Shown one piece after another: positions 1 through 64,000 of a DNA stretch of 64,000 bases. The position numbers and the translations under genes are program-made. The first letter of the stretch is position 1. The number at the start of each line of letters is the position of its first letter. Origin of the DNA: Leisingera aquaemixtae (GTDB lineage Bacteria; Pseudomonadota; Alphaproteobacteria; Rhodobacterales; Rhodobacteraceae); contig NZ_JAHVJQ010000002.1 in the NCBI RefSeq assembly GCF_019801145.1, positions 186,001-250,000 on the forward strand. The letters are read 5' to 3'. A model generated the notes under the pieces. It was not told the origin of the DNA. It saw only the letters and a list, made by a program, of their open reading frames with translations, and made no database searches.

Positions 1-491
1 AAGAGCTTCATGTCTGCACGCAGGGCAAGCTCGGCCGCGATGTCCCCGGTCCGCAACGTGATCTGCCCGACATGCGCGCCGCCGCCCAGCGGCAGTGCAG
101 GATCGCCGGCACCGTCTGGCCGGTTGCCAAGGAAATCATGCTGCAAAAGCTCTATGGCAAAGCCTTCGGGATCGTGCAGATGCGCCATATAGCCGATATC
201 GCGGAACTGGTGCGGCGCAGAAACCTCCACGCCCTTCTGCCGCAAATGCTCACAGGCGATGTCCAGATCGGGCAGGCAAATGCCGATCTTCCAATAACGT
301 TCATCGCGTGAATGCGGCGCCCGGCTGCCGCCGGGCAGCAGGATCAGGTCCGCATCCCCGCCGGCATAACCGGCACGCCAGGCTTCACCCTCAGACCGTG
401 CCTCCATGCCGAGCACATCCGCGTAAAACCCCGCCAGCATCTTTGGGTCTTCGACCTGTAGCCGAAGGCCTGAAAGCCGCTTCACCGGCAC
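1..491 (-). CDS. VOC (glyoxalase/bleomycin-resistance fold) family protein, 3' end cut by window
   Basis: A minus-strand reading frame runs off the left edge; 163 codons are visible. It reads as a glyoxalase-fold protein: an N-terminal strand (GLRLQVEDP), then a segment like FYADVLGMEAR. Later come HLHDPEGFAIELLQHD, the conserved DPxGxxxEL signature of this superfamily, and the start of a second repeat (HVGQITLRTGD). The start is taken as GTG at 489-491, which overlaps the stop of the upstream crotonase gene; a second GTG lies two codons further in. The tight overlap puts it in an operon with the crotonase and SDR genes. VOC proteins use metal-dependent chemistry on varied substrates, so the substrate cannot be named. 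Confidence 0.75.
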   Translation of the reverse strand, partial: MPVKRLSGLRLQVEDPKMLAGFYADVLGMEARSEGEAWRAGYAGGDADLILLPGGSRAPHSRDERYWKIGICLPDLDIACEHLRQKGVEVSAPHQFRDIGYMAHLHDPEGFAIELLQHDFLGNRPDGAGDPALPLGGGAHVGQITLRTGDIAAELALRADMKL

Positions 492-1093
492 ATCCTCAGG
501 ATGCCGGCGGCAATTTCCGGTTTGGCCTCCAGCGAATGCGCCAGCAAATCCTCCGCCGTGTCCAGCAAGGCCTCAGGCTCCACAATCCGGTCCACGAGGC
601 CGTAGTCGTATGCCTCCTGCGCGGTGATCTTCTGCCCGGCCGCCAGGATCATCTTAGTGCGGGCAGGCCCGATCAGAGCAGCCATCCGGCCCGCGTCCGA
701 AGGCTGCGGCAAATAACCAAGCTTCATCACCGGGTAGAAGAATTTGGCCGATGGCACCGCGATGCGGATATCGCAAGCCAGCACCATGCCATTGGCGCCG
801 CCCGCCAAGGTGCCGTTCAGCGCGGCCACCTTGAGGCAGGGAACAGCGGCCATTGCCGCCGACAGCCGCTCCCACACCGGCGAGGTCGCCAGGCCTGCCC
901 GCGCCTCATCCAGATCGGCACCGGCGCTGAACACCTTGCCGGTTCCGGTCAGGATCAGCCCGCGGGCCTCCTGCGCGCGTTCGGCAATCTCCGCCAGCTC
1001 TGTGAGCATTGCTTCTGTCAGCGAATTCGCCTTGTCCGGCCGGTTGATGGTGACGGTCCACAGACCGTTTTCCGCGATTTCCAGTCCGATCAT
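482..1093 (-). CDS. Enoyl-CoA hydratase/isomerase (crotonase) family protein
   Basis: This is a 203-residue crotonase-fold protein, short against the usual 255-260 residues because the C-terminal trimerisation helices are abbreviated. The two oxyanion-hole segments are visible (FSAGADL near residue 55 and LAGGANGM near 95). The usual hydratase glutamates are not at their expected places: GGGxE reads GGANG, and the PExxLG segment reads VMKLGYLP. Classical hydratase activity is therefore doubtful, while CoA-ester binding is plausible. Its ATG overlaps the stop of the SDR gene by four bases, and its own stop overlaps the VOC start, so the three genes look co-transcribed. Confidence 0.85.
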   Translation of the reverse strand: MIGLEIAENGLWTVTINRPDKANSLTEAMLTELAEIAERAQEARGLILTGTGKVFSAGADLDEARAGLATSPVWERLSAAMAAVPCLKVAALNGTLAGGANGMVLACDIRIAVPSAKFFYPVMKLGYLPQPSDAGRMAALIGPARTKMILAAGQKITAQEAYDYGLVDRIVEPEALLDTAEDLLAHSLEAKPEIAAGILRMCR

Positions 1094-1839
1094 ACCAGGC
1101 CCACCCGTTTGCGGATGCTGTCCTCGCGCAGGGAAACCTCTTGGCCTACATAATCATCTGCGTCGCCAGTGCACATCCACATCAGCGTCCGGGCCGGCCA
1201 TTCGGCCGGAATATGGTCTTCCCAGTCCAGCTCGCTCACCGGGTTGATGCCGCTGGCCTTGATCTCGCGCTGCATCTGGGTCGCAACCGTCCCTGGCGAC
1301 AGGCCCATGGCGCGGATGCCGTTGCCGCGTTCTTCCAGGTCGAGCGCAGAAGTCAGCATCGCCGCGCCTGCCTTCGACGAACAATAGGCACTCCACCCTT
1401 CCAGCGGCCGGTGCGCCGCGCCGGAGCTGACGGTAATGATGGTGCCGCCCCCCGATGGCTTCATCAGCGGCAGCGCAGCCCGCATGCCGTTGAAAACGCC
1501 TTTCAGGTTGATGTCGATCAGCTTGCCCCAGCCGTCCGGCGATGCATCCTCCAGCCGGGCTATCGGTTCGATCACCCCGGCATTGTTGATCAGGACGTCC
1601 AGGCTGCCGAATTGCTGGCGCGCCTTGGCCAGCGCCGCCTCCACCGAAGCATAGTCAGCCACATCACAGGCAAAGGCCAGCACGTTTCCGCCGATCTCCT
1701 CTGCCAGCGCCTTCAGGGCATCGCCGCTCCTTGCCAGCAAGGCCAGATTGGCCCCGGCGGCAGCAAAGAGGCGGGCCGCATCCGCACCAATCCCGCGGCT
1801 AGCGCCTGTAATTGCAATTGTTTTTCCGTTGAAATCCAT
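1090..1839 (-). CDS. Short-chain dehydrogenase/reductase (SDR) family oxidoreductase
   Basis: This is a 249-residue classical SDR. It shows the TGASRGIG dinucleotide-binding motif near residue 10, NNAG near residue 84, a serine in TVSSGAAH, and the YxxxK pair in YCSSKAG. The ATG at 1839 is chosen because AGGGACGG lies just upstream; a longer frame upstream lacks fold features. The gene leads a minus-strand operon with the crotonase and VOC genes. SDRs reduce or oxidise hydroxyl/keto groups with NAD(P)H. With a crotonase neighbour, a hydroxyacyl substrate is possible but not shown. Confidence 0.88.
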   Translation of the reverse strand: MDFNGKTIAITGASRGIGADAARLFAAAGANLALLARSGDALKALAEEIGGNVLAFACDVADYASVEAALAKARQQFGSLDVLINNAGVIEPIARLEDASPDGWGKLIDINLKGVFNGMRAALPLMKPSGGGTIITVSSGAAHRPLEGWSAYCSSKAGAAMLTSALDLEERGNGIRAMGLSPGTVATQMQREIKASGINPVSELDWEDHIPAEWPARTLMWMCTGDADDYVGQEVSLREDSIRKRVGLV

Positions 1840-1974
1840 CCGCCGTCCCTCCAAGTGACTGATAACCCATGTGGTAAAGCCCTTAGGGGGAACGGTCCAG
1901 CCCAAGGCCCCCTTGACGGCGCTGCCTGCCGGGCCGACGATGATTTCAATTATCTCACAGAGAAAGGTTCTCTA

Positions 1975-3498
1975 ATGTCCGTTATTTTTGCGCGCGGCGG
2001 TGCCGCAGCAGCAATTTTGGTTGTTTCCGCGCAGGGCGCCCTGGCCGATCTGAGCGCGCAGGAAGTCTGGGCCGACTGGAAGGCGTACCTGACCGGCACC
2101 GGCTACACGGTATCCGGCACCGAAACTGTTTCGGGCAGCACTCTCACGGTATCCGACGTGTCGATGGTCATGCCAATCCCCGAAGAAGACGGATCCGGCA
2201 CCCTGAGCTTTCCGGAAGTCCAGTTTGTCGAAAACGGCGATGGCACCGTCAACGTGCTGCTGCCTGCAGAATTCCCGATGACATTTGATTTCTCCGGCGA
2301 CGGCGAAACCTTTTCCGGCAAGCTGATCTATTCCCACGATGGCACCCCGATGAAGGTGGCCGGCGACGCCGAGAACATGAGCTATGACTACAGCTCCTCC
2401 AAGGTTGCCCTGACGCTTGAGGAGCTGACCGCGGACGGCGAGGCCGTGCCCGCGGATGTCGCGAAAGCCCAGCTCGTCATGAGCGACGTCGCCACCAGGA
2501 GCAACATGAAGGTGGCCGGCGCTCGCAGCTATGAGCAGACGCTGACTGCCTCCAGCCTCAGCTATGACATGGGTTTCAACGACCCCGAAGGCGAGGGCAA
2601 GGGCTCCTTCAAGGGGGCGCTGCAGGGCCTGGCCTTCACCGGCACCGGCACCGTTCCCGAGGGCACGCCGGGCACCGACATGGCAGCGCTTCTGGAAGCC
2701 GGGTTCGGTTTTGACGGCACCTTCACCTTCGAAGGCGGCAACGGCTCCGTTTCCGGCGTGGACGGTAGCGAAACCTTTGCGATGGAAAGCAACTCCCAGG
2801 GCGGCTCCTTTACCGTGTCGATGGACAAGGAGCACCTGACCTATGACGTTTCGCAGATCGGAACCAATGTGAACATCACGGGATCAGAGATCCCGTTCCC
2901 GCTGGCGCTCAGCATGGCGGAAACCGGTTTCAAGCTGATGATGCCGCTTTCGAAATCCGAGGAAGAGCAGGATTTCGCCCTGGGCGTCACCCTGCGCGAG
3001 TTTGCTGTGCCGGAAATGCTGTGGGGCATGATCGACCCGACCGGCCAGCTGCCGCATGACCCAGCCACCGTCATTCTGGACCTGGCTGGCAAAGGCAAGG
3101 TGCTGTTTGACCTGTTTGACCCCGAAGCCATGGAAGCCGTGGAAAAGGGCGAAGAGCAGCCGGGTGAGCTGAATGCGCTGACCGTGAAGCAGCTGCAGGT
3201 CTCCGCAGCAGGCGCCGAGCTGACCGGCACCGGCGATTTCACCTTCAACAACGAAGACCTGACCAGCTTTGACGGCATGCCGGCACCCGCAGGCGAAGCC
3301 AACTTCAAGCTGACCGGCGCCAACACCCTGATCGACAAGCTGATCGGCATGGGCCTGATGTCCGACAGCGACGCCATGGGCGCGCGGATGATGATGGGCA
3401 TGCTGGCGGTCCCGGGCGAAGGCGAGGACACGCTGACCTCGAAGATCGAAGTCACCGAGGACGGCCAGGTGCTCGCCAACGGCCAGCGCATCAAGTAA
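1975..3498 (+). CDS. DUF2125 domain-containing exported protein
   Basis: This is a 507-residue protein with an N-terminal signal peptide (hydrophobic AAAAILVVSAQ, cleavage probably after GALA). The rest is beta-rich, with many repeats of the style GTLSFPEVQFVENGDG and TADGEAVPAD. Length and composition match the DUF2125 proteins common in Rhodobacteraceae; no function is established for that family. The ATG at 1975 follows AGAAAGG. The gene is transcribed away from the SDR operon and is followed by a strong terminator, so it is probably a single-gene unit. It is acidic and secreted to the periplasm or outer surface. Confidence 0.75.
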   Translation: MSVIFARGGAAAAILVVSAQGALADLSAQEVWADWKAYLTGTGYTVSGTETVSGSTLTVSDVSMVMPIPEEDGSGTLSFPEVQFVENGDGTVNVLLPAEFPMTFDFSGDGETFSGKLIYSHDGTPMKVAGDAENMSYDYSSSKVALTLEELTADGEAVPADVAKAQLVMSDVATRSNMKVAGARSYEQTLTASSLSYDMGFNDPEGEGKGSFKGALQGLAFTGTGTVPEGTPGTDMAALLEAGFGFDGTFTFEGGNGSVSGVDGSETFAMESNSQGGSFTVSMDKEHLTYDVSQIGTNVNITGSEIPFPLALSMAETGFKLMMPLSKSEEEQDFALGVTLREFAVPEMLWGMIDPTGQLPHDPATVILDLAGKGKVLFDLFDPEAMEAVEKGEEQPGELNALTVKQLQVSAAGAELTGTGDFTFNNEDLTSFDGMPAPAGEANFKLTGANTLIDKLIGMGLMSDSDAMGARMMMGMLAVPGEGEDTLTSKIEVTEDGQVLANGQRIK

Positions 3499-3523
3499 CC
3501 GTCAAAGCCCGGACAAGACCTGC

Positions 3524-3553
3524 AAAGGGGCTGCCTGGCGCGGCCCCTTTTTT
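3524..3553 (+). terminator. Rho-independent terminator after the DUF2125 gene
   Basis: AAAGGGGC at 3524-3531 pairs with GCCCCTTT at 3543-3550, followed by more T residues. It lies 26 bases after the stop of the DUF2125 gene. Confidence 0.85.
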
Positions 3554-3620
3554 GCGGCCCGCACTTGCGGCACGCGGTCTCTCTGGATAGCTCTTTTAAA
3601 GAGCAGAACAGAAGGTGCCC

Positions 3621-4967
3621 ATGACCCAGTCTCCCGAAGCGCTTTGCCACGCCCTGATTGACGCCGCCCGCAAGGCCGGCGCGGATGCCGCCGACGCCAT
3701 GGCAGCCGAGGGCAGCTCTCTCAGCATTGAAGTGCGCGAGGGCAAGCTGGAACATGCAGAGCGCTCGGAAGGCACCGACCTCGGCCTGCGGGTGTTTGTC
3801 GGCAAGCGCCAGGCGCTGGTCTCCTCCTCCGACATGCGGCCCGAAACCATCGCAGCGATGGCCGAACGCGTCGTTGCCATGGCAAGGGAAGCACCGGAAG
3901 ACCCCTATGCCGGCTTGGCCGATCCGTCTCAGCTGGCCCGGGACTGGGATCTGGCCGCGCTGGAGCTGGAAGACCCGAGCAGCGAACCGGAGCCGGCAGC
4001 CCTGCAAGCGGATGCCCTGGCGGCCGAGGCCGCCTGCCAGGAGATTGAGGGTATTACCCAGGTGCAATCCGCAGCGGCGGGCTATGGCCGCCATGCTGTG
4101 CATCTGGCCGCGACCAACGGTTTCTCCGGCGGTTACCAGCGCACGGGCCGGTCGCTTTCCTGCACCGGAATCGCCGGCACGGGCACCGGAATGGAGCGTG
4201 ACCACGACGGCGATTCCCGCACCTTCCAGGCCGACCTGCGCGGTGCAGAGGAAATTGGCCGCACCGCAGGTGAGAGGGCCGTGGCCCGGCTGGGCGCCCG
4301 CAAGCCCAAGACCGGCAGTTTCCCGGTTCTGTTCGACGAGCGGATTTCCTCTTCGCTGATCGGCCACCTGATGTCGGCAGCCAACGGCGCCGCAATCGCC
4401 CGCGGCTCCTCCTGGCTGAAGGATTCGCTGGGCCAGCAGGTGCTGCCCGAAACCCTCTCTGTCGTTGAGGACCCGCACCGCCCGCGCATTTCCGGCTCAC
4501 GCCCGTTTGACGGCGAGGGGCTGGCGACCCGCAAACGCACCGTGGTGGACAAAGGCGTGCTGACCGGCTGGACGCTGGACCTCGCTTCTGCCCGCAAGCT
4601 GGGGCTGGAAAGCACCGGCAACGCCGCCCGCGGCATCGGCGGGGTGCCCTCCCCCTCGACCTGGAACATCGCGCTGACCCAGGGTGATGCCAGCCGCGAG
4701 GACCTGATCGCACAGATGGGCACCGGCCTCCTGGTCACTTCGATGATCGGCTCCACCATCAATCCGAACACCGGCGATTATTCCCGCGGCGCCTCGGGTT
4801 TCTGGGTGGAAAACGGCGAGATTGCCTATCCGGTCAACGAATGCACCATCGCCGGCAACCTGCACAGCATGCTGCGCCGGATCATTCCGGCCAATGACGC
4901 GCGCACGCATCTTTCCAGCGTGGTGCCCTCGCTGCTGGTCGAAGGAATGACCCTTGCCGGCAACTGA
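3621..4967 (+). CDS. pmbA: TldD/PmbA (TldE) family metalloprotease-related protein
   Basis: This is a 448-residue member of the TldD/PmbA family. In E. coli, TldD and TldE (PmbA) form a heterodimeric protease that matures microcin precursors and degrades CcdA; TldE is the partner without the zinc site. Visible family features include the N-terminal EVREGKLEHAERSEGTDLGLRVF segment and the C-terminal run of GGVPSPSTWNI, SMIGSTINPNTGDYSRGASGFWVENGEI and LEGM-like ends. No HExxxH zinc motif is present, which fits TldE rather than TldD. The ATG at 3621 is preferred over a GTG six bases earlier because AGAAGG is well spaced from it. The stop overlaps the next gene. Confidence 0.88.
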   Translation: MTQSPEALCHALIDAARKAGADAADAMAAEGSSLSIEVREGKLEHAERSEGTDLGLRVFVGKRQALVSSSDMRPETIAAMAERVVAMAREAPEDPYAGLADPSQLARDWDLAALELEDPSSEPEPAALQADALAAEAACQEIEGITQVQSAAAGYGRHAVHLAATNGFSGGYQRTGRSLSCTGIAGTGTGMERDHDGDSRTFQADLRGAEEIGRTAGERAVARLGARKPKTGSFPVLFDERISSSLIGHLMSAANGAAIARGSSWLKDSLGQQVLPETLSVVEDPHRPRISGSRPFDGEGLATRKRTVVDKGVLTGWTLDLASARKLGLESTGNAARGIGGVPSPSTWNIALTQGDASREDLIAQMGTGLLVTSMIGSTINPNTGDYSRGASGFWVENGEIAYPVNECTIAGNLHSMLRRIIPANDARTHLSSVVPSLLVEGMTLAGN

Positions 4968-5757
4968 CCTTTCCCTGCTTGTAAAAGCGGCGGAACAGGC
5001 TGGAGACATCGCGTGCCGCTACACTGGACCCGACGCCAGGCGCTGGGACAAGCCCGGCGGCGCAGGCCCGGTGACCGAAGCTGATCTGGCCGTCAACGCC
5101 ATGTTGGAGGATATGCTGCAGCAAGCGCGGCCCGGCTACGGCTGGCTGTCGGAGGAGACCGAGGACAGCGCCGCCCGCCTGGCCCGCGACCGGGTGTTCA
5201 TCATCGACCCGATCGACGGCACCCGCAGCTTTGCCGAAGGCTCCCGCACCTGGGCGCATTCCATCGCTGTTGCGGAACAGGGAGAGGTGACAGCTGCGGT
5301 GGTCTATTTGCCCCAGCGGGAGCTTATGTACACCGCGGCCAAGGGGCTGGGTGCGGCCTGCAACGGCAATCCGATCAAGGTATCCTCCGCAACTGAGCTT
5401 GCCAGCACTGAAATCCTGGCAGCCAAGCCCAATTTGCAGGCGCACCACTGGCTGGGCGGCGCCCCGCCTGCGTTCATCCGCAGCTACCGGCCCTCGCTGG
5501 CCTACCGGCTGGCCAAAGTGGCCGATGGACGGTTCGGCGCCATGCTGACTCTGCGCCCCAGCTGGGAGTGGGACATTGCCGCGGGCGACCTGCTGCTGCG
5601 CGAGGCAGGCGGTGTGATCAGCGACCGCGCAGGCCACCCCTTGCGTTTCAACAACCCGCACCCGCGCCTGAACGGGGTGATCGCCGGCTGCCGCGCCCTG
5701 CATCAGGCGCTGCTGGCGGCACTCGATCCATCCAGCCCCGGCATCGCTGGACTTTGA
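4954..5757 (+). CDS. Inositol monophosphatase family protein (3'(2'),5'-bisphosphate nucleotidase-like)
   Basis: This is a 267-residue protein of the lithium-sensitive phosphatase family. It has a metal-binding Glu pair (LSEETED), the DPIDGT signature near residue 87 and the C-terminal WEWDIAAGDLLLREAGG motif that carries the last metal ligand. It starts with TTG at 4954, with GAAGGA seven bases upstream, and overlaps the end of pmbA by 14 bases. A second member of the family, cysQ, lies at 37964-38767. The substrate cannot be decided between inositol phosphate, fructose-1,6-bisphosphate and PAP. The gene belongs to a plus-strand run leading to lpxK. Confidence 0.85.
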   Translation: MPATDLSLLVKAAEQAGDIACRYTGPDARRWDKPGGAGPVTEADLAVNAMLEDMLQQARPGYGWLSEETEDSAARLARDRVFIIDPIDGTRSFAEGSRTWAHSIAVAEQGEVTAAVVYLPQRELMYTAAKGLGAACNGNPIKVSSATELASTEILAAKPNLQAHHWLGGAPPAFIRSYRPSLAYRLAKVADGRFGAMLTLRPSWEWDIAAGDLLLREAGGVISDRAGHPLRFNNPHPRLNGVIAGCRALHQALLAALDPSSPGIAGL

Positions 5758-5828
5758 ACCAGGCAGGCCTTAAGCGGTCTCAGCAGTCCAGCCATCGCCA
5801 GAAGCAAATTTTTCACAGACAAACCCGC

Positions 5829-7064
5829 ATGTTGCAGATACCTTGGGCCGGAAAAATAAAATCGAACCAGATGCAACTGCGAACCACAGCTTCCAGGCGC
5901 TCCGCCGGCCTGCAGCCCCGCCCCAAGGGGGAGCTGCTGTGGGTGCACGCGACAACGCCCGAACGCTATCTGGCGCTCTGTGATGTCGGCCGGCGGCTCA
6001 AAACGCTGCGCCCGGATCTGCTGGTGCTTGCCAGCTGGGAGCCTGAGTTGCACCTGACGGGAACCGTTGGCTGCGATATTCCGGTTGGCCCGCTGGCAGA
6101 GGACACGATGGCAGAGGCGCGGGATTTCCTGGCCCACTGGCAGCCTGACGCCTGCATCTGGACCGGCACGCCCGCACGGCGGGTGATGCTGCGGCAATTG
6201 CGCGAGCGCGGCACCGGCATCCTGCTGGCGGATCTGCTGGACAGCGAAATGCCGCACCGCACCAGCCGCTGGCTGCCAGATCAGCGGCGGCGGCTGCTGG
6301 AGGGGCTGACCTGCATTCTGACCCCCTCCAAGGCGGTGCAAGACCGGCTGATCCGGGCAGGCGTCCCGGCAGAGCGGGTGGAACTGGCCGGCAAGCTGCG
6401 GGTGTCCGCCATTCCGCCGGGCTGCAACGACGACGAGCTGGCCGCCATGCAGGAGACCTTGGGCAGCCGCCCGGTCTGGCTGGCAGCACATGTCAAACTG
6501 GCGGAGCTTGCCCGGGTGCTGGAAGCCCACCGGACCGCCTTGCGGCTGCTGCACCGGCTGCTGCTGGTGATCGCGCTGGACGACACCGCCGACTTGGCCG
6601 CCGCCCGCCGCCTGCTGCAGGACAGCGGGCTGTCCTTTGCCGACTGGGAGGACGGCGGCGAACCGGAAGACTTCAACCAGGTGCTGCTGACCGGCGGCGA
6701 GGACCTGGGACTCTGGTACCGCCTGTCTCCGGTTGCCCTGATCGCTAGCAGCCTCGATCCCGCGGCACAGGGCCAGTCCCCCTTGGATGCCGCGTCCTTG
6801 GGCTCTGCCCTCTTGCACGGGCCTGGTATCCACGCGCACCGTGACCTCTATGACCGGCTGGCCAAATCCGGCGCCGCTCTGCAGGTTCAGACCCCGGCTG
6901 AAATGGCGGATGCCGTCGTCGCGGTTTCCGCACCGGACAAGGCTGCCGAAATGGCGCTGGCCGGCTGGCAGAGCGTGACCGAAAGCGCAGCCACAACCGA
7001 CATGCTGATGGACAAGGTCCAGACTCTGCTGGACCAGCACGAGGATACCAATGCGGGCACCTGA
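5829..7064 (+). CDS. Divergent 3-deoxy-D-manno-octulosonate transferase-like (WaaA-like) glycosyltransferase
   Basis: This 411-residue protein has the overall GT-B architecture and order of WaaA: an N-terminal [14 protein letters not shown] segment, [29 protein letters not shown] in the middle, and [19 protein letters not shown] near the end. It lies directly before lpxK. Several signature residues differ from classical WaaA. The HAASVGE motif that carries the catalytic base reads HATTPER, the PRHxxR loop reads ALDDTAD, and GGHNPLE reads QGQSPLD. It may have altered specificity, be inactive, or be an accessory paralogue. The start (ATG 5829) follows a 71-base gap after the previous gene and is not certain. 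The stop overlaps lpxK by 14 bases. Confidence 0.65.
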
Positions 7065-8052
7065 TTTCTGGCACAAGCCGCCGGAGCAATTTGATCTGCG
7101 GTCAACCTTGCTGGCACCGCTGGGATGGGCCTATGCGCGTGCCACGGCGTCCCGGCTGGCCAAGGGCAGCCCGCAAGCGGCCGGGGTGCCGGTGATCTGC
7201 GTCGGCAATCTGAACGCCGGCGGCACCGGCAAGACCCCCACGGTGATCTGGCTGCTGGAAACTCTGCGCAGCCTCGGCCACGAGCCGCATGTCGTCACCC
7301 GCGGCTACGGCGGCACGCTGGAGGGGCCGGTGCAGGTGTTCCCCGGCCGCCACAAGGCCGCGCAGACCGGGGACGAGCCGCTGCTGCTGGCCGCCTTTGG
7401 AGAGGTCTGGGTTGCCAAGGACCGCGCCGCGGGCGCCCGCGCTGCAGCTGACGCCGGGGCGACGGTCATCGTGCTGGACGACGGCTTTCAGAATCCATCC
7501 GTGGCCAAGGACCTGTCGCTGGTAGTAGTGGATGCGCAGCACGGGTTCGGCAATGGGCGCTGCCTGCCGGCCGGCCCGTTGCGCGAACCGGTTGCCACCG
7601 GGCTGAAACGCGCCGGCGCGGTGCTATCGCTGGGGCAGGAACCCGCCCAAAAAACATTCACGGACGCTTGGGGCAGCCATCTGCAGGGGCTGCCGCATTT
7701 CACCGGCGCGCTGGAACCGTTGCAGACCGGGATGCCCTGGAACGGCACCCGCGTGCTGGCTTTTGCCGGCATCGGCCACCCGCAGAAGTTCTTCAGCACC
7801 CTGCGCAGCCTCGGTGCCGAAATAGCCCGGGCCGAGGCGCTGGACGACCACCAGCCGCTGACCCCGGCGCTGATGAACCGGCTGGAAAACGAGTCCAAGC
7901 TGCTGAACGCGCAGCTGGTCACAACCGAAAAAGACGCCGTCCGCCTGCCAGACAGCTTCCGCTCCAAGGTGATCACCCTGCCGGTGCGATTGCAGATCGA
8001 TGGTGCCGACGGCCTGAAGGCCCTGCTGCAAAAGGCGGCGCCAGCACCCTGA
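7051..8052 (+). CDS. lpxK: Tetraacyldisaccharide 4'-kinase
   Basis: This is a 333-residue LpxK. It phosphorylates the 4' position of the lipid A disaccharide at the inner face of the cytoplasmic membrane. The P-loop is visible as [11 protein letters not shown] near residue 55, followed by VTRGYGG and the [10 protein letters not shown] segment typical of LpxK. The usual FRELG-like and TTEKDAVRL motifs occur in the C-terminal half. The amino terminus ([12 protein letters not shown]) matches the short membrane-contacting helix. It overlaps the WaaA-like gene and ends in a bidirectional terminator. The product feeds lipid A synthesis together with kdsD, kdsB and lptCAB elsewhere in the window. 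Confidence 0.95.
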
Positions 8053-8100
8053 GCGCTGCCCGGTTGCAATCCATGCGGCGGCGCGTGCCGCCCAAAAGAA

Positions 8101-8127
8101 AAAGCCCGGGCAGCCGCCCGGGCTTTT
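8101..8127. terminator. Bidirectional terminator between lpxK and the DsbA-like gene
   Basis: A perfect 11-bp stem (AAAGCCCGGGC at 8101-8111 and its complement at 8116-8126) with a 4-base loop has A and T runs on its flanks. It sits between convergent genes and can serve both. Confidence 0.9.
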
Positions 8128-8148
8128 CATTCTTGCGGCCAGCCGCCC

Positions 8149-8820
8149 TCAGCCTTCCAGCTCTGCGTCGATCAGCTTCTTGAAGTCTTCGTAGGACTGG
8201 TTCGAGATTTTCTCACCATTCAGGATGAAGGACGGCGTCGACTCGATCCCGTGCTCAGTCGCGTTTTCCTGATACCAGGCCACCAGGGTCTGCGCCTTTT
8301 CGCCATCCTGCAAGCAGGCTTCCAGCTGATCGTTTTCAATCCCTGCCAGGCGGCCGATCTTGCGCAGCTCGTCGATGATCTCCGACGCGCCCCCGGCCCG
8401 CGCCCATTCCGACTGCCCCTTGTAGATCAGATCGGAAATGCCGAAAAACTTCTCCGGCCCGCTGCAGCGCGCGATCATCGAGGCCCACAGCCCGTAACGG
8501 TCGAAATAGACCTCCCGGTAGGTGAATTTAACCTTTCCGGTGTCGATGTAGTCCGCCTTCAGCTGCTTGAAGGTGTTGTTGTGGAAGTTCGCGCAGTGCG
8601 GGCAGGTGTAAGAGGCGTATTCGATCAGCGTGACCGGCGCGTCCTCCGCCCCCAGGGTCATCTCGGTGATGGTCGAAGTGTCCACTTCGGTTTCTTGCGC
8701 AACAGCGGCGCCAACCAGCGGGTTTGCCGGCAGATTGCTCTGGCTGCCCAAACCCGACAGGGCATAACCGCCCGCAACCACCGCAACCGCGGCCAAGACA
8801 CCAGACATCAAACGGGTCAT
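8149..8820 (-). CDS. DsbA family thiol:disulfide protein, exported
   Basis: This is a 223-residue thioredoxin-fold protein with an N-terminal signal or anchor (LMSGVLAAVAVVAGGYALSG). The active site CPHC lies in YASYTCPHCANFH near residue 76, and the cis-proline loop reads ESTPSFILNG. It belongs to the DsbA/DsbG-like single-domain group of alphaproteobacteria that oxidises or handles thiols in the periplasm. Its ATG overlaps the stop of the upstream DciA-like gene by four bases, so the pair is co-transcribed. The exact redox partner is not visible in the window. Confidence 0.88.
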   Translation of the reverse strand: MTRLMSGVLAAVAVVAGGYALSGLGSQSNLPANPLVGAAVAQETEVDTSTITEMTLGAEDAPVTLIEYASYTCPHCANFHNNTFKQLKADYIDTGKVKFTYREVYFDRYGLWASMIARCSGPEKFFGISDLIYKGQSEWARAGGASEIIDELRKIGRLAGIENDQLEACLQDGEKAQTLVAWYQENATEHGIESTPSFILNGEKISNQSYEDFKKLIDAELEG

Positions 8821-9344
8821 TTGAACCCCTTTCCTTGCGTTTTCTGTTTTGTCAGCACATTGCGCCCCAGGCGTTCCAGGGCGGCGCGCAAATCGTCATT
8901 TTCCACCCCGGCGGCTGCCTTGCTGGCCTCAGCCGCATCCTGCGGGTCCGGCTGCAGCGGCGCTTGCACCTTGGGGGCATATTTGAATTCCACGCGTCCG
9001 TCGGAAAATCCCGTCGGTGCCGTTTGCGTGATCCGCACCTTGGAGATGGCGTTGAAGCCATAGACCGCGTTCACCCGCTCGCGCAGGCGTTCCTTTTGCA
9101 TTTCCAGCATCGGCGCGTTGGCCCCGGTGGTCAGAACCGTCAGCGTGGCGCCAAAGGAGCCCCGCCCATAGCCGATGTTCACGGGACGGGCCATGGCAGC
9201 GATATCCGGCCCAGCGATCTCCTCCCAATGGGTGAGCAGCCGGGACACCGCGAATCCGCGGCTTTCCCCCGCTTTGCGGATCTGCTCGCTGAGGAGCTTG
9301 GAGGTCCGGGAGAACCCGCGTGTGGTGCTGCGCCTGAATGCCAT
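8817..9344 (-). CDS. DUF721 (DciA-like) protein
   Basis: This 175-residue protein has the DUF721 core: LTHWEEIAGPDIAAMARPVNIGYGRGSFGATLTVLTTGANAPMLEM, followed by the RERVNAVYGFNAISKVRI segment. DUF721 proteins include DciA, the ancestral loader of the replicative helicase DnaB. The C-terminal extension is charged and probably unstructured. The gene is divergent from mutY across an 84-base gap and overlaps the DsbA-like gene. A DciA role is inferred from the family; direct evidence is limited to the domain. Confidence 0.8.
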   Translation of the reverse strand: MAFRRSTTRGFSRTSKLLSEQIRKAGESRGFAVSRLLTHWEEIAGPDIAAMARPVNIGYGRGSFGATLTVLTTGANAPMLEMQKERLRERVNAVYGFNAISKVRITQTAPTGFSDGRVEFKYAPKVQAPLQPDPQDAAEASKAAAGVENDDLRAALERLGRNVLTKQKTQGKGFK

Positions 9345-9428
9345 GATCTAGGTTTTGCTCGACTGCCCGCCCTATTGTAAAGAGCGGTAATGCAGGCGCC
9401 AGCCAAACCGCAAGCCGGGGAATAACGA

Positions 9429-10493
9429 ATGCGTGACTTGAATAGCGATTTTGCTGCGATGGGCGAAGACCTGCTTGCGTGGTATGACGTTCATGCCCGC
9501 GAGATGCCCTGGCGTGTCAGCCCGGCAGACCGTGCCGCAGGCGTCCGCCCGGATCCTTACAAGGTCTGGCTTAGCGAGGTGATGCTGCAGCAGACAACCG
9601 TGGCCGCCGTCCGCGAGTACTTCCTCCGCTTCACCGGCCGCTGGCCATCGGTTCTGGGTCTGGCTGCCGCGGAAGACGCAGATGTGATGAGCGAATGGGC
9701 CGGCCTCGGTTATTACGCCCGCGCCCGCAACCTGCTGAAATGCGCCCGCGCGGTGGCGCAGGATCACGGCGGCAGCTTCCCGGACAGCTACGAGGGCCTG
9801 CTCAAGCTGCCCGGCATCGGCCCCTATACCGCCGCGGCCATCGCCTCGATCGCCTTTGACCGCCCCGAGACCGTGCTAGATGGCAATGTGGAGCGCGTGA
9901 TGGCGCGGCTGCATGACATTCACGACCCACTGCCCGGTGCAAAGCCCGTACTGAAAACCCGTGCGGAAGCGCTGACCCCGGATCAGCGGCCCGGTGATTA
10001 CGCGCAGGCGGTGATGGATCTTGGCGCCACCATCTGCACCCCCCGCAACCCTGCCTGCGGCATCTGCCCCTGGCGCGAACCTTGCGCGGCACGGGCTGCA
10101 GGAACCGCCGCCGAGCTGCCCAGGAAGACGCCAAAGAAACCCAAACCCACCCGGCACGGCATTGTCTATCTGGCGCAATCGGCCGATGGAATCTGGCTGC
10201 TGGAACGGCGGCCGGACAAGGGGCTGCTGGGCGGAATGCTCGGATGGCCCGGCTCGGAGTGGAACGGCGCCCCTGTCCCTGCCCCGCCTTTTGAAGCTGA
10301 CTGGCAGGCGTTGCCAGGCGAAGTGCGGCACACTTTCACCCATTTCCACCTGATCCTGCAGGTGATGACCGCAGAGCTCCCCCGCGGGTTCAACCGGAAT
10401 GCGGACCAAGAGCTGGTCCCGCAGCAAGATTTCCGCCCTTCCAGCCTGCCCACGGTGATGCGCAAAGCCTTCAGCCTGTACAAAGACCGCTAG
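9429..10493 (+). CDS. mutY: A/G-specific adenine glycosylase MutY
   Basis: This is a 354-residue MutY, which removes adenine mispaired with 8-oxoguanine. The catalytic region begins with EVMLQQTTVAAV. The helix-hairpin-helix reads LPGIGPYTAAAI near residue 125, with the catalytic Asp after it in ETVLDGNVERV. The iron-sulfur ligands follow the C-x6-C-x2-C-x5-C pattern in CTPRNPACGICPWREPC near residue 200. A C-terminal NUDT-like domain (residues about 240-350) recognises the lesion. The start ATG at 9429 is divergent from the DciA-like gene. Confidence 0.96.
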   Translation: MRDLNSDFAAMGEDLLAWYDVHAREMPWRVSPADRAAGVRPDPYKVWLSEVMLQQTTVAAVREYFLRFTGRWPSVLGLAAAEDADVMSEWAGLGYYARARNLLKCARAVAQDHGGSFPDSYEGLLKLPGIGPYTAAAIASIAFDRPETVLDGNVERVMARLHDIHDPLPGAKPVLKTRAEALTPDQRPGDYAQAVMDLGATICTPRNPACGICPWREPCAARAAGTAAELPRKTPKKPKPTRHGIVYLAQSADGIWLLERRPDKGLLGGMLGWPGSEWNGAPVPAPPFEADWQALPGEVRHTFTHFHLILQVMTAELPRGFNRNADQELVPQQDFRPSSLPTVMRKAFSLYKDR

Positions 10494-10577
10494 GTTACCT
10501 TGCGCCCCTATTGGGTTTTCAGGAGCCAAGGCATAGGGTTCGCTCAAACGCGCGCTGACTGATTTGGGAGACCCGGC

Positions 10578-11711
10578 ATGATTGCCTCCGAAACCCTTGC
10601 CCGCTGGCAAAGCGCCCTGCCGTTCTGGATGTCCTTTCTGCTTTTGCCGCTGGTCTGGGTCGCTGCGCTGCAGGGCGGCTGGGCGCTGCTGCTGCCGCCG
10701 CTGGTCACCTGGCACCTGTTTGCGGTGCTGGACGGGATGTTCGGCCTCAACCTGGAAAACGCCGACCCGGAGACACCGGACAGCGACCTGAAATGGTACA
10801 AGGCGCTGACTGCGGCCTGGGTGCCGCTTCAGTTCGTCACTTTGTTCGGACTGATCTGGTATGTCAGCAGCGCAGAACATCTGAGCGCGTTCGAGAAATT
10901 CGCGGCCTTTTTCGGTGTTGGTGTTGTGACCGGCGCCGTCGGCATCAACTACAGCCACGAGCTGATGCACCAGTCCAGCCGGGTCGAACGCTGGCTGGGC
11001 GACATTCTGCTGGCAATGGTGCTTTATTCGCATTTCCGGTCAGAGCACCTGCTGGTGCACCACCGCTATGTCGGAACGCCCCGCGATCCGGTCACGGCGC
11101 GCTACAACGAGGGTTTCCACCGCTTCTATCCGCGGGTGCTGCGACAATGCTGGCACTCCGCCTTCCGTGCCGAAAAAGAGAAGCTTGCCAAGAAGGACCG
11201 CCCCTGGACCGACCGCTCCAACCCGTTCTTCCGCTACTGGGCGCTGCAGGCGGCGATGCTTCTGCTGGCCTTGCTGCTCGGCGGGCTGACCGGCGTCCTT
11301 CTGTTCCTGGTTCAGGCCGGCACCGCCATCTGGCAGCTGGAAGTGGTCAACTACGTCGAACACTACGGGCTGACCCGCAAACACCTGGGCGAGGGCAAAT
11401 ACGAGCCGGTCCAGCCGCGCCATTCCTGGAATGCGGCGCACAAGGCATCGAACTGGCTGCTGATCAACCTGCAGCGCCATTCGGACCACCACTACAAGCC
11501 GAACCGGCGCTTCCCGCTTCTGCAGAACTATACAGAGGCCGACGCCCCGCAGCTGCCCTACGGCTATCCGGTGATGACCATTGCCGCGATGATCCCGCCA
11601 TTGTGGCGGCGGGTGATGAACCCGCGGGTGCGGCGCTGGCGGCAGCGGTACTACCCCGAAATCACCGATTGGCACGCCTACAACAAGGCGCAGAACCCGA
11701 TGCCGCGCTAA
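10578..11711 (+). CDS. alkB: Alkane 1-monooxygenase (AlkB-type membrane di-iron hydroxylase)
   Basis: This is a 377-residue integral membrane non-haem di-iron hydroxylase. The histidine boxes are visible in order: HELMH near residue 131, EHLLVHHRYVG near 157, NYVEHYGL near 257 (the AlkB-specific box) and LQRHSDHH near 302. Paired hydrophobic helices flank them near the N terminus (SFLLLPLVWVAAL) and at residues 226-245. The family adds a hydroxyl group to the terminal carbon of medium-chain alkanes and needs rubredoxin and its reductase, neither of which is adjacent. The gene stands alone between mutY and a convergent cyclase. It is unrelated to the DNA-repair AlkB at 40407. Confidence 0.92.
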   Translation: MIASETLARWQSALPFWMSFLLLPLVWVAALQGGWALLLPPLVTWHLFAVLDGMFGLNLENADPETPDSDLKWYKALTAAWVPLQFVTLFGLIWYVSSAEHLSAFEKFAAFFGVGVVTGAVGINYSHELMHQSSRVERWLGDILLAMVLYSHFRSEHLLVHHRYVGTPRDPVTARYNEGFHRFYPRVLRQCWHSAFRAEKEKLAKKDRPWTDRSNPFFRYWALQAAMLLLALLLGGLTGVLLFLVQAGTAIWQLEVVNYVEHYGLTRKHLGEGKYEPVQPRHSWNAAHKASNWLLINLQRHSDHHYKPNRRFPLLQNYTEADAPQLPYGYPVMTIAAMIPPLWRRVMNPRVRRWRQRYYPEITDWHAYNKAQNPMPR

Positions 11712-11714
11712 GGA

Positions 11715-13103
11715 TTACGCCCAAGCCAAAACCGTCATCGGCTGGTCCAGCCCGCGCACTTCCTGATCCGGATGGCGGGCTGCGCCGTCCAGCAGGTCCA
11801 GCCCAGCCAGCTCAGCCTTGACCTGCGCGGCCATCGTTTCGCTGACAACAATACTGGCCTGCAGCCTGCGCGTCAGGTTCTCCAGCCGCGCGGCAATGTT
11901 CACCGTCATGCCCAAAACCGCGTATTCCAGCCGGTTGGCACCGATATCGCCCAGCAGCGCCTCGCCATAATGAATGCCGATCCCGGCGCGAATCTCGGGC
12001 TTGCCCTGTTTCGCACGCTCCCGGTTCCATCTCGCCAGTGAGGTCCGCATCGCATGGGCGCAAGCTAGCGCGTTGGTTGCATCCTGTGTCCCGGCGACCG
12101 GCGTGCCAAATGTCGCCATCAGCCCGTCCCCCAGATACTTGTCCAGCGTGCCGTGGTGGTGGAACACCTCCCGCTCCATCCGGCCATGGAATTCGCGCAA
12201 GAGATCAATCACGGCCCGCGGATCCATGCCTGCTGACAGCCGGGTAAAGCCGATGATGTCGATGAACAGAACCGCCACATTCTCGCTGCGCACCTGTTTC
12301 AGCGGCTCATCGTTCTGCGACAGCTGCTCCACTACATTGGGCGAGAAGTAGCGCGACAGGTTGGCCCGCTCCCGGGTCAGGCTTGCGTTGCTCATCAGCA
12401 AACCGTTGAAACGGCGCACCGAGAAACCCAGCGTCACAGCAACCAGGACAAAGACGACCGCTTCCTGCACCCGCATCCGGACCACAAAATTGTTCGGGTC
12501 AAAAAACTCTGCCAGCAATAAGTCCGGGCCAAAAGCAGCCTCAACAGCTTCGGTCAGGCCCGGAAACGGGGGTGCGAACCACCAAGCCAGCGCCAAGGCG
12601 CTTAGCCACATCGCCGCCGTCCAGGTGCCGATTGCAATCACCGTACGCCAAGAATAGGCCATGGTGCCGGCCGCCAGAATGACAAAGAAATACTGAAAAT
12701 TGTCAAACCTGTACTGCATCGCCACCGGCATCTCATGACTGGCGAACGGATTCGGCACCACCATTCCTACCGTCATGATCAACAGGTCCAGGAAAATCAG
12801 AAACAGCTCCATTCGCGACCGTCCGACTTTGCCCGCGCGGCTGATGAACCAGCCGTTCAGGCACAAAAGCGCCAGGATCCCATGATAATAGAGCATCTCC
12901 CAAGCCGGGTTCAGGAACACAAGCAAAACGCCGATGAATGGCATCGCGATCCAACGGGCCCGCACCGCCAGCTGCAGCCCGCGCCGCTTGTGCGCATCCA
13001 GTGCGGCCTCCGCAAACCTTCCCTCGGCCGCAGAAACCTGCTGGCTGCCTGTTTCTGCTGCACTGGCAGCACCGGCTCCGGTTGCAAGCGCCGTATCGGT
13101 CAT
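11715..13103 (-). CDS. Membrane adenylate/guanylate cyclase (class III)
   Basis: This is a 462-residue protein with about six hydrophobic helices in residues 40-240 and a C-terminal class III cyclase homology domain from about residue 265. Catalytic metal and nucleotide segments are visible: VLFIDIIGFTRLS, LDKYLGDGLMATFG and LEYAVLGMTVNIAARLE. The ATG at 13103 is chosen because AGAGGGAG precedes it; a frame extending 21 codons upstream lacks support. It should make cAMP in response to a membrane-linked signal that cannot be named. A second, differently built cyclase lies at 17012-18586. Its end is three bases from that of the convergent alkB. Confidence 0.88.
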   Translation of the reverse strand: MTDTALATGAGAASAAETGSQQVSAAEGRFAEAALDAHKRRGLQLAVRARWIAMPFIGVLLVFLNPAWEMLYYHGILALLCLNGWFISRAGKVGRSRMELFLIFLDLLIMTVGMVVPNPFASHEMPVAMQYRFDNFQYFFVILAAGTMAYSWRTVIAIGTWTAAMWLSALALAWWFAPPFPGLTEAVEAAFGPDLLLAEFFDPNNFVVRMRVQEAVVFVLVAVTLGFSVRRFNGLLMSNASLTRERANLSRYFSPNVVEQLSQNDEPLKQVRSENVAVLFIDIIGFTRLSAGMDPRAVIDLLREFHGRMEREVFHHHGTLDKYLGDGLMATFGTPVAGTQDATNALACAHAMRTSLARWNRERAKQGKPEIRAGIGIHYGEALLGDIGANRLEYAVLGMTVNIAARLENLTRRLQASIVVSETMAAQVKAELAGLDLLDGAARHPDQEVRGLDQPMTVLAWA

Positions 13104-13196
13104 TGGCTCTCCCTCTTCCCGCTGGCTGCAGCAGCATACCCATTTCAGATAGTGGCCCTGCTTCAATCTGGGAATAGCGCATCAGCCGGGGCAAAC

Positions 13197-13225
13197 GCAA
13201 AAAACCCCGCCTGATCCAGGCGGGG
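13197..13225 (-). terminator. Terminator downstream of ccrM
   Basis: CCCCGCCTG at 13205-13213 pairs with CAGGCGGGG at 13217-13225 around a 3-base loop. In minus-strand reading it is followed by a run of T residues (13199-13204). Confidence 0.85.
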
Positions 13226-13295
13226 CAAGGTGTGCGCCTGCGCAAGATGCACAGGCGCCTGCAATAGACTGTTGTGGTCTGAAAAGCCTCGGGTC

Positions 13296-14408
<1,113 letters not shown>

Positions 14409-14454
14409 TCATAACCGCGGCGCATTTTTGCGCTCATTAGGTTGTCCACAGGAT

Positions 14455-14470
14455 GAGTCATCGCGGATTC
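14455..14470 (-). promoter_or_regulatory. Paired GANTC methylation sites in the ccrM leader/promoter
   Basis: GAGTC at 14455-14459 and GATTC at 14466-14470 are two targets of CcrM itself, 11 bp apart in the 107-bp gap upstream of ccrM. In minus-strand reading a TTGACC hexamer lies just before them (14471-14476), so both could fall between the -35 and -10 boxes of a promoter. In Caulobacter the ccrM promoter also carries two GANTC sites; functional equivalence here is inference. Confidence 0.6.
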
Positions 14471-14506
14471 GAGGTCAATTTGTTTATTATAACAACGCCC
14501 TACGGT

Positions 14507-15124
14507 TCACTCTTGATACAAGATATTGTGTACCGGCTTGAACGAGCGCCGATGATGTGGGGTCACCCCCAACTGAACTAGCGCGTCGCGGTGCTGTTTC
14601 GAGGGATAGCCTGCGTTTTTCTCCCAGCCATAACCCGGGAACTGTTGCGCCAAATCCACCATGATCCTGTCACGCGCCAGTTTTGCCAAAATCGAGGCCG
14701 CCGCGATCGACACCGATTTGGCATCGCCCTTGACCACCGCCTCAGCCGGCAGTGCCAGCCCCTTGGGGATCAGATTGCCATCAATCAGCAAGTAGTCCGG
14801 AGCCGGATCCAGCGCCGCTACCGCGCGCTCCATCGCCAGGTGCGACGCTCGCAAAATGTTCAGGGAATCAATCTCTTCGACCGTGGCATGAGCAACCGAC
14901 ACCTGCGCCGTGGACAGGATTTCCCCCTCCAGCGCCTCGCGCCTTTTCGGGCTCAGTTTCTTGGAATCATTCAGGCCTTCCGGGAGCGCGGCAGCATCCA
15001 CAACGACGGCGGCAGCCGTGACCGGCCCGGCCAGCGGACCGCGGCCGACCTCGTCGACACCGGCAATCCTCAGGAACCCTTTCGCAAGGGCGGCGGCTTC
15101 AAGACTGTAATCAGGCTGTGTCAT
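14507..15124 (-). CDS. rnhB: Ribonuclease HII
   Basis: This is a 205-residue RNase HII, which cuts RNA in RNA-DNA hybrids and single ribonucleotides in DNA. The conserved DEVGRG near residue 24 carries the first catalytic acids. NDSKKLSP, the LLIDGN segment near residue 115 and the KGDAKSVSIAAASILAKLARD block follow. The end YPSKQHRDAL...GVTPHHRRSF is also typical. The start ATG follows a short gap from the neighbouring exported-protein gene, and ccrM lies 107 bases downstream on the same strand. Confidence 0.97.
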   Translation of the reverse strand: MTQPDYSLEAAALAKGFLRIAGVDEVGRGPLAGPVTAAAVVVDAAALPEGLNDSKKLSPKRREALEGEILSTAQVSVAHATVEEIDSLNILRASHLAMERAVAALDPAPDYLLIDGNLIPKGLALPAEAVVKGDAKSVSIAAASILAKLARDRIMVDLAQQFPGYGWEKNAGYPSKQHRDALVQLGVTPHHRRSFKPVHNILYQE

Positions 15125-15166
15125 GCCAGCCAGAAAACCAATTCAGGCAGCCGATGCAACCCGCGT

Positions 15167-15189
15167 AAAAAAAGGGGGCCGAGGCCCCC
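15167..15189 (-). terminator. Terminator for the 15218-15736 gene
   Basis: GGGGGC at 15174-15179 pairs with GCCCCC at 15184-15189. In minus-strand reading it is followed by seven T residues (15167-15173). Confidence 0.85.
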
Positions 15190-15217
15190 AGTCTGCTGCT
15201 GCCCGATTGTTGTCTGC

Positions 15218-15736
15218 TCAGCGCCGCACCAGCCGGTAACCGTGGCTGTTCAGGCAGCCGGGCTTGTAGCCGGTGCGATGGCGCTTGCCGTTCCAGAAAG
15301 TGACCTTGCAGGACTTCGGCAATGCATGGGTGTAGCCATAGCTGCGCTCCAGGCAGCCCTTGCCGACCAGCGCATGGCTGCGGCTGTACGCCGGGAAATA
15401 CCTCAGGCACTGGGACGGCAGGTCATAGCGGCGCACCCGGGGCGGCAGCGGCCTGACGTAGCCGTCGTGGCGATCGCTGCCGTAGTACTTGTGGCCGCCG
15501 TGCGAATGATTATGCGCCGGCGGTGTGTACTTGCGGCTCACATGCCGGTCGTCGTCATCCCTGGAATGCTTGATGGCAGCACCGATGATTCCCAGCAGCG
15601 CCAGGCCTCCAAGCACTTTGGCGAAATCCTCGTCTGCGCGCGCGGGCGCCGCGGAAAAGCCGGTAACGGCAATGGCGGCGGCAACAATCAAGGCAATGAA
15701 TCTACGGTGCGGCTGAGGGCGGTGAATACGGGTCAT
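15218..15736 (-). CDS. Hypothetical exported His-rich protein
   Basis: This is a 172-residue protein with a signal peptide (FIALIVAAAIAVTGFSAAPARA) and a short second hydrophobic stretch (VLGGLALLGIIGAAIKH). A His/Asp-rich region follows (HNHSHGGHKYYGSDRHD). The C-terminal half is basic with five cysteines (QCLRYFP, KGCLERSYGY, KSCKVTFWNG, PGCLNSHGYRLV). The start ATG at 15736 follows AAAGG; a longer frame upstream has no ribosome site. I do not recognise the family beyond similar exported proteins in roseobacters. Periplasmic or cell-surface location is inferred from the signal peptide, and metal binding is only a possibility. Confidence 0.7.
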   Translation of the reverse strand: MTRIHRPQPHRRFIALIVAAAIAVTGFSAAPARADEDFAKVLGGLALLGIIGAAIKHSRDDDDRHVSRKYTPPAHNHSHGGHKYYGSDRHDGYVRPLPPRVRRYDLPSQCLRYFPAYSRSHALVGKGCLERSYGYTHALPKSCKVTFWNGKRHRTGYKPGCLNSHGYRLVRR

Positions 15737-15904
15737 ATCGGGACCTTTCTTTTGAATATGCAAAACGCAATGACAGCGCTTGATGCACACAGCCTGGCCC
15801 CGGCCCTTTCAGACAGGCAATATCGGCGGCTTGTTATCGGATATCAGCCGCCCCAACCTCCTGCGGTTATTGAATTTCAAGTGGTGCAGCCGCAGGATGG
15901 CCGC

Positions 15905-16198
15905 ATGAAACAGCACCTCCTGATCCCCGCCCTTACGGCTGCCCTTCTGGCGCTTTCCGCGCCGGCGCAGGCGGCTGACTGCTATGCCGACTACAAGGCC
16001 AAGCAGGACAATCCGCTGCGCCTGCACTATGGCGTGATCCAGCTGTCCGGCGCCTGCAAGAAAAAAGCGGCCCGCAGCGAAATCGAGGCCCGTATCGCCC
16101 CTGCGGGTTGGAAGCTTCTGAACGTCCTTTCCGTCTTCGGCCCCGAAGGCCTGCAGCAAAGGAAGGCCGATGCCGGATCCTACTATCTCCGTTTCTGA
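15905..16198 (+). CDS. Small exported protein, unknown function
   Basis: This 97-residue protein has a clear signal peptide (LLIPALTAALLALSAPAQA) and a mature part of about 75 residues. The mature part contains two cysteines (DCYADYK, SGACKKKA) that could form one disulfide. The start ATG at 15905 follows AGGATGG. Its last 29 bases overlap the start of the membrane winged-helix gene, so the two are translated from one message and may be coupled. The family is not recognised. Confidence 0.65.
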   Translation: MKQHLLIPALTAALLALSAPAQAADCYADYKAKQDNPLRLHYGVIQLSGACKKKAARSEIEARIAPAGWKLLNVLSVFGPEGLQQRKADAGSYYLRF

Positions 16199-16871
16199 CG
16201 CCCGGGCCGCCGGCAGCCGGGTGATCGCCCTTGGCATCGCCGCCATCATTGCGATGCTGGCAGTGGCGGGCACCGTGCTTCTGTTGACGCTGCCGGATGC
16301 CAACGCTTTCAACGCCCGGGTCGAGCGGCTGTTTATCGAAAACGACCTCACCACCCAGGCTGAAATCAAGCTGCTGGAAATCCTGGCTCAGTCCGGCACT
16401 GCCTTTGCCGACACGCTGACAAGCTACCGGATGGTGATCTTTGTGCTGCTGGTCTTTGCCACCGCGATGCTGGTGGCGGCGCTGGCGGTGCTGGGCATGC
16501 TGGTGATGCTGAACCGCCGCATGGCACAGATCGAACGCTCCGGTATCCAGGTGAACGAACTGCTGATCAGCCGCGATGAGAACACCGTCTACCTCAACAA
16601 CATGGGGTTCAAGCTGACACCCGCGGCAATGGAAACCCTCTCGGTCCTGGCCGAGGCCCGGCTGGACGGCGACGTGCTGTCCGGCGCCGAGATCGAGGCA
16701 GTGATTTCCGGCCGCACCTCCGCCGATTGCGAGGAAGCTGCCGGCGCCACCCGGATCAAGCGCCTTCGCGACACCTTGGGCAACCAGATGGTCAGCGAAC
16801 TGCTGGTCAAGAACATCGCCAAACGCGGCTATGTGCTGGCGATCAGCAAGGATGTGATCCGCATGGTCTGA
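16170..16871 (+). CDS. Membrane-anchored winged-helix protein
   Basis: This is a 233-residue protein with two hydrophobic helices (about residues 18-42 and 88-112), separated by a predicted periplasmic loop of about 45 residues. After the second helix comes a C-terminal domain (about 130-233) with the pattern of an OmpR/PhoB-type winged helix: LTPAAMETLSVLAEARLDGDVLSGAEIEAVI and TRIKRLRDTLGNQMVSELLVKNIAKRGYVL. This resembles ToxR/CadC-type membrane regulators, but with the DNA-binding domain at the C terminus after the membrane helices. The ATG at 16170 has AGGAAGG upstream. Its target and signal are unknown. Confidence 0.7.
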   Translation: MPDPTISVSDARAAGSRVIALGIAAIIAMLAVAGTVLLLTLPDANAFNARVERLFIENDLTTQAEIKLLEILAQSGTAFADTLTSYRMVIFVLLVFATAMLVAALAVLGMLVMLNRRMAQIERSGIQVNELLISRDENTVYLNNMGFKLTPAAMETLSVLAEARLDGDVLSGAEIEAVISGRTSADCEEAAGATRIKRLRDTLGNQMVSELLVKNIAKRGYVLAISKDVIRMV

Positions 16872-17011
16872 CCCTTCCGCTCCGTTCTCCTCAATATCAT
16901 GTGTCCGGCTCTGGATTTTTCCGGCACACTCCCCAGATAGTTCAGAACCGGCCTGCGCCGGCCGGTCCTGTTTCCGCCGCCTGAACGGCACATAGGACAA
17001 GGATCTCTGGG

Positions 17012-18586
17012 ATGGACACACAGGTGCAGACCCGCAACCGGGGCTACGGCATTGTTGTCGAACCGCTGCAAGGCCCGGTCACTGCCCGGCGCGGCGGCAC
17101 CGTTCTGGCGCAAAGCACCCGTGCCAAGGTGATGTACGAAACCCGGCTCCCGCCAGCGGTCTACTTCCCGGCTGAAGACGTAAGCGCCCCGCTCTCGCAG
17201 CATACGGATCTGCAGACCTTCTGCCCGTTCAAAGGCACCGCCAGCTACCGCGACATTCTGTTGCCCGGCGGCACGGTGCAAAACGGCGTCTGGGCCTACG
17301 AGGATGCCATGCCGGAGGCCGCCGCCATTTCCGGCCACATCGGTTTCATGCCCGGCGCAGAGGTCGAATTCGATTTCGGCAGCAACACGGTGGAGATGCC
17401 GGACTACGGAAATATCTCCGGCCCGGTGATCGACTGGCTCCTGCGCGATGCCTCGATGGTGGCAACCCCGGAAGAGCTGACCGCCGCGCTGGCAGAGAAA
17501 TTCGTGGAACAGGGCATTTACCTGTCCCGCCTTTCGGTCATGGCCTGGTCGCTGCACCCGCTTATCGCGGGCAAGAACTATATCTGGCAGAAGAAAACCG
17601 GCGAGGTCACGACCTACGCCCCGTCGTATGAAATCCACGACCATCCCGCTTACCAGAACAGCCCGCTGCGCCATGTCTCCAACGGGCTGGGCGGGGTGCG
17701 GCACCGGCTGGACAGCTGCTGCACCGACGATGCTTTTCCCATTCTCGAGGATCTTCGCAAGGAAGGCGCCACCGACTATGTCGCGATGCCGCTGCGGTTC
17801 TCGGACGGGCGGATCAACGTGCTGACGCTGACCAGCGATCACCCAAATGGCTTTTCCACCGCCAACCTGGGCCTGATCTTCGAATGCTCCGGGGTGATCG
17901 CGCGCTATTACGAGATTTTCATGCAGCGCGAGAATGCCCAGTCGCTGCTGGAAACCTATGTCGGCAAGCGCACCGGCGCCCGGGTGCTCGGCGGCGAGAT
18001 CCGCCGCGGCGACGGCGACGAGATTGACGCTGCCATCATGTTCTGCGACCTGCGCGGCTCGACCCGGCTGGAAGAGCAGCTGGGCCGCCGGGACTATATC
18101 GCGCTGCTGAACCAGTTCTTCGAAACCGCCTCGACCATCGTGCATGATCACGGCGGCGAGGTGTTGAAATTCATCGGCGACGCTGTATTGGCGGTCTTCC
18201 CGGCCGGAAACGACCCAAAGAAGGCTCGGCAGCAGGCCCTGGACAGCGCCCGCGCCATCGTCGCCCGGCTGGAGGAAATTGCCCAGGAAGAAGACGGCCA
18301 CCGCTGCGAGGCCGCCATCGGCATTGCCTATGGCCGCGTGACCTATGGCAACATCGGCTCGCGGGAGCGGCTGGACTTCACGGTGATCGGCCAGGCCGCC
18401 AATATCGCCGCCCGGCTGGGCGACTACGGCAAAACCGCTGACCACGCGATTGTCGTCAGCCGCGACATCCTGGGCGACAGCTCGCAGGGCGTCTCGCTCG
18501 GCGCTGTCAGCCTGCACAATGTCTCCCAGCCCGTCAGCTGCTTTGCAATTCAGGCTTCAGGGAATTCCCAGGCGGCTGCGGAGTAG
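17012..18586 (+). CDS. DUF427 domain fused to class III adenylate/guanylate cyclase
   Basis: This is a 524-residue soluble protein in three parts. Residues about 15-110 match DUF427 (VEPLQGPVTARRGGTVLAQS, YFPAEDV, TFCPFKGTASYRDI, GVWAYEDAMPEA). Residues about 145-300 are the alphaproteobacterial cyclase sensor segment (TLHP-like SLHPLIAGKNY, SPLRHV, GATDYVAMPL). From about 345 comes the cyclase catalytic domain (AIMFCDLRGSTRLEEQLG, LKFIGDAVLAVFP, LDFTVIGQAANIAARLGD). DUF427 is usually a stand-alone domain, so the fusion is notable. The gene stands alone with a 140-base upstream gap. It should make cAMP under an unknown cue. Confidence 0.85.
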   Translation: MDTQVQTRNRGYGIVVEPLQGPVTARRGGTVLAQSTRAKVMYETRLPPAVYFPAEDVSAPLSQHTDLQTFCPFKGTASYRDILLPGGTVQNGVWAYEDAMPEAAAISGHIGFMPGAEVEFDFGSNTVEMPDYGNISGPVIDWLLRDASMVATPEELTAALAEKFVEQGIYLSRLSVMAWSLHPLIAGKNYIWQKKTGEVTTYAPSYEIHDHPAYQNSPLRHVSNGLGGVRHRLDSCCTDDAFPILEDLRKEGATDYVAMPLRFSDGRINVLTLTSDHPNGFSTANLGLIFECSGVIARYYEIFMQRENAQSLLETYVGKRTGARVLGGEIRRGDGDEIDAAIMFCDLRGSTRLEEQLGRRDYIALLNQFFETASTIVHDHGGEVLKFIGDAVLAVFPAGNDPKKARQQALDSARAIVARLEEIAQEEDGHRCEAAIGIAYGRVTYGNIGSRERLDFTVIGQAANIAARLGDYGKTADHAIVVSRDILGDSSQGVSLGAVSLHNVSQPVSCFAIQASGNSQAAAE

Positions 18587-18825
18587 CCCTGTCCCTGTTC
18601 AGCACCGGGTCAAGGGCGGCGCAGCCGCCGCGCTATGCGCGGTTCACCCTTGAGGCGGAGATGAACGCACCACACTGGAACACGGCCTTCAGGGCAAACC
18701 TGCCCCTGAAGGCCTTCTCAGCAAACCCCTTCGGCACTGCCCGCAGGGCAGTGCCGCGCCCAAAGCTGCTTTGCCCGCGTCTGTGATGCCAGGCCACAGG
18801 CGCGGGAGCCCCCCGCGCCGCTCGA
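18587..18825. other. Non-coding gap with two inverted repeats
   Basis: No gene is seen between the DUF427-cyclase and the convergent acyltransferase. GGCCTTCAGGG at 18684-18694 pairs with CCCTGAAGGCC at 18704-18714, and GGCACTGCCC at 18733-18742 pairs perfectly with 18746-18755 around a 3-base loop. Neither has a T-run, so these look like chromosomal hairpin repeats or weak terminators. Confidence 0.6.
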
Positions 18826-19860
18826 TCAGCCCGCCGCCAAGGAGCGCTGCGCTGCATCGCCCATCGAGACCAGCAGCGGCGTCTCGGCCTGCCGCGCCTT
18901 GAAATCCGCCTTGGAAGTCATCCCCTGCCAGCTCGCCTGCACCAGCGATTGCGCCACCGCGCCGCCCAGCGTGGTGCCCGGACCGGTTACGATGAACAGA
19001 TCCGGCGCAAACTCATGGGCCGCATTCTGCACAGCGAGCGTGAAATCATAGGGCTCCACCACCTGATGCCCCAAAGTGTAATCCCACAGGGCCTGCGTAT
19101 CCGTGGCACCGGGCCACCAGATCTGCCCGCGTCCGTCAATCAGCGGCACTTCCGGCTGGGTGAACATCCCTTGCCCCAGACGCTTGCGCCCTTCCGCAGC
19201 CACCGGCGCCTGCAGGCTGGTGTGAAACGCCGCGTGGTTGGCCAGCCGCATCGGGAAACGTTCCTCAACCATTGGCACTGCGCCTTCAAACGCCGCCAGC
19301 CCGGCCTCGTTTCCGGCCAGCACCAGCATCCCGCCCAGATCAATCGACAGCGCCAGGTCATGCGCCTCGCGGGCATCAATCTCTGCCGCCTGCACCAGCA
19401 GCTCTGCCTTGCGCGCAGGGTCGTTCTGCCAGTCCGCCCCGGCAAAGGGATAGACCAGCTGGCCGCCGATCAGCTGCGCCTGCATCAGCGTGCCCATGGT
19501 GTTCACCACCTCGAACCCGTCCGCCGCGCTCAGCGCCCCACCCGCTGCCAGCGCAATATACCAGCCCATCGAGTTGCCGGTGACCGCAACCACTTCGATA
19601 TCCTCCGCCAGGGACTGCGCATCCGCCAATGCGGATGCATAAATCAGCGGCGAGGCAATATCCCCGCGCGAATACTTCGACACCGAAAACCGCGTGGCTC
19701 CGTCCAGCGCGGTGATCTCTTCCTGTCCGGCGTCCCGGCGCTGCGCATCAAAGCCCGCAAACAGCGCGGCCTTGTCCGCATGGTGGCGGTGCAGATAGCC
19801 CAGCTCCGCCTTGTTGTAGGTGCCCCGGCCCGGGCAGATCAGAACAGCGGTGCGGGTCAT
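18826..19860 (-). CDS. FabD-like acyltransferase, partner of the E1 gene
   Basis: This 344-residue protein has the malonyl/acyl-transferase fold. The nucleophile elbow is GNSMGWY (Ser near residue 97) and the catalytic His lies in LANHAAFHTS (near 213). The arginine that grips the malonyl carboxylate in FabD (RG in VxxRGxxMQ) reads Met here (VVNTMGTLMQ). This suggests a monocarboxylic acyl substrate rather than malonyl. The ATG at 19860 overlaps the stop of the fused dehydrogenase E1 gene by four bases, so the two products probably act together. Nearby genes give no carrier protein. Confidence 0.78.
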   Translation of the reverse strand: MTRTAVLICPGRGTYNKAELGYLHRHHADKAALFAGFDAQRRDAGQEEITALDGATRFSVSKYSRGDIASPLIYASALADAQSLAEDIEVVAVTGNSMGWYIALAAGGALSAADGFEVVNTMGTLMQAQLIGGQLVYPFAGADWQNDPARKAELLVQAAEIDAREAHDLALSIDLGGMLVLAGNEAGLAAFEGAVPMVEERFPMRLANHAAFHTSLQAPVAAEGRKRLGQGMFTQPEVPLIDGRGQIWWPGATDTQALWDYTLGHQVVEPYDFTLAVQNAAHEFAPDLFIVTGPGTTLGGAVAQSLVQASWQGMTSKADFKARQAETPLLVSMGDAAQRSLAAG

Positions 19861-22046
19861 TTCTTGCCTCCTGCCAGTTTCATCGCTGCCTCCACAATGC
19901 TGTCCTTCGATGGCAGCGTCGCGCCATAGGCAGGGCCGGTTGCAATGAAGCAATCGCTGGCTGCAATCCTGGCGGTAGGGATATCGCTCTGCTCAGCAAA
20001 CAACGCCATCAGCGCCTCCGACTGGCTGCCAGTGATGCGGCATTCGTCGACAATCAGCACATGCTTGCAGGTTTTAACCGCCTCCAGCAGTGCTTCCTCC
20101 GGCAAGGGCGCCAGCCAGCGCAAATCCACGATCCGCGCATTCACCCCGTTCGCCGCCAGCTCTGCCTGCGCCTGGGCCGACAGGTAACGCCCATTGCCAT
20201 AAGTCACGATGGCCAGATCGCTGCCATCGCCGTGCACACCAACCTCTCCCAGGCCGATGCGCCGGTCCGGCGAGGGATAGCTCCGCATCCAGCCACCATC
20301 CTTGACCTCATGCAAGTCACGCATCGGATAGAGCGCAATCGGCTCGACAAAGACCACCACCCGCTGCTCCTCGCGCGCCAGCCGCACCGCCTCGCGCATC
20401 ATCATCGCAGCCTCGGCCCCGTCCGACGGACAGGCAATCACCAGCCCCGGGATATCGCGTAGCACCGCCAGCGAGTTGTCGTTGTGGAAATGGCCGCCGA
20501 ACCCCTTCTGGTACCCCAGCCCGGCAATCCGCAGCACCATCGGATTGGAAAACTGCCCGTTGGAGAAAAACGGCAGCGTCGCGGCCTCGCCGCGCAGCTG
20601 GTCCTCGGCATTGTGAAGATAGGCGAGGAACTGGATTTCCGGAACCGGCAGGAACCCGTTGTGCCCCATGCCGATCGCCAGTCCCAGGATCGACTGCTCG
20701 TCCAGCAGCGTGTCGATCACCCGGTCCGGCCCGAACCGCTGCTGCAGCTTCTGGCTGACACCATAGACCCCGCCCTTGCGGCCCACATCCTCGCCCATCA
20801 TGACGATTTCGCCGTGCTTCAGCATCAGGTCGGTCAGCGCCCAGTTGATCAGGCGCGACATCGGCTGCGGTTCCTCCATCGCCCGCATGTCGCTGCCGAA
20901 CGCCTCTGCGCGCGCTTCGGCACTGGGGCCATTGGTGGGCGCGCACTTCCGCTTGGGCGGGATCAGGCTGGCCGCGACATCCGCCGCGGTTTTCAAATGC
21001 GGCCGCGTCACCGCTTCCGCCCGGATCCGATCCACCCGCGCGCAGGTGTCCTGGTAGATCTTCAGCGCCTCCTCGGGACGCAGCGCCCCCGCCTCCTCCA
21101 GCAGCCGCACCGAATGCAGCAGCGGATCGTTGGCCTCATCCGCCTCGACCTCTGCCTTGGCCATATAGGTGGTCGGCACATCCGCCCCGGCATGGCCATA
21201 CAGACGCACGGTGCGCAGGTGGAGGAACGCGGGCTTCTTGCGCGTCCGCACATATTCCGCCGCCTCCTGCGCCACCGCAAAGGCGTTGTAGATATCCAGC
21301 CCGTCCGCCTTGAAGTAGCGGATGCCGGGACGATGGGCCATCGAGGCCTCGATCCACCCTTTCGGCGTCTTGGTCGAAATGCCGATACCGTTGTCCTCGC
21401 AGACAAACAGCAAGGGCACCGGCGTCGACTGCACCGAGGTCCAGCCCGCGGTGTTGATCGCCCCTTGCGCCGTCGAATGGTTGGCGGATGCATCGCCGAA
21501 GGAACACATGACGATGGCATCCTCCGGCAGCAGCTGATGCTCCGGCTGGTGCCGCTTGGCAGCACCGATGGAATAGGCTGCGCCCACCGCCTTCGGCAGA
21601 TGCGAGGCAATGGTCGAGGTCTGCGGCGGGATCATCAGCGCCTTGGACCCCAGCACCTTGTGCCGCCCGCCCGAGGTCGGGTCCTCGCTGGAGCAGGCAA
21701 AGGACAACAGCATGTCCCAAGCAATCCGCTGCCCCGGCACCTGATCGGCACGGGCGATCTGAAACGCCGCATCCCGGTAATGCAGAAACGCCATATCAGT
21801 GGGGCGCAGGGCGCGGGCCACCGCCGCCATCCCCTCATGCCCGGAGGAGCCGATGGTATAGAACCCCTGCCCCGCTTTCTGCATGTCGCGGCTGGTCAGA
21901 TCCAGCGCCCGGCTCAGCACTTGCGCGCGGAATGCGGAAACGGCCTCAGCTGCAGCCAGCGGCCCGCCCGGCACAGCGCCTGCTGGAAGTTTCCCGGCCT
22001 GAACCCGGTCCACGAAGTTCTGATGCACGATCTGGGCGCGGTCCAT
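19857..22046 (-). CDS. Thiamine diphosphate-dependent 2-oxoacid dehydrogenase E1, alpha and beta parts fused
   Basis: This 729-residue protein joins an E1-alpha-type half (residues about 1-350) and an E1-beta-type half (about 385-729) of a branched-chain 2-oxoacid dehydrogenase. The thiamine diphosphate motif runs from GDASANHSTAQGAINTA to VCEDNGIGIS. The beta half has MMGEDVGRKGGVYGVS, TLLDEQSILGLAIG, FVEPIALYP and LIVDECRITG. Such enzymes decarboxylate 2-oxoacids and hand the acyl group to a lipoyl E2. No E2 or E3 is nearby; the overlapping gene is an acyltransferase instead. The start follows AGGAGG. Confidence 0.88.
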   Translation of the reverse strand: MDRAQIVHQNFVDRVQAGKLPAGAVPGGPLAAAEAVSAFRAQVLSRALDLTSRDMQKAGQGFYTIGSSGHEGMAAVARALRPTDMAFLHYRDAAFQIARADQVPGQRIAWDMLLSFACSSEDPTSGGRHKVLGSKALMIPPQTSTIASHLPKAVGAAYSIGAAKRHQPEHQLLPEDAIVMCSFGDASANHSTAQGAINTAGWTSVQSTPVPLLFVCEDNGIGISTKTPKGWIEASMAHRPGIRYFKADGLDIYNAFAVAQEAAEYVRTRKKPAFLHLRTVRLYGHAGADVPTTYMAKAEVEADEANDPLLHSVRLLEEAGALRPEEALKIYQDTCARVDRIRAEAVTRPHLKTAADVAASLIPPKRKCAPTNGPSAEARAEAFGSDMRAMEEPQPMSRLINWALTDLMLKHGEIVMMGEDVGRKGGVYGVSQKLQQRFGPDRVIDTLLDEQSILGLAIGMGHNGFLPVPEIQFLAYLHNAEDQLRGEAATLPFFSNGQFSNPMVLRIAGLGYQKGFGGHFHNDNSLAVLRDIPGLVIACPSDGAEAAMMMREAVRLAREEQRVVVFVEPIALYPMRDLHEVKDGGWMRSYPSPDRRIGLGEVGVHGDGSDLAIVTYGNGRYLSAQAQAELAANGVNARIVDLRWLAPLPEEALLEAVKTCKHVLIVDECRITGSQSEALMALFAEQSDIPTARIAASDCFIATGPAYGATLPSKDSIVEAAMKLAGGKK

Positions 22047-22254
22047 GCGGCCTCCTTGCGCTTAATGACCGCGCCTTTATCCGCGAATCCGCCGCTTAAA
22101 GCCAATGAGTTTGCGTTCTGTCATCATTCCAAAATGGAATGCCAAGCCCCGAAATCAGTCCGGATAGTCACAGGAACCACTGATGGGCCGCGCTTGCAGC
22201 AGCAGCCGTCGATCCGGTGAACCCGCGGCCGGCAGCCACACCTGCCATTTCCGT

Positions 22255-22283
22255 TTGACGCCCCCGTAAAACCGCCTTATACG
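22255..22283 (+). promoter_or_regulatory. Sigma-70 type promoter of tRNA-Leu
   Basis: TTGACG at 22255-22260 and TATACG at 22278-22283 are separated by exactly 17 bases. The -10 box ends 17 bases before the tRNA. Confidence 0.75.
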
Positions 22284-22300
22284 CCGGTTTCACGACACCT

Positions 22301-22387
22301 GCCCAGGTGGCGGAATTGGTAGACGCGCTAGCTTCAGGTGCTAGTGTCCGTATGGACGTGGAGGTTCGAGTCCTCTCCTGGGCACCA
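22301..22387 (+). tRNA. tRNA-Leu(CAG)
   Basis: An 87-base sequence folds as a class II tRNA with a long variable arm (GTCCGTATGGAC). The acceptor stem pairs GCCCAGG with CCTGGGC. The anticodon arm reads CTAGC-TTCAGGT-GCTAG, giving anticodon CAG. The T arm has GGTTCGAGTCC, and the CCA end is encoded. Confidence 0.97.
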
Positions 22388-22649
22388 TCCCCCTTCAGCA
22401 ACATACTGTTTCTGTTTGCGAGCCAACAAGCGCAAGCATCTGTTTTCCTTTGATTCCTGCTCTGTTTGCAATCGGTTCACGCAACGTTTTTGCCGCACTC
22501 CCGACGAAGCCCTAGCAACCGGGCTTTCAGCAACTCGTTTAAAATGATTTAAGCGCACTGATTGCAGGTGGGGAGTTACCGCCACCAAGAGTTGTTTCAA
22601 TAGTTTTACGGTTTTCAACACGCGACGAAGGCCAACAGGAAGATTTTTC

Positions 22650-24548
22650 ATGTGTTTAGATTGCATTGAACGTGCCGCATCCGAAGGCCAGGACAATGTT
22701 AGCTCTGCCAGGGTTGTCGAAATCTCGGACGCAGGCCATGGAACCTGGACCTCATACCGCATGTCCCCCGGCGATACGTTCCATGGCACGCTTTCCAGCG
22801 GCGGCGACCGGGACTGGGTTGCCATCACACTGACAGAAGGTGAAACCTACGAAATTGAACTGAGCGGTGCGGCCAGCGGCGGCGGCACGTTGAGCGACCC
22901 CTACCTGCGGCTGTACAATGGCCAGGGCAGCCTGATCCGCAGCGATGATGACAGCGGGCCAGGTTATGATTCCGCTATTACCTTTACTGCGACCGCCACC
23001 GGCACTTACTACATTGGCGCGGGCTCATATTCAGACAATTACTCTGGCAGCTACACGATCTCAACTGGTCTGGATGAACCGGCTCCGCATGGGTCTCTGA
23101 ATGACCTGGCAGGCTATCTGACAGACGGTTACTGGGAGGACAGCAACCGAAGCCGTAGAAGCTTCGACACGTCGGAAAGCAATGTAATTACCGTAAACCT
23201 GACCGGGCTGACCGCTGAGGGCCGGCAACTCGCACGCTGGGCCTTGGAGGCCTGGGAGATGGTTGCCGGCATCGAGTTTTCCGAAATCACCGGAAGCGCG
23301 GACATCACATTCACCGACGACGAATCCTACGCTACCGCATACTCGACTTCCGAGGTGACGAACGGCGTGATCACCTCATCTATAGTGAACGTCTCGCTTC
23401 CCTGGCTGACCGAATTTGGCACCAGCATCGACAGCTACTCCCTCCAGACCTACATTCACGAGGTTGGCCATGCGCTGGGACTGGGACACCAGGGCGACTA
23501 CAACGGCACCGCGACTTACGGGTCCAGCGAGGAATTCAGCAACGACAGCTGGCAGCTGTCAATCATGTCCTATTTCAGCCAGACAGAAAACACCAGCGTG
23601 GACGCCAGCTACGCCAGCCTGCTGACACCGATGATGGCAGACATCCTTGCAATACAGGAACTTTACGGCGCACCCGGCAGCGGCAGCGCAACAGCGGGCG
23701 ACACAGTTTGGGGACCCGGTTCCAGCCTGCCTGGCGTTCTTGGCGACCTGTTCGGCAACCGGTCCAATTACGAGGGCGAGCCCGTTGCCTTCACCATCTA
23801 CGATCAGAGCGGCACAGACACGCTGGACCTCAGCAGCATCGACACAGCCAGCCGCGTCGACTTGCGCCAGGGGCATTTTTCGGATGCGGGCGGATTGATT
23901 GGCAATATCGGGATTGCGCGCGGCACCGTCGTTGAGAACCTCATCACCGGCGCCGGGAATGACACTGTGACCGGCAATAGCGCCGCCAATGACATCCGTA
24001 CTCAGGCGGGTGATGATACTGTCCGGGCGATGGGCGGCAGCGACCGGCTGGACGGCGGCGATGGCAACGACCAACTGTTTGGAAACACCGGCAACGATCA
24101 TCTGAGCGGCGGCGCAGGCCGCGACCGGCTGGTGGGCGGCGGCGGCAATGACAGGCTGTTCGGCGGCGGCCAGATCGACCGGCTGAACGGCGGCAACGCG
24201 AATGACCGGCTGTACGGCGGCGCCGGGCGTGACCGGCTGGACGGCGGCAGCGGCCGCGACCTGCTGAACGGCGGAGCAGGCGATGACATCCTGACCGGCG
24301 GCGCCGGAAACGATGTCTTTGTGTTTGGCAGCAGCCATGGCCACGACCGGATCCTGGATTTCACCGCCGGCCAAAGCGCGGACCGCATCAATTTCTCCCG
24401 GCTGTCCGGGTTCGACGGCTTCGGCGACGTTCTGGCAGACGCCGTTGAGACCGCTGACGGCGTCCGGATTTCAACCGGCGCAAACAGCTCGGTCCTTCTC
24501 GAAGATGTGCAGTTGAGCAGCCTTTCCGCAGACGACTTCATCTTCTGA
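22650..24548 (+). CDS. Serralysin-like M10 metalloprotease with RTX repeats
   Basis: This is a 632-residue secreted protease. Residues about 20-145 look like a bacterial pre-peptidase C-terminal type domain (YRMSPGDTFHGTLSSGGDRDWVAITL). The catalytic domain has the zinc motif HEVGHALGLGH near residue 271 and a Met-turn SIMSYF. From about residue 440 come calcium-binding nonapeptides of the GGxGxDxL type (about nine), and the protein ends in a hydrophobic DDFIF tail. There is no N-terminal signal peptide, which fits type I secretion by a C-terminal signal; no type I exporter is in the window. GGAAG lies upstream of the ATG. Confidence 0.92.
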   Translation: MCLDCIERAASEGQDNVSSARVVEISDAGHGTWTSYRMSPGDTFHGTLSSGGDRDWVAITLTEGETYEIELSGAASGGGTLSDPYLRLYNGQGSLIRSDDDSGPGYDSAITFTATATGTYYIGAGSYSDNYSGSYTISTGLDEPAPHGSLNDLAGYLTDGYWEDSNRSRRSFDTSESNVITVNLTGLTAEGRQLARWALEAWEMVAGIEFSEITGSADITFTDDESYATAYSTSEVTNGVITSSIVNVSLPWLTEFGTSIDSYSLQTYIHEVGHALGLGHQGDYNGTATYGSSEEFSNDSWQLSIMSYFSQTENTSVDASYASLLTPMMADILAIQELYGAPGSGSATAGDTVWGPGSSLPGVLGDLFGNRSNYEGEPVAFTIYDQSGTDTLDLSSIDTASRVDLRQGHFSDAGGLIGNIGIARGTVVENLITGAGNDTVTGNSAANDIRTQAGDDTVRAMGGSDRLDGGDGNDQLFGNTGNDHLSGGAGRDRLVGGGGNDRLFGGGQIDRLNGGNANDRLYGGAGRDRLDGGSGRDLLNGGAGDDILTGGAGNDVFVFGSSHGHDRILDFTAGQSADRINFSRLSGFDGFGDVLADAVETADGVRISTGANSSVLLEDVQLSSLSADDFIF

Positions 24549-24713
24549 CCAGTGCCAAAAGCACCGCCCTGCAAAGGACTTGTTCGCAGGGCGGCGCTCT
24601 TCAGCATTTCTTAGCAGCATTTCCCTTTTTATGGCGCAGTTGAGTTTGCGGAGCAAAGTGCCTATTTCGTCTGCAGCACAGCCCGGCGCGGTGAACATCA
24701 AAAGGGAATTCCA

Positions 24714-25328
24714 GTGGCCAATTACCTGTACAAGAACGACCTGCCCGACGGGCTGGACCTCGGTCCCGTTGTTGCCATCGACTGCGAGACCATGGGGCTG
24801 AACCCGCACCGCGACCGGCTCTGCGTGATCCAGATGTCCGGCGGCGACGGTAACGCCCATATCGTGCAGGTGGAAAAGGGCCAGGCCGCTGCCCCCAACC
24901 TGTGCCGCATGCTGGAAGATGCCAATGTGCTGAAACTGTTTCATTTCGGCCGCTTCGACATCGCCGCGATGCACCACGCTTTCGGCGCCCTGGCAGCACC
25001 GGTTTATTGCACCAAGATCGCCAGCCGCCTGGTGCGCACCTATACCGACCGCCACGGCCTCAAGAACCTGACCCAGGAGCTTCTGGGCATCGACATCTCC
25101 AAGCAGCAGCAAATGAGCGACTGGGGCGCCGAAGAACTGACCGAGGCGCAGCTCGACTACGCGGCTTCGGACGTGTTGCACCTGCACAAGCTGCGCGACG
25201 CCCTGGACAAGCGCCTGGCCCGTGAAGGCCGCACCGAAATGGCCCAGGCCTGTTTCGATTTCCTCCCAACGCGCGCCAAGCTGGACCTGGCTGGCTGGCC
25301 CGAAACTGACATCTTTGCCCACTCATGA
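24714..25328 (+). CDS. rnd: Ribonuclease D, short form
   Basis: This 204-residue DEDD-type 3'-5' exonuclease has VAIDCETMGL (first acidic motif), KLFHFGRFDIAAM (second) and YAASDVLHLHKL (third, with the catalytic Tyr). It lacks the C-terminal HRDC domains of E. coli RNase D, as is usual for alphaproteobacterial short forms. It starts with GTG at 24714 after AAAGGGAA. The stop overlaps the kdsD start, so the gene leads the kdsD-lptCAB cluster. It is expected to trim structured RNA 3' ends. Confidence 0.92.
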   Translation: MANYLYKNDLPDGLDLGPVVAIDCETMGLNPHRDRLCVIQMSGGDGNAHIVQVEKGQAAAPNLCRMLEDANVLKLFHFGRFDIAAMHHAFGALAAPVYCTKIASRLVRTYTDRHGLKNLTQELLGIDISKQQQMSDWGAEELTEAQLDYAASDVLHLHKLRDALDKRLAREGRTEMAQACFDFLPTRAKLDLAGWPETDIFAHS

Positions 25329-26293
25329 CCGATACCGAAAAATTCCTTGTCACCGCGCGTCAGGTGATCGCCGATGAGGCCAAGGCGCTGGACGCCCTTG
25401 CCGAAGGGCTGGATGAGCGCTTTGCCGAAGCAGTGCAGCTGATCCTGCAGGCCAAGGGCCGCATCATCGTCAGCGGCATCGGCAAGTCCGGCCATATCGG
25501 CCACAAGATCGCAGCGACCCTGGCTTCCACCGGCACGCCGGCCTATTTCGTGCACCCGGCCGAAGCCAGCCATGGCGACCTCGGCATGCTGTCAGACGGC
25601 GACGTGGTGCTGGCGATCTCCAACTCCGGCGAGGCGCCGGAGCTGGCCAACCTGCTGGCCTTCACCCGCCGCTTCGCGATTCCGCTGATCGGCCTGTCCA
25701 GCAAGATGGACAGCACCCTGATGAAGCAGGCTGACGTGCACCTGCAGATCCCATCGATGGGCGAGGCCTGCGGCTTTGGCATGGTGCCCTCGATCTCCAC
25801 CACGCTGACGCTGGCAATGGGCGACGCATTGGCGATTGCGCTGATGAAGCACCGCGATTTCCGCCCGGAAAACTTCCGCGACTTTCACCCGGGCGGCAAG
25901 CTCGGCGCGCAGCTCAGCAAGGTGCGCGACCTGATGCACGCGGATGATGCGCTGCCGCTGGTCTCCGAGACCACCCCGATGGCCGACGCCCTGATCGAAA
26001 TCAGCCAGAAAGGCTTCGGTGTTGCTGGTGTCGCCGCCGCCGATGGCTCGCTGGCGGGCATCATCACCGACGGCGACCTGCGCCGCCACATGGACGGGCT
26101 GCTGGGCAAGACCGCGGCTGAGGTGATGACCACGGCCCCCGCCACCATCGCCCCCGGCGCCATGGCGCAAGAGGCCGTTGCGGTGATGAACCAGCGCAAG
26201 ATCACCTGCCTGTTCGTCGTCGACCCGGAAAACGGCCGCAAGGCCGAGGGCCTGTTGCACATCCATGACTGCCTGCGCGCGGGCTTGGGCTGA
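25325..26293 (+). CDS. kdsD: Arabinose-5-phosphate isomerase
   Basis: This 322-residue protein combines a SIS sugar-isomerase domain (IIVSGIGKSGHIGHKIAATLASTGTPAYFVHPAEASHGDLG) with two CBS domains in the last 120 residues. It converts ribulose-5-phosphate to arabinose-5-phosphate, the first committed step of KDO synthesis. It overlaps rnd by four bases and is followed by lptC-lptA-lptB, so precursor supply and LPS export are encoded together. KdsB, which activates KDO, is at 37164-37964. Confidence 0.95.
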   Translation: MTDTEKFLVTARQVIADEAKALDALAEGLDERFAEAVQLILQAKGRIIVSGIGKSGHIGHKIAATLASTGTPAYFVHPAEASHGDLGMLSDGDVVLAISNSGEAPELANLLAFTRRFAIPLIGLSSKMDSTLMKQADVHLQIPSMGEACGFGMVPSISTTLTLAMGDALAIALMKHRDFRPENFRDFHPGGKLGAQLSKVRDLMHADDALPLVSETTPMADALIEISQKGFGVAGVAAADGSLAGIITDGDLRRHMDGLLGKTAAEVMTTAPATIAPGAMAQEAVAVMNQRKITCLFVVDPENGRKAEGLLHIHDCLRAGLG

Positions 26294-26315
26294 CACGGAG
26301 GCCGGGAAGCAGAGC

Positions 26316-26915
26316 ATGGACAGCCATTCCAGAGCCGTCGCCTACCTCAAGGTGCTGCTGCCGCTGGCAGCCCTGGTCCTGCTGTCGACCCTGTTCATGA
26401 TCTCGCGCGGGGTGAACACGGATGCCGTGATCCCCTTTGCCCAGAAGGAGATCGAGGACCGGATGAAAGGCCAGCAGGTCACCGCTCCGTTCTTCTCAGG
26501 CACCACCATGCGGGGCGACGAGATCATGGTCACCGCCGCGCTGGCCCGTCCCGGCCGGACCGGCTCCGCCCCGGTTGCCAGCGACCTTTCCGCGGAATTC
26601 AAGCTGGCCGATGGCGGCCGGATCACCCTGGTTTCCGAAACCGGCGCCATTCAGCCGGACCAGGACCTCGCCCGTTTCACCGGCAATGTGGTCATCACGT
26701 CGGCCGATGGCCTGGTGGTCGAAACCGAGGCACTGGACACCGCGCTCAGCGGGCTGGAGGCCGTCAGCCCCGGTCCAGTCCGGGCCACCGGCGCAATTGG
26801 CGACCTGACCGCAGGCAACATGCAGATCAGGACAAAAACCCAGGGCGGCCCGGTCCATATGGTGTTCAAAAACGGGGTAAAACTGCTATATGACCCCCAG
26901 AAACCGGAAAGATAG
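26316..26915 (+). CDS. lptC: LPS export ABC transporter periplasmic protein LptC
   Basis: This 199-residue protein has one N-terminal membrane helix (VLLPLAALVLLSTLFMIS) and a periplasmic beta-jellyroll (about residues 50-190), consistent with the LptC/YrbK family. LptC links the LptBFG transporter to LptA in the LPS bridge. The ATG at 26316 is chosen over an upstream in-frame codon inside kdsD because the membrane helix then starts near the N terminus. lptA follows three bases after the stop. Confidence 0.85.
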   Translation: MDSHSRAVAYLKVLLPLAALVLLSTLFMISRGVNTDAVIPFAQKEIEDRMKGQQVTAPFFSGTTMRGDEIMVTAALARPGRTGSAPVASDLSAEFKLADGGRITLVSETGAIQPDQDLARFTGNVVITSADGLVVETEALDTALSGLEAVSPGPVRATGAIGDLTAGNMQIRTKTQGGPVHMVFKNGVKLLYDPQKPER

Positions 26916-26918
26916 CCT

Positions 26919-27431
26919 GTGTCTTATTTGCGTGCATTTATTCTTTGTCTGCCTCTCGCCGTATTTCCCGGCCTCGCAGCGGCGCAAACCGCTTCTGTGG
27001 CCTTCGGCACTGTCGAAGCCGACCCCACCCTGCCGGTTGAAGTGACCGCTGACAATCTGGCCGTCAATCAGGCCGACGGCTCCGCGGAATTCACCGGCAA
27101 CGTCCTGATTGTGCAGGGCATCATGCGGCTGTCCGCCGACAACGTGCTGGTCATCTACAAGACCGTCAGCGAAGGCGGCGGCAAGGCCGGCATCGAACGG
27201 CTGGAGGCCACCGGCAACGTGGTGCTTGTCAGCGGCCCCGACGCCGCTGAATCCCGTTACGCCGAATACACCATCGACAAGGGCACGATCGTGATGACCG
27301 GCGACGTTCTGCTGACCCAGGAAACCGGCACCCTGGCCTCGAACCGGCTGGAGGTGAACCTGACGTCCGGCACCGCCAAGATGGACGGCCGGGTCAAGAC
27401 CATCCTCAACCCGAACGGCGGTAGCAACTGA
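26919..27431 (+). CDS. lptA: LPS transport periplasmic protein LptA
   Basis: This 170-residue protein has a signal peptide ([15 protein letters not shown]) and an OstA/LptA beta-jellyroll. Visible core segments are [40 protein letters not shown] and [22 protein letters not shown]. LptA forms the periplasmic bridge for LPS. It starts with GTG at 26919 after GGAAAG. Its stop shares a base with the lptB ATG. Confidence 0.92.
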
Positions 27432-28189
27432 TGGCGAAACCCAAACTCACCGTCACCGAAGGCTCCTCCGGGCTGCGCATCGAGCGGCTGCGGAAATCCT
27501 ACCGCAAGAAGGTGGTGATCCGGGATGTTTCGATGTCCCTGAACCGCGGCGAGGTTGTGGCGCTGCTGGGCCCCAACGGCTCCGGCAAGACCACCAGTTT
27601 CTATGCCATCGCGGGTCTTGTCTTTCCCGAGGCCGGCACCGTCAGCATCGACGGCCAGAACGTCACCGGCCTGCCGATGTATCGCCGGGCGCGTATGGGC
27701 ATCGGCTACCTGCCGCAGGAGATGTCGATCTTCCGCGGCCTGTCGGTTGAGGACAACATCTCCGCGGTGCTGGACATCTCGCAAAAGCACGAGCACAAGC
27801 GCCGCGAGCGGCTGGAGGAACTGCTGTCCGATTTCTCCATCGAACACCTGCGCCGCGCGCCGGCGCTTGCCCTGTCGGGCGGTGAACGGCGCAGGGTGGA
27901 AATCGCCCGCTGCCTGGCCGCAGACCCCAAGTACCTGCTGCTCGACGAACCCTTTGCCGGCGTCGACCCGATCTCTGTCGGCGACATCCGCCACCTGGTG
28001 GCCGACCTCAAGAAACGCGGCATCGGGGTGCTGATCACCGACCACAATGTGCGCGAAACGCTGGAGATCGTCGACCGTGCCTATATCCTGCATGACGGCC
28101 AGGTGCTGATGTCCGGCAGCCCCGAGGAAGTGGTGGAGAACGAGAACGTCCGCAGGGTCTACCTGGGTGACAATTTCCGCATTTCCTGA
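27431..28189 (+). CDS. lptB: LPS export ABC transporter ATP-binding protein LptB
   Basis: This 252-residue ABC ATPase drives LPS extraction with LptFG. It shows Walker A ([13 protein letters not shown]), the Q-loop [17 protein letters not shown] typical of LptB, signature [13 protein letters not shown], Walker [14 protein letters not shown] and the switch His in TDHNVRE. It starts one base into the lptA stop. In many alphaproteobacteria rpoN follows lptB; here a 270-base gap leads straight to hpf instead. Confidence 0.97.
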
Positions 28190-28258
28190 CCCGTTTTGCC
28201 GCCGCTTTCCGGGCGCAAAAACCCGCTGCAAACCCGGCCTCTTTTTTCGCGTTATCCA

Positions 28259-28287
28259 TTGACTCTCCCGCTATCTTGCCGTCGAAT
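28259..28287 (+). promoter_or_regulatory. Possible hpf promoter
   Basis: TTGACT at 28259-28264 and TCGAAT at 28282-28287 are 17 bases apart, about 170 bases before hpf. The -10 match is weak. Confidence 0.3.
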
Positions 28288-28459
28288 TGGCCCATGGCAT
28301 ACGCGCAGTCCGATGCAGTCCGAATAACAGCCTTGGCGACAAGGCCCGGACGGATGCAACCGGACGGCTGGCCTGCCCCCCGGATCCGGACCTGACGTGA
28401 CACTGCCAAGGATTGCCTTGGCAGCGGGCCCGGCCGCAATAATTTGTGAAGGAGATCAC

Positions 28460-29017
28460 ATGCGTTACAAAATCAGCGGCAAACAGATCGACATCGGCGA
28501 AGCTCTGCAGGTTCATGTGCAGAACGAGCTGGGTTCGGCCGTTCAAAAATACGCCGAACGGCCAACCGACGCGACTGTGGTCTTTTCCCGTTCGGCGCAT
28601 GAGTATGTGTGTGAAGCCACCGTCCATCTGTCGACCGGGCTGAGCGCGCAGGCAAAAGCCCACGAAACCGAAATCTACGCCGCCTTCGACGCCTGCTGCG
28701 AGAAAATGGAAAAGCAGCTGCGCCGCTACAAGCGCCGGCTGAAGGATCACCACAAGGACCGCAGCGAACCGGTTGAACATCTGGGCGCCAATTCGTATAT
28801 CCTCGCCTCTGAGGAAGCGGATTCCGAACCGGACTCCCTGCAGCCCATCATCGTCGCCGAAATGGAGACCCGCATCCCCTCCCTGTCCGTCGGGGAAGCG
28901 GTGATGCAGATGGAGCTGGCAGGCGCCCCGGTTCTGGTCTTCCGCAATGAAGGCAAAGACGGGTTGAACGTGGTCTACCGCCGTGAAGACGGCAACATCG
29001 GCTGGATCGATCCGTAA
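28460..29017 (+). CDS. hpf: Ribosome hibernation promoting factor, long form
   Basis: This 185-residue protein has an N-terminal S30AE domain (MRYKISGKQIDIGEALQVHVQNEL to KMEKQLRRYKRRLKDH) and the C-terminal domain of long HPF. The C-terminal part reads VIVAEMETRIPSLSVGEAVMQMEL and ends GAPVLVFRNEG..LNVVYRREDGNIGWIDP. Long HPF dimerises ribosomes into inactive 100S particles in stationary phase. GAAGGAG lies six bases before the ATG. ptsN follows 51 bases later, as in other alphaproteobacteria. Confidence 0.94.
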   Translation: MRYKISGKQIDIGEALQVHVQNELGSAVQKYAERPTDATVVFSRSAHEYVCEATVHLSTGLSAQAKAHETEIYAAFDACCEKMEKQLRRYKRRLKDHHKDRSEPVEHLGANSYILASEEADSEPDSLQPIIVAEMETRIPSLSVGEAVMQMELAGAPVLVFRNEGKDGLNVVYRREDGNIGWIDP

Positions 29018-29068
29018 ACACACCCAAGGCATCGGCGCCCCGCAGGGGCGCCGGAACGGAGCAGACAC

Positions 29069-29533
29069 ATGCAGATTTCCAGCATCCTCAAGCCAGAGGC
29101 CGTCCGGGTTATCGGAGCGGTCTCCAGCAAGAAGCGCTTGTTCCAGGAAATCGCGGATGTCGCTCAGGTCGCTTACGGGCTGGACGCCCAAGGCACTGTC
29201 GAGGCTTTGCTGGACCGCGAAAGCCTCGGCCCCACCGGGGTCGGCCATGGCGTCGCCCTGCCGCATGCCCGGCTCGATACCATCAGCGAGGTCTGCGGCA
29301 CTTTCCTGATCCTGGAAAAACCGCTGGATTTCGGTGCAGTGGACCGCCAGCCGGTGGACATCGCCTTTGCCCTGTTCGCGCCCGAGGACGCCGGGGTTGA
29401 ACACCTGAAGGCACTGGCACTGGTGTCGCGCACCCTTCGCGAGCAGAGCTTCTGCACCAAGCTGCGCGCCAACCACGATCCGGCTACGCTTTATACCATC
29501 CTGACCGAAGGCCAGTCCGTCCAGGCCGCCTGA
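29069..29533 (+). CDS. ptsN: PTS IIA-like nitrogen regulatory protein PtsN
   Basis: This 154-residue EIIA-Ntr has the phosphoacceptor His in GVGHGVALPHARL (near residue 66) and the conserved LLDRESLGPTG start of the domain. In alphaproteobacteria the nitrogen PTS adjusts potassium, nitrogen and envelope control. It follows hpf on the same strand. No HPr or EI-Ntr gene is in the window. Confidence 0.93.
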   Translation: MQISSILKPEAVRVIGAVSSKKRLFQEIADVAQVAYGLDAQGTVEALLDRESLGPTGVGHGVALPHARLDTISEVCGTFLILEKPLDFGAVDRQPVDIAFALFAPEDAGVEHLKALALVSRTLREQSFCTKLRANHDPATLYTILTEGQSVQAA

Positions 29534-29694
29534 CACCCAAGCCGATCACTCCCGGCTGTTACCGCCGCTCCCGCCTTTCTTCGCCTCGCGGACGGGAAAG
29601 CTGCTGCCGTCAAGCCAGGCCCACGGCGCACGGCCTGCAATCTTCCGCATAGCGGCTCTTTTTGAAACGCTCGGGCCGCTGCGGGCCAGCAGGA

Positions 29695-31131
29695 TTACTC
29701 CTGCCGCCAGGCGCCAAAGCCGAAGGCCAGGTAATCGCGTTGGTAAACCGAGGCGATCAGCGCCTCTAGGTCCGCATCATAGATGTCCGCCAGCGCAATT
29801 GGCTCGTCAGGGCCCGCTTCCGGCACCGCCCCCGGCTCCATCCGCCCCAGCTTGCGGGCCAGCGCGGGCAGATCCTCACCCATTTCATTTTCACGGATCA
29901 GCAGGTCCGGAGAGCCAAGTTCGGCAAACCCGGCCAGCGCCTGGCTCTGGGTCGCCCATTCCGCATCCAGCCGGACAGAGGTCTGCCCTGCCAGGCTGGC
30001 CTGCACGAACTCCAGAAACCCTGCAAAGGCTTCGCGGTGCTGGGCGCGCGAATAACCGGCGCCAGGGCCTTCTTCGGGAATGGGCAGCTTGAACTGCCGC
30101 CGCAGCGTGTTGCGTATCTGCCGGTAGCTGCCTTCACCCGCATTCAGGATCCGGCGGCAGAACACTGCATGCGCCCGCACCGCCGGGTGGCGCAGCACGG
30201 TAAAGCTGCGAAAGCCCTTGTTGCCGCGCTTCCACTGGCGCAGCTGCTTCTGGTTCATGCCCTGTATCAGCCCCTCAGGCGCCACATGGTCCAGCGCCGC
30301 CATCCACTGCACCACCCCGGCCTCCGGCCCGCCCTTCAGCGGCAGGTACAACAGCGGCGTCGCCACCCCGGCCACATATCCCGGCACTGCCGGGCCGCGG
30401 CGCGGCTCGAAATTCGGGGTCCGGGTCAGGTTGAACCGGTCCATGCCGGCCAGCGCCGCCTGCATCTCATCTGGATTGGCCACCTTGGCCAGCACTGGCG
30501 CCGGGTTCTGCCGCTTGAGGCTTTCGTCCAGCGCCTCCAGCTGCTGCGAGCCCCCCAGCCAGCGGGCCAGCCCGTTCATCACCTCAAGACTTTGCAGATC
30601 CTCGTAAGCCACGTAGAACGCCGTCTGCCCCAGCGCCTGCAGCCGGTTCAGCAGGGTGACCTGGAAATCCTGCAGCGCCCCTACATGGACAGCGAATTCC
30701 GCCGCGTCGAACTGCGCCTTGGCCTCCTTGCGGCGCTTCACATTGGTCAGCTTCCACTGGCCGGTTTGCCGGGCGATCTTCCAGGACACATAGCTGTCCA
30801 GCGGATTGCGGGTCAGGATGATCTTGGCGCAGCGCGGATCCTCCAGCATCAAGTCCAGCACCCGCGGGTCATGGTCATGGAAATAGCGAAAGCCCCCCAG
30901 CTTGCCGGGGTCCGCCTTGACCGCCTCGATCAGCCGCGCCGGGTCCGCTTCCCGCATCGCCCGGGTCACGCCCAGGATTTCCGTGCTGTTCGGATAGCCG
31001 ATGAAATGCGGATTGAAGGCCTCGCCATGGCAGGCGAGCCCGTCAAAGGCATTCAGGTTGGTCTCCAGAAAATTGGAGCCGGTCCGCATTTCAGCGAAGA
31101 CAACAAAGTAGTCAAAGGAGGCAGTAGGCAT
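29695..31131 (-). CDS. Sulfotransferase family protein with two sulfotransferase-like halves
   Basis: This 478-residue protein has, in its N-terminal half, the PAPS 5'-phosphosulfate loop (EMRTGSNFLETNL near residue 14). It also has a 3'-phosphate segment (ILTRNPLDSYVSWKIARQTGQWK) as in Stf0/NodH-type enzymes. The C-terminal half has a second segment of sulfotransferase style (FTVLRHPAVRAHAVFCRRIL). The gene heads into a cluster of glycosyltransferases, so its likely acceptor is a polysaccharide or glycolipid. The PAP by-product could be removed by CysQ at 37964. Seven bases separate it from the GT14 gene, which is probably in the same operon. Confidence 0.78.
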   Translation of the reverse strand: MPTASFDYFVVFAEMRTGSNFLETNLNAFDGLACHGEAFNPHFIGYPNSTEILGVTRAMREADPARLIEAVKADPGKLGGFRYFHDHDPRVLDLMLEDPRCAKIILTRNPLDSYVSWKIARQTGQWKLTNVKRRKEAKAQFDAAEFAVHVGALQDFQVTLLNRLQALGQTAFYVAYEDLQSLEVMNGLARWLGGSQQLEALDESLKRQNPAPVLAKVANPDEMQAALAGMDRFNLTRTPNFEPRRGPAVPGYVAGVATPLLYLPLKGGPEAGVVQWMAALDHVAPEGLIQGMNQKQLRQWKRGNKGFRSFTVLRHPAVRAHAVFCRRILNAGEGSYRQIRNTLRRQFKLPIPEEGPGAGYSRAQHREAFAGFLEFVQASLAGQTSVRLDAEWATQSQALAGFAELGSPDLLIRENEMGEDLPALARKLGRMEPGAVPEAGPDEPIALADIYDADLEALIASVYQRDYLAFGFGAWRQE

Positions 31132-31137
31132 CAGGGT

Positions 31138-32838
31138 TTATCGCACCAGATAAGGTTTGCGCTGCGGCTTGGCCGGGCTGGCAGGGCTATGCTCCACCGG
31201 GAAATCCCCCATCAGATAGGGATGCATGCCCTGGTTCTTCAGATTCTGCAGGAACTGCCCGAAGCCTTCAAGATCGGTCATCCTGGGCGCTTCGCTCAGG
31301 TGCCGCACGGCCAGCGGGCCGATTTCGTCGATAATGGTCTGCAAGGGCTCCATCGGCGCCTCGACAAACTCCGCCATGGTCCAGATCCGCACCCGCGCCT
31401 TGGTCCATTGCGAGCGCAGGATCTGTAGCTGCTCGGCCTCCCGCTGCTGCAGCCTGGCGGCCTCCTGGCGCAGCTCGGCAAAGCTGCCGCTGGATTTGAA
31501 CAGCGGGATTGCCCAGGCGCCGCTGATGACTGAGATCTGCGCGTTGGAATCCCGCGCCATCAGCCAGTTCACCGCCTGGTTGGCGCGCGGCCCGTACTGA
31601 AAGCACTGCCGCTCGCCGCGGGTGTTCCAGATCAGGCTGGTCAGGAAACTTTCCGGATTGTAGTCGCGCATGCCGGCACTGGCGTTGAGACAGCCGTTGA
31701 TCAGGCTCTGCCCTTCGGAGAACGCCGCGCCCTCCGGCGCAAAAAGATGGCCATGCACCCTGGCCCCTGTTGTCCTGCCCAGCCAGGTCTCGAAATCCTC
31801 GAACAGCTCGGTAAAGCCCTGGAACACCGAATAGGGGTTGGAGGTGACACCGTTCTCCGAGCCGTGGCCGGGAAAGCGGCTTTGCATATAGAGGCCCGCC
31901 CGGCCGCGGGTGCGCCGCTCAACCGCCTTGGCAAAGATCCGGTCGATCTTGCCGGGGTTCGGCTCGGTCCGTTTCATCGCCCCGGCGGGATCGGTCAGGA
32001 ACGCCTGATAAAGCCGCTCCGCATGCGGCCAGATCTTGCGCGCGACAAAGCAATCAGACCGGCGCAACAGCTGCAGGTGGTCGTCGTAGAAAATATGCGG
32101 CTTGCCCTGGAAGTCGAACTTGCTCAGTGTCAGCGATCGGCTCTCGATGTTGCCGGAATACTGCCGCGCCAGGGTCTGGAAGTAGCTTTCGTCCGGGATC
32201 CAGACCTTGCGGAAATAGGCGTCATAGACTGGGCGCTCCGGGTCCTCCAGGATCGCCGACAGGGTCTTGCGGGTCAGGCACCACCACTGGCTGCCCATGT
32301 GCGGCACCAGCCCGGCCGGGATCCGCCGCTTGATCCGCAGCTTGCGCTGCAGGTCCACATAGCGGTCGAACAGGTAGCGGCGCTTTTTCCACGAGAACGG
32401 GAACCGCAAAGTGAAACGTTCATGGCTGAGGCCGCCGACAATCCAGGGCACATCCGCGGTGGTTGCGCTTTCGATGAAATCGGTGTCCGGCCGCGCGGCC
32501 AGGTAATCCGCCAGTTCCTGCACCGGCCTGAGCGGCAGGCAGGAGCCCGAGGCCAGGTAGACGTGGCGCACATCCGGAAACTCCGCCAGCATCACTTCCG
32601 CCGCCGATTGCGAGGCGGCAACGATGCCCCAGGTGCCCCATTCGCAGCGGTGGCGGGCGGAAAACCGCACCAGCGGGTTGCCATCCAGCGACTGGCGGAA
32701 GCGGTCAAAGGCGTCGCGCCGGACCTTGCGGTCCACATGCAGCACCACAGGGCAGCCGCTGGCGGTCCAGTGGCGCACCACCTGCGCCGCCCGCTCCAGC
32801 GCCGTGTGCACCAGCATGACTACCCCGACCGTGCTCAT
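31138..32838 (-). CDS. Core-2/I-branching (GT14) glycosyltransferase with C-terminal DUF5928-type domain
   Basis: This 566-residue protein has an N-terminal GT14 domain (residues about 1-260): VVMLVHTALERAAQVVRHW, VVLHVDRKV, HVYLASGSCLPLRPVQELADYL and QWWCLTRKTL are typical of beta-1,6-GlcNAc transferase relatives. The remaining 300 residues correspond to the domain that usually follows GT14 in Rhodobacteraceae; I take it to be DUF5928. The ATG at 32838 overlaps the stop of the upstream glycosyltransferase by four bases. It probably adds a branch to a surface polysaccharide. Confidence 0.8.
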   Translation of the reverse strand: MSTVGVVMLVHTALERAAQVVRHWTASGCPVVLHVDRKVRRDAFDRFRQSLDGNPLVRFSARHRCEWGTWGIVAASQSAAEVMLAEFPDVRHVYLASGSCLPLRPVQELADYLAARPDTDFIESATTADVPWIVGGLSHERFTLRFPFSWKKRRYLFDRYVDLQRKLRIKRRIPAGLVPHMGSQWWCLTRKTLSAILEDPERPVYDAYFRKVWIPDESYFQTLARQYSGNIESRSLTLSKFDFQGKPHIFYDDHLQLLRRSDCFVARKIWPHAERLYQAFLTDPAGAMKRTEPNPGKIDRIFAKAVERRTRGRAGLYMQSRFPGHGSENGVTSNPYSVFQGFTELFEDFETWLGRTTGARVHGHLFAPEGAAFSEGQSLINGCLNASAGMRDYNPESFLTSLIWNTRGERQCFQYGPRANQAVNWLMARDSNAQISVISGAWAIPLFKSSGSFAELRQEAARLQQREAEQLQILRSQWTKARVRIWTMAEFVEAPMEPLQTIIDEIGPLAVRHLSEAPRMTDLEGFGQFLQNLKNQGMHPYLMGDFPVEHSPASPAKPQRKPYLVR

Positions 32839-33845
32839 GCCCAGTTCCCCTTGGACATCAGCCCCAGGATCTCCAGCTGGCGCCAGTTGATGTATTTCTC
32901 GCTCCACTTGCACCACAGCTCCGGCTGCTCCGCCAGCTTGCCGGCATAGGCCCTGTACTCGACCGAGCCGCCGTAATGCTGGCCGCGCTGCAGCTCCTCC
33001 TCGGCCTTGGCCGTGAAGGTGTCCAGGAACTTGGTGTGCAGCAGCGCGCCGCTCGCCTTTTCGCCGCCATTGGTTTCATAGACTTGGTTCAGCCCGCGCG
33101 GCAGCAGCGCATGGGTGGAGCTGGCATAGGCGTAGCGCCGGTGCCATTTGACCAGCGGGATCTTGTTCAGCGCCGGCGCTTTCCGGGGCTGGTCGGCAAA
33201 GAACACCCTCGCCCGCGGCCCGCCCTGGATCCACAGGTTGCCGTATTCCGGGTTGCGGCTGATGGTGTAATTGCCGCTGTCGAACCAATGGGCGATCTCC
33301 AGCGGGTTCTGCCCGGCCTGGTAAGGCACCTCGCCGACCCGGCCCTTGGGATAGACGTCCAGCAGCATCGCCGAGAAGCTGCGGATTGCCGAATTGTCCA
33401 GCCAGTCGGTCAGCGCCCGGATCGGCCGGGTGTCGCAGAACGGGTAGATGAAAAACTCATCCGGATCGACCACCAGCACCCAGTGCCCGTGCGCGTATTT
33501 GCGCTTCAGGTAGTTCATCCAGTCGATGCCGTACCCGGCGCGCTTGTAGCTGGCAGCGGTGTGCCACAGCGAGACATCCTCCATTCCGCTCAGGTAGGCG
33601 GCGGTGCCATCGGTTGAGCCATTGTCCACGAACAGGAAATGATTGATGCCCATGCTGCGGTAGTACTGCAGGAAATAGGGCAGCCGGATCTGCTCATTGC
33701 GCATGGTGCAGACCAGCAGGATGTCATCCGGCCGGATTGCCCCGGTATGGTCCTGCACGGGTGTCAGCTCACCGGATTTGCGCACGGCGCGGACAAGACG
33801 CCGTTTGCGCCGCAACCGCATCCGGTAAGAATCCCAAAGCCCCAC
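32835..33845 (-). CDS. Glycosyltransferase family 2-like protein (copy A)
   Basis: This protein of about 336 residues has a GT-A type core: ILLVCTMRNEQIRLPYFLQYYRSMGINHFLFVDNGSTDGT near residue 45 and the acidic metal motif VVDPDEFFIYP near 128. The C-terminal half is like that of the next gene (GNLWIQGGPRARVFF, LNKIPLVKWHRRYAYASSTH). The GTG at 33845 is chosen because TTTGGAG precedes it and because the first residues then match the start region of the paralogue (YRMRxRRxRR); a TTG 34 codons upstream is possible. It is in an operon with the GT14 gene. The sugar donor is unknown. Confidence 0.8.
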   Translation of the reverse strand: MGLWDSYRMRLRRKRRLVRAVRKSGELTPVQDHTGAIRPDDILLVCTMRNEQIRLPYFLQYYRSMGINHFLFVDNGSTDGTAAYLSGMEDVSLWHTAASYKRAGYGIDWMNYLKRKYAHGHWVLVVDPDEFFIYPFCDTRPIRALTDWLDNSAIRSFSAMLLDVYPKGRVGEVPYQAGQNPLEIAHWFDSGNYTISRNPEYGNLWIQGGPRARVFFADQPRKAPALNKIPLVKWHRRYAYASSTHALLPRGLNQVYETNGGEKASGALLHTKFLDTFTAKAEEELQRGQHYGGSVEYRAYAGKLAEQPELWCKWSEKYINWRQLEILGLMSKGNWA

Positions 33846-34014
33846 GTCTACTCCAAACCATTTTCCAAGGAGCGCGCCTGCCTGCCTTAATCCCCCGGCC
33901 GACGGCAAGTTTCCGCGCAATATGTCACGCACGCAGTGTATTAACAATGGATTTAGAAACAGTTACGCGGGCGAACGGCGCGGCTGCAACAGTGCCCGCC
34001 GCCTGCCGCTCCGG

Positions 34015-35055
34015 TCACCAGGCAAGCGGGGTCATCAATCCCAATTCCGCCAGCTGGTCCGGACCGCGGTAGCGGACAGATCCCTCATGCCACAGATCCG
34101 GCGCGTCAGTGATCCGGTCGTAATAGCCGTCAAACTGCTGCGGCATATGGAAATGCTGCTGCCGCTGCTTCTCTGTCGCGGATTTGGAAACAATCTCCGG
34201 CAGGAATTTCGTATGCAGCAGCACCCCCGAGGGTTCTGTCCCGCCCGGCCCGCTGTAAAGCGCATTCATACGGGGCGGCAGCATGGAATGGGTGGAATTG
34301 ATATATGCATAGCGCCGGTTCCAGCGCACCAGAGGCAGCTTGTTCAAGGTTGGCGAACGTTTTGGCTGGTCCTGAAAGAACACCCTTTCGCGCATGCCGC
34401 CCTGGACCCACAGGTTGCCCTGCGGCGGCTGCCGCACCGCCCGGTAGGGGCCGGCATCAAACCACTGCAGCACTTCCGAAGGATCCTGACCCGGCGCGCA
34501 GGCCTGTGCGCCCAGCGGCCCCTTGGGATAAAGGTCCAGCATCAGCGCACCAAACCCGGCGCGCCCGCGCTGCTCCAGCATGCTGGTCAGATCGTCCAGC
34601 CCGTGGGTCTCCATGCCGGAATAGACCAGCAGCTCATCCGCATCCACCGTCAGACACCAGCGCCCGTGGCCGTGGCGGATCAGCAGCCAGCCCAGCCAGT
34701 CGAGACCGAAGCGCGAGTCCCGGTAGCCGGCCTCTGTTCGCCACAAGGAGACATCCGGCTGATCGGCAAGCAGTTCTGCACTGCCGTCATCGCTGCCATT
34801 GTCGACCATCAGGAAATGCGCGGCCCCCAACTGCCGGTAGTGCTTCAGGAAATAGGGCAGCCGGGTGATCTCGTTGCGCAGCACGGCAAAGACCAGAACG
34901 CCGGTCCCGGGAATCTGCCGGGTGCGGTCGGCCACTTTCTGCATCTGTCGGCGGGCGCGCAGCGCACGCCACAGCATCCGCCGCCGCTTCCACCGCATCC
35001 TGTAGGCCCCGGTCAGGCCCAGAGGAGGCAGGTCAGGGGCGGCAGGTTTTGCCAT
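34015..35055 (-). CDS. Glycosyltransferase family 2-like protein (copy B)
   Basis: This 346-residue protein is a paralogue of the 32835-33845 gene, with FAVLRNEITRLPYFLKHYRQLGAAHFLMVDNGSDDGS and TVDADELLVYSG at matching places. GNLWVQGGMRERVFF and LNKLPLVRWNRRYAYINSTHS also match. The start ATG at 35055 lies three bases after the galE stop. The two copies are separated by 169 bases without a gene. They may add successive sugars to the same polymer; the donor is unknown. Confidence 0.8.
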   Translation of the reverse strand: MAKPAAPDLPPLGLTGAYRMRWKRRRMLWRALRARRQMQKVADRTRQIPGTGVLVFAVLRNEITRLPYFLKHYRQLGAAHFLMVDNGSDDGSAELLADQPDVSLWRTEAGYRDSRFGLDWLGWLLIRHGHGRWCLTVDADELLVYSGMETHGLDDLTSMLEQRGRAGFGALMLDLYPKGPLGAQACAPGQDPSEVLQWFDAGPYRAVRQPPQGNLWVQGGMRERVFFQDQPKRSPTLNKLPLVRWNRRYAYINSTHSMLPPRMNALYSGPGGTEPSGVLLHTKFLPEIVSKSATEKQRQQHFHMPQQFDGYYDRITDAPDLWHEGSVRYRGPDQLAELGLMTPLAW

Positions 35056-35057
35056 TG

Positions 35058-36041
35058 TCAGGCCTCGTAGCGGCCAGTCTTGTGCCACTTCCAGGCATCG
35101 GCGATCATGGATTCCAGCGCGGACCGGCGCGGCTCCCAGCCCAGCTCAGTGACAGCGCGGGTAGACCCCGACACCAGCTTGGTGCAATCGCCCGCACGGC
35201 GCGGGCCGATATTGCAGGGCACGGCCTTCCCGGTGACAGCCTCAGCCTTGTTCATCACCTCGCACACAGAGAAGCCGCTGCCGGTGCCCAGGTTGAACAC
35301 CCGGCTTCCTTTGCCGTCCTCCAGCCATTTCAGGCCCAGCACATGGGCATCCACCAGGTCGCAGACATGCACATAGTCGCGGATGCAGGTGCCGTCCGGC
35401 GTGTCGTAATCGGTGCCGAAGATGGTCAGCGCATCGCGCTTTCCGGCAATCGCATCCAGCACCAGCGGCACCAGATGGGTCTCGGGCCGGTGGAATTCGC
35501 CCACCTCTGCCTCAGGATCAGCACCCGCCACGTTGAAATAGCGGAAGATCACCGACCGCAGCCCGTGCGCGGCACCGAAATCCTTGAGGATGTCCTCCAC
35601 CGCGCGCTTGGAGGCGCCGTAGGCGTTCAGCGGCAGCTGCGGCGTGTTTTCATCCAGCACCACGTTGTCGTGCTCGCCGTAGGTGGCACAGGTCGAGGAG
35701 AACACTAAGTCCAGGCAGCCCGCGGCCACCGCGGCCTCGACCAGGTTCAGCGACCCGCCGGTGTTGTTGGCCCAGTAAAGCCCTGGCTCGTTCATCGCGT
35801 CACCAACCTGGCTGAGCGCCGCAAAATGCATCACCGCGGCCGGCTGGTATCTGGCAAACACCTCATCCAGCCGCGCCCGGTCGTTCAGGTCGCCTTTCTC
35901 GAACGGACCGAATTTTACCGCATCCTGCCAGCCGGTCACCAGGTTGTCATAGGTCACGGGCGTATAGCCCGCCGCCTTCAACGCCTTGCAAGCGTGCGAG
36001 CCGATATATCCGGCACCGCCGGTCACGAGGATGTTGGTCAC
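35058..36041 (-). CDS. galE: UDP-glucose 4-epimerase
   Basis: This 327-residue extended SDR has the NAD motif VTGGAGYIGSHACKAL at the N terminus. It also has the catalytic Ser/Thr in FSSTCATYG and the YxxxK pair in YGASKRAVE near residue 145. The family segment RYFNVAGADPEAEVGE is present. It interconverts UDP-glucose and UDP-galactose for polysaccharide synthesis. The GTG at 36041 is preferred because translation then begins directly at the NAD fold; 14 extra upstream codons look like untranslated sequence. It lies between galU and the glycosyltransferases, which use its product. Confidence 0.95.
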   Translation of the reverse strand: MTNILVTGGAGYIGSHACKALKAAGYTPVTYDNLVTGWQDAVKFGPFEKGDLNDRARLDEVFARYQPAAVMHFAALSQVGDAMNEPGLYWANNTGGSLNLVEAAVAAGCLDLVFSSTCATYGEHDNVVLDENTPQLPLNAYGASKRAVEDILKDFGAAHGLRSVIFRYFNVAGADPEAEVGEFHRPETHLVPLVLDAIAGKRDALTIFGTDYDTPDGTCIRDYVHVCDLVDAHVLGLKWLEDGKGSRVFNLGTGSGFSVCEVMNKAEAVTGKAVPCNIGPRRAGDCTKLVSGSTRAVTELGWEPRRSALESMIADAWKWHKTGRYEA

Positions 36042-36088
36042 TGTCTCTGCCCCATGCTGGGCCGCCCCGCAACGGGCGGCCACAGTGG

Positions 36089-36982
36089 TTATTGCGCGGC
36101 CTTGCCGACCTGCGCGATCTCGGTGATATAGCTCATCAGGTCGTCCCGCAGCTCATCCCGCGCCAGCGCAAAGGCCACGGTCGCCTGCAGAAAGCCGGCC
36201 TTGGATCCGCAGTCGAACCGCTGGCCGTTGAAACGGTATCCGTAAACCGGCACGTCCTGGGCAATATCCTCGGCAATTGCATCGGTCAGCTGGATCTCGC
36301 CGCCTGCACCCTGCTTCATCTTGTTGAGGTTCTTCAGAACCGAGGGCGCCAGGATATAGCGGCCGATCACCGCCAGGTTCGACGGCGCGTCCTCCATCTT
36401 GGGCTTCTCCACCATGCCATTGGCAGCAACCACCTGGCCCATGTCCTCTTTCACATCAAGCACACCGTAAGACGAGGTCTTCTCCCGCGGAACTTCCATC
36501 GCCGCAACCATGTTGCCGCCGGTTTCCTCATAGGCCTCGACCATCTGCTTCAGGCAGGGCGTTTCCGCCGCGATCACGTCATCCGGCAGAATCACGGCAA
36601 AGGGCTCATTGGCAATCAGGCGGCGGGCGCACCAGACCGCATGGCCCAGGCCCAGCGCCTTGTGCTGGCGGATATAGGCAATGGCGCCGGATTCCATATC
36701 CGTGCTCTTCAGGATCTCCAGCAGATCGTCCTTGCCCTTCTTGCGCAGCTCCTGCTCCAGAACCGGCGAGTGGTCAAAGTAATCCTCCAGCGCGCCTTTG
36801 CCGCGGGAGGTTACAAAGATGAACTCCTTGATCCCGGCAGCGCGCGCCTCGTCGATGGCATATTGCACCAGCGGCCGGTCGACCAGGGTCATGATTTCCT
36901 TGGGAACCGATTTGGTTGCCGGCAGGAACCGGGTTCCCAAGCCTGCAACCGGAAAAATCGCTTTGGTTACTTTTTTACGCAT
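36089..36982 (-). CDS. galU: UTP-glucose-1-phosphate uridylyltransferase
   Basis: This 297-residue GalU has the nucleotide-binding start AIFPVAGLGTRFLPATKSVPKEIMTLVDRPLVQYAIDEA. It also has VILPDDVI, IGRYILAPSVL and the C-terminal FDCGSKAGFLQA. It makes UDP-glucose from UTP and glucose-1-phosphate, the precursor for GalE. It is encoded 47 bases upstream of galE on the same strand. Confidence 0.97.
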   Translation of the reverse strand: MRKKVTKAIFPVAGLGTRFLPATKSVPKEIMTLVDRPLVQYAIDEARAAGIKEFIFVTSRGKGALEDYFDHSPVLEQELRKKGKDDLLEILKSTDMESGAIAYIRQHKALGLGHAVWCARRLIANEPFAVILPDDVIAAETPCLKQMVEAYEETGGNMVAAMEVPREKTSSYGVLDVKEDMGQVVAANGMVEKPKMEDAPSNLAVIGRYILAPSVLKNLNKMKQGAGGEIQLTDAIAEDIAQDVPVYGYRFNGQRFDCGSKAGFLQATVAFALARDELRDDLMSYITEIAQVGKAAQ

Positions 36983-37163
36983 GTCGTTCTCTCTGCACTC
37001 AAATTCCCGGGGCGGCGGTTGATGCCCGTTTTTGCCGCGGGGCGCAGGCGCATCTCACGCCCGGCGGTCTCCAGCAAAAGCTGCTGCGGCTGTCTGCTGC
37101 CGCCCGGCAGCACCAATACGCAACTTACGCGTGCGCATGTCTGACTTCATTACCATACTCCAG

Positions 37164-37964
37164 TCACTCGTGCCCCATTTTCTTCATCATGGCCTCCAGG
37201 CGCGGCACATCTTCCGGGTTGTTCAGCTCCCAGAATTCGCGCCCGCGCGCGTCAACCTCAACACACAGCACCTTGCGCCCGTTTTCCAGAAACCGCAGCT
37301 GCTCCAGCCCTTCGAGCCGTTCCAGCGGCCCTGTATCCCAGCCAGAATACGCTGCCAAGGCATCCGGACGGTAGGCATAGACTCCGACATGATGAAAGAC
37401 CGGCGTGTTTTCGCCATCCCCGTATACCTGACCGCAATAAGGCACCACCTCCTTGGAGAAGTAGAGCGCACTGTGGTCCGCGGCAAATACCGCGGTGGTG
37501 CCGCCGACCCGGCCGGCCTTGCGGTCCGCCAGCAGGCTGTTCAGCGTCTCGCCGTTGCAGCACAGCACCGGTGTTGCCAGCCCCATGCCGGGAGCCGCCC
37601 GCAGCCCTGCGACCAGATCCTCGACAAACCAATGCGGGGTCAGCGGCGCGTCGCCCTGAAGATTCACCACGATCTCATAGCCGCCGCCCAGCGCGGCATG
37701 CGCCTCGGCGCAGCGCTCGGTGCCATTGGCGCAAGACTCCGAGGTCATCACCACTTCGGCGCCGAACGCCTCCGCCGCCTCCCTGATCCGGTCGTCATCC
37801 GTCGCCACAACCACCCGGTCCACACCCTGCACCGAACAGGCCGCCCGCCAGGAGCGTTCGACCAGCGAGCGTTTCTCGCCGCTGGCTCCGGTCAGCGGCA
37901 CCAGCGGCTTGCCGGGATAGCGGGTGGAGGCATAGCGGGCGGGGATGACGATCAGAACGGACAT
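37164..37964 (-). CDS. kdsB: 3-deoxy-manno-octulosonate cytidylyltransferase
   Basis: This 266-residue nucleotidyltransferase has the N-terminal VIPARYASTRYPGKPLVPLTG signature, then DRVVVATDDDRI and VVNLQGDAPLTP. It activates KDO as CMP-KDO for lipid A core or capsule. Its ATG overlaps the cysQ stop by one base. Together with kdsD it gives KDO supply, and with galU/galE it marks this region as surface-glycan synthesis. Confidence 0.94.
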   Translation of the reverse strand: MSVLIVIPARYASTRYPGKPLVPLTGASGEKRSLVERSWRAACSVQGVDRVVVATDDDRIREAAEAFGAEVVMTSESCANGTERCAEAHAALGGGYEIVVNLQGDAPLTPHWFVEDLVAGLRAAPGMGLATPVLCCNGETLNSLLADRKAGRVGGTTAVFAADHSALYFSKEVVPYCGQVYGDGENTPVFHHVGVYAYRPDALAAYSGWDTGPLERLEGLEQLRFLENGRKVLCVEVDARGREFWELNNPEDVPRLEAMMKKMGHE

Positions 37965-38767
37965 CAGGCTTCCTTCAGTTCCACGGCCGGGGCATAGGCA
38001 ATAAAGAACGGGTTCGCATAGCCCTCTTTACCGTAGGCGAGCGGGGTGTGATCGTCAAAACGCACCACCTTGCCGCCCGCGCCCGCCAGCACCGCATGGC
38101 CTGCGGCAGTGTCCCACTCCATGGTGCGGCCGACGCGCGGGTAGATGTCCGCCTCGCCGGTGGCCACCAGGCAGAACTTCAGCGAGGAGCCGGCGCTCTT
38201 GCTGTCCTTCACATTGTACTTGCCGATGTAGTCGTCGGTGGCCTGATCGCGGTGCGACTTCGACGCCACCACCATCAGCGCGGAATTGTCGCTGTCCGCA
38301 ACCCGGATCGCGCGGGTTTCGCCGATGGTCTCCGGATCAAAGGCGCCGGTCTCCTCGACCGCGCTGCCATCGGCCAGGGTAAAGAACATCCGCTGCCGCG
38401 CAGGCGCATAAACCACGCCGCGGGTCGGCACGCCCTTCTCCACCAGCGCGATATTGACGGTGAAATCGCCGCGGCGGTGGATGAATTCCTTGGTGCCGTC
38501 CAGCGGATCGACGATCAGGAAGGTGTCGCCGCGCTCCTTGTGCGACGCAGCTTGCTCCTCGGTGACCAGCATCATGTCCGGAAACGCCGCCCGCAGCCCT
38601 GCCGAGATCAGCGCATCCGCCGCCTCATCCGCTTCGGTTACCGGGCTGTCGTCGGATTTCACCTTCACGTCGAAATCGTCGGAGTTGTAGATTTCCATGA
38701 TCTTCGCACCGGCCTCAATGGCCAGGCGGCGGATCACGGGCACCAGGTCGTCATAGGTCACACGCAT
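37964..38767 (-). CDS. cysQ: 3'(2'),5'-bisphosphate nucleotidase CysQ
   Basis: This 267-residue lithium-sensitive phosphatase has VTEADEAAD, a metal-binding VTEEQA, the DPLDGTKEFIHRRGDFTVNIAL signature and a C-terminal MEWDTAAGHAVLAGAGG. DPLDGTKEF is the CysQ version of the family motif. It hydrolyses PAP, the by-product of PAPS-using enzymes. That fits the PAPS-dependent sulfotransferase 8 kb away in the same block. It overlaps kdsB and faces the KpsM-like permease across a 105-base gap. Confidence 0.93.
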   Translation of the reverse strand: MRVTYDDLVPVIRRLAIEAGAKIMEIYNSDDFDVKVKSDDSPVTEADEAADALISAGLRAAFPDMMLVTEEQAASHKERGDTFLIVDPLDGTKEFIHRRGDFTVNIALVEKGVPTRGVVYAPARQRMFFTLADGSAVEETGAFDPETIGETRAIRVADSDNSALMVVASKSHRDQATDDYIGKYNVKDSKSAGSSLKFCLVATGEADIYPRVGRTMEWDTAAGHAVLAGAGGKVVRFDDHTPLAYGKEGYANPFFIAYAPAVELKEA

Positions 38768-38872
38768 CTCCCCAACACGGGTTTAATTGAAAATTTGCCT
38801 CTTGCCCCTTATGATGCCCGGACAGCAGAACGGCAAGCAGCCGCATCACATTCGAGCAGAGAACGCAGGTTC

Positions 38873-39694
38873 ATGTTTCAGCAGCGCACCCAGCCTTCGC
38901 GGATGTCCGGATTCTTCACCTTGTCCGAGGTGGTGTTCCATTCCGTCGTGCGCAGTGTCCGCTCCAAGCACAACAACGCCTTTATCGCGCTTGGCCTGAA
39001 CCTGCTGCAGACGGTTCTGTTCGTCCTGGCCTTCTATGTGATGTTTGCGGTGCTGGGCATGCGCGGCTCCGCCATCCGCGGCGACTTCCTGCTCTACGTG
39101 ATGTCCGGCGTCTTCCTCTTCATGGTGCACACCAAGACCGTCAGCGCGGTTTCCGGCGCCGAAGGGCCCAGCAGCCCGATGATGCAGCACGCGCCGATGA
39201 ACACGATGGTCGCCATTCTGTCGGCGGCAATCGGCGCGCTGTACATTCAGGTGCTGTCGCTGTTCACCATTCTGTTTGTCTACCATGTCGCCTTCACCCC
39301 CCTGCATATCGAGGAGCCGGTTCCCGCCTTCGGCATGGTTCTGCTGGCGTGGATAACAGGCGCCGGTGTGGGGTTGGTGTTCCTGGTGCTGAAACCCTGG
39401 GCGCCCAGCTTTGTCGGCATCCTGACGATGATCTACCAGCGCGCCAACATGATCGCTTCGGGCAAGATGTTCCTGGCCAACACGCTGCCCAGCTTCATGC
39501 TCGCCATGTTCGACTGGAACCCGCTGTTTCACTGCATTGATCAGTCGCGGGGGTACGTGTTCATCAACTACAACCCGCATTTCAGCTCCTGGCAGTATGC
39601 CGCATGGATCGCGCTGGTGCTGATCGTCGTCGGCCTGATGGGCGAATTCTACACCCGCCGCCAGGTCTCCCTCAGCTGGAGCGCGCGGCGGTGA
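38873..39694 (+). CDS. Polysaccharide export ABC transporter permease (KpsM-like)
   Basis: This 273-residue membrane protein has about six hydrophobic helices (for example GLNLLQTVLFVLAFYVMFAVLG, FLLYVMSGVFLFMVHT, AWIALVLIVVGLMGEFY). The topology, size and the end YTRRQVSLSW match ABC-2 type permeases of capsule or O-antigen export. No cognate ATPase gene lies beside it. The start codon of the next gene overlaps its stop. The surrounding glycosyltransferases, CysQ and KdsB make capsule or exopolysaccharide export likely. Confidence 0.75.
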   Translation: MFQQRTQPSRMSGFFTLSEVVFHSVVRSVRSKHNNAFIALGLNLLQTVLFVLAFYVMFAVLGMRGSAIRGDFLLYVMSGVFLFMVHTKTVSAVSGAEGPSSPMMQHAPMNTMVAILSAAIGALYIQVLSLFTILFVYHVAFTPLHIEEPVPAFGMVLLAWITGAGVGLVFLVLKPWAPSFVGILTMIYQRANMIASGKMFLANTLPSFMLAMFDWNPLFHCIDQSRGYVFINYNPHFSSWQYAAWIALVLIVVGLMGEFYTRRQVSLSWSARR

Positions 39695-40335
39695 GGAAAC
39701 GCGTCGCTGCTGCCCTCCTCTGGCTGGCCTGCGCGGCCCTGCCGGCAGCGGCGCAGGAGTTTCCGGCACTTTATTCCGTTGCCGGCGTGGCAGCTGACGA
39801 CGTGCTGAATGTCCGCAGCGCCCCGTCGGCAGGTGCAGAAATCATTGGCAGCCTGGCGCCTGACCAGACCGGGGTCGAGGTGGTGCTGGCAGATGACAGC
39901 GGCAAATGGGGGCTGGTCAACATCGGCGAGCGCTCCGGCTGGGCCGCGCTGCGGTTTCTTGACCTGGAAGCCAGTTCGGATTGGCACAGGCGGCAGGATC
40001 AGCCTTTGGACTGTTTCGGAACCGAACCATTCTGGTCCCTCAGTCTGGACGAAACTCCAATCCTTTCCACCCCGGACAGGCCCGGCACCGCCTTTACCCT
40101 GCAGGCACGGGAGCCCGCGGCGGGCCGCAGCGGCAAGTCCGGCTTCTATGCCGCCGGCCAGACAGGCAGCGGGCTGTCCGGGCCGGAGCCGGCCGGCATC
40201 TTCGGCACCCTCACCGCAGGGCAATGTTCGGACGGCATGTCGGACCGGACCTACGGCATCGCAATCGACCTGCTGCACCTGCGCGGCGCTGGCAAGATGG
40301 ACCTGCTGACCGGCTGCTGCTCGCTGGTGCCCTAG
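39691..40335 (+). CDS. Exported SH3-domain protein
   Basis: This 214-residue protein has a signal peptide (VAAALLWLACAALPAAAQ), then a bacterial SH3 domain. The SH3 domain reads DDVLNVRSAPSAGAEIIGSLAPDQTGVEVV and GKWGLVNIGERSGWAALRFL. A C-terminal domain carries CFGTEPFWSLSLDE and CSDGMSDRTYGIAI, a pattern seen in COG3650-type proteins. It begins with GTG at 39691, overlapping the permease stop. SH3b domains usually bind cell wall or surface glycans; the role here is inferred. Confidence 0.78.
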   Translation: MRKRVAAALLWLACAALPAAAQEFPALYSVAGVAADDVLNVRSAPSAGAEIIGSLAPDQTGVEVVLADDSGKWGLVNIGERSGWAALRFLDLEASSDWHRRQDQPLDCFGTEPFWSLSLDETPILSTPDRPGTAFTLQAREPAAGRSGKSGFYAAGQTGSGLSGPEPAGIFGTLTAGQCSDGMSDRTYGIAIDLLHLRGAGKMDLLTGCCSLVP

Positions 40336-40345
40336 GCGGCCGGCC

Positions 40346-40396
40346 CCAAGACTTTTCAGCAAAAGTCTTGGCAAAAGCTTTCCTTAAAGCTTTTGC
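40346..40396. terminator. Two tandem perfect hairpins between convergent genes
   Basis: CCAAGACTTTT at 40346-40356 pairs with 40361-40371 around CAGC. GCAAAAGCTTT at 40371-40381 pairs with 40386-40396 around CCTT. Both have 11-bp stems with internal T/A runs. They serve the SH3 gene and the convergent alkB. Confidence 0.7.
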
Positions 40397-40406
40397 CCCG
40401 CCGGCA

Positions 40407-41009
40407 TCACGTCACCACCCGCAGCGTCAGGTTGATCCGCCCGCCCTTGGGCAGCAGCCGCGAGGATTTGAAGCGGATCCGGTCCACCCCGTGATAGGTG
40501 AGCCGCGCCTCGCCGCCCATAACCACCACATCGCCCGAGCTCAGCCAGACCGATTCCGTCTTGCCGCCGCGGGTCCGGTTGCCGATCCGGAACAGCCCGT
40601 CATCGCCCAGGGAGACCGACACCACAGGATAGGAAAAATCCGCCTCGTCCTTGTCCTGGTGCAGCCCCATCCGGGCGCCCTCGCCGTAGTAATTGAGCAG
40701 GCAGCATTCCGGCTGCCGCTCCAGGCCGGTCAGCGCATCCCAGATCTGCAGCACCTCGCCCGGGATCTCAGGCCAGGCGCGGCCCGAAGGGTGCGCCTCG
40801 GCGTAACGGTAGCCCTTGGCATCCGAGTACCACCCGAACCGCCCGGCCGAGGTCATCCGCACCGACATCTGCCCGCCGCCCGGCACCTTTGGCGAGAACA
40901 AGGGCGCCGCCTTCAGCACCGGCCGCAAGCTCTCGATCAGCGCCGCCTGTTTGCCCGGGTCCAGATACCCCTTGTGAACATCGAATCCGCGCACCCGCAA
41001 AAGGGTCAT
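40407..41009 (-). CDS. alkB: Alpha-ketoglutarate-dependent DNA-repair dioxygenase AlkB
   Basis: This 200-residue Fe(II)/2-oxoglutarate dioxygenase has the HxD iron ligands in GLHQDKDEAD and the distal His in RLTYHGVDRI. The 2-oxoglutarate-binding Arg is in RINLTLRVV. AlkB repairs alkylated bases such as 1-methyladenine. The gene is divergent from dnaK over a 213-base region that holds a palindrome. It is not related to the membrane alkane hydroxylase at 10578 that carries the same gene name. Confidence 0.93.
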   Translation of the reverse strand: MTLLRVRGFDVHKGYLDPGKQAALIESLRPVLKAAPLFSPKVPGGGQMSVRMTSAGRFGWYSDAKGYRYAEAHPSGRAWPEIPGEVLQIWDALTGLERQPECCLLNYYGEGARMGLHQDKDEADFSYPVVSVSLGDDGLFRIGNRTRGGKTESVWLSSGDVVVMGGEARLTYHGVDRIRFKSSRLLPKGGRINLTLRVVT

Positions 41010-41059
41010 TGCCGTTCATCCATCCTTAACTGCAACCCTTGCAAAAAACCGCATTGATT

Positions 41060-41075
41060 CACGCCCGCGGGCGTG
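41060..41075. repeat. 16-bp perfect palindrome in the alkB-dnaK divergent region
   Basis: The sequence CACGCCCGCGGGCGTG is a perfect palindrome lying between the divergent start codons of alkB and dnaK. It could be an operator. Confidence 0.5.
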
Positions 41076-41083
41076 CCTGAGCG

Positions 41084-41115
41084 CTTGCAGGGCCGATTTC
41101 ACGTCCCTATATACG
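41084..41115 (+). promoter_or_regulatory. RpoH (sigma-32) type promoter of dnaK
   Basis: CTTG at 41084-41087 is followed 18 bases later by CCTATATACG at 41106-41115. This matches the alphaproteobacterial heat-shock consensus CTTG-N17/18-CYTATNTNNG and is placed about 110 bases before dnaK. Confidence 0.75.
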
Positions 41116-41222
41116 CCGGGACGCGGCAAGGTGCAGACCAAACCGCAAATCAATCGGGGCCGGGATGCCGCAACGGGTTCAGGCCTCGGGTAATCGCCTT
41201 GAGTAGTAAAAAGGGATCGAAA

Positions 41223-43145
41223 ATGAGCAAAGTTATCGGAATCGACCTGGGCACCACCAACTCCTGCGTGGCCATTATGGACGGCTCCCAGCCCCGCGTG
41301 ATCGAGAACGCCGAGGGCGCCCGCACCACCCCGTCGATCGTCGCCTTCACCGACGACGAGCGGCTGGTCGGCCAGCCGGCCAAACGCCAGGCGGTGACCA
41401 ACCCCGACAACACCATCTTCGGCGTCAAGCGCCTGATCGGCCGCCGGTTCGACGACGCGGCCGTCGCCAAGGACAAGAAAATGGTGCCGTTCTCCATCGT
41501 GAACGGCGGCAACGGCGACGCATGGGTCGAAGCCAAGGGTGAGAAATACTCCCCGTCGCAAATCTCCGCCTTCACCCTGGGCAAGATGAAGGAAACCGCG
41601 GAATCCTACCTGGGCGAGGAAGTCACCCAGGCGGTGATCACCGTGCCGGCCTACTTCAACGACGCCCAGCGTCAGGCCACCAAAGACGCCGGCAAGATCG
41701 CCGGCCTCGAAGTGCTGCGCATCATCAACGAGCCGACCGCGGCTGCGCTGGCCTACGGCCTCGACAAGGAAAACACCCAGACCATCGCCGTCTATGACCT
41801 CGGCGGCGGCACCTTCGACGTGACCATCCTGGAAATCGACGACGGCCTGTTCGAAGTGAAGTCGACCAACGGCGACACCTTCCTGGGCGGCGAAGACTTC
41901 GACATGCGCATCGTCAACTACCTGGCGGATGAGTTCAAAAAGGAAAACGGCGTCGATCTGTCCAAGGACAAGATGGCCCTGCAGCGCCTGAAAGAAGCCG
42001 CTGAAAAAGCCAAGATCGAGCTGTCCTCCACCTCGCAGACCGAGATCAACCAGCCGTTCATCTCGATGGACCCGTCCTCGGGCCAGCCGCTGCACATGGT
42101 GATGAAGCTGACCCGCGCCAAGCTGGAAAGCCTGGTCTCCGACCTGATCAAGCGTTCGATGGATCCGTGCAAGGCGGCCCTCAAGGACGCAGGCCTGTCC
42201 GCCTCCGACATTGACGAGGTGGTTCTGGTCGGCGGTATGACCCGGATGCCGAAAGTCATCGAAGAGGTCTCCAAGTTCTTCGGCAAGGAGCCGCACAAGG
42301 GTGTGAACCCGGACGAAGTGGTTGCCATGGGCGCCGCCATCCAGGCCGGCGTTCTGCAGGGCGACGTCAAGGACGTGGTGCTGCTCGACGTGACCCCGCT
42401 GTCGCTGGGCATTGAAACCCTGGGCGGCGTGTTCACCCGCCTGATCGACCGCAACACCACCATCCCGACCAAGAAGAGCCAGGTGTTCTCGACCGCGGAA
42501 GACAACCAGAACGCCGTGACCATCCGCGTGTTCCAGGGCGAGCGTGAAATGGCTGCCGACAACAAGATGCTCGGCCAGTTCAACCTCGAGGAAATCCCGC
42601 CGGCACCGCGCGGCATGCCGCAGATCGAAGTGACCTTCGACATCGACGCCAACGGCATCGTGTCGGTCGGCGCCAAGGACAAGGCGACCGGCAAGGAACA
42701 GCAGATCACCATCCAGGCATCGGGCGGCCTCTCCGACGAGGACATCGAAAAGATGGTCAAGGACGCCGAGGACAACGCCGAGGCGGACAAGGAACGCCGC
42801 GAGCTGATCGAAGCCAAGAACCAGGCCGAATCGCTGATCCACTCGACCGAGAAATCGGTGGAAGAGCATGGCGACAAGGTCGACCCGTCCACCGTCGAGG
42901 TGATCGAGCTGGCCGTGGCCGCGCTGAAGGACGATCTGGAAAACGAGAAATCGACCGCCGAGAAGATCAAATCCGGCATCCAGAACGTCACTGAGGCCGC
43001 CATGAAGCTGGGCGAGGCGATCTACAAGGCGCAGGCTGAAGAAGGCGGCGACGATGAGCCCGCAGCCGCAGATGAGACCGCAGGCCCCGGCGATGACGAC
43101 ATCGTTGACGCCGAATTCGAAGACCTGGACGACGACAAGCGCTAA
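41223..43145 (+). CDS. dnaK: Molecular chaperone DnaK (Hsp70)
   Basis: This 640-residue Hsp70 has the ATPase signatures [28 protein letters not shown] and [13 protein letters not shown]. The substrate-binding domain begins around [16 protein letters not shown] and the helical lid has an acidic end. The ATG at 41223 is chosen because the conserved SKVIGIDLG begins there; upstream frame codons are leader. A heat-shock promoter precedes it and dnaJ follows after a stem-loop. DnaK, DnaJ and GrpE fold nascent and stressed proteins. Confidence 0.98.
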
Positions 43146-43168
43146 CGCCTGACCACTCAGGCCAAGGC

Positions 43169-43200
43169 GGGCCGGTCCGAACCCCGGACCGGCCCATTTT
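43169..43200 (+). terminator. Terminator/attenuator between dnaK and dnaJ
   Basis: GGGCCGGTCCG at 43169-43179 pairs with CGGACCGGCCC at 43185-43195, followed by ATTTT. It may reduce read-through into dnaJ. Confidence 0.75.
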
Positions 43201-43223
43201 CGTTGAGGCAGATGGGGTAACCG

Positions 43224-44381
43224 ATGTCAAAACGTGACTATTACGACGTTCTGGGCGTGGCCAAAGGCGCCAGCGCAGACGAAATCAAAAAAGGCTTCCG
43301 CAAGAAAGCCAAGGAACTGCACCCCGACCGGAACAAGGACAATCCGGACGCCGAGGCGCAGTTCAAGGAGGCCAACGAGGCCTATGACGTCCTGAAGGAC
43401 GCCGACAAGAAGGCAGCCTACGACCGCTTTGGCCATGCCGCCTTTGAAAACGGCATGGGCGGCGGCCAGCGCGGCGGCGGCCAGGGCTTTGGCGGCGGCG
43501 ATTTCTCTTCCGCCTTCTCCGACGTGTTCGACGACCTGTTCGGCGACTTCATGGGCGGCCAGCGCGGCGGTGCCGGCGGACGCCAGCGGGCTTCCCGCGG
43601 CGCCGACCTGCGCTACAACCTGCGCGTCTCGCTGGAGGAAGCCTTTGGCGGCCTGCACAAGACCATCAAAGTGCCGGCCTCGGTCTCCTGCACCTCCTGC
43701 GAGGGCACCGGCGCCGAAGGCGGCGTGGAACCCACCACCTGCCCGACTTGCTCCGGCATGGGCAAGGTCCGCGCGCAGCAGGGTTTCTTTACCGTTGAAC
43801 GCACCTGCCCGACCTGTTCGGGCCTGGGCCAGATCATCAAGAACCCGTGCAAATCCTGCCACGGCCACGGCCGGGTAGAGAAAGACCGCTCGCTGTCCGT
43901 GAACATTCCGGCAGGCGTGGAAACCGGCACCCGCATCCGCTTGGCAGGCGAAGGCGAAGCCGGCCTGCGCGGCGGCCCTCCGGGCGATCTCTACATCTTT
44001 GTCGAGGTCTCGCCGCACAAGCTGTTCGAGCGTGACGGCAACAACCTTTACTGCCGGGTGCCGGTCAGCATGGCCAAGGCGGCGCTTGGCGGCTCCATCG
44101 AGGTGCCGACCATCGACGGCGGCCGCGGCCGGGTGCAGATCCCCGAGGGCAGCCAGTCCGGCCGCCAGATGCGCCTGCGCGGCAAAGGCATGCCGGCGCT
44201 GCGCGGCGGTGCCACCGGCGACATGTTCATCGAACTGGCGGTGGAAACCCCGATGAACCTCACCGCCCGCCAGAAGGAGCTTCTGCGCGAGTTTGAGGAG
44301 ATCTCCGAGGAGAACACCAACCCCGAATCCCGCAGCTTCTTCTCTTCGGTGAAAAGCTTCTGGGACGGGATGAAGGGGTGA
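43224..44381 (+). CDS. dnaJ: Molecular chaperone DnaJ
   Basis: This 385-residue type I J-protein has a J domain with HPD in LHPDRNKD, and a Gly-rich linker ([15 protein letters not shown]). Four zinc-finger repeats follow ([32 protein letters not shown]), then the substrate-binding C-terminal domains. It stimulates DnaK ATPase and delivers clients. It lies 78 bases after dnaK with a stem-loop between, so it is co-expressed but probably at a lower level. Confidence 0.98.
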
Positions 44382-44464
44382 GCAAGCTCCCCGGAAACGC
44401 TCCGGGGGAGCGTTTCGCTTGCGAACGGGCGGAGCCCCGGCCACTAGCCTAAAACGCCTCGATC

Positions 44465-44495
44465 AAAAGCGCCCCAATCCGGGGCGCTTTTCTTT
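44465..44495 (+). terminator. Rho-independent terminator after dnaJ
   Basis: AAAAGCGCCCC at 44465-44475 pairs perfectly with GGGGCGCTTTT at 44481-44491 and is followed by a T-rich CTTTT. A weaker hairpin (44397-44417) precedes it. Confidence 0.85.
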
Positions 44496-44547
44496 TGCGC
44501 ATCCTTTACGCAGGCTACAGCCCAAACGCCTTACGCCCCGCTGCGGC

Positions 44548-44580
44548 GGTGCACAGGGGGTGTACAGGGGGTGCACGCCT
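44548..44580. repeat. Three tandem 11-bp repeats upstream of radC
   Basis: GGTGCACAGGG, GGTGTACAGGG and GGTGCACGCCT follow each other with an exact 11-bp period at 44548-44580, about 90 bases before radC. The helical-turn period suggests a protein-binding array. Confidence 0.5.
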
Positions 44581-44665
44581 GTCACCCCCCCGCTGCTGCC
44601 CTGCGGCCGCTCCGCCACGGCACCTATTAACACTTCCTCAACCATGATGGCGGCACCATGGCGCC

Positions 44666-45430
44666 ATGGCACAGGACCCCGCATTCGAGGACGTCTCCCT
44701 GCCGCTGTTCCCCGGCAGCGAGGAGGCTCCTGCGGCCCCGATCTCCCCCGGCCGCCTGCCCTCCTACATCAAGGACCACCGCGCCCGCCTGCGGGAGCGT
44801 TTCATGGCCGGCGGCGCCGCGGCGATGCCGGATTACGAGCTGTTGGAACTGGTCCTGTTCCGCTCCATCCCGCGCCGCGACGTGAAACCCTTGGCGCGGC
44901 AACTGCTTGATACCTTTGGAGATTTCAACCGCGTTGTGACAGCCCCACCGGAACGGCTGGCGCAAGTGACGGGCATCGGCGACGCGGTCATCACTGACCT
45001 CAAGGTGCTGGAGGCCGCCGCCCACCGCATGGCCCGCGCCCGGGTGATTCAGCGCCAGGTGATCTCCAGCTGGGACGCCCTTCTGGACTATTGCCACACC
45101 ACCATGGCCCACCGCGAAACCGAACAGTTCCGCATCCTGTTCCTGGACCGCAAGAACGTGCTGATCGCCGACGAGGAACAGGGCCGCGGCACCGTCGACC
45201 ACGTGCCCGTATACCCCCGCGAGGTCGCCAAACGCGCCCTGGAACTCAACGCCAGCGCCTTGATTCTGGTGCATAATCATCCGTCCGGCGACCCCACCCC
45301 CTCGGACAGCGACATCGGCATGACAGATCAGATCCAGGCCGCTTTGATTGCGCTGGGAATCACCCTGCATGACCATCTCATCATCGGAAAATCCACCGAA
45401 CTCAGCTTCCGCGCCCGGGGCTACCTGTAG
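44666..45430 (+). CDS. radC: RadC family JAB-domain protein
   Basis: This 254-residue protein has helix-hairpin-helix segments in its N-terminal half (LAQVTGIGDAVITDLKVLEAA). It ends in an MPN/JAB domain with the metal motif LVHNHPSGDPTPSDSD near residue 207. RadC proteins are widely linked to DNA repair and recombination by annotation, though the biochemical role is not settled. It is the last chromosomal gene before the island, 32 bases from the left att repeat. Upstream lies an 11-bp tandem repeat. Confidence 0.9.
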   Translation: MAQDPAFEDVSLPLFPGSEEAPAAPISPGRLPSYIKDHRARLRERFMAGGAAAMPDYELLELVLFRSIPRRDVKPLARQLLDTFGDFNRVVTAPPERLAQVTGIGDAVITDLKVLEAAAHRMARARVIQRQVISSWDALLDYCHTTMAHRETEQFRILFLDRKNVLIADEEQGRGTVDHVPVYPREVAKRALELNASALILVHNHPSGDPTPSDSDIGMTDQIQAALIALGITLHDHLIIGKSTELSFRARGYL

Positions 45431-45462
45431 CGGTTTCTGGCGTCATTATCAGCGGTTCAGGG

Positions 45463-45513
45463 AGGAAGTGGTGAGCCGTGCAGGATTCGAACCTGCGACC
45501 CAATGATTAAAAG
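45463..45513. repeat. attL of the tRNA-Lys island
   Basis: This matches 57491-57541 over 51 bp with a single difference (A at 45503 versus C at 57531). It contains the 3' part of tRNA-Lys from the anticodon loop to the CCA end, without the rest of the tRNA. Confidence 0.9.
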
Positions 45514-45629
45514 AAAGCCCTTTCGAGAAACCACGTAAAAATTGGCATACTCTGCATGAAACTTGCTATTGAAAAACTTCACAAGTTTCCATCAGTCATA
45601 CTGCTGCTTGTAGCTGGACAGATGGGGTG

Positions 45630-45647
45630 TTGCACCAATATTGCACC
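45630..45647. repeat. Left pair of TTGCACC repeats (candidate integrase arm sites)
   Basis: TTGCACC at 45630-45636 and 45641-45647 are spaced with an 11-bp period, 117 bases inside attL. An equally spaced pair lies inside attR. Confidence 0.6.
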
Positions 45648-45662
45648 AAAACTCACTTTCGG

Positions 45663-46187
45663 TCATTCTCCGATGTCTTGAGAACTTACTTGGCTGCTTT
45701 GATCCGCAGCAGAAACTTGGTACGGCACCATTTCAAGTATCACGCCCGCAGCATCTAGAATTTTGCGAGCGAATCTATAGTGATCTGACCATTTGTCATC
45801 ACGGTTAGAGGCGCCATGACCAGACGGCGCTACTAACCTAGTGATACCCGAAGCCACAATCGCCCGAGCGCAATCCGCGCAAGGAAAGAGCGTGCAGTAC
45901 ATAGTAGCTCCAACCAACGAAACTCCCCTCCGCTGAGCGTCATATATTGCGTTCCTTTCCGCATGCTCCAGCATGAAGTACTTCCAGGAAGGGTCGTCAG
46001 TTATCGCAAGGAAGCTTGCACTAGAAGAAAGCTGTAGCGCTGTTGGAGGGCTATTTGCCCCAACCGAAAGCACGGTACCTCTATCGTCCACGATCACCGC
46101 CCCTACTTGTCGATGCGGGTCATGGCTCTGTTGCCTAGCTTCATCGCTCAGACGTAAAAACTTCAAGTCGGTCTTTGAGATCGTCAT
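45663..46187 (-). CDS. Deoxycytidylate/cytidine deaminase family protein
   Basis: This 174-residue zinc deaminase has the HAE zinc/catalytic motif in LEHAERNAIYDAQRRG and the PCxxC pair in LFPCADCARAIVASGITR. These are typical of dCMP deaminases, as is the opening SHDPHRQVGAVIVDDRG. The ATG at 46187 follows AGGATG; a TTG five codons upstream is less likely. It is transcribed away from a membrane-anchored dCTP-deaminase-like gene with a 46-base gap between the start codons. Deaminases of nucleotide pools are known anti-phage effectors in other bacteria; that role is inferred here from the island context. Confidence 0.85.
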   Translation of the reverse strand: MTISKTDLKFLRLSDEARQQSHDPHRQVGAVIVDDRGTVLSVGANSPPTALQLSSSASFLAITDDPSWKYFMLEHAERNAIYDAQRRGVSLVGATMYCTLFPCADCARAIVASGITRLVAPSGHGASNRDDKWSDHYRFARKILDAAGVILEMVPYQVSAADQSSQVSSQDIGE

Positions 46188-46233
46188 TCTGCATCCTACC
46201 AACTGGTGGCAGAGGTTTGATAAAGGTTATTCG

Positions 46234-46977
46234 ATGACACTTCTAGCAGGGCTTCGCCTCAATTCAGCAAATCAATACTTCTCAGAAGGCGACCCAGTCC
46301 AATGCGGGTCAAGCTATGATCTAACGGTTGGGCAAATCATTGACGGGGAAGGGAAAAGCATACCAGGCCCGTATATATTGAAGCCAGGGCACATGGTGCA
46401 GGTCGTCACCAAGCAGGTCTTTCGCCTGCCTAAGACTGTAACGGGACACGTAACTTGCAAAACCACACTGACCAGAGACGGTATCTGGGCGCTTACAGTC
46501 GGTATCGTCGATCCAGGTTGGGATGCACCGATTGCTACAACTTTGCTGAACTTCGGAAAAGTCGATCATGTGGTTCAGATCGGTGACAAATTTCTAAGAG
46601 TGTCCTTCTTCGAACATGCTGAAGTTGAAGAGAAATTTAGACGAACAAAGCCAAATGAGCTGAACGGCTACATCAACAGTGTGCGGAAGAACGCGGCTGC
46701 TTTCTTCCCGAAAACTTTCCTGGACACAAAGAAGATCTCACAAGAGGCCGGAGAGACAGCTGTTCGCGGGATCCGCAATCAATTTGCAGTTTGGCTCCCC
46801 GTGGTTGCCGTCCTATTTGCTGTGCTGCAATTGTTTGTAGCCTTCGCTCCTTCCTATCTCCCTGGTTGGGGCGGTGCGTCCTTGGAGCAACTCCATGAAG
46901 TTGAGGCTGAACTGCAGATGCTTCGCGTAGAAGTTGACCAGCTTGAGAACTACATTGAGGCCAATGCCCCCCCCTAA
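46234..46977 (+). CDS. dCTP deaminase/dUTPase-fold protein with C-terminal membrane helix
   Basis: This 247-residue protein has a trimeric dUTPase/Dcd-type core in residues 1-135: SSYDLTVGQ, PGHMVQVVTKQVF, CKTTLTRDG and VDPGWDAPIATTLLNFGK. In E. coli Dcd the segment DPGWSGCIVLEFYN carries the catalytic glutamate; the same position here is Thr (residue 103), so catalysis may be lost or changed. A membrane helix lies at about 184-206 and a coiled coil at about 216-242. Membrane anchoring of this fold is unusual. The gene is divergent from a dCMP deaminase. A role as a nucleotide sensor or effector in defence is inference. Confidence 0.72.
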   Translation: MTLLAGLRLNSANQYFSEGDPVQCGSSYDLTVGQIIDGEGKSIPGPYILKPGHMVQVVTKQVFRLPKTVTGHVTCKTTLTRDGIWALTVGIVDPGWDAPIATTLLNFGKVDHVVQIGDKFLRVSFFEHAEVEEKFRRTKPNELNGYINSVRKNAAAFFPKTFLDTKKISQEAGETAVRGIRNQFAVWLPVVAVLFAVLQLFVAFAPSYLPGWGGASLEQLHEVEAELQMLRVEVDQLENYIEANAPP

Positions 46978-47124
46978 ATTGACGAGTTCCGACAGCCAAT
47001 AGGCGAGTCAGGCGGAACGTACATTTCACTGTGGCTGATTTGAGACCAATGGAAGCAATTACGCCTAGATCCGGTTGAAGCTTCCTACTCTGACCAGTTT
47101 CCTGTGCCTGGAAGGAATCATCGC

Positions 47125-48054
47125 ATGCCGACAAAAGTCTTAGAGTTTCATGGGTTTAAGCCGCTCTCTCAGGAAAGCAAAATGTTTGCTTCCCGACGTT
47201 GGTGCCCATTTGTTGACGACAAATGTAAAAAGGCCCGGAGCGGTGGCGCTTGTGCGCTGAAAGCACCGAAATCCGCTCCCGTGATCATCTGCCCAAATCG
47301 CTTGTACGGTAATCAATTTGAGGTGATTGGACGCATCGCGAGACAAGCATTCGGGGACGATTGCGAGCTTGTGACTGACCTAGATGCTGAGGCTAGGCGT
47401 AGAAACGGCACGTTGAGCGGACGCGAGGTCATCGTGTTCGGGCAGGGGTATAGCGGGGAAGTGGGTATCAAAGCCCCAGCGGCTGAAGGAGAATCCGGGT
47501 CTTTCAAAGTAGATTTTTTGCTGACTTCTATCGGGCCAGACCTTGAACCTGAGGCCATAGTGGCTGTCGAAGTCCAGACGATCGACACCACAAACAGCTA
47601 TAAAAAAGCATCAACTAGCTACTACGCTGAACAAAACCATCCAAGCAAATGGGGAGAAGGTGGAACCAACGCAGGTTTCAATTGGGAGAATGTTACTAAG
47701 CGCATCTTGCCCCAGATCATCTACAAGGGACATGCACTTCGACGAGAAAAGTTAGCTCGGCATGGCCTGTTTTTTGTGTTGCCAGATCCGGTTTTACAAA
47801 AAATTCGAACGCGCATTGGTAGCTCTCTCTTGGAGTACCCCAAAGGGCCGGGTACCGTTACTTTTCACTCCTATCAACTAGCAGACGAATGGACAGAGGC
47901 AGAACGCCCGATTGAGCTTGTAACGGAATTCACCACGACTGTTGAGCAAATAGCGTTTGCATTTGTCTCACCTCAAAACCTTCCCCCTCTGGGGATCTAT
48001 GAGGATACAATCTCTGCGAAACTTGCTGCCCTAAGTCGCAAAGCCACTCTGTGA
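47125..48054 (+). CDS. NotI-family restriction endonuclease
   Basis: This 309-residue protein resembles NotI. Four cysteines lie in the NotI order (CPF at 27, C34, C43, CPNR at 56), which in NotI bind iron. A PD-(D/E)XK core follows: KVDFLL (Asp130) and AVEVQTIDTTNSYK (Glu149-x-Gln151), matching the ExQ variant of NotI. The ATG at 47125 follows GGAAGGA. It is convergent with a C5-cytosine methylase 20 bases away, so the two form a type II restriction-modification pair. The target sequence is not known; NotI itself cuts an 8-bp GC site. Confidence 0.8.
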   Translation: MPTKVLEFHGFKPLSQESKMFASRRWCPFVDDKCKKARSGGACALKAPKSAPVIICPNRLYGNQFEVIGRIARQAFGDDCELVTDLDAEARRRNGTLSGREVIVFGQGYSGEVGIKAPAAEGESGSFKVDFLLTSIGPDLEPEAIVAVEVQTIDTTNSYKKASTSYYAEQNHPSKWGEGGTNAGFNWENVTKRILPQIIYKGHALRREKLARHGLFFVLPDPVLQKIRTRIGSSLLEYPKGPGTVTFHSYQLADEWTEAERPIELVTEFTTTVEQIAFAFVSPQNLPPLGIYEDTISAKLAALSRKATL

Positions 48055-48074
48055 CTGTCGGGAGGCAACGTTGC

Positions 48075-49214
48075 TCAGGCCATTGCGGCTTTTTGTGTTT
48101 GAGCGTCGTTTGAGCCTGCTTCGGCTTCCAGAATGGCTTTTCCGATGCACTTTCCCAGCAAAGGCGGGACGGCATTTCCTACTTGGACGAACTGCTCTGT
48201 CCTCGGACCGGTAAAATGAAACCAATCTGGGAATGACTGCAAACGCGCAGCCTCACGAACTGTAATGCTGCGGTCCTGCTCGGGGTGGATGTATGCCCCC
48301 CAGTGAATGTCGCACTTGGTGAGAACGGTGCAAGATAGACCCTCCCAACGCATGCGCCCATATCTTTTCGTGTGATCGCTTCGTTTAGCTCGCTGCATGC
48401 CCGCAGGCAAAAGCTCATGAGGCACATCTCGCCAGCTCCCACCTTGAGGAATGTGCTTCATGCGCTCGAGATTGATCGCACCTAGTTTAGATGCCGAATG
48501 ATTGTGCACCGAGCTCGACCCATTCCTCAGTTCAAGCTGATATTCAGACGTGGCTGGCGTGCGATAGTCGGGTATTCCTTTGTCTTCGCCGTTCATCAAA
48601 CTTGGCAAGTCGGACAGAGCATCGCGAATTGTAGTGAACGGCTTTCGATCCGGTCCGTGGGTTTTCTCAGGCCACACGATTGGAGCCCCTACTCTATTGC
48701 CAAGAAACACCACGCGCCGACGCTCTTGTGGGACGCCATACTCCTCAGCGCGCAAAATTTCAGCTTCGACGGTGTAGCCCAAGTTACGAATTCCAGCCAG
48801 AACAGCCTGGAAAGCTTCTCCTTCCCCGGCAGACATGATGCCCGTAACGTTTTCCATCACAAGCCATTTTGGCATCAGCCCTTCAACGATACGCAGGTAT
48901 TCCTTGAACAAGTGACTTCGTTCATCGTGCATGCCTCGTTGATGGTTGTATACCGAATAACCTTGGCAAGGCGGCCCACCAGCAAGCACATCTAGCTCAT
49001 ACTTTTTTAGCCCCGTCTCTCTCAGAAAATCTTGAGCGGAAAGGTCATAGATCGAGCCAGGCAAGAACTTTGCATCTGGGTGAGTTGCGGCGAACGTATT
49101 CCCTGCATGCGTGTCGATGTCATTTCCAGCTAAGACCTTGAAGCCAGCTTGTCTCAAACCTTCAGACAAGCCGCCAGCACCACAGAAAAGATCGATTACA
49201 CTTGGCCTGCTCAT
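48075..49214 (-). CDS. DNA (cytosine-5) methyltransferase
   Basis: This 379-residue C5 methylase shows the motifs in order: DLFCGAGGLSEGL (I), GGPPCQGYS (IV, catalytic Cys near residue 83), MENVTG (VI), QERRRVVFLGN (VIII) and VQVGNAVPPLLG (X). The recognition region between VIII and IX is of moderate size. It protects host DNA from the neighbouring NotI-like enzyme. The genes converge, so expression of the two is not simply coupled. The ATG lies at 49214 after an unremarkable leader. Confidence 0.92.
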   Translation of the reverse strand: MSRPSVIDLFCGAGGLSEGLRQAGFKVLAGNDIDTHAGNTFAATHPDAKFLPGSIYDLSAQDFLRETGLKKYELDVLAGGPPCQGYSVYNHQRGMHDERSHLFKEYLRIVEGLMPKWLVMENVTGIMSAGEGEAFQAVLAGIRNLGYTVEAEILRAEEYGVPQERRRVVFLGNRVGAPIVWPEKTHGPDRKPFTTIRDALSDLPSLMNGEDKGIPDYRTPATSEYQLELRNGSSSVHNHSASKLGAINLERMKHIPQGGSWRDVPHELLPAGMQRAKRSDHTKRYGRMRWEGLSCTVLTKCDIHWGAYIHPEQDRSITVREAARLQSFPDWFHFTGPRTEQFVQVGNAVPPLLGKCIGKAILEAEAGSNDAQTQKAAMA

Positions 49215-49558
49215 GATGCACTACCTACCTAGTCGATTTGCAGGGATTTCTGATAATGTGCCTGCATCTTGTCCACCCTTTTTTGCTTCATACAACCAGT
49301 TGTGCAGGCGCAAATCAACATTGGGAATAGGATAGAGCAGGTGTTCTTAATACGTTCTTATCGGCAGGTGATCTGCACTGCAAGGCCCACAATGGGAGAC
49401 TTTGAACCATGGTAGCCACCAACTCAGCATTCGCACGCATATCTAGTAGCCTGGAGACGAAGCCTGGGCCAGATTTCTATCACTTTCTTCTCCATAGCAT
49501 GTGAACTTCGTACGTTCGTTGTGCGTTTCTGCTTCCCGCTTTTGATTTCATCTCTGTG
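49215..49558. other. Non-coding gap between methylase and second integrase
   Basis: No gene is supported in these 344 bases. Two GTTCTTA words occur 11 bp apart at 49343 and 49354, and the sequence is A+T-rich, probably holding the methylase promoter. I see no clear attachment site for the second integrase. Confidence 0.5.
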
Positions 49559-50491
49559 TCAGAACAGTAAGCCTGTTGGGTTATCTTCGAACAGATTGGC
49601 CAACCTAATGTACCGTTCCATAGTCGCGCTGGATGCGTGTCCTGTCTGCCGTCGAACAGCATGCTCCGGAGCGCCTGCCATGATAGCACTCGTCACAAAG
49701 CCGGCTCGCAAGGAATGTCCTGAGTACTCATCCGGCTTCAAACCAATTCGCGCGACATGGCGTTTGACAATTTTCGCGACGGCTTCGTTTGAAAGCCTGC
49801 GCCTACTTATCCGTCCGCCCTTAAGACACGATTTGAAAGCTGCACCCTTTTGCGCACCCATTTCTGCAAGCCAAGCTTCCAAGAACCTGATTGGGCAGTA
49901 GCGGGTTCGGCCAAACTGGATAGCGACCAAGCGACCACATCCAGCCTGGTCAGTTTTACTACGCTTTATTGTCATGCGAACACCCGCGGGTACAAATTCG
50001 ATGTCTTCGACGTTGGTTCCCACCAGCTCAGACCGGCGCAGTCCGCCCGCAAACCCAATCGTTAGAAGGGCAGCGTCGCGCTTCCCGATGGTGCTTCCCG
50101 GCAAGCTATCCAGAATTTCCCGCAGGTGCTCGATGAGAAGTGGCTCTACAGCGCGTTGGGGTTTTCCATGAAGCCGGGCCAGACCTCGGACTGTAGAGAC
50201 CACGAGGCGGCTTTTGACGGGATTTGGCGTGTGTCCAAGGGTTGAATGTAGAGACGACAGAGAAGCCAGCTGCCGCTTGATGGTGGCGACCGTGCAATTG
50301 TTTGCACGGAAGGCAACGAACGCAGCGATCTGCTCGGGGGAAGATGGGATGGAGCCACCCCACTTCAAAAAGCTGGTTACATCGGACCTATATGCGCGGC
50401 GTGTGTTTGCTGCATAGGCCGCTTCCAGGAGGTCGTTCGCCCCAATTCTGCCGGGTGTGTTATCATCTGAGGGTTTCTTCAGGTCTCTCAT
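49559..50491 (-). CDS. Tyrosine recombinase/integrase (second integrase)
   Basis: This 310-residue tyrosine recombinase has an N-terminal core-binding domain (TRRAYRSDVTSFLKW). The catalytic residues are Arg in GFAGGLRRSELV, His-x-x-Arg in SGHSLRAGF, His in TGHASSATM and Tyr in ERYIRL. Its relation to the island boundaries is unclear because no att repeat is seen beside it. It follows the RarA-C-like gene by 24 bases on the same strand. One copy of the GTGCAA-N4-TTGCAC palindrome lies within it. It may be a remnant of an older element or a cargo recombinase. Confidence 0.9.
   Translation of the reverse strand: MRDLKKPSDDNTPGRIGANDLLEAAYAANTRRAYRSDVTSFLKWGGSIPSSPEQIAAFVAFRANNCTVATIKRQLASLSSLHSTLGHTPNPVKSRLVVSTVRGLARLHGKPQRAVEPLLIEHLREILDSLPGSTIGKRDAALLTIGFAGGLRRSELVGTNVEDIEFVPAGVRMTIKRSKTDQAGCGRLVAIQFGRTRYCPIRFLEAWLAEMGAQKGAAFKSCLKGGRISRRRLSNEAVAKIVKRHVARIGLKPDEYSGHSLRAGFVTSAIMAGAPEHAVRRQTGHASSATMERYIRLANLFEDNPTGLLF
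50290..50309. repeat. Palindrome copy 1 (CCGTGCAA-N4-TTGCACGG)
   Basis: Perfect 8-bp arms with spacer TTGT lie inside the second integrase gene. This is the longest-armed of four copies in the island. Confidence 0.85.
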
Positions 50492-50515
50492 GATTTTGCC
50501 TCCGATAATGGAAGG

Positions 50516-51619
50516 TTATCGGAGGTAGACGTGCAGAGCGTCGGCCCGACATTCGTTCAGGAGATCAAACTCGTCCCGCAGAATTGACATGGCCTCGGGC
50601 ACAGTACAGTCGGGAATACCCCATCCAAGGCCCGTAGCTTGGCATTTCAGTTCGGAGGCTAACGACCAATCGAGGCGGCGGCGCAATTGACCGCAGTCCA
50701 GCCGGAACACCAGCGCTCCAACCACCTTCGATCTAGAAACCGAGCCATCCATCGCATCTGCCAGAAACGCTTTCATACGAGACGACCTGCTAGCAAATTT
50801 CCTGAAACCAGCTAGGCCGATCCGTGTGTGCTGTCCCAGAACCCAAACCGGTACTGCTGTATCGTCGGGAGCGGGCAATAAAGGGTCATCAATTTCTGTT
50901 GATACTTGATCGCCTTCCGAACCCGCGACGAACAACATCGGGGAAAGAATTGAGCCAGTGCGCAGAAGGCCCAAAATCGCGGTTTCTTGAACAGCATTGG
51001 ATGCGGCTTCAACACCGATTACCTGTATTGCCTCTAGCCACCTTCGCCGCCTGATACCAACTGCCGGTACATCTCCCGCGCAGCCGGCAAGCAGAGCTAA
51101 GCGATTTGCTCTTTCAAGCACCCCGCCTTCTGTTTGAAGACCAAAGGGCAGCGATCCTGGGAAATTTTCGTCTGCATACATGGTGCGAGCCTCTCGCAGG
51201 CTGATTGAACGGGAGATGACGTCGTAAAGGTCATCAGGCGTTCTGTCCTTCGTTGAGGAGCACATGATCTCAATGAGCGCTGTTGCGACTTTTAGACATC
51301 CCCCCAGTTGTTCACGCAATTCCGGTTCTGTTCCCGCTAGGATCGCCATCATTGTGACGTCCAAATCAGCTACGCCAATGTCTTCCATCCCGATAACCGG
51401 CAAGCGTTTCCAGAAATACGCAGGGTGATTCTCGAGAAGGTAGCTCGCCGCTTGCCAAGCAAGCTCAGGTTCATCCCTTCGAATTGATTTCTGTAGCAGG
51501 CTGGCCGCCAGGTACCGGTCTAAAACTGGACTATGAACCAGGCATCGCGGTTTGAAGCGGGACACCAGCCCATACATCTTGTCCCGAACTGCTGTCTCGT
51601 AGTGATCGTGTGCAATCAA
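50516..51619 (-). CDS. Protein resembling the RarA/MgsA C-terminal region
   Basis: This protein of about 367 residues has an N-terminal part (ASLLQKSIRRDEPELAWQAASYLL, ...RLPVIGMEDIGVADLD) that recalls the C-terminal oligomerisation region of RarA/MgsA (HKSxRGSDPDAA...RLVRxASEDIGLAD). The AAA ATPase part of RarA is absent: no Walker motifs are seen. The start is uncertain; TTG at 51619 follows AGGAGGGG, while a TTG at 51661 is possible. It is encoded upstream of the second integrase with a TTCCGACA repeat cluster and a palindrome in its upstream gap. The function is unknown; a link to replication or recombination is suggested only by the similarity. Confidence 0.55.
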   Translation of the reverse strand: MIAHDHYETAVRDKMYGLVSRFKPRCLVHSPVLDRYLAASLLQKSIRRDEPELAWQAASYLLENHPAYFWKRLPVIGMEDIGVADLDVTMMAILAGTEPELREQLGGCLKVATALIEIMCSSTKDRTPDDLYDVISRSISLREARTMYADENFPGSLPFGLQTEGGVLERANRLALLAGCAGDVPAVGIRRRRWLEAIQVIGVEAASNAVQETAILGLLRTGSILSPMLFVAGSEGDQVSTEIDDPLLPAPDDTAVPVWVLGQHTRIGLAGFRKFASRSSRMKAFLADAMDGSVSRSKVVGALVFRLDCGQLRRRLDWSLASELKCQATGLGWGIPDCTVPEAMSILRDEFDLLNECRADALHVYLR

Positions 51620-51746
51620 AAGTTGCCCCTCCTGAAGTTCCGGAGGGCTATAGATCCCCAATCCAGTCTAATCTTTACGATCCTCTGGTCAATTAAAGTT
51701 ATTATTTTCAATTACTTGATAGAAATCACATCTTCTCCTCCATTTT

Positions 51747-51764
51747 CGTGCAATCAGTTGCACG
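51747..51764. repeat. Palindrome copy 2 (CGTGCAA-N4-TTGCACG)
   Basis: Perfect 7-bp arms with spacer TCAG lie in the non-coding region upstream of the RarA-C-like gene. Confidence 0.85.
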
Positions 51765-51796
51765 GCAATCTGCAAGCCTCCAAAGGGGATCGTTCC

Positions 51797-51928
51797 TTCC
51801 GACATTTCCGACAACTCGGATGCCGCTAGCTGCCGTATTCCGACAAAGCTTCGGCCTTAGCATCCCTTGGACTGGCACCACGTTGCGAGTTTCGTCGGAA
51901 ATTCAACAGTTCCGACAATCAGCCGACA
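51797..51928. repeat. Cluster of TTCCGACA repeats (iteron-like)
   Basis: TTCCGACA occurs at 51797, 51806, 51838 and 51910, an inverted 7-base match lies at 51894, and a partial copy (GCCGACA) at 51922. Together with palindrome copy 2 it fills the 51620-51970 gap, which holds no gene. Such direct repeats can be regulator or replication-initiator sites. Confidence 0.6.
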
Positions 51929-51970
51929 AGCAGTGGAAGATACATTTATCTCTCAGTCACCCCACACAAT

Positions 51971-52363
51971 TTATTTTGCGGATGTCACCCCAGCAGGCCC
52001 ATCGGCGTCGCCAACAAACACAACAAACTGTCCATTCGAAGCTTTACTCAGTTCATAGAAGTCACGGCTGTTGCAGGAGACTTCATACCTGTCAGTACGG
52101 AGGTTGTGGACAGCGTACACAGGGGGAGGGCAAGGCCGCCCGCTACTTGTCAACGCTCGTCTGATGACCTTACCCTCTGAGTCGCTGAGTACAGTCATCC
52201 CTGGATGCTCTCCGGGTTTGTACGGGTCATAGGGGCCGCTAGGTTGATCCTCATACTTTCCCGCAAAATACAGAACACTTACGACCACTCCTCCGATTAG
52301 CCCCCAACGGATGGACTTCTTCCAATCGTCTGCATCTAGGCGACTGTCCTTCGAAGGTTCCAT
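51971..52363 (-). CDS. Hypothetical single-pass membrane protein
   Basis: This protein of about 130 residues has one hydrophobic helix (IRWGLIGGVVVSVLYFAG) near residue 20. The likely extracytoplasmic domain of about 90 residues (KYEDQPSGPYDPYKPGEHPG, RALTSSGRPCPPPVYAVHNLRTDRYEVSCN) contains two cysteines. The ATG at 52363 is favoured because GGAGAAG precedes it; an ATG four codons upstream also fits. The family is not recognised. It could be an immunity or effector membrane protein of a defence locus, which is speculation. Confidence 0.55.
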   Translation of the reverse strand: MEPSKDSRLDADDWKKSIRWGLIGGVVVSVLYFAGKYEDQPSGPYDPYKPGEHPGMTVLSDSEGKVIRRALTSSGRPCPPPVYAVHNLRTDRYEVSCNSRDFYELSKASNGQFVVFVGDADGPAGVTSAK

Positions 52364-52383
52364 CTGCTTCTCCATTTGGTTTC

Positions 52384-52396
52384 ATGCTGTCAGCAT
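52384..52396. repeat. Short inverted repeat upstream of the membrane-protein gene
   Basis: ATGCTG-T-CAGCAT, a 13-base inverted repeat, sits 21 bases before the start of the minus-strand membrane gene. It is a possible operator. Confidence 0.4.
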
Positions 52397-52565
52397 TTTG
52401 GTTTTCTGAGGTTGAAGCGTTCCTCGACCACATGGCCTTGAAATCTATGCCTCTGCTACCTGGTCTCCTCTGCACCTAGGGTGGCGATGCAGAAAATAGG
52501 TTCTTAACACGAATGTATGTTATAACCGGTCGATTTAAAACAGGTGAAGTCGCACAGATTCCTGT

Positions 52566-52820
52566 GTGAAGACGACTGTGAAAAGCCCCCTACGAGACGT
52601 GCTTGCTCGCAACATGAGAATGCTGCGGGCGGAGCGGGGCTGGAGCCAGGAGTTTCTAGCCGGGGAAGCAAAATTGAACCGGACTTATCTCAGTGCTGTA
52701 GAGAGGTCCGAGCAGAACATATCACTGGATAACATCTACAAGGTTGCGGTTGCCCTCGGAGTTCCTGCCAGAGATCTTCTTGACCCTTTGCTTACGCAAA
52801 GTAAAAAACAATCTCTCTAG
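52566..52820 (+). CDS. XRE-family (Cro/C1-type) helix-turn-helix regulator
   Basis: This 84-residue protein is almost entirely one HTH domain: VLARNMRMLRAERGWSQEFLAGEAKLNRTYLSAVERSEQNISLDNIYKVAVALGV. It starts with GTG at 52566; no strong ribosome site is seen. Small XRE proteins in restriction-modification and defence islands act as controllers of expression. The GTGCAA-N4-TTGCAC palindromes or the ATGCTG-CAGCAT repeat could be its operators; this is not shown. Confidence 0.9.
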   Translation: MKTTVKSPLRDVLARNMRMLRAERGWSQEFLAGEAKLNRTYLSAVERSEQNISLDNIYKVAVALGVPARDLLDPLLTQSKKQSL

Positions 52821-52923
52821 GCTCCCTTATCTTCCGTGCCAAGCTGACCATTCAAGATTACCAAATTCGTGCAATCCATGTAAGTGTTGCAACCGGCTTC
52901 AACTCGATGCCTGTAGTTAGCGC

Positions 52924-53796
52924 CTACCCATTTATCTTATAAACCTTGGATCTTACACCCAGAAGTTTTGCCCTGGCTGCGAGTTCTGAGGGCAGTTCTC
53001 GCTCAGTCAAGAGGATCGCGCGTACGGCTACTTCCACTGGCAGGCGTGTTGCCCGGACCACCTCTCGATACTTTATGCACTGGTATATCCCGCGGCGGAG
53101 ATCATCGTTGCTCGACAAGCAGGACTTGACCTCTACAACAGCGAACTCCTCTCCTCGCGTGAAGAGAACATCAACCCGATCGCCGGACAGCAGATCGCTT
53201 TCCGCAACTCCTTCGTAGCCCTTCGGGAGGCCGATCTCGCGTGGATTGTCTCGAGCCCACTCCTTCAGCCGTTGGTGCTGCTTACTCTCGCCCCTGCCGC
53301 GCGGAAATTCCGTTTCGGCTTGCTTGCCGTCCTGCTCCGTGAACCTCTTTCGCTCAAGCTTGCTAGGGCGGTCGCCAAAGGCCTCCTGAAAAATTCGATT
53401 CCAGCCTTCATACTGTTTGACCGCCTCTCGAACGTTCCTCACGACATCAAGCTTCTGACCCTTGTCTAATTGCTCCCACCGTTGACCACGCTTCTCTCGC
53501 CAAAGATTGTCATAGTATCCTGCAAAGCCCTTGCCCGGAATTCCCAAGGTGTTGGTAACTATTGCGTTGATAGGAGGGGCATTCTTCGCAACGGACATAA
53601 TCTCGTTCATCATCTTGCCAGCAACACCGCCGATGTGGAGGCTAAAGATCTTAGTGGTCCCTAACTCGCGTTCCAGCATCTCGGCGGCTTCACCGTAGGT
53701 AACGAAGGGCTCATCCATCGTTTCCAGTTTCTCTAGCAGCAGGGAGAGCAAGTAAGGTGCACCTTTGCGATTGAGCCAATTTCTCTCGTAAGTCAT
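52924..53796 (-). CDS. PD-(D/E)XK nuclease-like protein
   Basis: This protein of about 290 residues has an N-terminal winged-helix-like region (YGEAAEMLERELGTTKIFSLHIGGVAGKMM) and a C-terminal nuclease core. The core contains ESKQHQRLKEWARDNP, RVDVLFTRGEEFAVVEVKS (Asp-x14-Glu-x-Lys) and a following YQCIKYREV helix. It lacks a helicase or methylase partner. It lies 93 bases after the reverse-transcriptase gene on the same strand, and a stem-loop sits between them. The ATG at 53796 follows AGGTGGGG; an ATG seven codons upstream is possible. Confidence 0.75.
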   Translation of the reverse strand: MTYERNWLNRKGAPYLLSLLLEKLETMDEPFVTYGEAAEMLERELGTTKIFSLHIGGVAGKMMNEIMSVAKNAPPINAIVTNTLGIPGKGFAGYYDNLWREKRGQRWEQLDKGQKLDVVRNVREAVKQYEGWNRIFQEAFGDRPSKLERKRFTEQDGKQAETEFPRGRGESKQHQRLKEWARDNPREIGLPKGYEGVAESDLLSGDRVDVLFTRGEEFAVVEVKSCLSSNDDLRRGIYQCIKYREVVRATRLPVEVAVRAILLTERELPSELAARAKLLGVRSKVYKING

Positions 53797-53848
53797 TCGC
53801 GCACCCCACCTTTCCATCAGTTTCTCACATGAGCATTCAAGTAATGGG

Positions 53849-53872
53849 GGAAGTCAATGCTGGGTGACTTCC
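53849..53872 (-). other. Stem-loop between RT and nuclease genes
   Basis: GGAAGTCA at 53849-53856 pairs with TGACTTCC at 53865-53872 around an 8-base loop, extendable by G-T pairs. It has no T-run, so it looks less like a terminator than like an RNA structural element. Confidence 0.45.
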
Positions 53873-53889
53873 TTGGCGGCAACAGCGTA

Positions 53890-55101
53890 TCAGAGCACAG
53901 TTTTTTTAATCTTAGCAAACTTATCCCAATGGAATTGCTTACCTTCTTTCCATGACGGGTATCCATTCACGATGGCCCAATGCTTCTTTTCGAACCATCT
54001 AAAGCGGACCTTCCTTTGGCTCTTCGACAGGCTCGGAGAGCTCAGAACCTTGTAAGTGGTTCGACGAAGTCTTTTGGCCTTCTTCTCTGCCTCTTCAGAC
54101 CACCAAACGTGTAGTCCAAGCGGGTTCTTTGGCACCAGATGGTAGCCCAAGAACGGAAATGCTTCATTGGGAGCATAAATCTTGGGGAACTGTTTTGCTT
54201 TGAGCGGCCCGGCAGGGTGTTGATGGAGCAACTTCTGAAGTATGTCGCGTAGTTCAAAGGCCGCGTTTTCACTTTTGCAAAGACAAAGATAGTTGTCCGC
54301 ATAGTTCACGATACGCCACGCTCCATCCGGGACGTTCTTAAGAACCCATGCAAGCAACAACTCTGCTGCAAAAGGCGAGACCTTCGAGCCTTCAGTCAAA
54401 CCCGACCGGGCCGATCCCCAATCGGCATCCATCAGCCCGAATTTTTCAAGGGGCGTTTCAGGAAGACCGTCGAGGTCCAAGCAAATCTTCTCTACCTCCT
54501 TCTCATACTGGGGAGAGAGAACGATATTGAGCTCATCACCAGAAAGTACATTGGTGACAACTCTTTCGGGCAGGGAGAGGTACTTTGCCACCCCTTCCCT
54601 GTCGAAACTCTTGAAGCAGTGATATACGTCTATCTCAAAGACGTGCCGGTAACCCTTGCGGTAAGCCCGTAGCAAATGCTTGATTGCGGCTTCCCGCCCG
54701 CCATTGAACTGGTACTGTTCCGCCTGAAGATCCCAACCAGCCAACAACAGGTTGCGCACTAGGATCTGGCGGGCCCGGTTTTCCAGCCCGAAACTCAGAA
54801 TGTACCGGTAGCTTCCCCACGTGTGGTCAGCACAATCAGGTTTCAACTTAGGATGCAGACGAACCTCTTCCGCGCAAGGTGTCCAAAGATGAAGCTTCCG
54901 TGCAATTGATTGCACGTCCTCTTCGCTGAATTGCTTCCCCAAATCTTTAACCGCCTCTTTCACCGCAGCGTAGCGACAAGCAAAGCTGTTCAAGTACTCC
55001 CTGCTGGCAGCGCGAAAGCCCTTGCCCTTGCCATGCGCCATTTGGACTTTGCTCCAAAGACGCCGCTCCTGGTGGAAAAGTTTTGATGATCTGACCGGCA
55101 T
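53890..55101 (-). CDS. Reverse transcriptase with YADN catalytic box
   Basis: This protein of about 403 residues has recognisable RT motifs: A in FEIDVYHCFKSFD (Asp near residue 158), B in LTEGSKVSPFAAELLLAW (about 235-252), C in IVNYADNYLCL (about 265-275) and D/E in PKIYAPNEAFPFLGYHLV. In motif C the second aspartate of YADD is Asn, read clearly as GAC-AAC. The ATG at 55101 follows GGGAG; a further ATG at 55182 would overlap the AlpA-like gene. No group II intron maturase or DGR accessory gene is seen. Single-gene RTs in defence islands are often anti-phage (DRT/Abi types); that role is inferred. Confidence 0.85.
   Translation of the reverse strand: MPVRSSKLFHQERRLWSKVQMAHGKGKGFRAASREYLNSFACRYAAVKEAVKDLGKQFSEEDVQSIARKLHLWTPCAEEVRLHPKLKPDCADHTWGSYRYILSFGLENRARQILVRNLLLAGWDLQAEQYQFNGGREAAIKHLLRAYRKGYRHVFEIDVYHCFKSFDREGVAKYLSLPERVVTNVLSGDELNIVLSPQYEKEVEKICLDLDGLPETPLEKFGLMDADWGSARSGLTEGSKVSPFAAELLLAWVLKNVPDGAWRIVNYADNYLCLCKSENAAFELRDILQKLLHQHPAGPLKAKQFPKIYAPNEAFPFLGYHLVPKNPLGLHVWWSEEAEKKAKRLRRTTYKVLSSPSLSKSQRKVRFRWFEKKHWAIVNGYPSWKEGKQFHWDKFAKIKKTVL
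54899..54916. repeat. Palindrome copy 3 (CGTGCAA-N4-TTGCACG)
   Basis: Perfect 7-bp arms with spacer TTGA lie inside the 5' part of the RT gene. Confidence 0.85.
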
Positions 55102-55124
55102 TCTTGGCTCCCAGAACTGAGAGT

Positions 55125-55140
55125 GTGCAAACAATTGCAC
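55125..55140. repeat. Palindrome copy 4 (GTGCAA-N4-TTGCAC), 24 bp before the RT start
   Basis: Perfect 6-bp arms with spacer ACAA; the 16 bases are the exact reverse complement of copy 1's core. It is placed as an operator would be for the RT gene. Confidence 0.85.
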
Positions 55141-55157
55141 GATCCACTCGTTGACGA

Positions 55158-55508
55158 TTACTGGTCCGCTGCCGTGCGGCATTTGACGGGCTGCATGCGC
55201 TGCTGCTCAACCCAATTATCAAACTCATCTAAGTCGATCAGAATTTTTCGCCCAATGCGCAATATGGCGGGTGCAAGCCCGTTGCCAGGGACAACTGCGC
55301 CACCCGTACCGAGACGGTCCTCCGCTTGAAAGATCGCGTGGCGCAGAAAACTCTCAGTTGCCCACCCATATTTTTTCAACGTCAGCATCTGCTTGACAGT
55401 CACGAGTTTGCGCTCCGACACAGGTGCGTTTTCGTTCAGTGCTGTTCCGTGATTATAGTGAGAGGGTGATTTCAGTGCGCTGGTCTGCGGTTTGTCTTTC
55501 TTGAGCAT
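55158..55508 (-). CDS. AlpA/excisionase-like small DNA-binding protein
   Basis: This 116-residue protein has a basic N terminus and a region KLVTVKQMLTLKKYGWATESFLRHAIFQ that fits an excisionase/MerR-like helix-turn-helix. It is followed by RIGRKILIDLDEFDNWVEQQ, the typical AlpA/Xis ending. The ATG at 55508 has an excellent AGGAGG before it. It lies upstream of the RT gene on the same strand. It may control excision of the island or its cargo promoters. Confidence 0.75.
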   Translation of the reverse strand: MLKKDKPQTSALKSPSHYNHGTALNENAPVSERKLVTVKQMLTLKKYGWATESFLRHAIFQAEDRLGTGGAVVPGNGLAPAILRIGRKILIDLDEFDNWVEQQRMQPVKCRTAADQ

Positions 55509-55663
55509 CGAACTATCCTCCTTGAAAACTCGATGCCCCAATTTTTTGTGGGTATTTTGGTGCTGTAAACAAACCCACCAAGAGAAAAAACATTATTTTA
55601 CAATATTTTAAGAACGTCTGGCTGGGTATTTATTAGCGACGTTTGATGCCCCAAAGACCCAAG

Positions 55664-56302
55664 CTAACCACGCCATTTAGCGATTCGCTTTCGAAGCGTT
55701 TCAGCTTTAGCAGCGTGTTGCTTACCGACTAATCGTTTCGCTAAGTCGTCTGCCAACTCACGGGTGCTCATCTTTGCAGCCGCTGCGCCGCAATCTGCCA
55801 ACAGTTTCTCAAACTCTGCTTTGATCGCGGCCCACTTCATTTCTGCTGGTGACTTCTTGGTACTAAGGAACCCCGTCGAAGACTTAGCTTTTTTCTTCGC
55901 GTAATAGTCTTCGGCTTTCTGCAAGTATCCTGTGGTATCGGGCCACTTCTTCAATGCCCACGTCACGAAGGTCCGCGTACTCATCATAATATCACGAGCA
56001 TCCTTCACCTCTAATGGTAAAGGCTGCGCTGGGTGGAGCGGATGTTCCGGGATTTCTCCCCTCAACGCCCTCAATGCTACAAGAAACGGGCGCCTAGTGT
56101 AGTCGTAAACCTCTGGCTCAGGCTGAGTATCCCACTGCATATACCCCTTACCAACGGGCTCCTCCTTAAGTGCCGGATTCACCTTTGCTACCAGGCAGCA
56201 CGCTGTGTGAAGGTCGATGAAGTTTCGTTGGAAGTATTTTTTCGTGGCTTCAACATAGTCGCTATCGGTCATGTCGAGTGACCATTGGATGTCGCTATTC
56301 AT
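55664..56302 (-). CDS. Hypothetical protein next to the integrase
   Basis: This protein of about 212 residues has no recognised motif. The N-terminal third contains AACCLVAKVNP-like sequence and a Trp-rich stretch (GYMQWDTQPEPEVYDY). The C-terminal half is Lys/Ala-rich and probably helical (KKAKSSTGFLSTKKSPAEMKWAAIKAEFEKLL, KRLVGKQHAAKAETLRKRIAKW). The ATG at 56302 overlaps the integrase end by eight bases; a GTG at 56314 is possible. Its overlap with the integrase suggests a role in the element's own biology. Confidence 0.6.
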   Translation of the reverse strand: MNSDIQWSLDMTDSDYVEATKKYFQRNFIDLHTACCLVAKVNPALKEEPVGKGYMQWDTQPEPEVYDYTRRPFLVALRALRGEIPEHPLHPAQPLPLEVKDARDIMMSTRTFVTWALKKWPDTTGYLQKAEDYYAKKKAKSSTGFLSTKKSPAEMKWAAIKAEFEKLLADCGAAAAKMSTRELADDLAKRLVGKQHAAKAETLRKRIAKWRG

Positions 56303-57353
56303 CGCCCAACACACCCTTCATAGTCTTCTCGAGAATAGTCTTGGTGTGGTCGTCACTCAGGTGCGCGTACCTGGATGCCATCTGAAACGACTTGTGCCCA
56401 AGGACGGCTGCAATTTCAGGCACTGAACCCCCATCCATAGCAATGTAGCTCGCTGCGGTATGCCTGAGGTCATGGAAACGGAAATCCTCTAGACCAGCTT
56501 CTTCAACCGCGCGGTACCAAGCGGACTTGATGTCAATTGGACGCAGGCCGCTACGGCCAGGAAACACGAGACCCGAGTTTGCCTCTTTCTGTTTGTAGAG
56601 CTGTTTTAGCCTATCCAAGATAGGCACAAGTAGATGCGTAGATCGCCGTGTGCCATTCTTTGTCTCTTCTATGATGACTTGCCCGGTTTCCAGGTTCACC
56701 CGATCCCAGTCTAGCTCCAGAATTTCCCGTCTGCGCAACCCCGTGGTAATCGCAATCAAAACGATGGTTTCAAGGAACTGGTTTTCGCTTTTGGAGCAAG
56801 CGGAGAGAAGGGCTACTCGCTCGGCTGCGTTCAAGAACCTCACTCTTCCTTGGGGTTCCTTCAGCTTCTTGACCCGCTTCATCGGGTTTTGCTCCAGCCA
56901 TCCGTATTCCCGAACTGTGATCTCGAGTACATGGTGGAGGGCCGCCCAGTAGCGGTTCACAGTCGCGTTTGAAACATTCCCTCCGCGTCTGCCACGATGC
57001 TCCGAGATAGAAGTCCTTGCCTTCAAGAGCCGGTCGGTCGTGACCTCAGAAAGCTTCAAGTCGCCAATGAGTGAGTTCCAAACTGACAGTTGCTGCTTCT
57101 GGTCCTTGGCCGACTTCTTGTCCGGTAGAACCTCGAGCACATAGCGATCTATGGCGTCCGCCAATGTGTGCTTTTTCGCTTCAGATCCAATCGGTCTCTT
57201 TCCAGCGTCGATTCCTGCTTCAATCTGCCTAGCCCAAGCTTCAGCATCGCTTTTGCGATCAAAGTATGCCGACTGCTGCTCATAGCCCTTGCGGCGAACC
57301 TGGGCTCGCCAACGAAAACCTTTCGCACTTTGCACTCTTTGAACAGACGCCAA
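56295..57353 (-). CDS. Tyrosine integrase of the tRNA-Lys island
   Basis: This phage-type integrase of about 352 residues has the arm-binding N terminus (VQRVQSAKGFRWRAQVRRKGYEQQSAYFDRKSDAEAWA). The catalytic residues are Arg in TGLRRREILELDW, His-x-x-Arg in FHDLRHTAASY, His in LGHKSFQMASRYAHL and Tyr in RYAHL. The TTG at 57353 is chosen because GGAG lies upstream and the protein then starts MASVQRV, as is usual for the family. A frame open to 57431 would run over the TTGCACC arm repeats. It is adjacent to attR and the tRNA. Confidence 0.88.
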   Translation of the reverse strand: MASVQRVQSAKGFRWRAQVRRKGYEQQSAYFDRKSDAEAWARQIEAGIDAGKRPIGSEAKKHTLADAIDRYVLEVLPDKKSAKDQKQQLSVWNSLIGDLKLSEVTTDRLLKARTSISEHRGRRGGNVSNATVNRYWAALHHVLEITVREYGWLEQNPMKRVKKLKEPQGRVRFLNAAERVALLSACSKSENQFLETIVLIAITTGLRRREILELDWDRVNLETGQVIIEETKNGTRRSTHLLVPILDRLKQLYKQKEANSGLVFPGRSGLRPIDIKSAWYRAVEEAGLEDFRFHDLRHTAASYIAMDGGSVPEIAAVLGHKSFQMASRYAHLSDDHTKTILEKTMKGVLGDE

Positions 57354-57411
57354 GCTCGCCACTCCGTTGGCAATGTTGGTTATCGTCAAGGATAGGGGGA
57401 TTTGTGGAGAT

Positions 57412-57429
57412 TTGCACCGTTTTTGCACC
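57412..57429. repeat. Right pair of TTGCACC repeats (candidate integrase arm sites)
   Basis: TTGCACC at 57412-57418 and 57423-57429 have the same 11-bp period as the left pair, 61 bases inside attR and upstream of the integrase start. Confidence 0.6.
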
Positions 57430-57490
57430 AAAAACCGTGTCAGCCCAGAAGGCTTATCCTGCTAGGCTTGTAGGTATTTGATTTTTAGGT

Positions 57491-57541
57491 AGGAAGTGGT
57501 GAGCCGTGCAGGATTCGAACCTGCGACCCACTGATTAAAAG
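57491..57541. repeat. attR of the tRNA-Lys island
   Basis: This is the right copy of the 51-bp repeat. It forms the 3' half of the intact tRNA-Lys plus six bases beyond the CCA end. Confidence 0.9.
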
Positions 57542-57572
57542 TCAGTTGCTCTACCAACTGAGCTAACGGCCC
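57497..57572 (-). tRNA. tRNA-Lys(TTT)
   Basis: A 76-base tRNA read on the minus strand has acceptor start GGGCCGT, D arm AGCTCAGTTGGTAGAGC, and anticodon arm ACTGA-CTTTTAA-TCAGT with anticodon TTT. The T arm contains GGTTCGAATCC and the CCA end is encoded. It is intact although it is the island's attachment site, because the island restores its 3' half. Confidence 0.97.
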
Positions 57573-57585
57573 ACTTCTTCGTCGC

Positions 57586-57614
57586 GGTCTAAGTGTTTTT
57601 CCCAGAAGGTTCAA
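57586..57614 (-). promoter_or_regulatory. Promoter of tRNA-Lys
   Basis: In minus-strand reading TTGAAC (57614-57609) and TAGACC (57591-57586) are 17 bases apart. The -10 box ends 13 bases before the tRNA. Confidence 0.55.
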
Positions 57615-57759
57615 GCACTTATTTCGCTTTGGTCCGGCGTGGCGGTGTGTGTCACGCTGTCCCGATAGGCGGCGTATCTAGGGCCAGTGCGGCGGGGGGT
57701 CAACCCCTTTTTTCAACTTTTCTCAGCGAAGGCTGGATTCATCTCCGCGCCGGGTCTAT

Positions 57760-58602
57760 ATGCCCGCCATGAGCACCTCGGCAGACACAAAACTCCCCTT
57801 CATGAAGATGCACGGGCTGGGCAACGACTTCGTCGTTGTCGACGCGCGCATGCAGGATATTGCCATCACCCCGGCAATGGCCAAGGGAATCGCGCACCGC
57901 CAGTTCGGCGTCGGCTTCGACCAGCTGACGGTGATTTCGAACGGCCCGGGCGACGCGCATTTGACCTTTTACAATGCCGACGGCTCCACCTCCGCGGCCT
58001 GCGGCAATGCCACCCGCTGCATTGCCCGTCACCTGATCCTGGAAACCGGCAAACCGGAGCTGCACCTGACCACCGACCGCGGCGACCTTTATGCCCGCGA
58101 CGCCGGCAGCGGGCTCACCTCCGTCAACATGGGGGCGCCGCAGCTGGACTGGCAGGACATTCCCCTGGCCGAGGAAGCGGACACGCTGGAGCTGCCGATC
58201 GAGGGAGGCCCCACAGCCACCGGCATGGGCAACCCCCATTGCACCTTCTTTGTCGAAGACGCAGAGGTTATTCCGCTGGAGGAATTCGGCCAGCGCTATG
58301 AGCACCACACGCTCTACCCGCAGCGCACCAATGTGCAGGTTGCCCAGGTGACCGGCCCCGACCGCATCCGCATGCGCGTCTGGGAGCGCGGTGTGGGGGT
58401 TACACTGGCCTCCGGCTCCTCCTCCTGCGCAACGGCCGTTGCAGCCGCACGGCGCGGGCTGACGGGCCGCAAGGTGCAGATCGACCTGGACGGCGGCACC
58501 CTGTGGATCGACTGGGCCGAGGACGGCGTCTGGATGACCGGCCCGACCATGCATGTGTTCGACGGCACCTTCACCCGTGAATTCCTGGAGTCGCTGGCAT
58601 GA
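57760..58602 (+). CDS. dapF: Diaminopimelate epimerase
   Basis: This 280-residue DapF converts LL- to meso-diaminopimelate for peptidoglycan and lysine. It has FMKMHGLGNDFVVVDAR at the start. The two catalytic cysteines lie in DGSTSAACGNATRC (near residue 82) and in ASGSSSCATAVAA (near 225). It overlaps the mtaB start by four bases. The start ATG at 57760 or nine bases later are both possible. Confidence 0.97.
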   Translation: MPAMSTSADTKLPFMKMHGLGNDFVVVDARMQDIAITPAMAKGIAHRQFGVGFDQLTVISNGPGDAHLTFYNADGSTSAACGNATRCIARHLILETGKPELHLTTDRGDLYARDAGSGLTSVNMGAPQLDWQDIPLAEEADTLELPIEGGPTATGMGNPHCTFFVEDAEVIPLEEFGQRYEHHTLYPQRTNVQVAQVTGPDRIRMRVWERGVGVTLASGSSSCATAVAAARRGLTGRKVQIDLDGGTLWIDWAEDGVWMTGPTMHVFDGTFTREFLESLA

Positions 58603-59861
58603 GCGTGCCCAAGTTCACCACCCTCGGCTGCCGTCTAAACGCCTATGAGACCGAGGCGATGAAAGAGCTGAGCCAGCAGGCGGGCCTGGAAAACGCCGTG
58701 GTGGTCAACACCTGCGCTGTGACCGCTGAGGCCGTGCGCAAGGCGCGCCAGGAGATCCGCAAGCTGCGCCGCGAAAATCCGGAGGCGCCGATCATCGTGA
58801 CCGGCTGCGCGGCCCAGACCGAGCCGGAAACCTTTGCCTCTATGGAAGAGGTCACCCGCGTCATCGGCAATACCGAGAAGATGCAGGCCGAGACCTGGCA
58901 GCAGATCGCCAAGGGCCCGGATTTCATCGGGACGACGGAGAAAGTCCAGGTCGACGACATCATGTCGGTGACGGAGACTGCAGGCCACCTGATCGACGGT
59001 TTCGGCACCCGCAGCCGCGCCTATGTGCAGGTCCAGAACGGCTGCGACCACCGCTGCACCTTCTGCATCATCCCCTACGGCCGCGGCAACTCCCGCTCGG
59101 TCCCTGCCGGTGTGGTGATCGACCAGATCAAGCGGCTGGTGGACAGGGGCTACAACGAGGTGGTTCTGACCGGCGTGGACCTGACCTCCTGGGGCGCCGA
59201 TCTGCCCGCACAGCCCCGCCTGGGCGACCTAGTGATGCGGATCCTGAAACTGGCGCCGGACCTGCCGCGGCTGCGCATCTCCTCGATCGATTCGATTGAG
59301 GCGGACGAAAACCTGATGCAGGCGATTGCCACCGAACCGCGGCTGATGCCGCATCTGCACCTGTCGCTGCAGCACGGCGACGATCTGATCCTGAAACGCA
59401 TGGCCCGGCGCCACCTGCGCGACGACGCCATTGCGTTTTGCGAGGAAGCCCGCCGGCTGCGCCCGGAGATGACCTTTGGCGCCGACATCATCGCGGGCTT
59501 CCCGACCGAGTCTGACGCTCATTTCGAAAACTCGCTAAAGCTGGTCACCGACTGCGGCCTGACCTGGCTGCACGTCTTCCCTTATTCCAAGCGCGAGGGC
59601 ACCCCGGCGGCGAAGATCCCGAACCAGGTGAACGGCAATGTGATCAAGGAGCGCGCCGCCCGCTTGCGCGCCGCCGGCGACGCGCAGATCAGCCGCCATC
59701 TGGCAGAGCAGGTCGGCAAGACCCACCGCATCCTGATGGAAAACCCGCACATGGGCCGCACCGAGCAGTTTACCGAGGTGGCATTTACAATGCCGCAGGA
59801 AGAAGGCCGGATTGTCAGCGCAGTGATTGCCGGCGTTGAGGGCCACCAGCTGGTGGCTTGA
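58599..59861 (+). CDS. mtaB: tRNA t6A37 methylthiotransferase MtaB
   Basis: This 420-residue radical SAM methylthiotransferase has an N-terminal UPF0004 domain (LGCRLNAYETEAM, VNTCAVTAEAVRKARQ, TGCAAQTEPE). The radical SAM cysteine triad is in GCDHRCTFCIIP (near residue 148), and a C-terminal TRAM-like end follows. The GCRLNAYE motif groups it with MtaB rather than MiaB. It modifies N6-threonylcarbamoyladenosine at tRNA position 37. It is translationally coupled to dapF. Confidence 0.94.
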   Translation: MSVPKFTTLGCRLNAYETEAMKELSQQAGLENAVVVNTCAVTAEAVRKARQEIRKLRRENPEAPIIVTGCAAQTEPETFASMEEVTRVIGNTEKMQAETWQQIAKGPDFIGTTEKVQVDDIMSVTETAGHLIDGFGTRSRAYVQVQNGCDHRCTFCIIPYGRGNSRSVPAGVVIDQIKRLVDRGYNEVVLTGVDLTSWGADLPAQPRLGDLVMRILKLAPDLPRLRISSIDSIEADENLMQAIATEPRLMPHLHLSLQHGDDLILKRMARRHLRDDAIAFCEEARRLRPEMTFGADIIAGFPTESDAHFENSLKLVTDCGLTWLHVFPYSKREGTPAAKIPNQVNGNVIKERAARLRAAGDAQISRHLAEQVGKTHRILMENPHMGRTEQFTEVAFTMPQEEGRIVSAVIAGVEGHQLVA

Positions 59862-60052
59862 ACCGGACGGGAATTGCCAACACTAAGCTTTCCCGCTAAA
59901 TATCAAAGCACGGTCCCGGATACCTGCCGCTCGCGGCCTCTGGCCATGGTGAAATCCGGACAAGGTTTATCCTGACGCCTGGGTGCACTCCCGGACAGCA
60001 ACGCGAGCCCTGTCTGCAACGGCATTAGCACCCTTTTGCGAAAGGACCTTCC

Positions 60053-60490
60053 ATGCAGACAAACTCTGCCCTTCCTTCTGTTGCGCAGCTCAAAGCCGAA
60101 GCACGGCTGCTGCGCAAGCATTCCGAAGCCCAGTGCCAGCCCATCAGCCACAGCACCGCCTTGGAGCGAATTGCCCAGTATTACGGCTTCCGCGACTGGA
60201 ACACTCTCAGCGCCCGTGCTTCCAACGCGCCGGAGCTGCAGGTGGGGATGCGGGTCGAAGGGCGTTATCTAGGCCAGCCCTTCACCGGCTATGTCCACGG
60301 GCTGACAGCCTGCGGCAGCAACGGCCACCGCAGGATCACCTTGCAATTCGACACGCCGGTGGACGTGGTCCAGTTCGACAGCTTCTCGTCCTGGCGGCAC
60401 CGGGTATCCGCGGTCATCAATGCGGACGACCGCTCGCCGCAGAAGACCTCCAACGGCCTTCCGCATCTGACGGTCAGCCCGCTGGCCTAG
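60053..60490 (+). CDS. Glyoxalase-related protein domain (Glyoxalase_8-like)
   Basis: This 145-residue protein has the N-terminal signature SVAQLKAEARLLRKHSEAQCQPISHSTALERIAQYYGFRDWNTLSA. It is seen in a small family named glyoxalase-related. The C-terminal half is a beta-rich segment (GMRVEGRYLGQPFTGYVHGL, RRITLQFDTPVDVVQF). No catalytic residues can be assigned. It stands alone between mtaB and the convergent petC with terminators at its end. Confidence 0.7.
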   Translation: MQTNSALPSVAQLKAEARLLRKHSEAQCQPISHSTALERIAQYYGFRDWNTLSARASNAPELQVGMRVEGRYLGQPFTGYVHGLTACGSNGHRRITLQFDTPVDVVQFDSFSSWRHRVSAVINADDRSPQKTSNGLPHLTVSPLA

Positions 60491-60517
60491 GCCGCCAAGC
60501 ACGCCCCCAGCAATGAA

Positions 60518-60548
60518 AAACCCCCGCAAGTGGCACTTGCGGGGGTTT
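60518..60548. terminator. Bidirectional terminator between glyoxalase-like gene and petC
   Basis: A 14-bp perfect stem pairs AAACCCCCGCAAGT at 60518-60531 with its complement at 60535-60548 around a GGC loop. It serves the convergent petC operon as well. Confidence 0.9.
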
Positions 60549-60577
60549 GATGTTTCAGCGCTGTCAGCCGCCGGGGA

Positions 60578-61366
60578 TCAGTGCTTGCCCTTGTGCGGCG
60601 CCCACAGGCGCTTGTTGGTCAGATACAGCATCACCGACAGCAGGGTCAGGAACAGCACGCCGACAAAACCGGCCTGCTTGCGCGCCATCATCTTGGGCTC
60701 GGCGGTCCACATCAGGAAAGCCGCGACGTCCTGCGCCATGGCGTCCACGTCGTTGGCGTGGCCGTCTGCGAATTCCACCTGCTCGTCCGACAGCGGCGGC
60801 GCCATCGAGATCCAGCCGCCCGGGAAGGCGGTGTTCTCATAGAAGATGGTGCCAGCCTCTTCCTTTTCCTCTCCGGTGTAGCCGGCCAGCAGCGAGGCGA
60901 TGTATTCGGCACCGCCCATGCCCTTGAACAGCTGGTTGATGCCCAGGCCGTAGGGGCCGTGGAAACCCGCACGCGCCTTAGCCATCATGCTGAGGTCCGG
61001 GGCGCCGGCGTTGTTGTTCTCCGGGAAATTGTCGACCGGCTTGGCCGGGCGGTCCTCATCCAGTTCCGGATCGTAGACGCTGAAGTTGTCAGCTGCGTAG
61101 GCACGCACCTGGTCTTCCGGCATCTGCGGGCCGCCCTCGTCCGACAGGGTGCGGATCGGCACCAGCTTCAGCCCGTGGCAGGCTGCGCAGACTTCGGTGT
61201 AGATCTGCAGGCCGCGCTGCAGCTGATTGCGGTCGTAGGTGCCGAACGGCCCTTCGAACGAGAAGGCGTAGTCGGTGATGTGCTGCTCGCCGCCGCCTGC
61301 TGCGTAAGACGCAGCAGGGATCATGGCCAGAGCGAAGGCGGCACCGGTTGCCAGTTTCTTGAACAT
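60578..61366 (-). CDS. petC: Cytochrome c1 of the bc1 complex
   Basis: This 262-residue protein has a signal peptide ([18 protein letters not shown]), the haem motif CAACHGLK near residue 55 and PNLS-like [12 protein letters not shown]. An axial-Met region follows, with a C-terminal membrane anchor ([17 protein letters not shown]). It carries electrons from the Rieske protein to cytochrome c. The ATG at 61366 is chosen from the signal peptide. It is the last gene of petABC, 19 bases after petB. Confidence 0.95.
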
Positions 61367-61385
61367 TGTCAGGTGTTCCTTCTTC

Positions 61386-62720
61386 TTACTCGGCAGGAGT
61401 GGCGTCTGCAGAAGACTTCTTGCCGTAGTGGGCGTCGAAATCCTCTTCGATGGTTGCGGGCTGAGCCAGCGGCTTCTCAATCACGCCCAGCAGCGGCAGG
61501 ATCACGAAGAAGTAGCCGAACCAGTAGGCCGATGCGATCAGCGAGAACGATGCATAGGGCTCTTCCGCCGGCATCGCACCCAGCCACATCAGGGCAAAGA
61601 AGTCGACGACCAGCAGCGCAAACCACCATTTGAACATCGGACGGTAACGGCCCGAACGCACGTTGGAGGTGTCCAGCCAAGGCGCCAGCGCCATGGCCAG
61701 GATCGCGCCGAACATGGCGATCACGCCGAAGAACTTCGCGTCCACGATGCCGCCGGTGATGAAGGAGGCGAACTGCACCACCCAGACCTCGGAGGTGAAG
61801 GCACGCAGGATCGCGTAGAACGGCAGGAAGTACCATTCCGGAACGATGTGCGCCGGGGTCACCAGCGGGTTGGCTTCGATGTAGTTGTCCGGGTGGCCCA
61901 GGTAGTTCGGCATGAAGCCGACGATGGCCCAGAACACAACCAGCACAACAGCCAGGCCCAGGAAGTCCTTGATCACGAAGTACGGCCAGAACGGCAGGGT
62001 GTCTTTCTTGGCTTCTTCCTTGGACCCCTTACGGACATCAACACCGGTGGGGTTGTTGTTGCCGGTGGTGTGGAAAGCCCAGATGTGCACGATCACCAGC
62101 GCTGCAATCACGAAGGGCAGCAGGTAGTGCAGCGAGAAGAAGCGGTTCAGAGTGGCGTTGTCCACCGCCGGCCCGCCCAAGAGCCAGGTCTGGATTGCTT
62201 CGCCGATGAACGGGATCGCGCCGAACAGGCCGGTAATAACGGTTGCACCCCAGAAGGACATCTGGCCCCAGGGCAGCACGTAGCCCATGAAGGCGGTGCC
62301 CATCATCATCAGATAGATCAGCATGCCGACGATCCAGGTGATCTCGCGGGGCGCCTTGTAGGAGCCGTAGTACAGGCCGCGGAAGATGTGGATGTAGACA
62401 GCAACAAAGAACAGCGAGGCGCCGTTCATGTGAAGGTAGCGCAGCATGTGGCCGCCGTTCACATTGCGCATAATGTGCTCGACGCTGGCAAAGGCCATGT
62501 CGACATGCGGGGTGTAATGCATCACCAGAACGATGCCGGTGACGATTTGCAGCGCCAGGCAGAAGGCCAGGACGATGCCCCAGATCCACCACCAGTTCAG
62601 GTTCTTGGGGGTGGGGATCATGATGGTGTCATAGATCAGGCCGACGATGGGCAGGCGGCTGTGCAGCCACTTTTCTGCGCCTGTCTTCGGCTCGTAATGG
62701 TCGTGCGGAATACCGGACAT
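61386..62720 (-). CDS. petB: Cytochrome b of the bc1 complex
   Basis: This 444-residue membrane protein has eight expected helices. The haem ligand histidines are spread as in mitochondrial-type cytochrome b ([49 protein letters not shown]). The Qo-site PEWY is in [18 protein letters not shown]. The C-terminal acidic tail is a Rhodobacter-type extension. It binds both b-haems and forms the quinone sites. It is encoded between petA and petC. Confidence 0.96.
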
Positions 62721-62732
62721 GAGCGCGTTTCC

Positions 62733-63293
62733 TTATCCCAGCTTGATGGTGTTGGCGTCGGTGAACTCAGCCACCGGCACGTGCAGGTTCTCAGGCGCCG
62801 GGCCTTTGCGGATGCGGCCTGCGGTGTCGTAGTGCGAGCCGTGGCAGGGGCAGAACCAGCCGTTGAATTCGCCGGCGCCGTCGCCCAGCGGCACACAGCC
62901 GAGGTGGGTGCAGACACCCATCATCACCAGCCATTCGCCGGCGTCGTCCATGGTGCGGTTCACGTCCGCTGCGTCGGTGCCCGGCTTGTTCGGGTTTTCC
63001 GACCGCGGGTCGATCAGCTCGGACAGCTCCACGGCACGGGCCTGCTCGATCTCTTCCTGGGTGCGGCGGCGGATAAACACCGGCTTGCCCAGGAACATGA
63101 CCGAGATCTGCGTGCCAACTTCCACGCCGCTGACATCGACCAGGATCGAGGACAGCGCTTTCACGTCGGCGGAGGGGTTCATCTGGTTGACCAGGGGCCA
63201 TACGGCGGCACCCGCGGTCACTGCCCCGGCGCCGGCAGTGGCGTAGTAGAGGAAATCTCTCCGGGTTCCTTCGTGGTCTTCTGCGTGGGACAC
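62733..63293 (-). CDS. petA: Ubiquinol-cytochrome c reductase Rieske iron-sulfur subunit
   Basis: This 186-residue Rieske protein has a twin-arginine type N terminus ([27 protein letters not shown]). The 2Fe-2S ligands are in [10 protein letters not shown] and CPCHGSHYD. It starts with GTG at 63293, with GGAG upstream. It transfers electrons from quinol to cytochrome c1. It leads the petABC operon, 12 bases before petB. Confidence 0.96.
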
Positions 63294-63371
63294 GAGGTTT
63301 TCTCCAATTCCAGCGCCCGTTTAGGGCAAACATGCGCATGCACCGCGATTGCTCGCAGTGACTCAGGCGCG

Positions 63372-63400
63372 TGTCTAGCGGGGAGAAAGCAATTCGTCCA
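63372..63400 (-). promoter_or_regulatory. Possible petABC promoter
   Basis: In minus-strand reading TGGACG (63400-63395) and TAGACA (63377-63372) are 17 bases apart, about 80 bases before petA. Both boxes are only moderate. Confidence 0.35.
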
Positions 63401-63505
63401 GCGGTCATGGGCGCGCAGAAAGCCGCAGACAGCAATTCTGTCACGCCTGTGTGACAGTGCCGCACCCATATCTGTGCGGCACATGCATGTTTCAAGGGCC
63501 GGCGC

Positions 63506-64000
63506 TCAGGCCGCAGGCGGTTTTGTCGCCTGCATTGCCGGGCGCGATTCGAAACCGGCAAACCAGTCCGCCAGCGCCTCGTTGCCCTGGCGCCAGTTTG
63601 TATCCGGGTGGCGGAAGTCCACATAGGCCAGCGCACAGGCCACTGCGATCTGGCCGATGTCCAGCGGCCCCTGCAGCTGGCTCATCCAGCGCGCGTTGAG
63701 CGCGGCGCAGCCGCCCAGCACCTTGCCCTGCTGCGCCTCCAGCCAGCTGTCCCACTGTATTTCCTCGGGACGCAGCCGTTTTTCATAGGACATCAGCACC
63801 GCCGCATCCATGATCCCGTCGGCGGTGGCCTCCAGCACCATGCTGTCCCAGCCGCCGCTGTACAGCCTGCCGCCTGCGCGGTCATCCAGATAGGCGCAGA
63901 TCACCCGGCTGTCGTAAAGCGCCGGCCCGTCGTTGCGCTCCAGCGCCGGGATCTTGGCGAGCGGATTGCTGGCCTTCACATCTGGACTGGGGCTGAGAGG
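63506..64000 (-). CDS. Glutathione S-transferase family protein, 5' end cut by window
   Basis: The 164 visible codons begin inside the thioredoxin-like domain (SPSPDVKASNPLAKIPALERNDGPALYDSRVICAYLDD). The IPAL cis-proline and the DSR glutathione-binding segment are both present. The helical C-terminal domain follows (DIGQIAVACALAYVDFRHPDTNWRQG). The start lies beyond the right edge. It is an independent minus-strand gene upstream of petABC; the substrate is unknown. Confidence 0.85.
   Translation of the reverse strand, partial: PLSPSPDVKASNPLAKIPALERNDGPALYDSRVICAYLDDRAGGRLYSGGWDSMVLEATADGIMDAAVLMSYEKRLRPEEIQWDSWLEAQQGKVLGGCAALNARWMSQLQGPLDIGQIAVACALAYVDFRHPDTNWRQGNEALADWFAGFESRPAMQATKPPAA

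Follow-up and report, generated by a model that had tools for sequence, protein, structure and literature searches.

Gene content of the integrative element

The window (the whole 64,000-nt stretch of Leisingera aquaemixtae DNA that was analyzed) contains an integrative element bordered by two 58-nt att repeats, which are 95% identical (Table 1). An empty site, in which the flanks join at a single 58-nt copy, was found in 7 of 20 congeneric genomes; in the remaining congeners the left flank was unaligned past the repeat region, or a contig end was reached. The GC content is about 50-54% within the element and 60-68% outside, and about 84% of the element is coding. The att repeats, the tRNA-Lys gene and the empty sites are those of a site-specifically integrated island of the PICI or P4-like kind.

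Read from the tRNA end, the element encodes an integrase, ORF2, an excisionase/AlpA-type HTH protein, a reverse transcriptase (RT), the nuclease-like protein P0002, a small XRE-like gene (identified by eye), a 134-aa ORF, a 381-aa protein with a second recombinase, a C5 methyltransferase, a NotI-like protein and a dCTP deaminase-like protein. The 381-aa gene and the second recombinase recur together in only two other RT loci (L033 and L115), as judged by clustering.

Table 1. Positions of the element, its borders, genes and palindromes in the window
Feature	Position	Strand	Basis
Integrative element, 12,028 bp (repeat start to repeat start)	45456..57541	.	Repeats, empty sites, GC
Left att repeat, 58 nt	45456..45513	.	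Direct repeat, empty-site comparison
NotI-like restriction endonuclease, cargo	47104..48054	+	NotI E=9e-4, sub-threshold
C5 cytosine methyltransferase, cargo	48075..49214	-	232 bits
Second tyrosine recombinase, 310 aa, paired with 381-aa gene	49559..50491	-	Pfam, clustering
Palindrome, inside second recombinase gene	50292..50307	.	Exact copy
MgsA/RarA C-terminal-like protein, 381 aa, cargo	50516..51661	-	MgsA_C sub-threshold in L033 homologue
Palindrome, upstream of 381-aa gene	51748..51763	.	Exact copy
PD-(D/E)XK-like protein P0002, cargo	52924..53817, likely start 53796	-	4-homologue alignment
Reverse transcriptase with YADN motif C	53890-55182, coding part likely 53890-55101 (403 aa)	-	ORF, Pfam, alignment, tree
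AAC codon, Asn297 of YADN, RT motif C	54292-54294	-	Sequence, alignment
Palindrome, inside RT gene	54900..54915	.	Exact copy
Palindrome, between HTH stop and likely RT start	55125..55140	.	Exact copy
Excisionase/AlpA-type HTH protein, 127 aa, weak match	55158..55541	-	HTH_17 E=0.017, below cutoff
ORF2, 216 aa, start overlaps integrase stop	55664..56314	-	ORF list
Tyrosine integrase, 378 aa	56295..57431	-	Phage_integrase 104.7 bits
Right att repeat, 58 nt, overlaps tRNA-Lys(TTT) 3' end	57484..57541	.	Direct repeat
tRNA-Lys(TTT)	57497-57572	-	

A reverse transcriptase family with an altered motif C

The RT frame is intact and 430 aa long, and its true start is likely the ATG at residue M28, because GGGAG lies upstream of it and homologues start near M28. 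Motifs A (IDVYHCF), B (EGSKVSP) and C (NYADN) were read, with FLGY after motif C, so that the reading of the second motif C Asp as Asn, made earlier from the sequence alone, holds in an intact frame. The match to Pfam RVT_1 (28.6 bits) falls just under the cutoff of 29.6, and this is the sole RVT_1-like gene found at E<=0.001 in the whole 4.88-Mb genome. A structure model built from three sequences was weak (pLDDT 55); with it, Foldseek gave a G2L4 RT as the top match and group II RTs at practically equal score, matches which are only a hint because of the weak model.

No relatives came from single-sequence searches of plasmids, phages, genome contigs and viral contigs, from plasmid searches with L053 and L055 as queries or from an RT alignment query against viral contigs, and a further check showed no stretch of sufficient conservation to serve as a query. 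An alignment query detected two loci in genome contigs (L005 and L006, the same as L002 and L003), and the other members came from whole-genome searches of 394, 385, 390, 398 and 129 genomes; 21 genomes of the genus and 75 genomes of one other family added none. Membership was set at about E<=5e-30 with the profile as it stood at that search, with the exceptions of L004, first found at 3.6e-10 with a single protein, and L056, which is split by an insertion (IS) and was found at 1.9e-14. The family is alphaproteobacterial, with 15 intact members and the split L056, and the relatives of the window RT share 40% identity or less with it. From outside the family, 44 RT ORFs were collected, 40 of which were kept after length and near-identity filters; this outgroup is without the further RT matches from the 129- and 75-genome searches. 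In a tree of 12 family members and the 40 other RTs the separating branch had 100/100 support, as it did in a second tree of 15 members and 12 of the 40; both were computed without motif C and included no UG, retron or DGR reference sequences.

Motif C ends in DN (xDN) in 10 of the 15 intact members, as YADN (window, L005, L006, L051, L053 and L054), FADN (L052 and L117), CFDN (L055) or HCDN (L058), and the downstream piece of L056 also reads CFDN. The family members with DD are L004 (YEDD), L008 (YGDD), and L009, L115 and L116 (YVDD), while among the outside RTs DD is present in 39 of 40 and DA in one. The Asn, which might have proved to be confined to this strain, is by this alignment a conserved trait of a deep lineage and not a strain quirk. 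At least two changes of motif C state fall on starred branches of the tree, which implies more than one switch of state, either through repeated gains or through reversal.

Invariant in a 12-row family alignment are R126, D185, G261, G265, S269, D296 and L315, and these include both other catalytic Asp residues, D185 of motif A and D296, the first Asp of motif C. Most members also have a P-x-G-x-(L/F/I)-like stretch following motif C. The second Asp of YxDD is described as pointing outward in G2L4, group II and HIV RTs (PMC12337344). The VP1 polymerase of birnaviruses is, like the window RT, a palm polymerase with Asn as the second motif C residue (ADN), and it is reported to be highly active without added primer (PMC3121795); unlike the window RT it is a viral, permuted RNA polymerase, and no homology is claimed. 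Because a dead enzyme would be unlikely to retain the invariant residues, because the second Asp faces outward elsewhere and because an ADN polymerase is active, the window RT is probably catalytic.

Comparison with known reverse transcriptase classes

Placement in group II introns had been named beforehand as an outcome that would count against an RT-nuclease defense module. The group II profile TIGR04416 was the best named profile for the window RT, but with 49 bits against a cutoff of 300. Pfam recognized RVT_1 alone and no maturase domain, Rfam gave no intron RNA match in 45400-57600, and motif C is YADN instead of YxDD, so a group II intron RT was rejected. The UG/DRT profiles matched poorly, with UG26 best for the window RT (20.9 bits, a partial match) and UG17 best among ten relatives (54.7 bits, L009); UG26, UG4 and UG17 are the profiles with weak similarity to the family, and classification as a UG/DRT RT by a strong profile match was rejected on these scores. 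CRISPR RT profiles matched the window RT weakly too, and no cas1 or cas2 was found among the ten window proteins scanned. The scores of the profile placement were weak throughout, and on these profiles the RT is not filed under group II, UG/DRT or CRISPR RTs. One relative, L117, adjoins a CRISPR-like array. No retron RNA was matched by Rfam within the element; Rfam covers few retrons.

UG17/DRT10 and other UG RTs resemble the window RT in being orphan RTs of bacterial islands, in some cases next to a tyrosine recombinase, and share weak profile similarity with it. UG17/DRT10 is defined by an adjacent SLATT protein in the descriptions consulted (PMC8934634, PMC12632851). In contrast, no SLATT match was found among the ten window proteins scanned, the scores are low and motif C is xDN, the comparison with UG RTs being one by profiles only. 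G2L4 RTs also resemble the window RT as free-standing group II-like RTs with a lineage-specific change in motif C (PMC12337344, PMC4244168) and as the best fold match of its weak model. They differ in context and in that, as described there, the residue before DD is altered and both Asp are kept; the YIDD by which G2L4 is defined (PMC4244168) stands against YADN in the window RT, which was accordingly not taken as a G2L4 RT.

No published description of this RT family was found among the titles and abstracts listed, the UG groups having been compared through PADLOC's profiles only. Mestre et al. (2022) reportedly distinguished RT groups beyond those profiles, one of which may match this family. 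Literature searches gave one E. coli genome paper only for YADN with reverse transcriptase, and none for RT with AlpA, integrase, satellite and primase.

The nuclease-like gene and the adjacent gap

An alignment of four homologues of P0002 showed invariant residues E177/H181, D213/D216, E229/K231 and Q246, a pattern which we take to be that of PD-(D/E)XK enzymes. The gene had been read as a nuclease-fold gene downstream on the same strand, and its conserved catalytic residues agree with this; no Pfam family passes, and the single-sequence model (pLDDT 39) is too poor to prove the fold. P0002 has its own apparent ribosome-binding site. The ORFs of the 15 other RT loci yielded no homologue of P0002, and the 5-7 kb around its homologues on six plasmids yielded no family RT. 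Judged by this distribution, P0002 is cargo and not a conserved partner of the RT. A different nuclease-like gene was seen by eye near the RT in L033 and in L116.

An ncRNA had also been considered for the 93-base gap between the two genes. The 8-bp stem-loop noted there (53849-53872) is present, but the predicted folding of the 104-nt gap region is not better than that of shuffled sequences (z -0.31) and Rfam gave no family for it at E<=1, leaving the ncRNA unsupported. In an Rfam scan over the element of the window, only tRNA reached its family cutoff.

Recurrent neighbors of the reverse transcriptase

Of the 16 family loci, 13 encode a tyrosine integrase no more than 3 kb from the RT and 15 encode one no more than 6.5 kb away, compared with none of 20 control RT loci. 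The profile used was built from 11 family-locus integrases, which biases the judgement of the controls, and five control contigs are short (L118, L119, L121, L124 and L128); the distance in L056 was counted from the downstream RT piece. Clustering split the integrases of the family loci into several groups that look unrelated. In 7 of the 16 loci (window, L032, L033, L053, L055, L077 and L115) the integrase has a tRNA gene no more than about 600 nt away.

In 13 of the 16 loci an excisionase/AlpA-type HTH gene was seen upstream of the RT at a distance of up to about 600 nt, with ORFs read by eye and RT start codons picked by hand for this and for the palindrome distances. A small ORF separates the two genes in L052, L055 and L056; L032 has a different HTH gene, that of L053 is divergent, and none was seen in L077. 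When nine HTH genes of RT elements were put to Pfam, seven passed a cutoff and those of the window and L032 did not; the window gene is at the same position as those of its relatives. Other elements carry an ORF at the place of ORF2, but no homology to the window ORF2 was found. By clustering, no gene besides the RT is common to all 15 relatives' loci. The recurrence of integrase and HTH neighbors suggests element biology at least as well as defense.

Gene content of elements lacking the reverse transcriptase

Elements without the RT were found through a search of 120 genomes with the L051 integrase, which is of another type than the integrase of the window; 37 genomes had matches. Of 45 listed integrase places 19 were taken; the RT element already known from G038 was set aside, as were matches that were short, weaker or at a contig end. 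Two of the 19 (L169 and L175) end at about 3 kb. None of them matched the RT profile, and 15 of the 19 matched an AlpA-type profile, the match in L184 being to a long, doubtful frame. This profile was made from seven RT-element genes, which are therefore counted by construction, and the Pfam tests are the independent support.

Recognized primase/helicase genes occupy four of the 19 elements in total. L174 and L187 encode a Toprim primase-like protein and DUF3987 after the AlpA-type gene, L173 encodes a VapE-domain protein in the same position, and L180 has Toprim and DUF3631 without a recognized AlpA-type gene. Five elements (L169, L170, L172, L176 and L179) carry a winged-helix protein and L171 another protein of no recognized family, whereas nothing was recognized by these profiles in the other nine. 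The Toprim, DUF3987, DUF3631, VapE and winged-helix profiles had no match in the 16 RT loci (they were made from 1-3 sequences, and distant versions may be missed). Pri-rep genes, as expected of a PICI or P4-like island, were found neither among the window proteins scanned nor with the local profiles in the 16 RT loci.

Dispersed palindromes

The palindrome GTGCAA-N4-TTGCAC occurs exactly four times in the 4.88-Mb genome, always within the element, with two intergenic and two genic copies; the reversed control pattern occurs nowhere in the genome. Other RT elements have their own versions of 13-18 bp, namely GTGAAC-N4-GTTCAC (three exact copies each in L051 and L052, five in L054 and one in L053), TGCAAC-N2-GTTGCA (six in L055, two in L056), TGCAAT-N2-ATTGCA (five in L115, two in L116), CGCACC-N-GGTGCG (three each in L034 and L035) and TTTGCA-N6-TGCAAA (two in L032). 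The version of the window is shared by L031 (two copies) and differs from that of the two closest relatives of its RT, L034 and L035. In 7 of the 16 loci (window, L034, L035, L051, L055, L115 and L116) the chosen RT start has a copy no more than 150 nt away, and in L056 a copy is 254 nt upstream of the RT. No repeated dyad was found in L033, L053 or L077.

In seven loci (window, L035, L051, L052, L054, L055 and L115) none of 200 shuffles, made as first-order Markov resamples, reached the observed count. A significant palindrome family was thus present in 7 of 15 RT loci, L117 being left out for its CRISPR-like repeats, and in none of the 19 RT-less elements, with 60 shuffles each (Fisher p 0.0012); the threshold, that no shuffle reaches the count, was set after the data were seen. 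Among the 20 control RT loci, L123 and L128 had five and seven copies of one dyad (0/30 shuffles), at a CRISPR-array-like spacing of 66-69 nt in L123, and irregular and GC-rich in L128; L120 and L134 had two dyad copies each (0/30 shuffles).

A core gene of integrative islands

The architecture is well supported: a family of integrative islands has this RT, with its conserved xDN and no nuclease partner, among the core genes. In the window the RT is part of a block of integrase, ORF2, excisionase/AlpA-type HTH and RT, at the spot that in some sister islands is filled by primase/helicase replication genes. The RT may act there as an active palm-fold polymerase that starts or performs the synthesis of DNA on the element after excision, for instance in the manner of a primase. 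Asp185 of motif A and Asp296, the first Asp of motif C, would hold the metals, and the second motif C position, which faces outward in solved RTs, would tolerate Asn; the palindromes that are dispersed through each element and specific to it, including the copy in the RT leader, might be control or start sites of the RT. We infer the activity, the replication role and a binder of the palindromes from these features, and the replacement of a replication module from gene position. In Gram-negative phage-inducible islands the order is described as int - AlpA - pri-rep - ori, and replication following AlpA expression as requiring pri and int (PMC6092414). De novo priming of DNA synthesis is reported for RTs of several classes, including group II and CRISPR RTs (PMC10415136). 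The RT islands resemble PICIs in their site-specific integration, an integrase close to an HTH/AlpA-type gene, small size and cargo (PMC6092414), and in the primase/VapE-like genes that some RT-less sister elements bear in the slot. They differ in having the RT where the primase/initiator stands.

A role of the RT in replication or priming, that is, in maintenance of the excised element, is tentatively preferred, at somewhat under an even chance. Against it, a primase/helicase was recognized in only four of the 19 RT-less elements, and the slot may be one where insertions of any kind occur. The elements compared were found with an integrase of another type than that of the window, whose HTH match is below cutoff, and the restriction-rich cargo suits defense. 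The D-to-N RT mutants named in PMC10415136 are inactive, both motif C Asp being changed in them. Furthermore, the palindromes could serve an unseen regulator as operators, three RT loci lack a repeated palindrome family and 2 of 20 control loci have repeated dyads. A more specific version, an RT-driven DNA replicon in which a single-Asp (xDN) RT replaced the primase-helicase module and starts synthesis at hairpin-forming palindromes, is unlikely.

Alternatively, the RT could be an anti-phage RT of the DRT/Abi kind near the integrase end of defense-rich islands, with the HTH protein as regulator and the Asn tuning activity, which is the main alternative and a doubtful but appreciable possibility. 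Restriction-modification or nuclease-like cargo is found in several loci (by Pfam in the window, by reading in others), the weak similarity to UG26, UG4 and UG17 points the same way, and DRT10/UG17 operons are reported to adjoin in some cases a tyrosine recombinase that is dispensable for defense (PMC12632851). However, neither the window RT nor the ten relatives gave a good UG match, the window proteins scanned include no SLATT, the 15 relatives' loci have no other gene in common and the element has no Rfam RNA other than tRNA at cutoff, and the RT stays beside the integrase and HTH genes while the cargo varies. The narrower proposal of the sequence-only reading, a two-gene defense module of RT and nuclease, is extremely improbable: the two genes lie side by side in the same orientation in the window, but P0002 is not a conserved partner by the two-way distribution above, it has a ribosome-binding site of its own, and the neighbors that do recur are integrase and HTH genes.

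Also rather improbable is regulation of the element by an RT with little or no catalytic activity, which would bind nucleic acid at the palindromes, either in DNA or as hairpins in RNA, its own leader among them. The copies near the RT start, the sharing of a palindrome type within L051-L054, L055/L056, L115/L116 and L034/L035, and the absence of a significant family from RT-less elements would fit a binder. Against this, the motif A Asp, the first motif C Asp and G265/S269 of motif B are invariant, which is unexpected in a dead enzyme, the two closest RT relatives have another palindrome type than the window, and an unseen transcription factor could account for the sites. Least apart from the nuclease module, and highly improbable, is a G2L4-like domesticated RT for the repair of breaks in the element or the host. 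G2L4 gave the top Foldseek match and G2L4 RTs also have an altered motif C (YIDD; PMC4244168, PMC12337344), but the model is weak, group II RTs score practically equally, both Asp are retained in G2L4 and the context of the window RT is specific to mobile elements.

The known roles of bacterial RTs are in introns, retrons, DGRs, CRISPR, repair and phage defense. If the preferred role in replication of the excised element is true, an RT in the replication-gene slot of small islands would be doing an ordinary replication job, and the island family would offer a direct system for testing in vitro findings of RT-primed DNA synthesis. The conserved xDN is likewise a natural test of the need for the second motif C Asp in RTs.

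Palindromes and cargo genes of the RT elements

Element-specific palindromes (13-16 bp in the loci listed here) occur dispersed in RT elements, and besides the window element they were found in L034, L035, L051, L052, L054, L055 and L115. No significant palindrome family was detected among the 19 RT-less sister elements, and element-specific palindromes are associated with the elements carrying the RT.

A gene encoding 366-383 aa, similar to the C-terminal part of MgsA/RarA, forms a two-gene unit with a tyrosine recombinase, which recurs in three RT elements. A dCTP deaminase/dUTPase-like protein is also encoded in the window element.

Features of the RT elements (window positions, or coordinates within each locus)
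Feature	Locus	Position	Remarks
Palindrome copies	Window	50292, 51748, 54900, 55125	
MgsA/RarA C-terminal-like + tyrosine recombinase	Window	49559-51661	
	L033	3782-5898	
	L115	13398-15938	
dCTP deaminase/dUTPase-like	Window	45973-46977	Far end of element; DCD, 33.1 bits (cutoff 27)
Nuclease-like	L033	6461-7654	D...ExK, by eye
	L116	10934-12088	D...ExK, by eye

Neighborhoods and variants of the RT gene

Nuclease-like proteins that resemble each other are encoded near the RT in L033 and L116, with a D...ExK pattern recognized by eye. Clustering of the RT-locus ORFs found no match between them and P0002, the PD-(D/E)XK-like protein encoded next to the window RT, and they had no significant match in Pfam. 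In the relative L117 (6498-9204), a CRISPR-like repeat array adjoins the RT, whose motif C is FADN; the L117 ORF at 324-2009 is presumably cas-like.

A tRNA-Leu(CAG) lies near the RT elements L034 (16310) and L056 (15152), beside a similar gene in both, which we take to be NAD-epimerase-like. A similar gene is located downstream of the RT-less L170 element, where the comparison covers this gene. A common integration site is suggested for the three elements.

The RT gene of L056 (8610-12382) is interrupted by an insertion, presumably IS66-like, with both halves still recognizable, and motif C reads YADA in L028, an outgroup RT.
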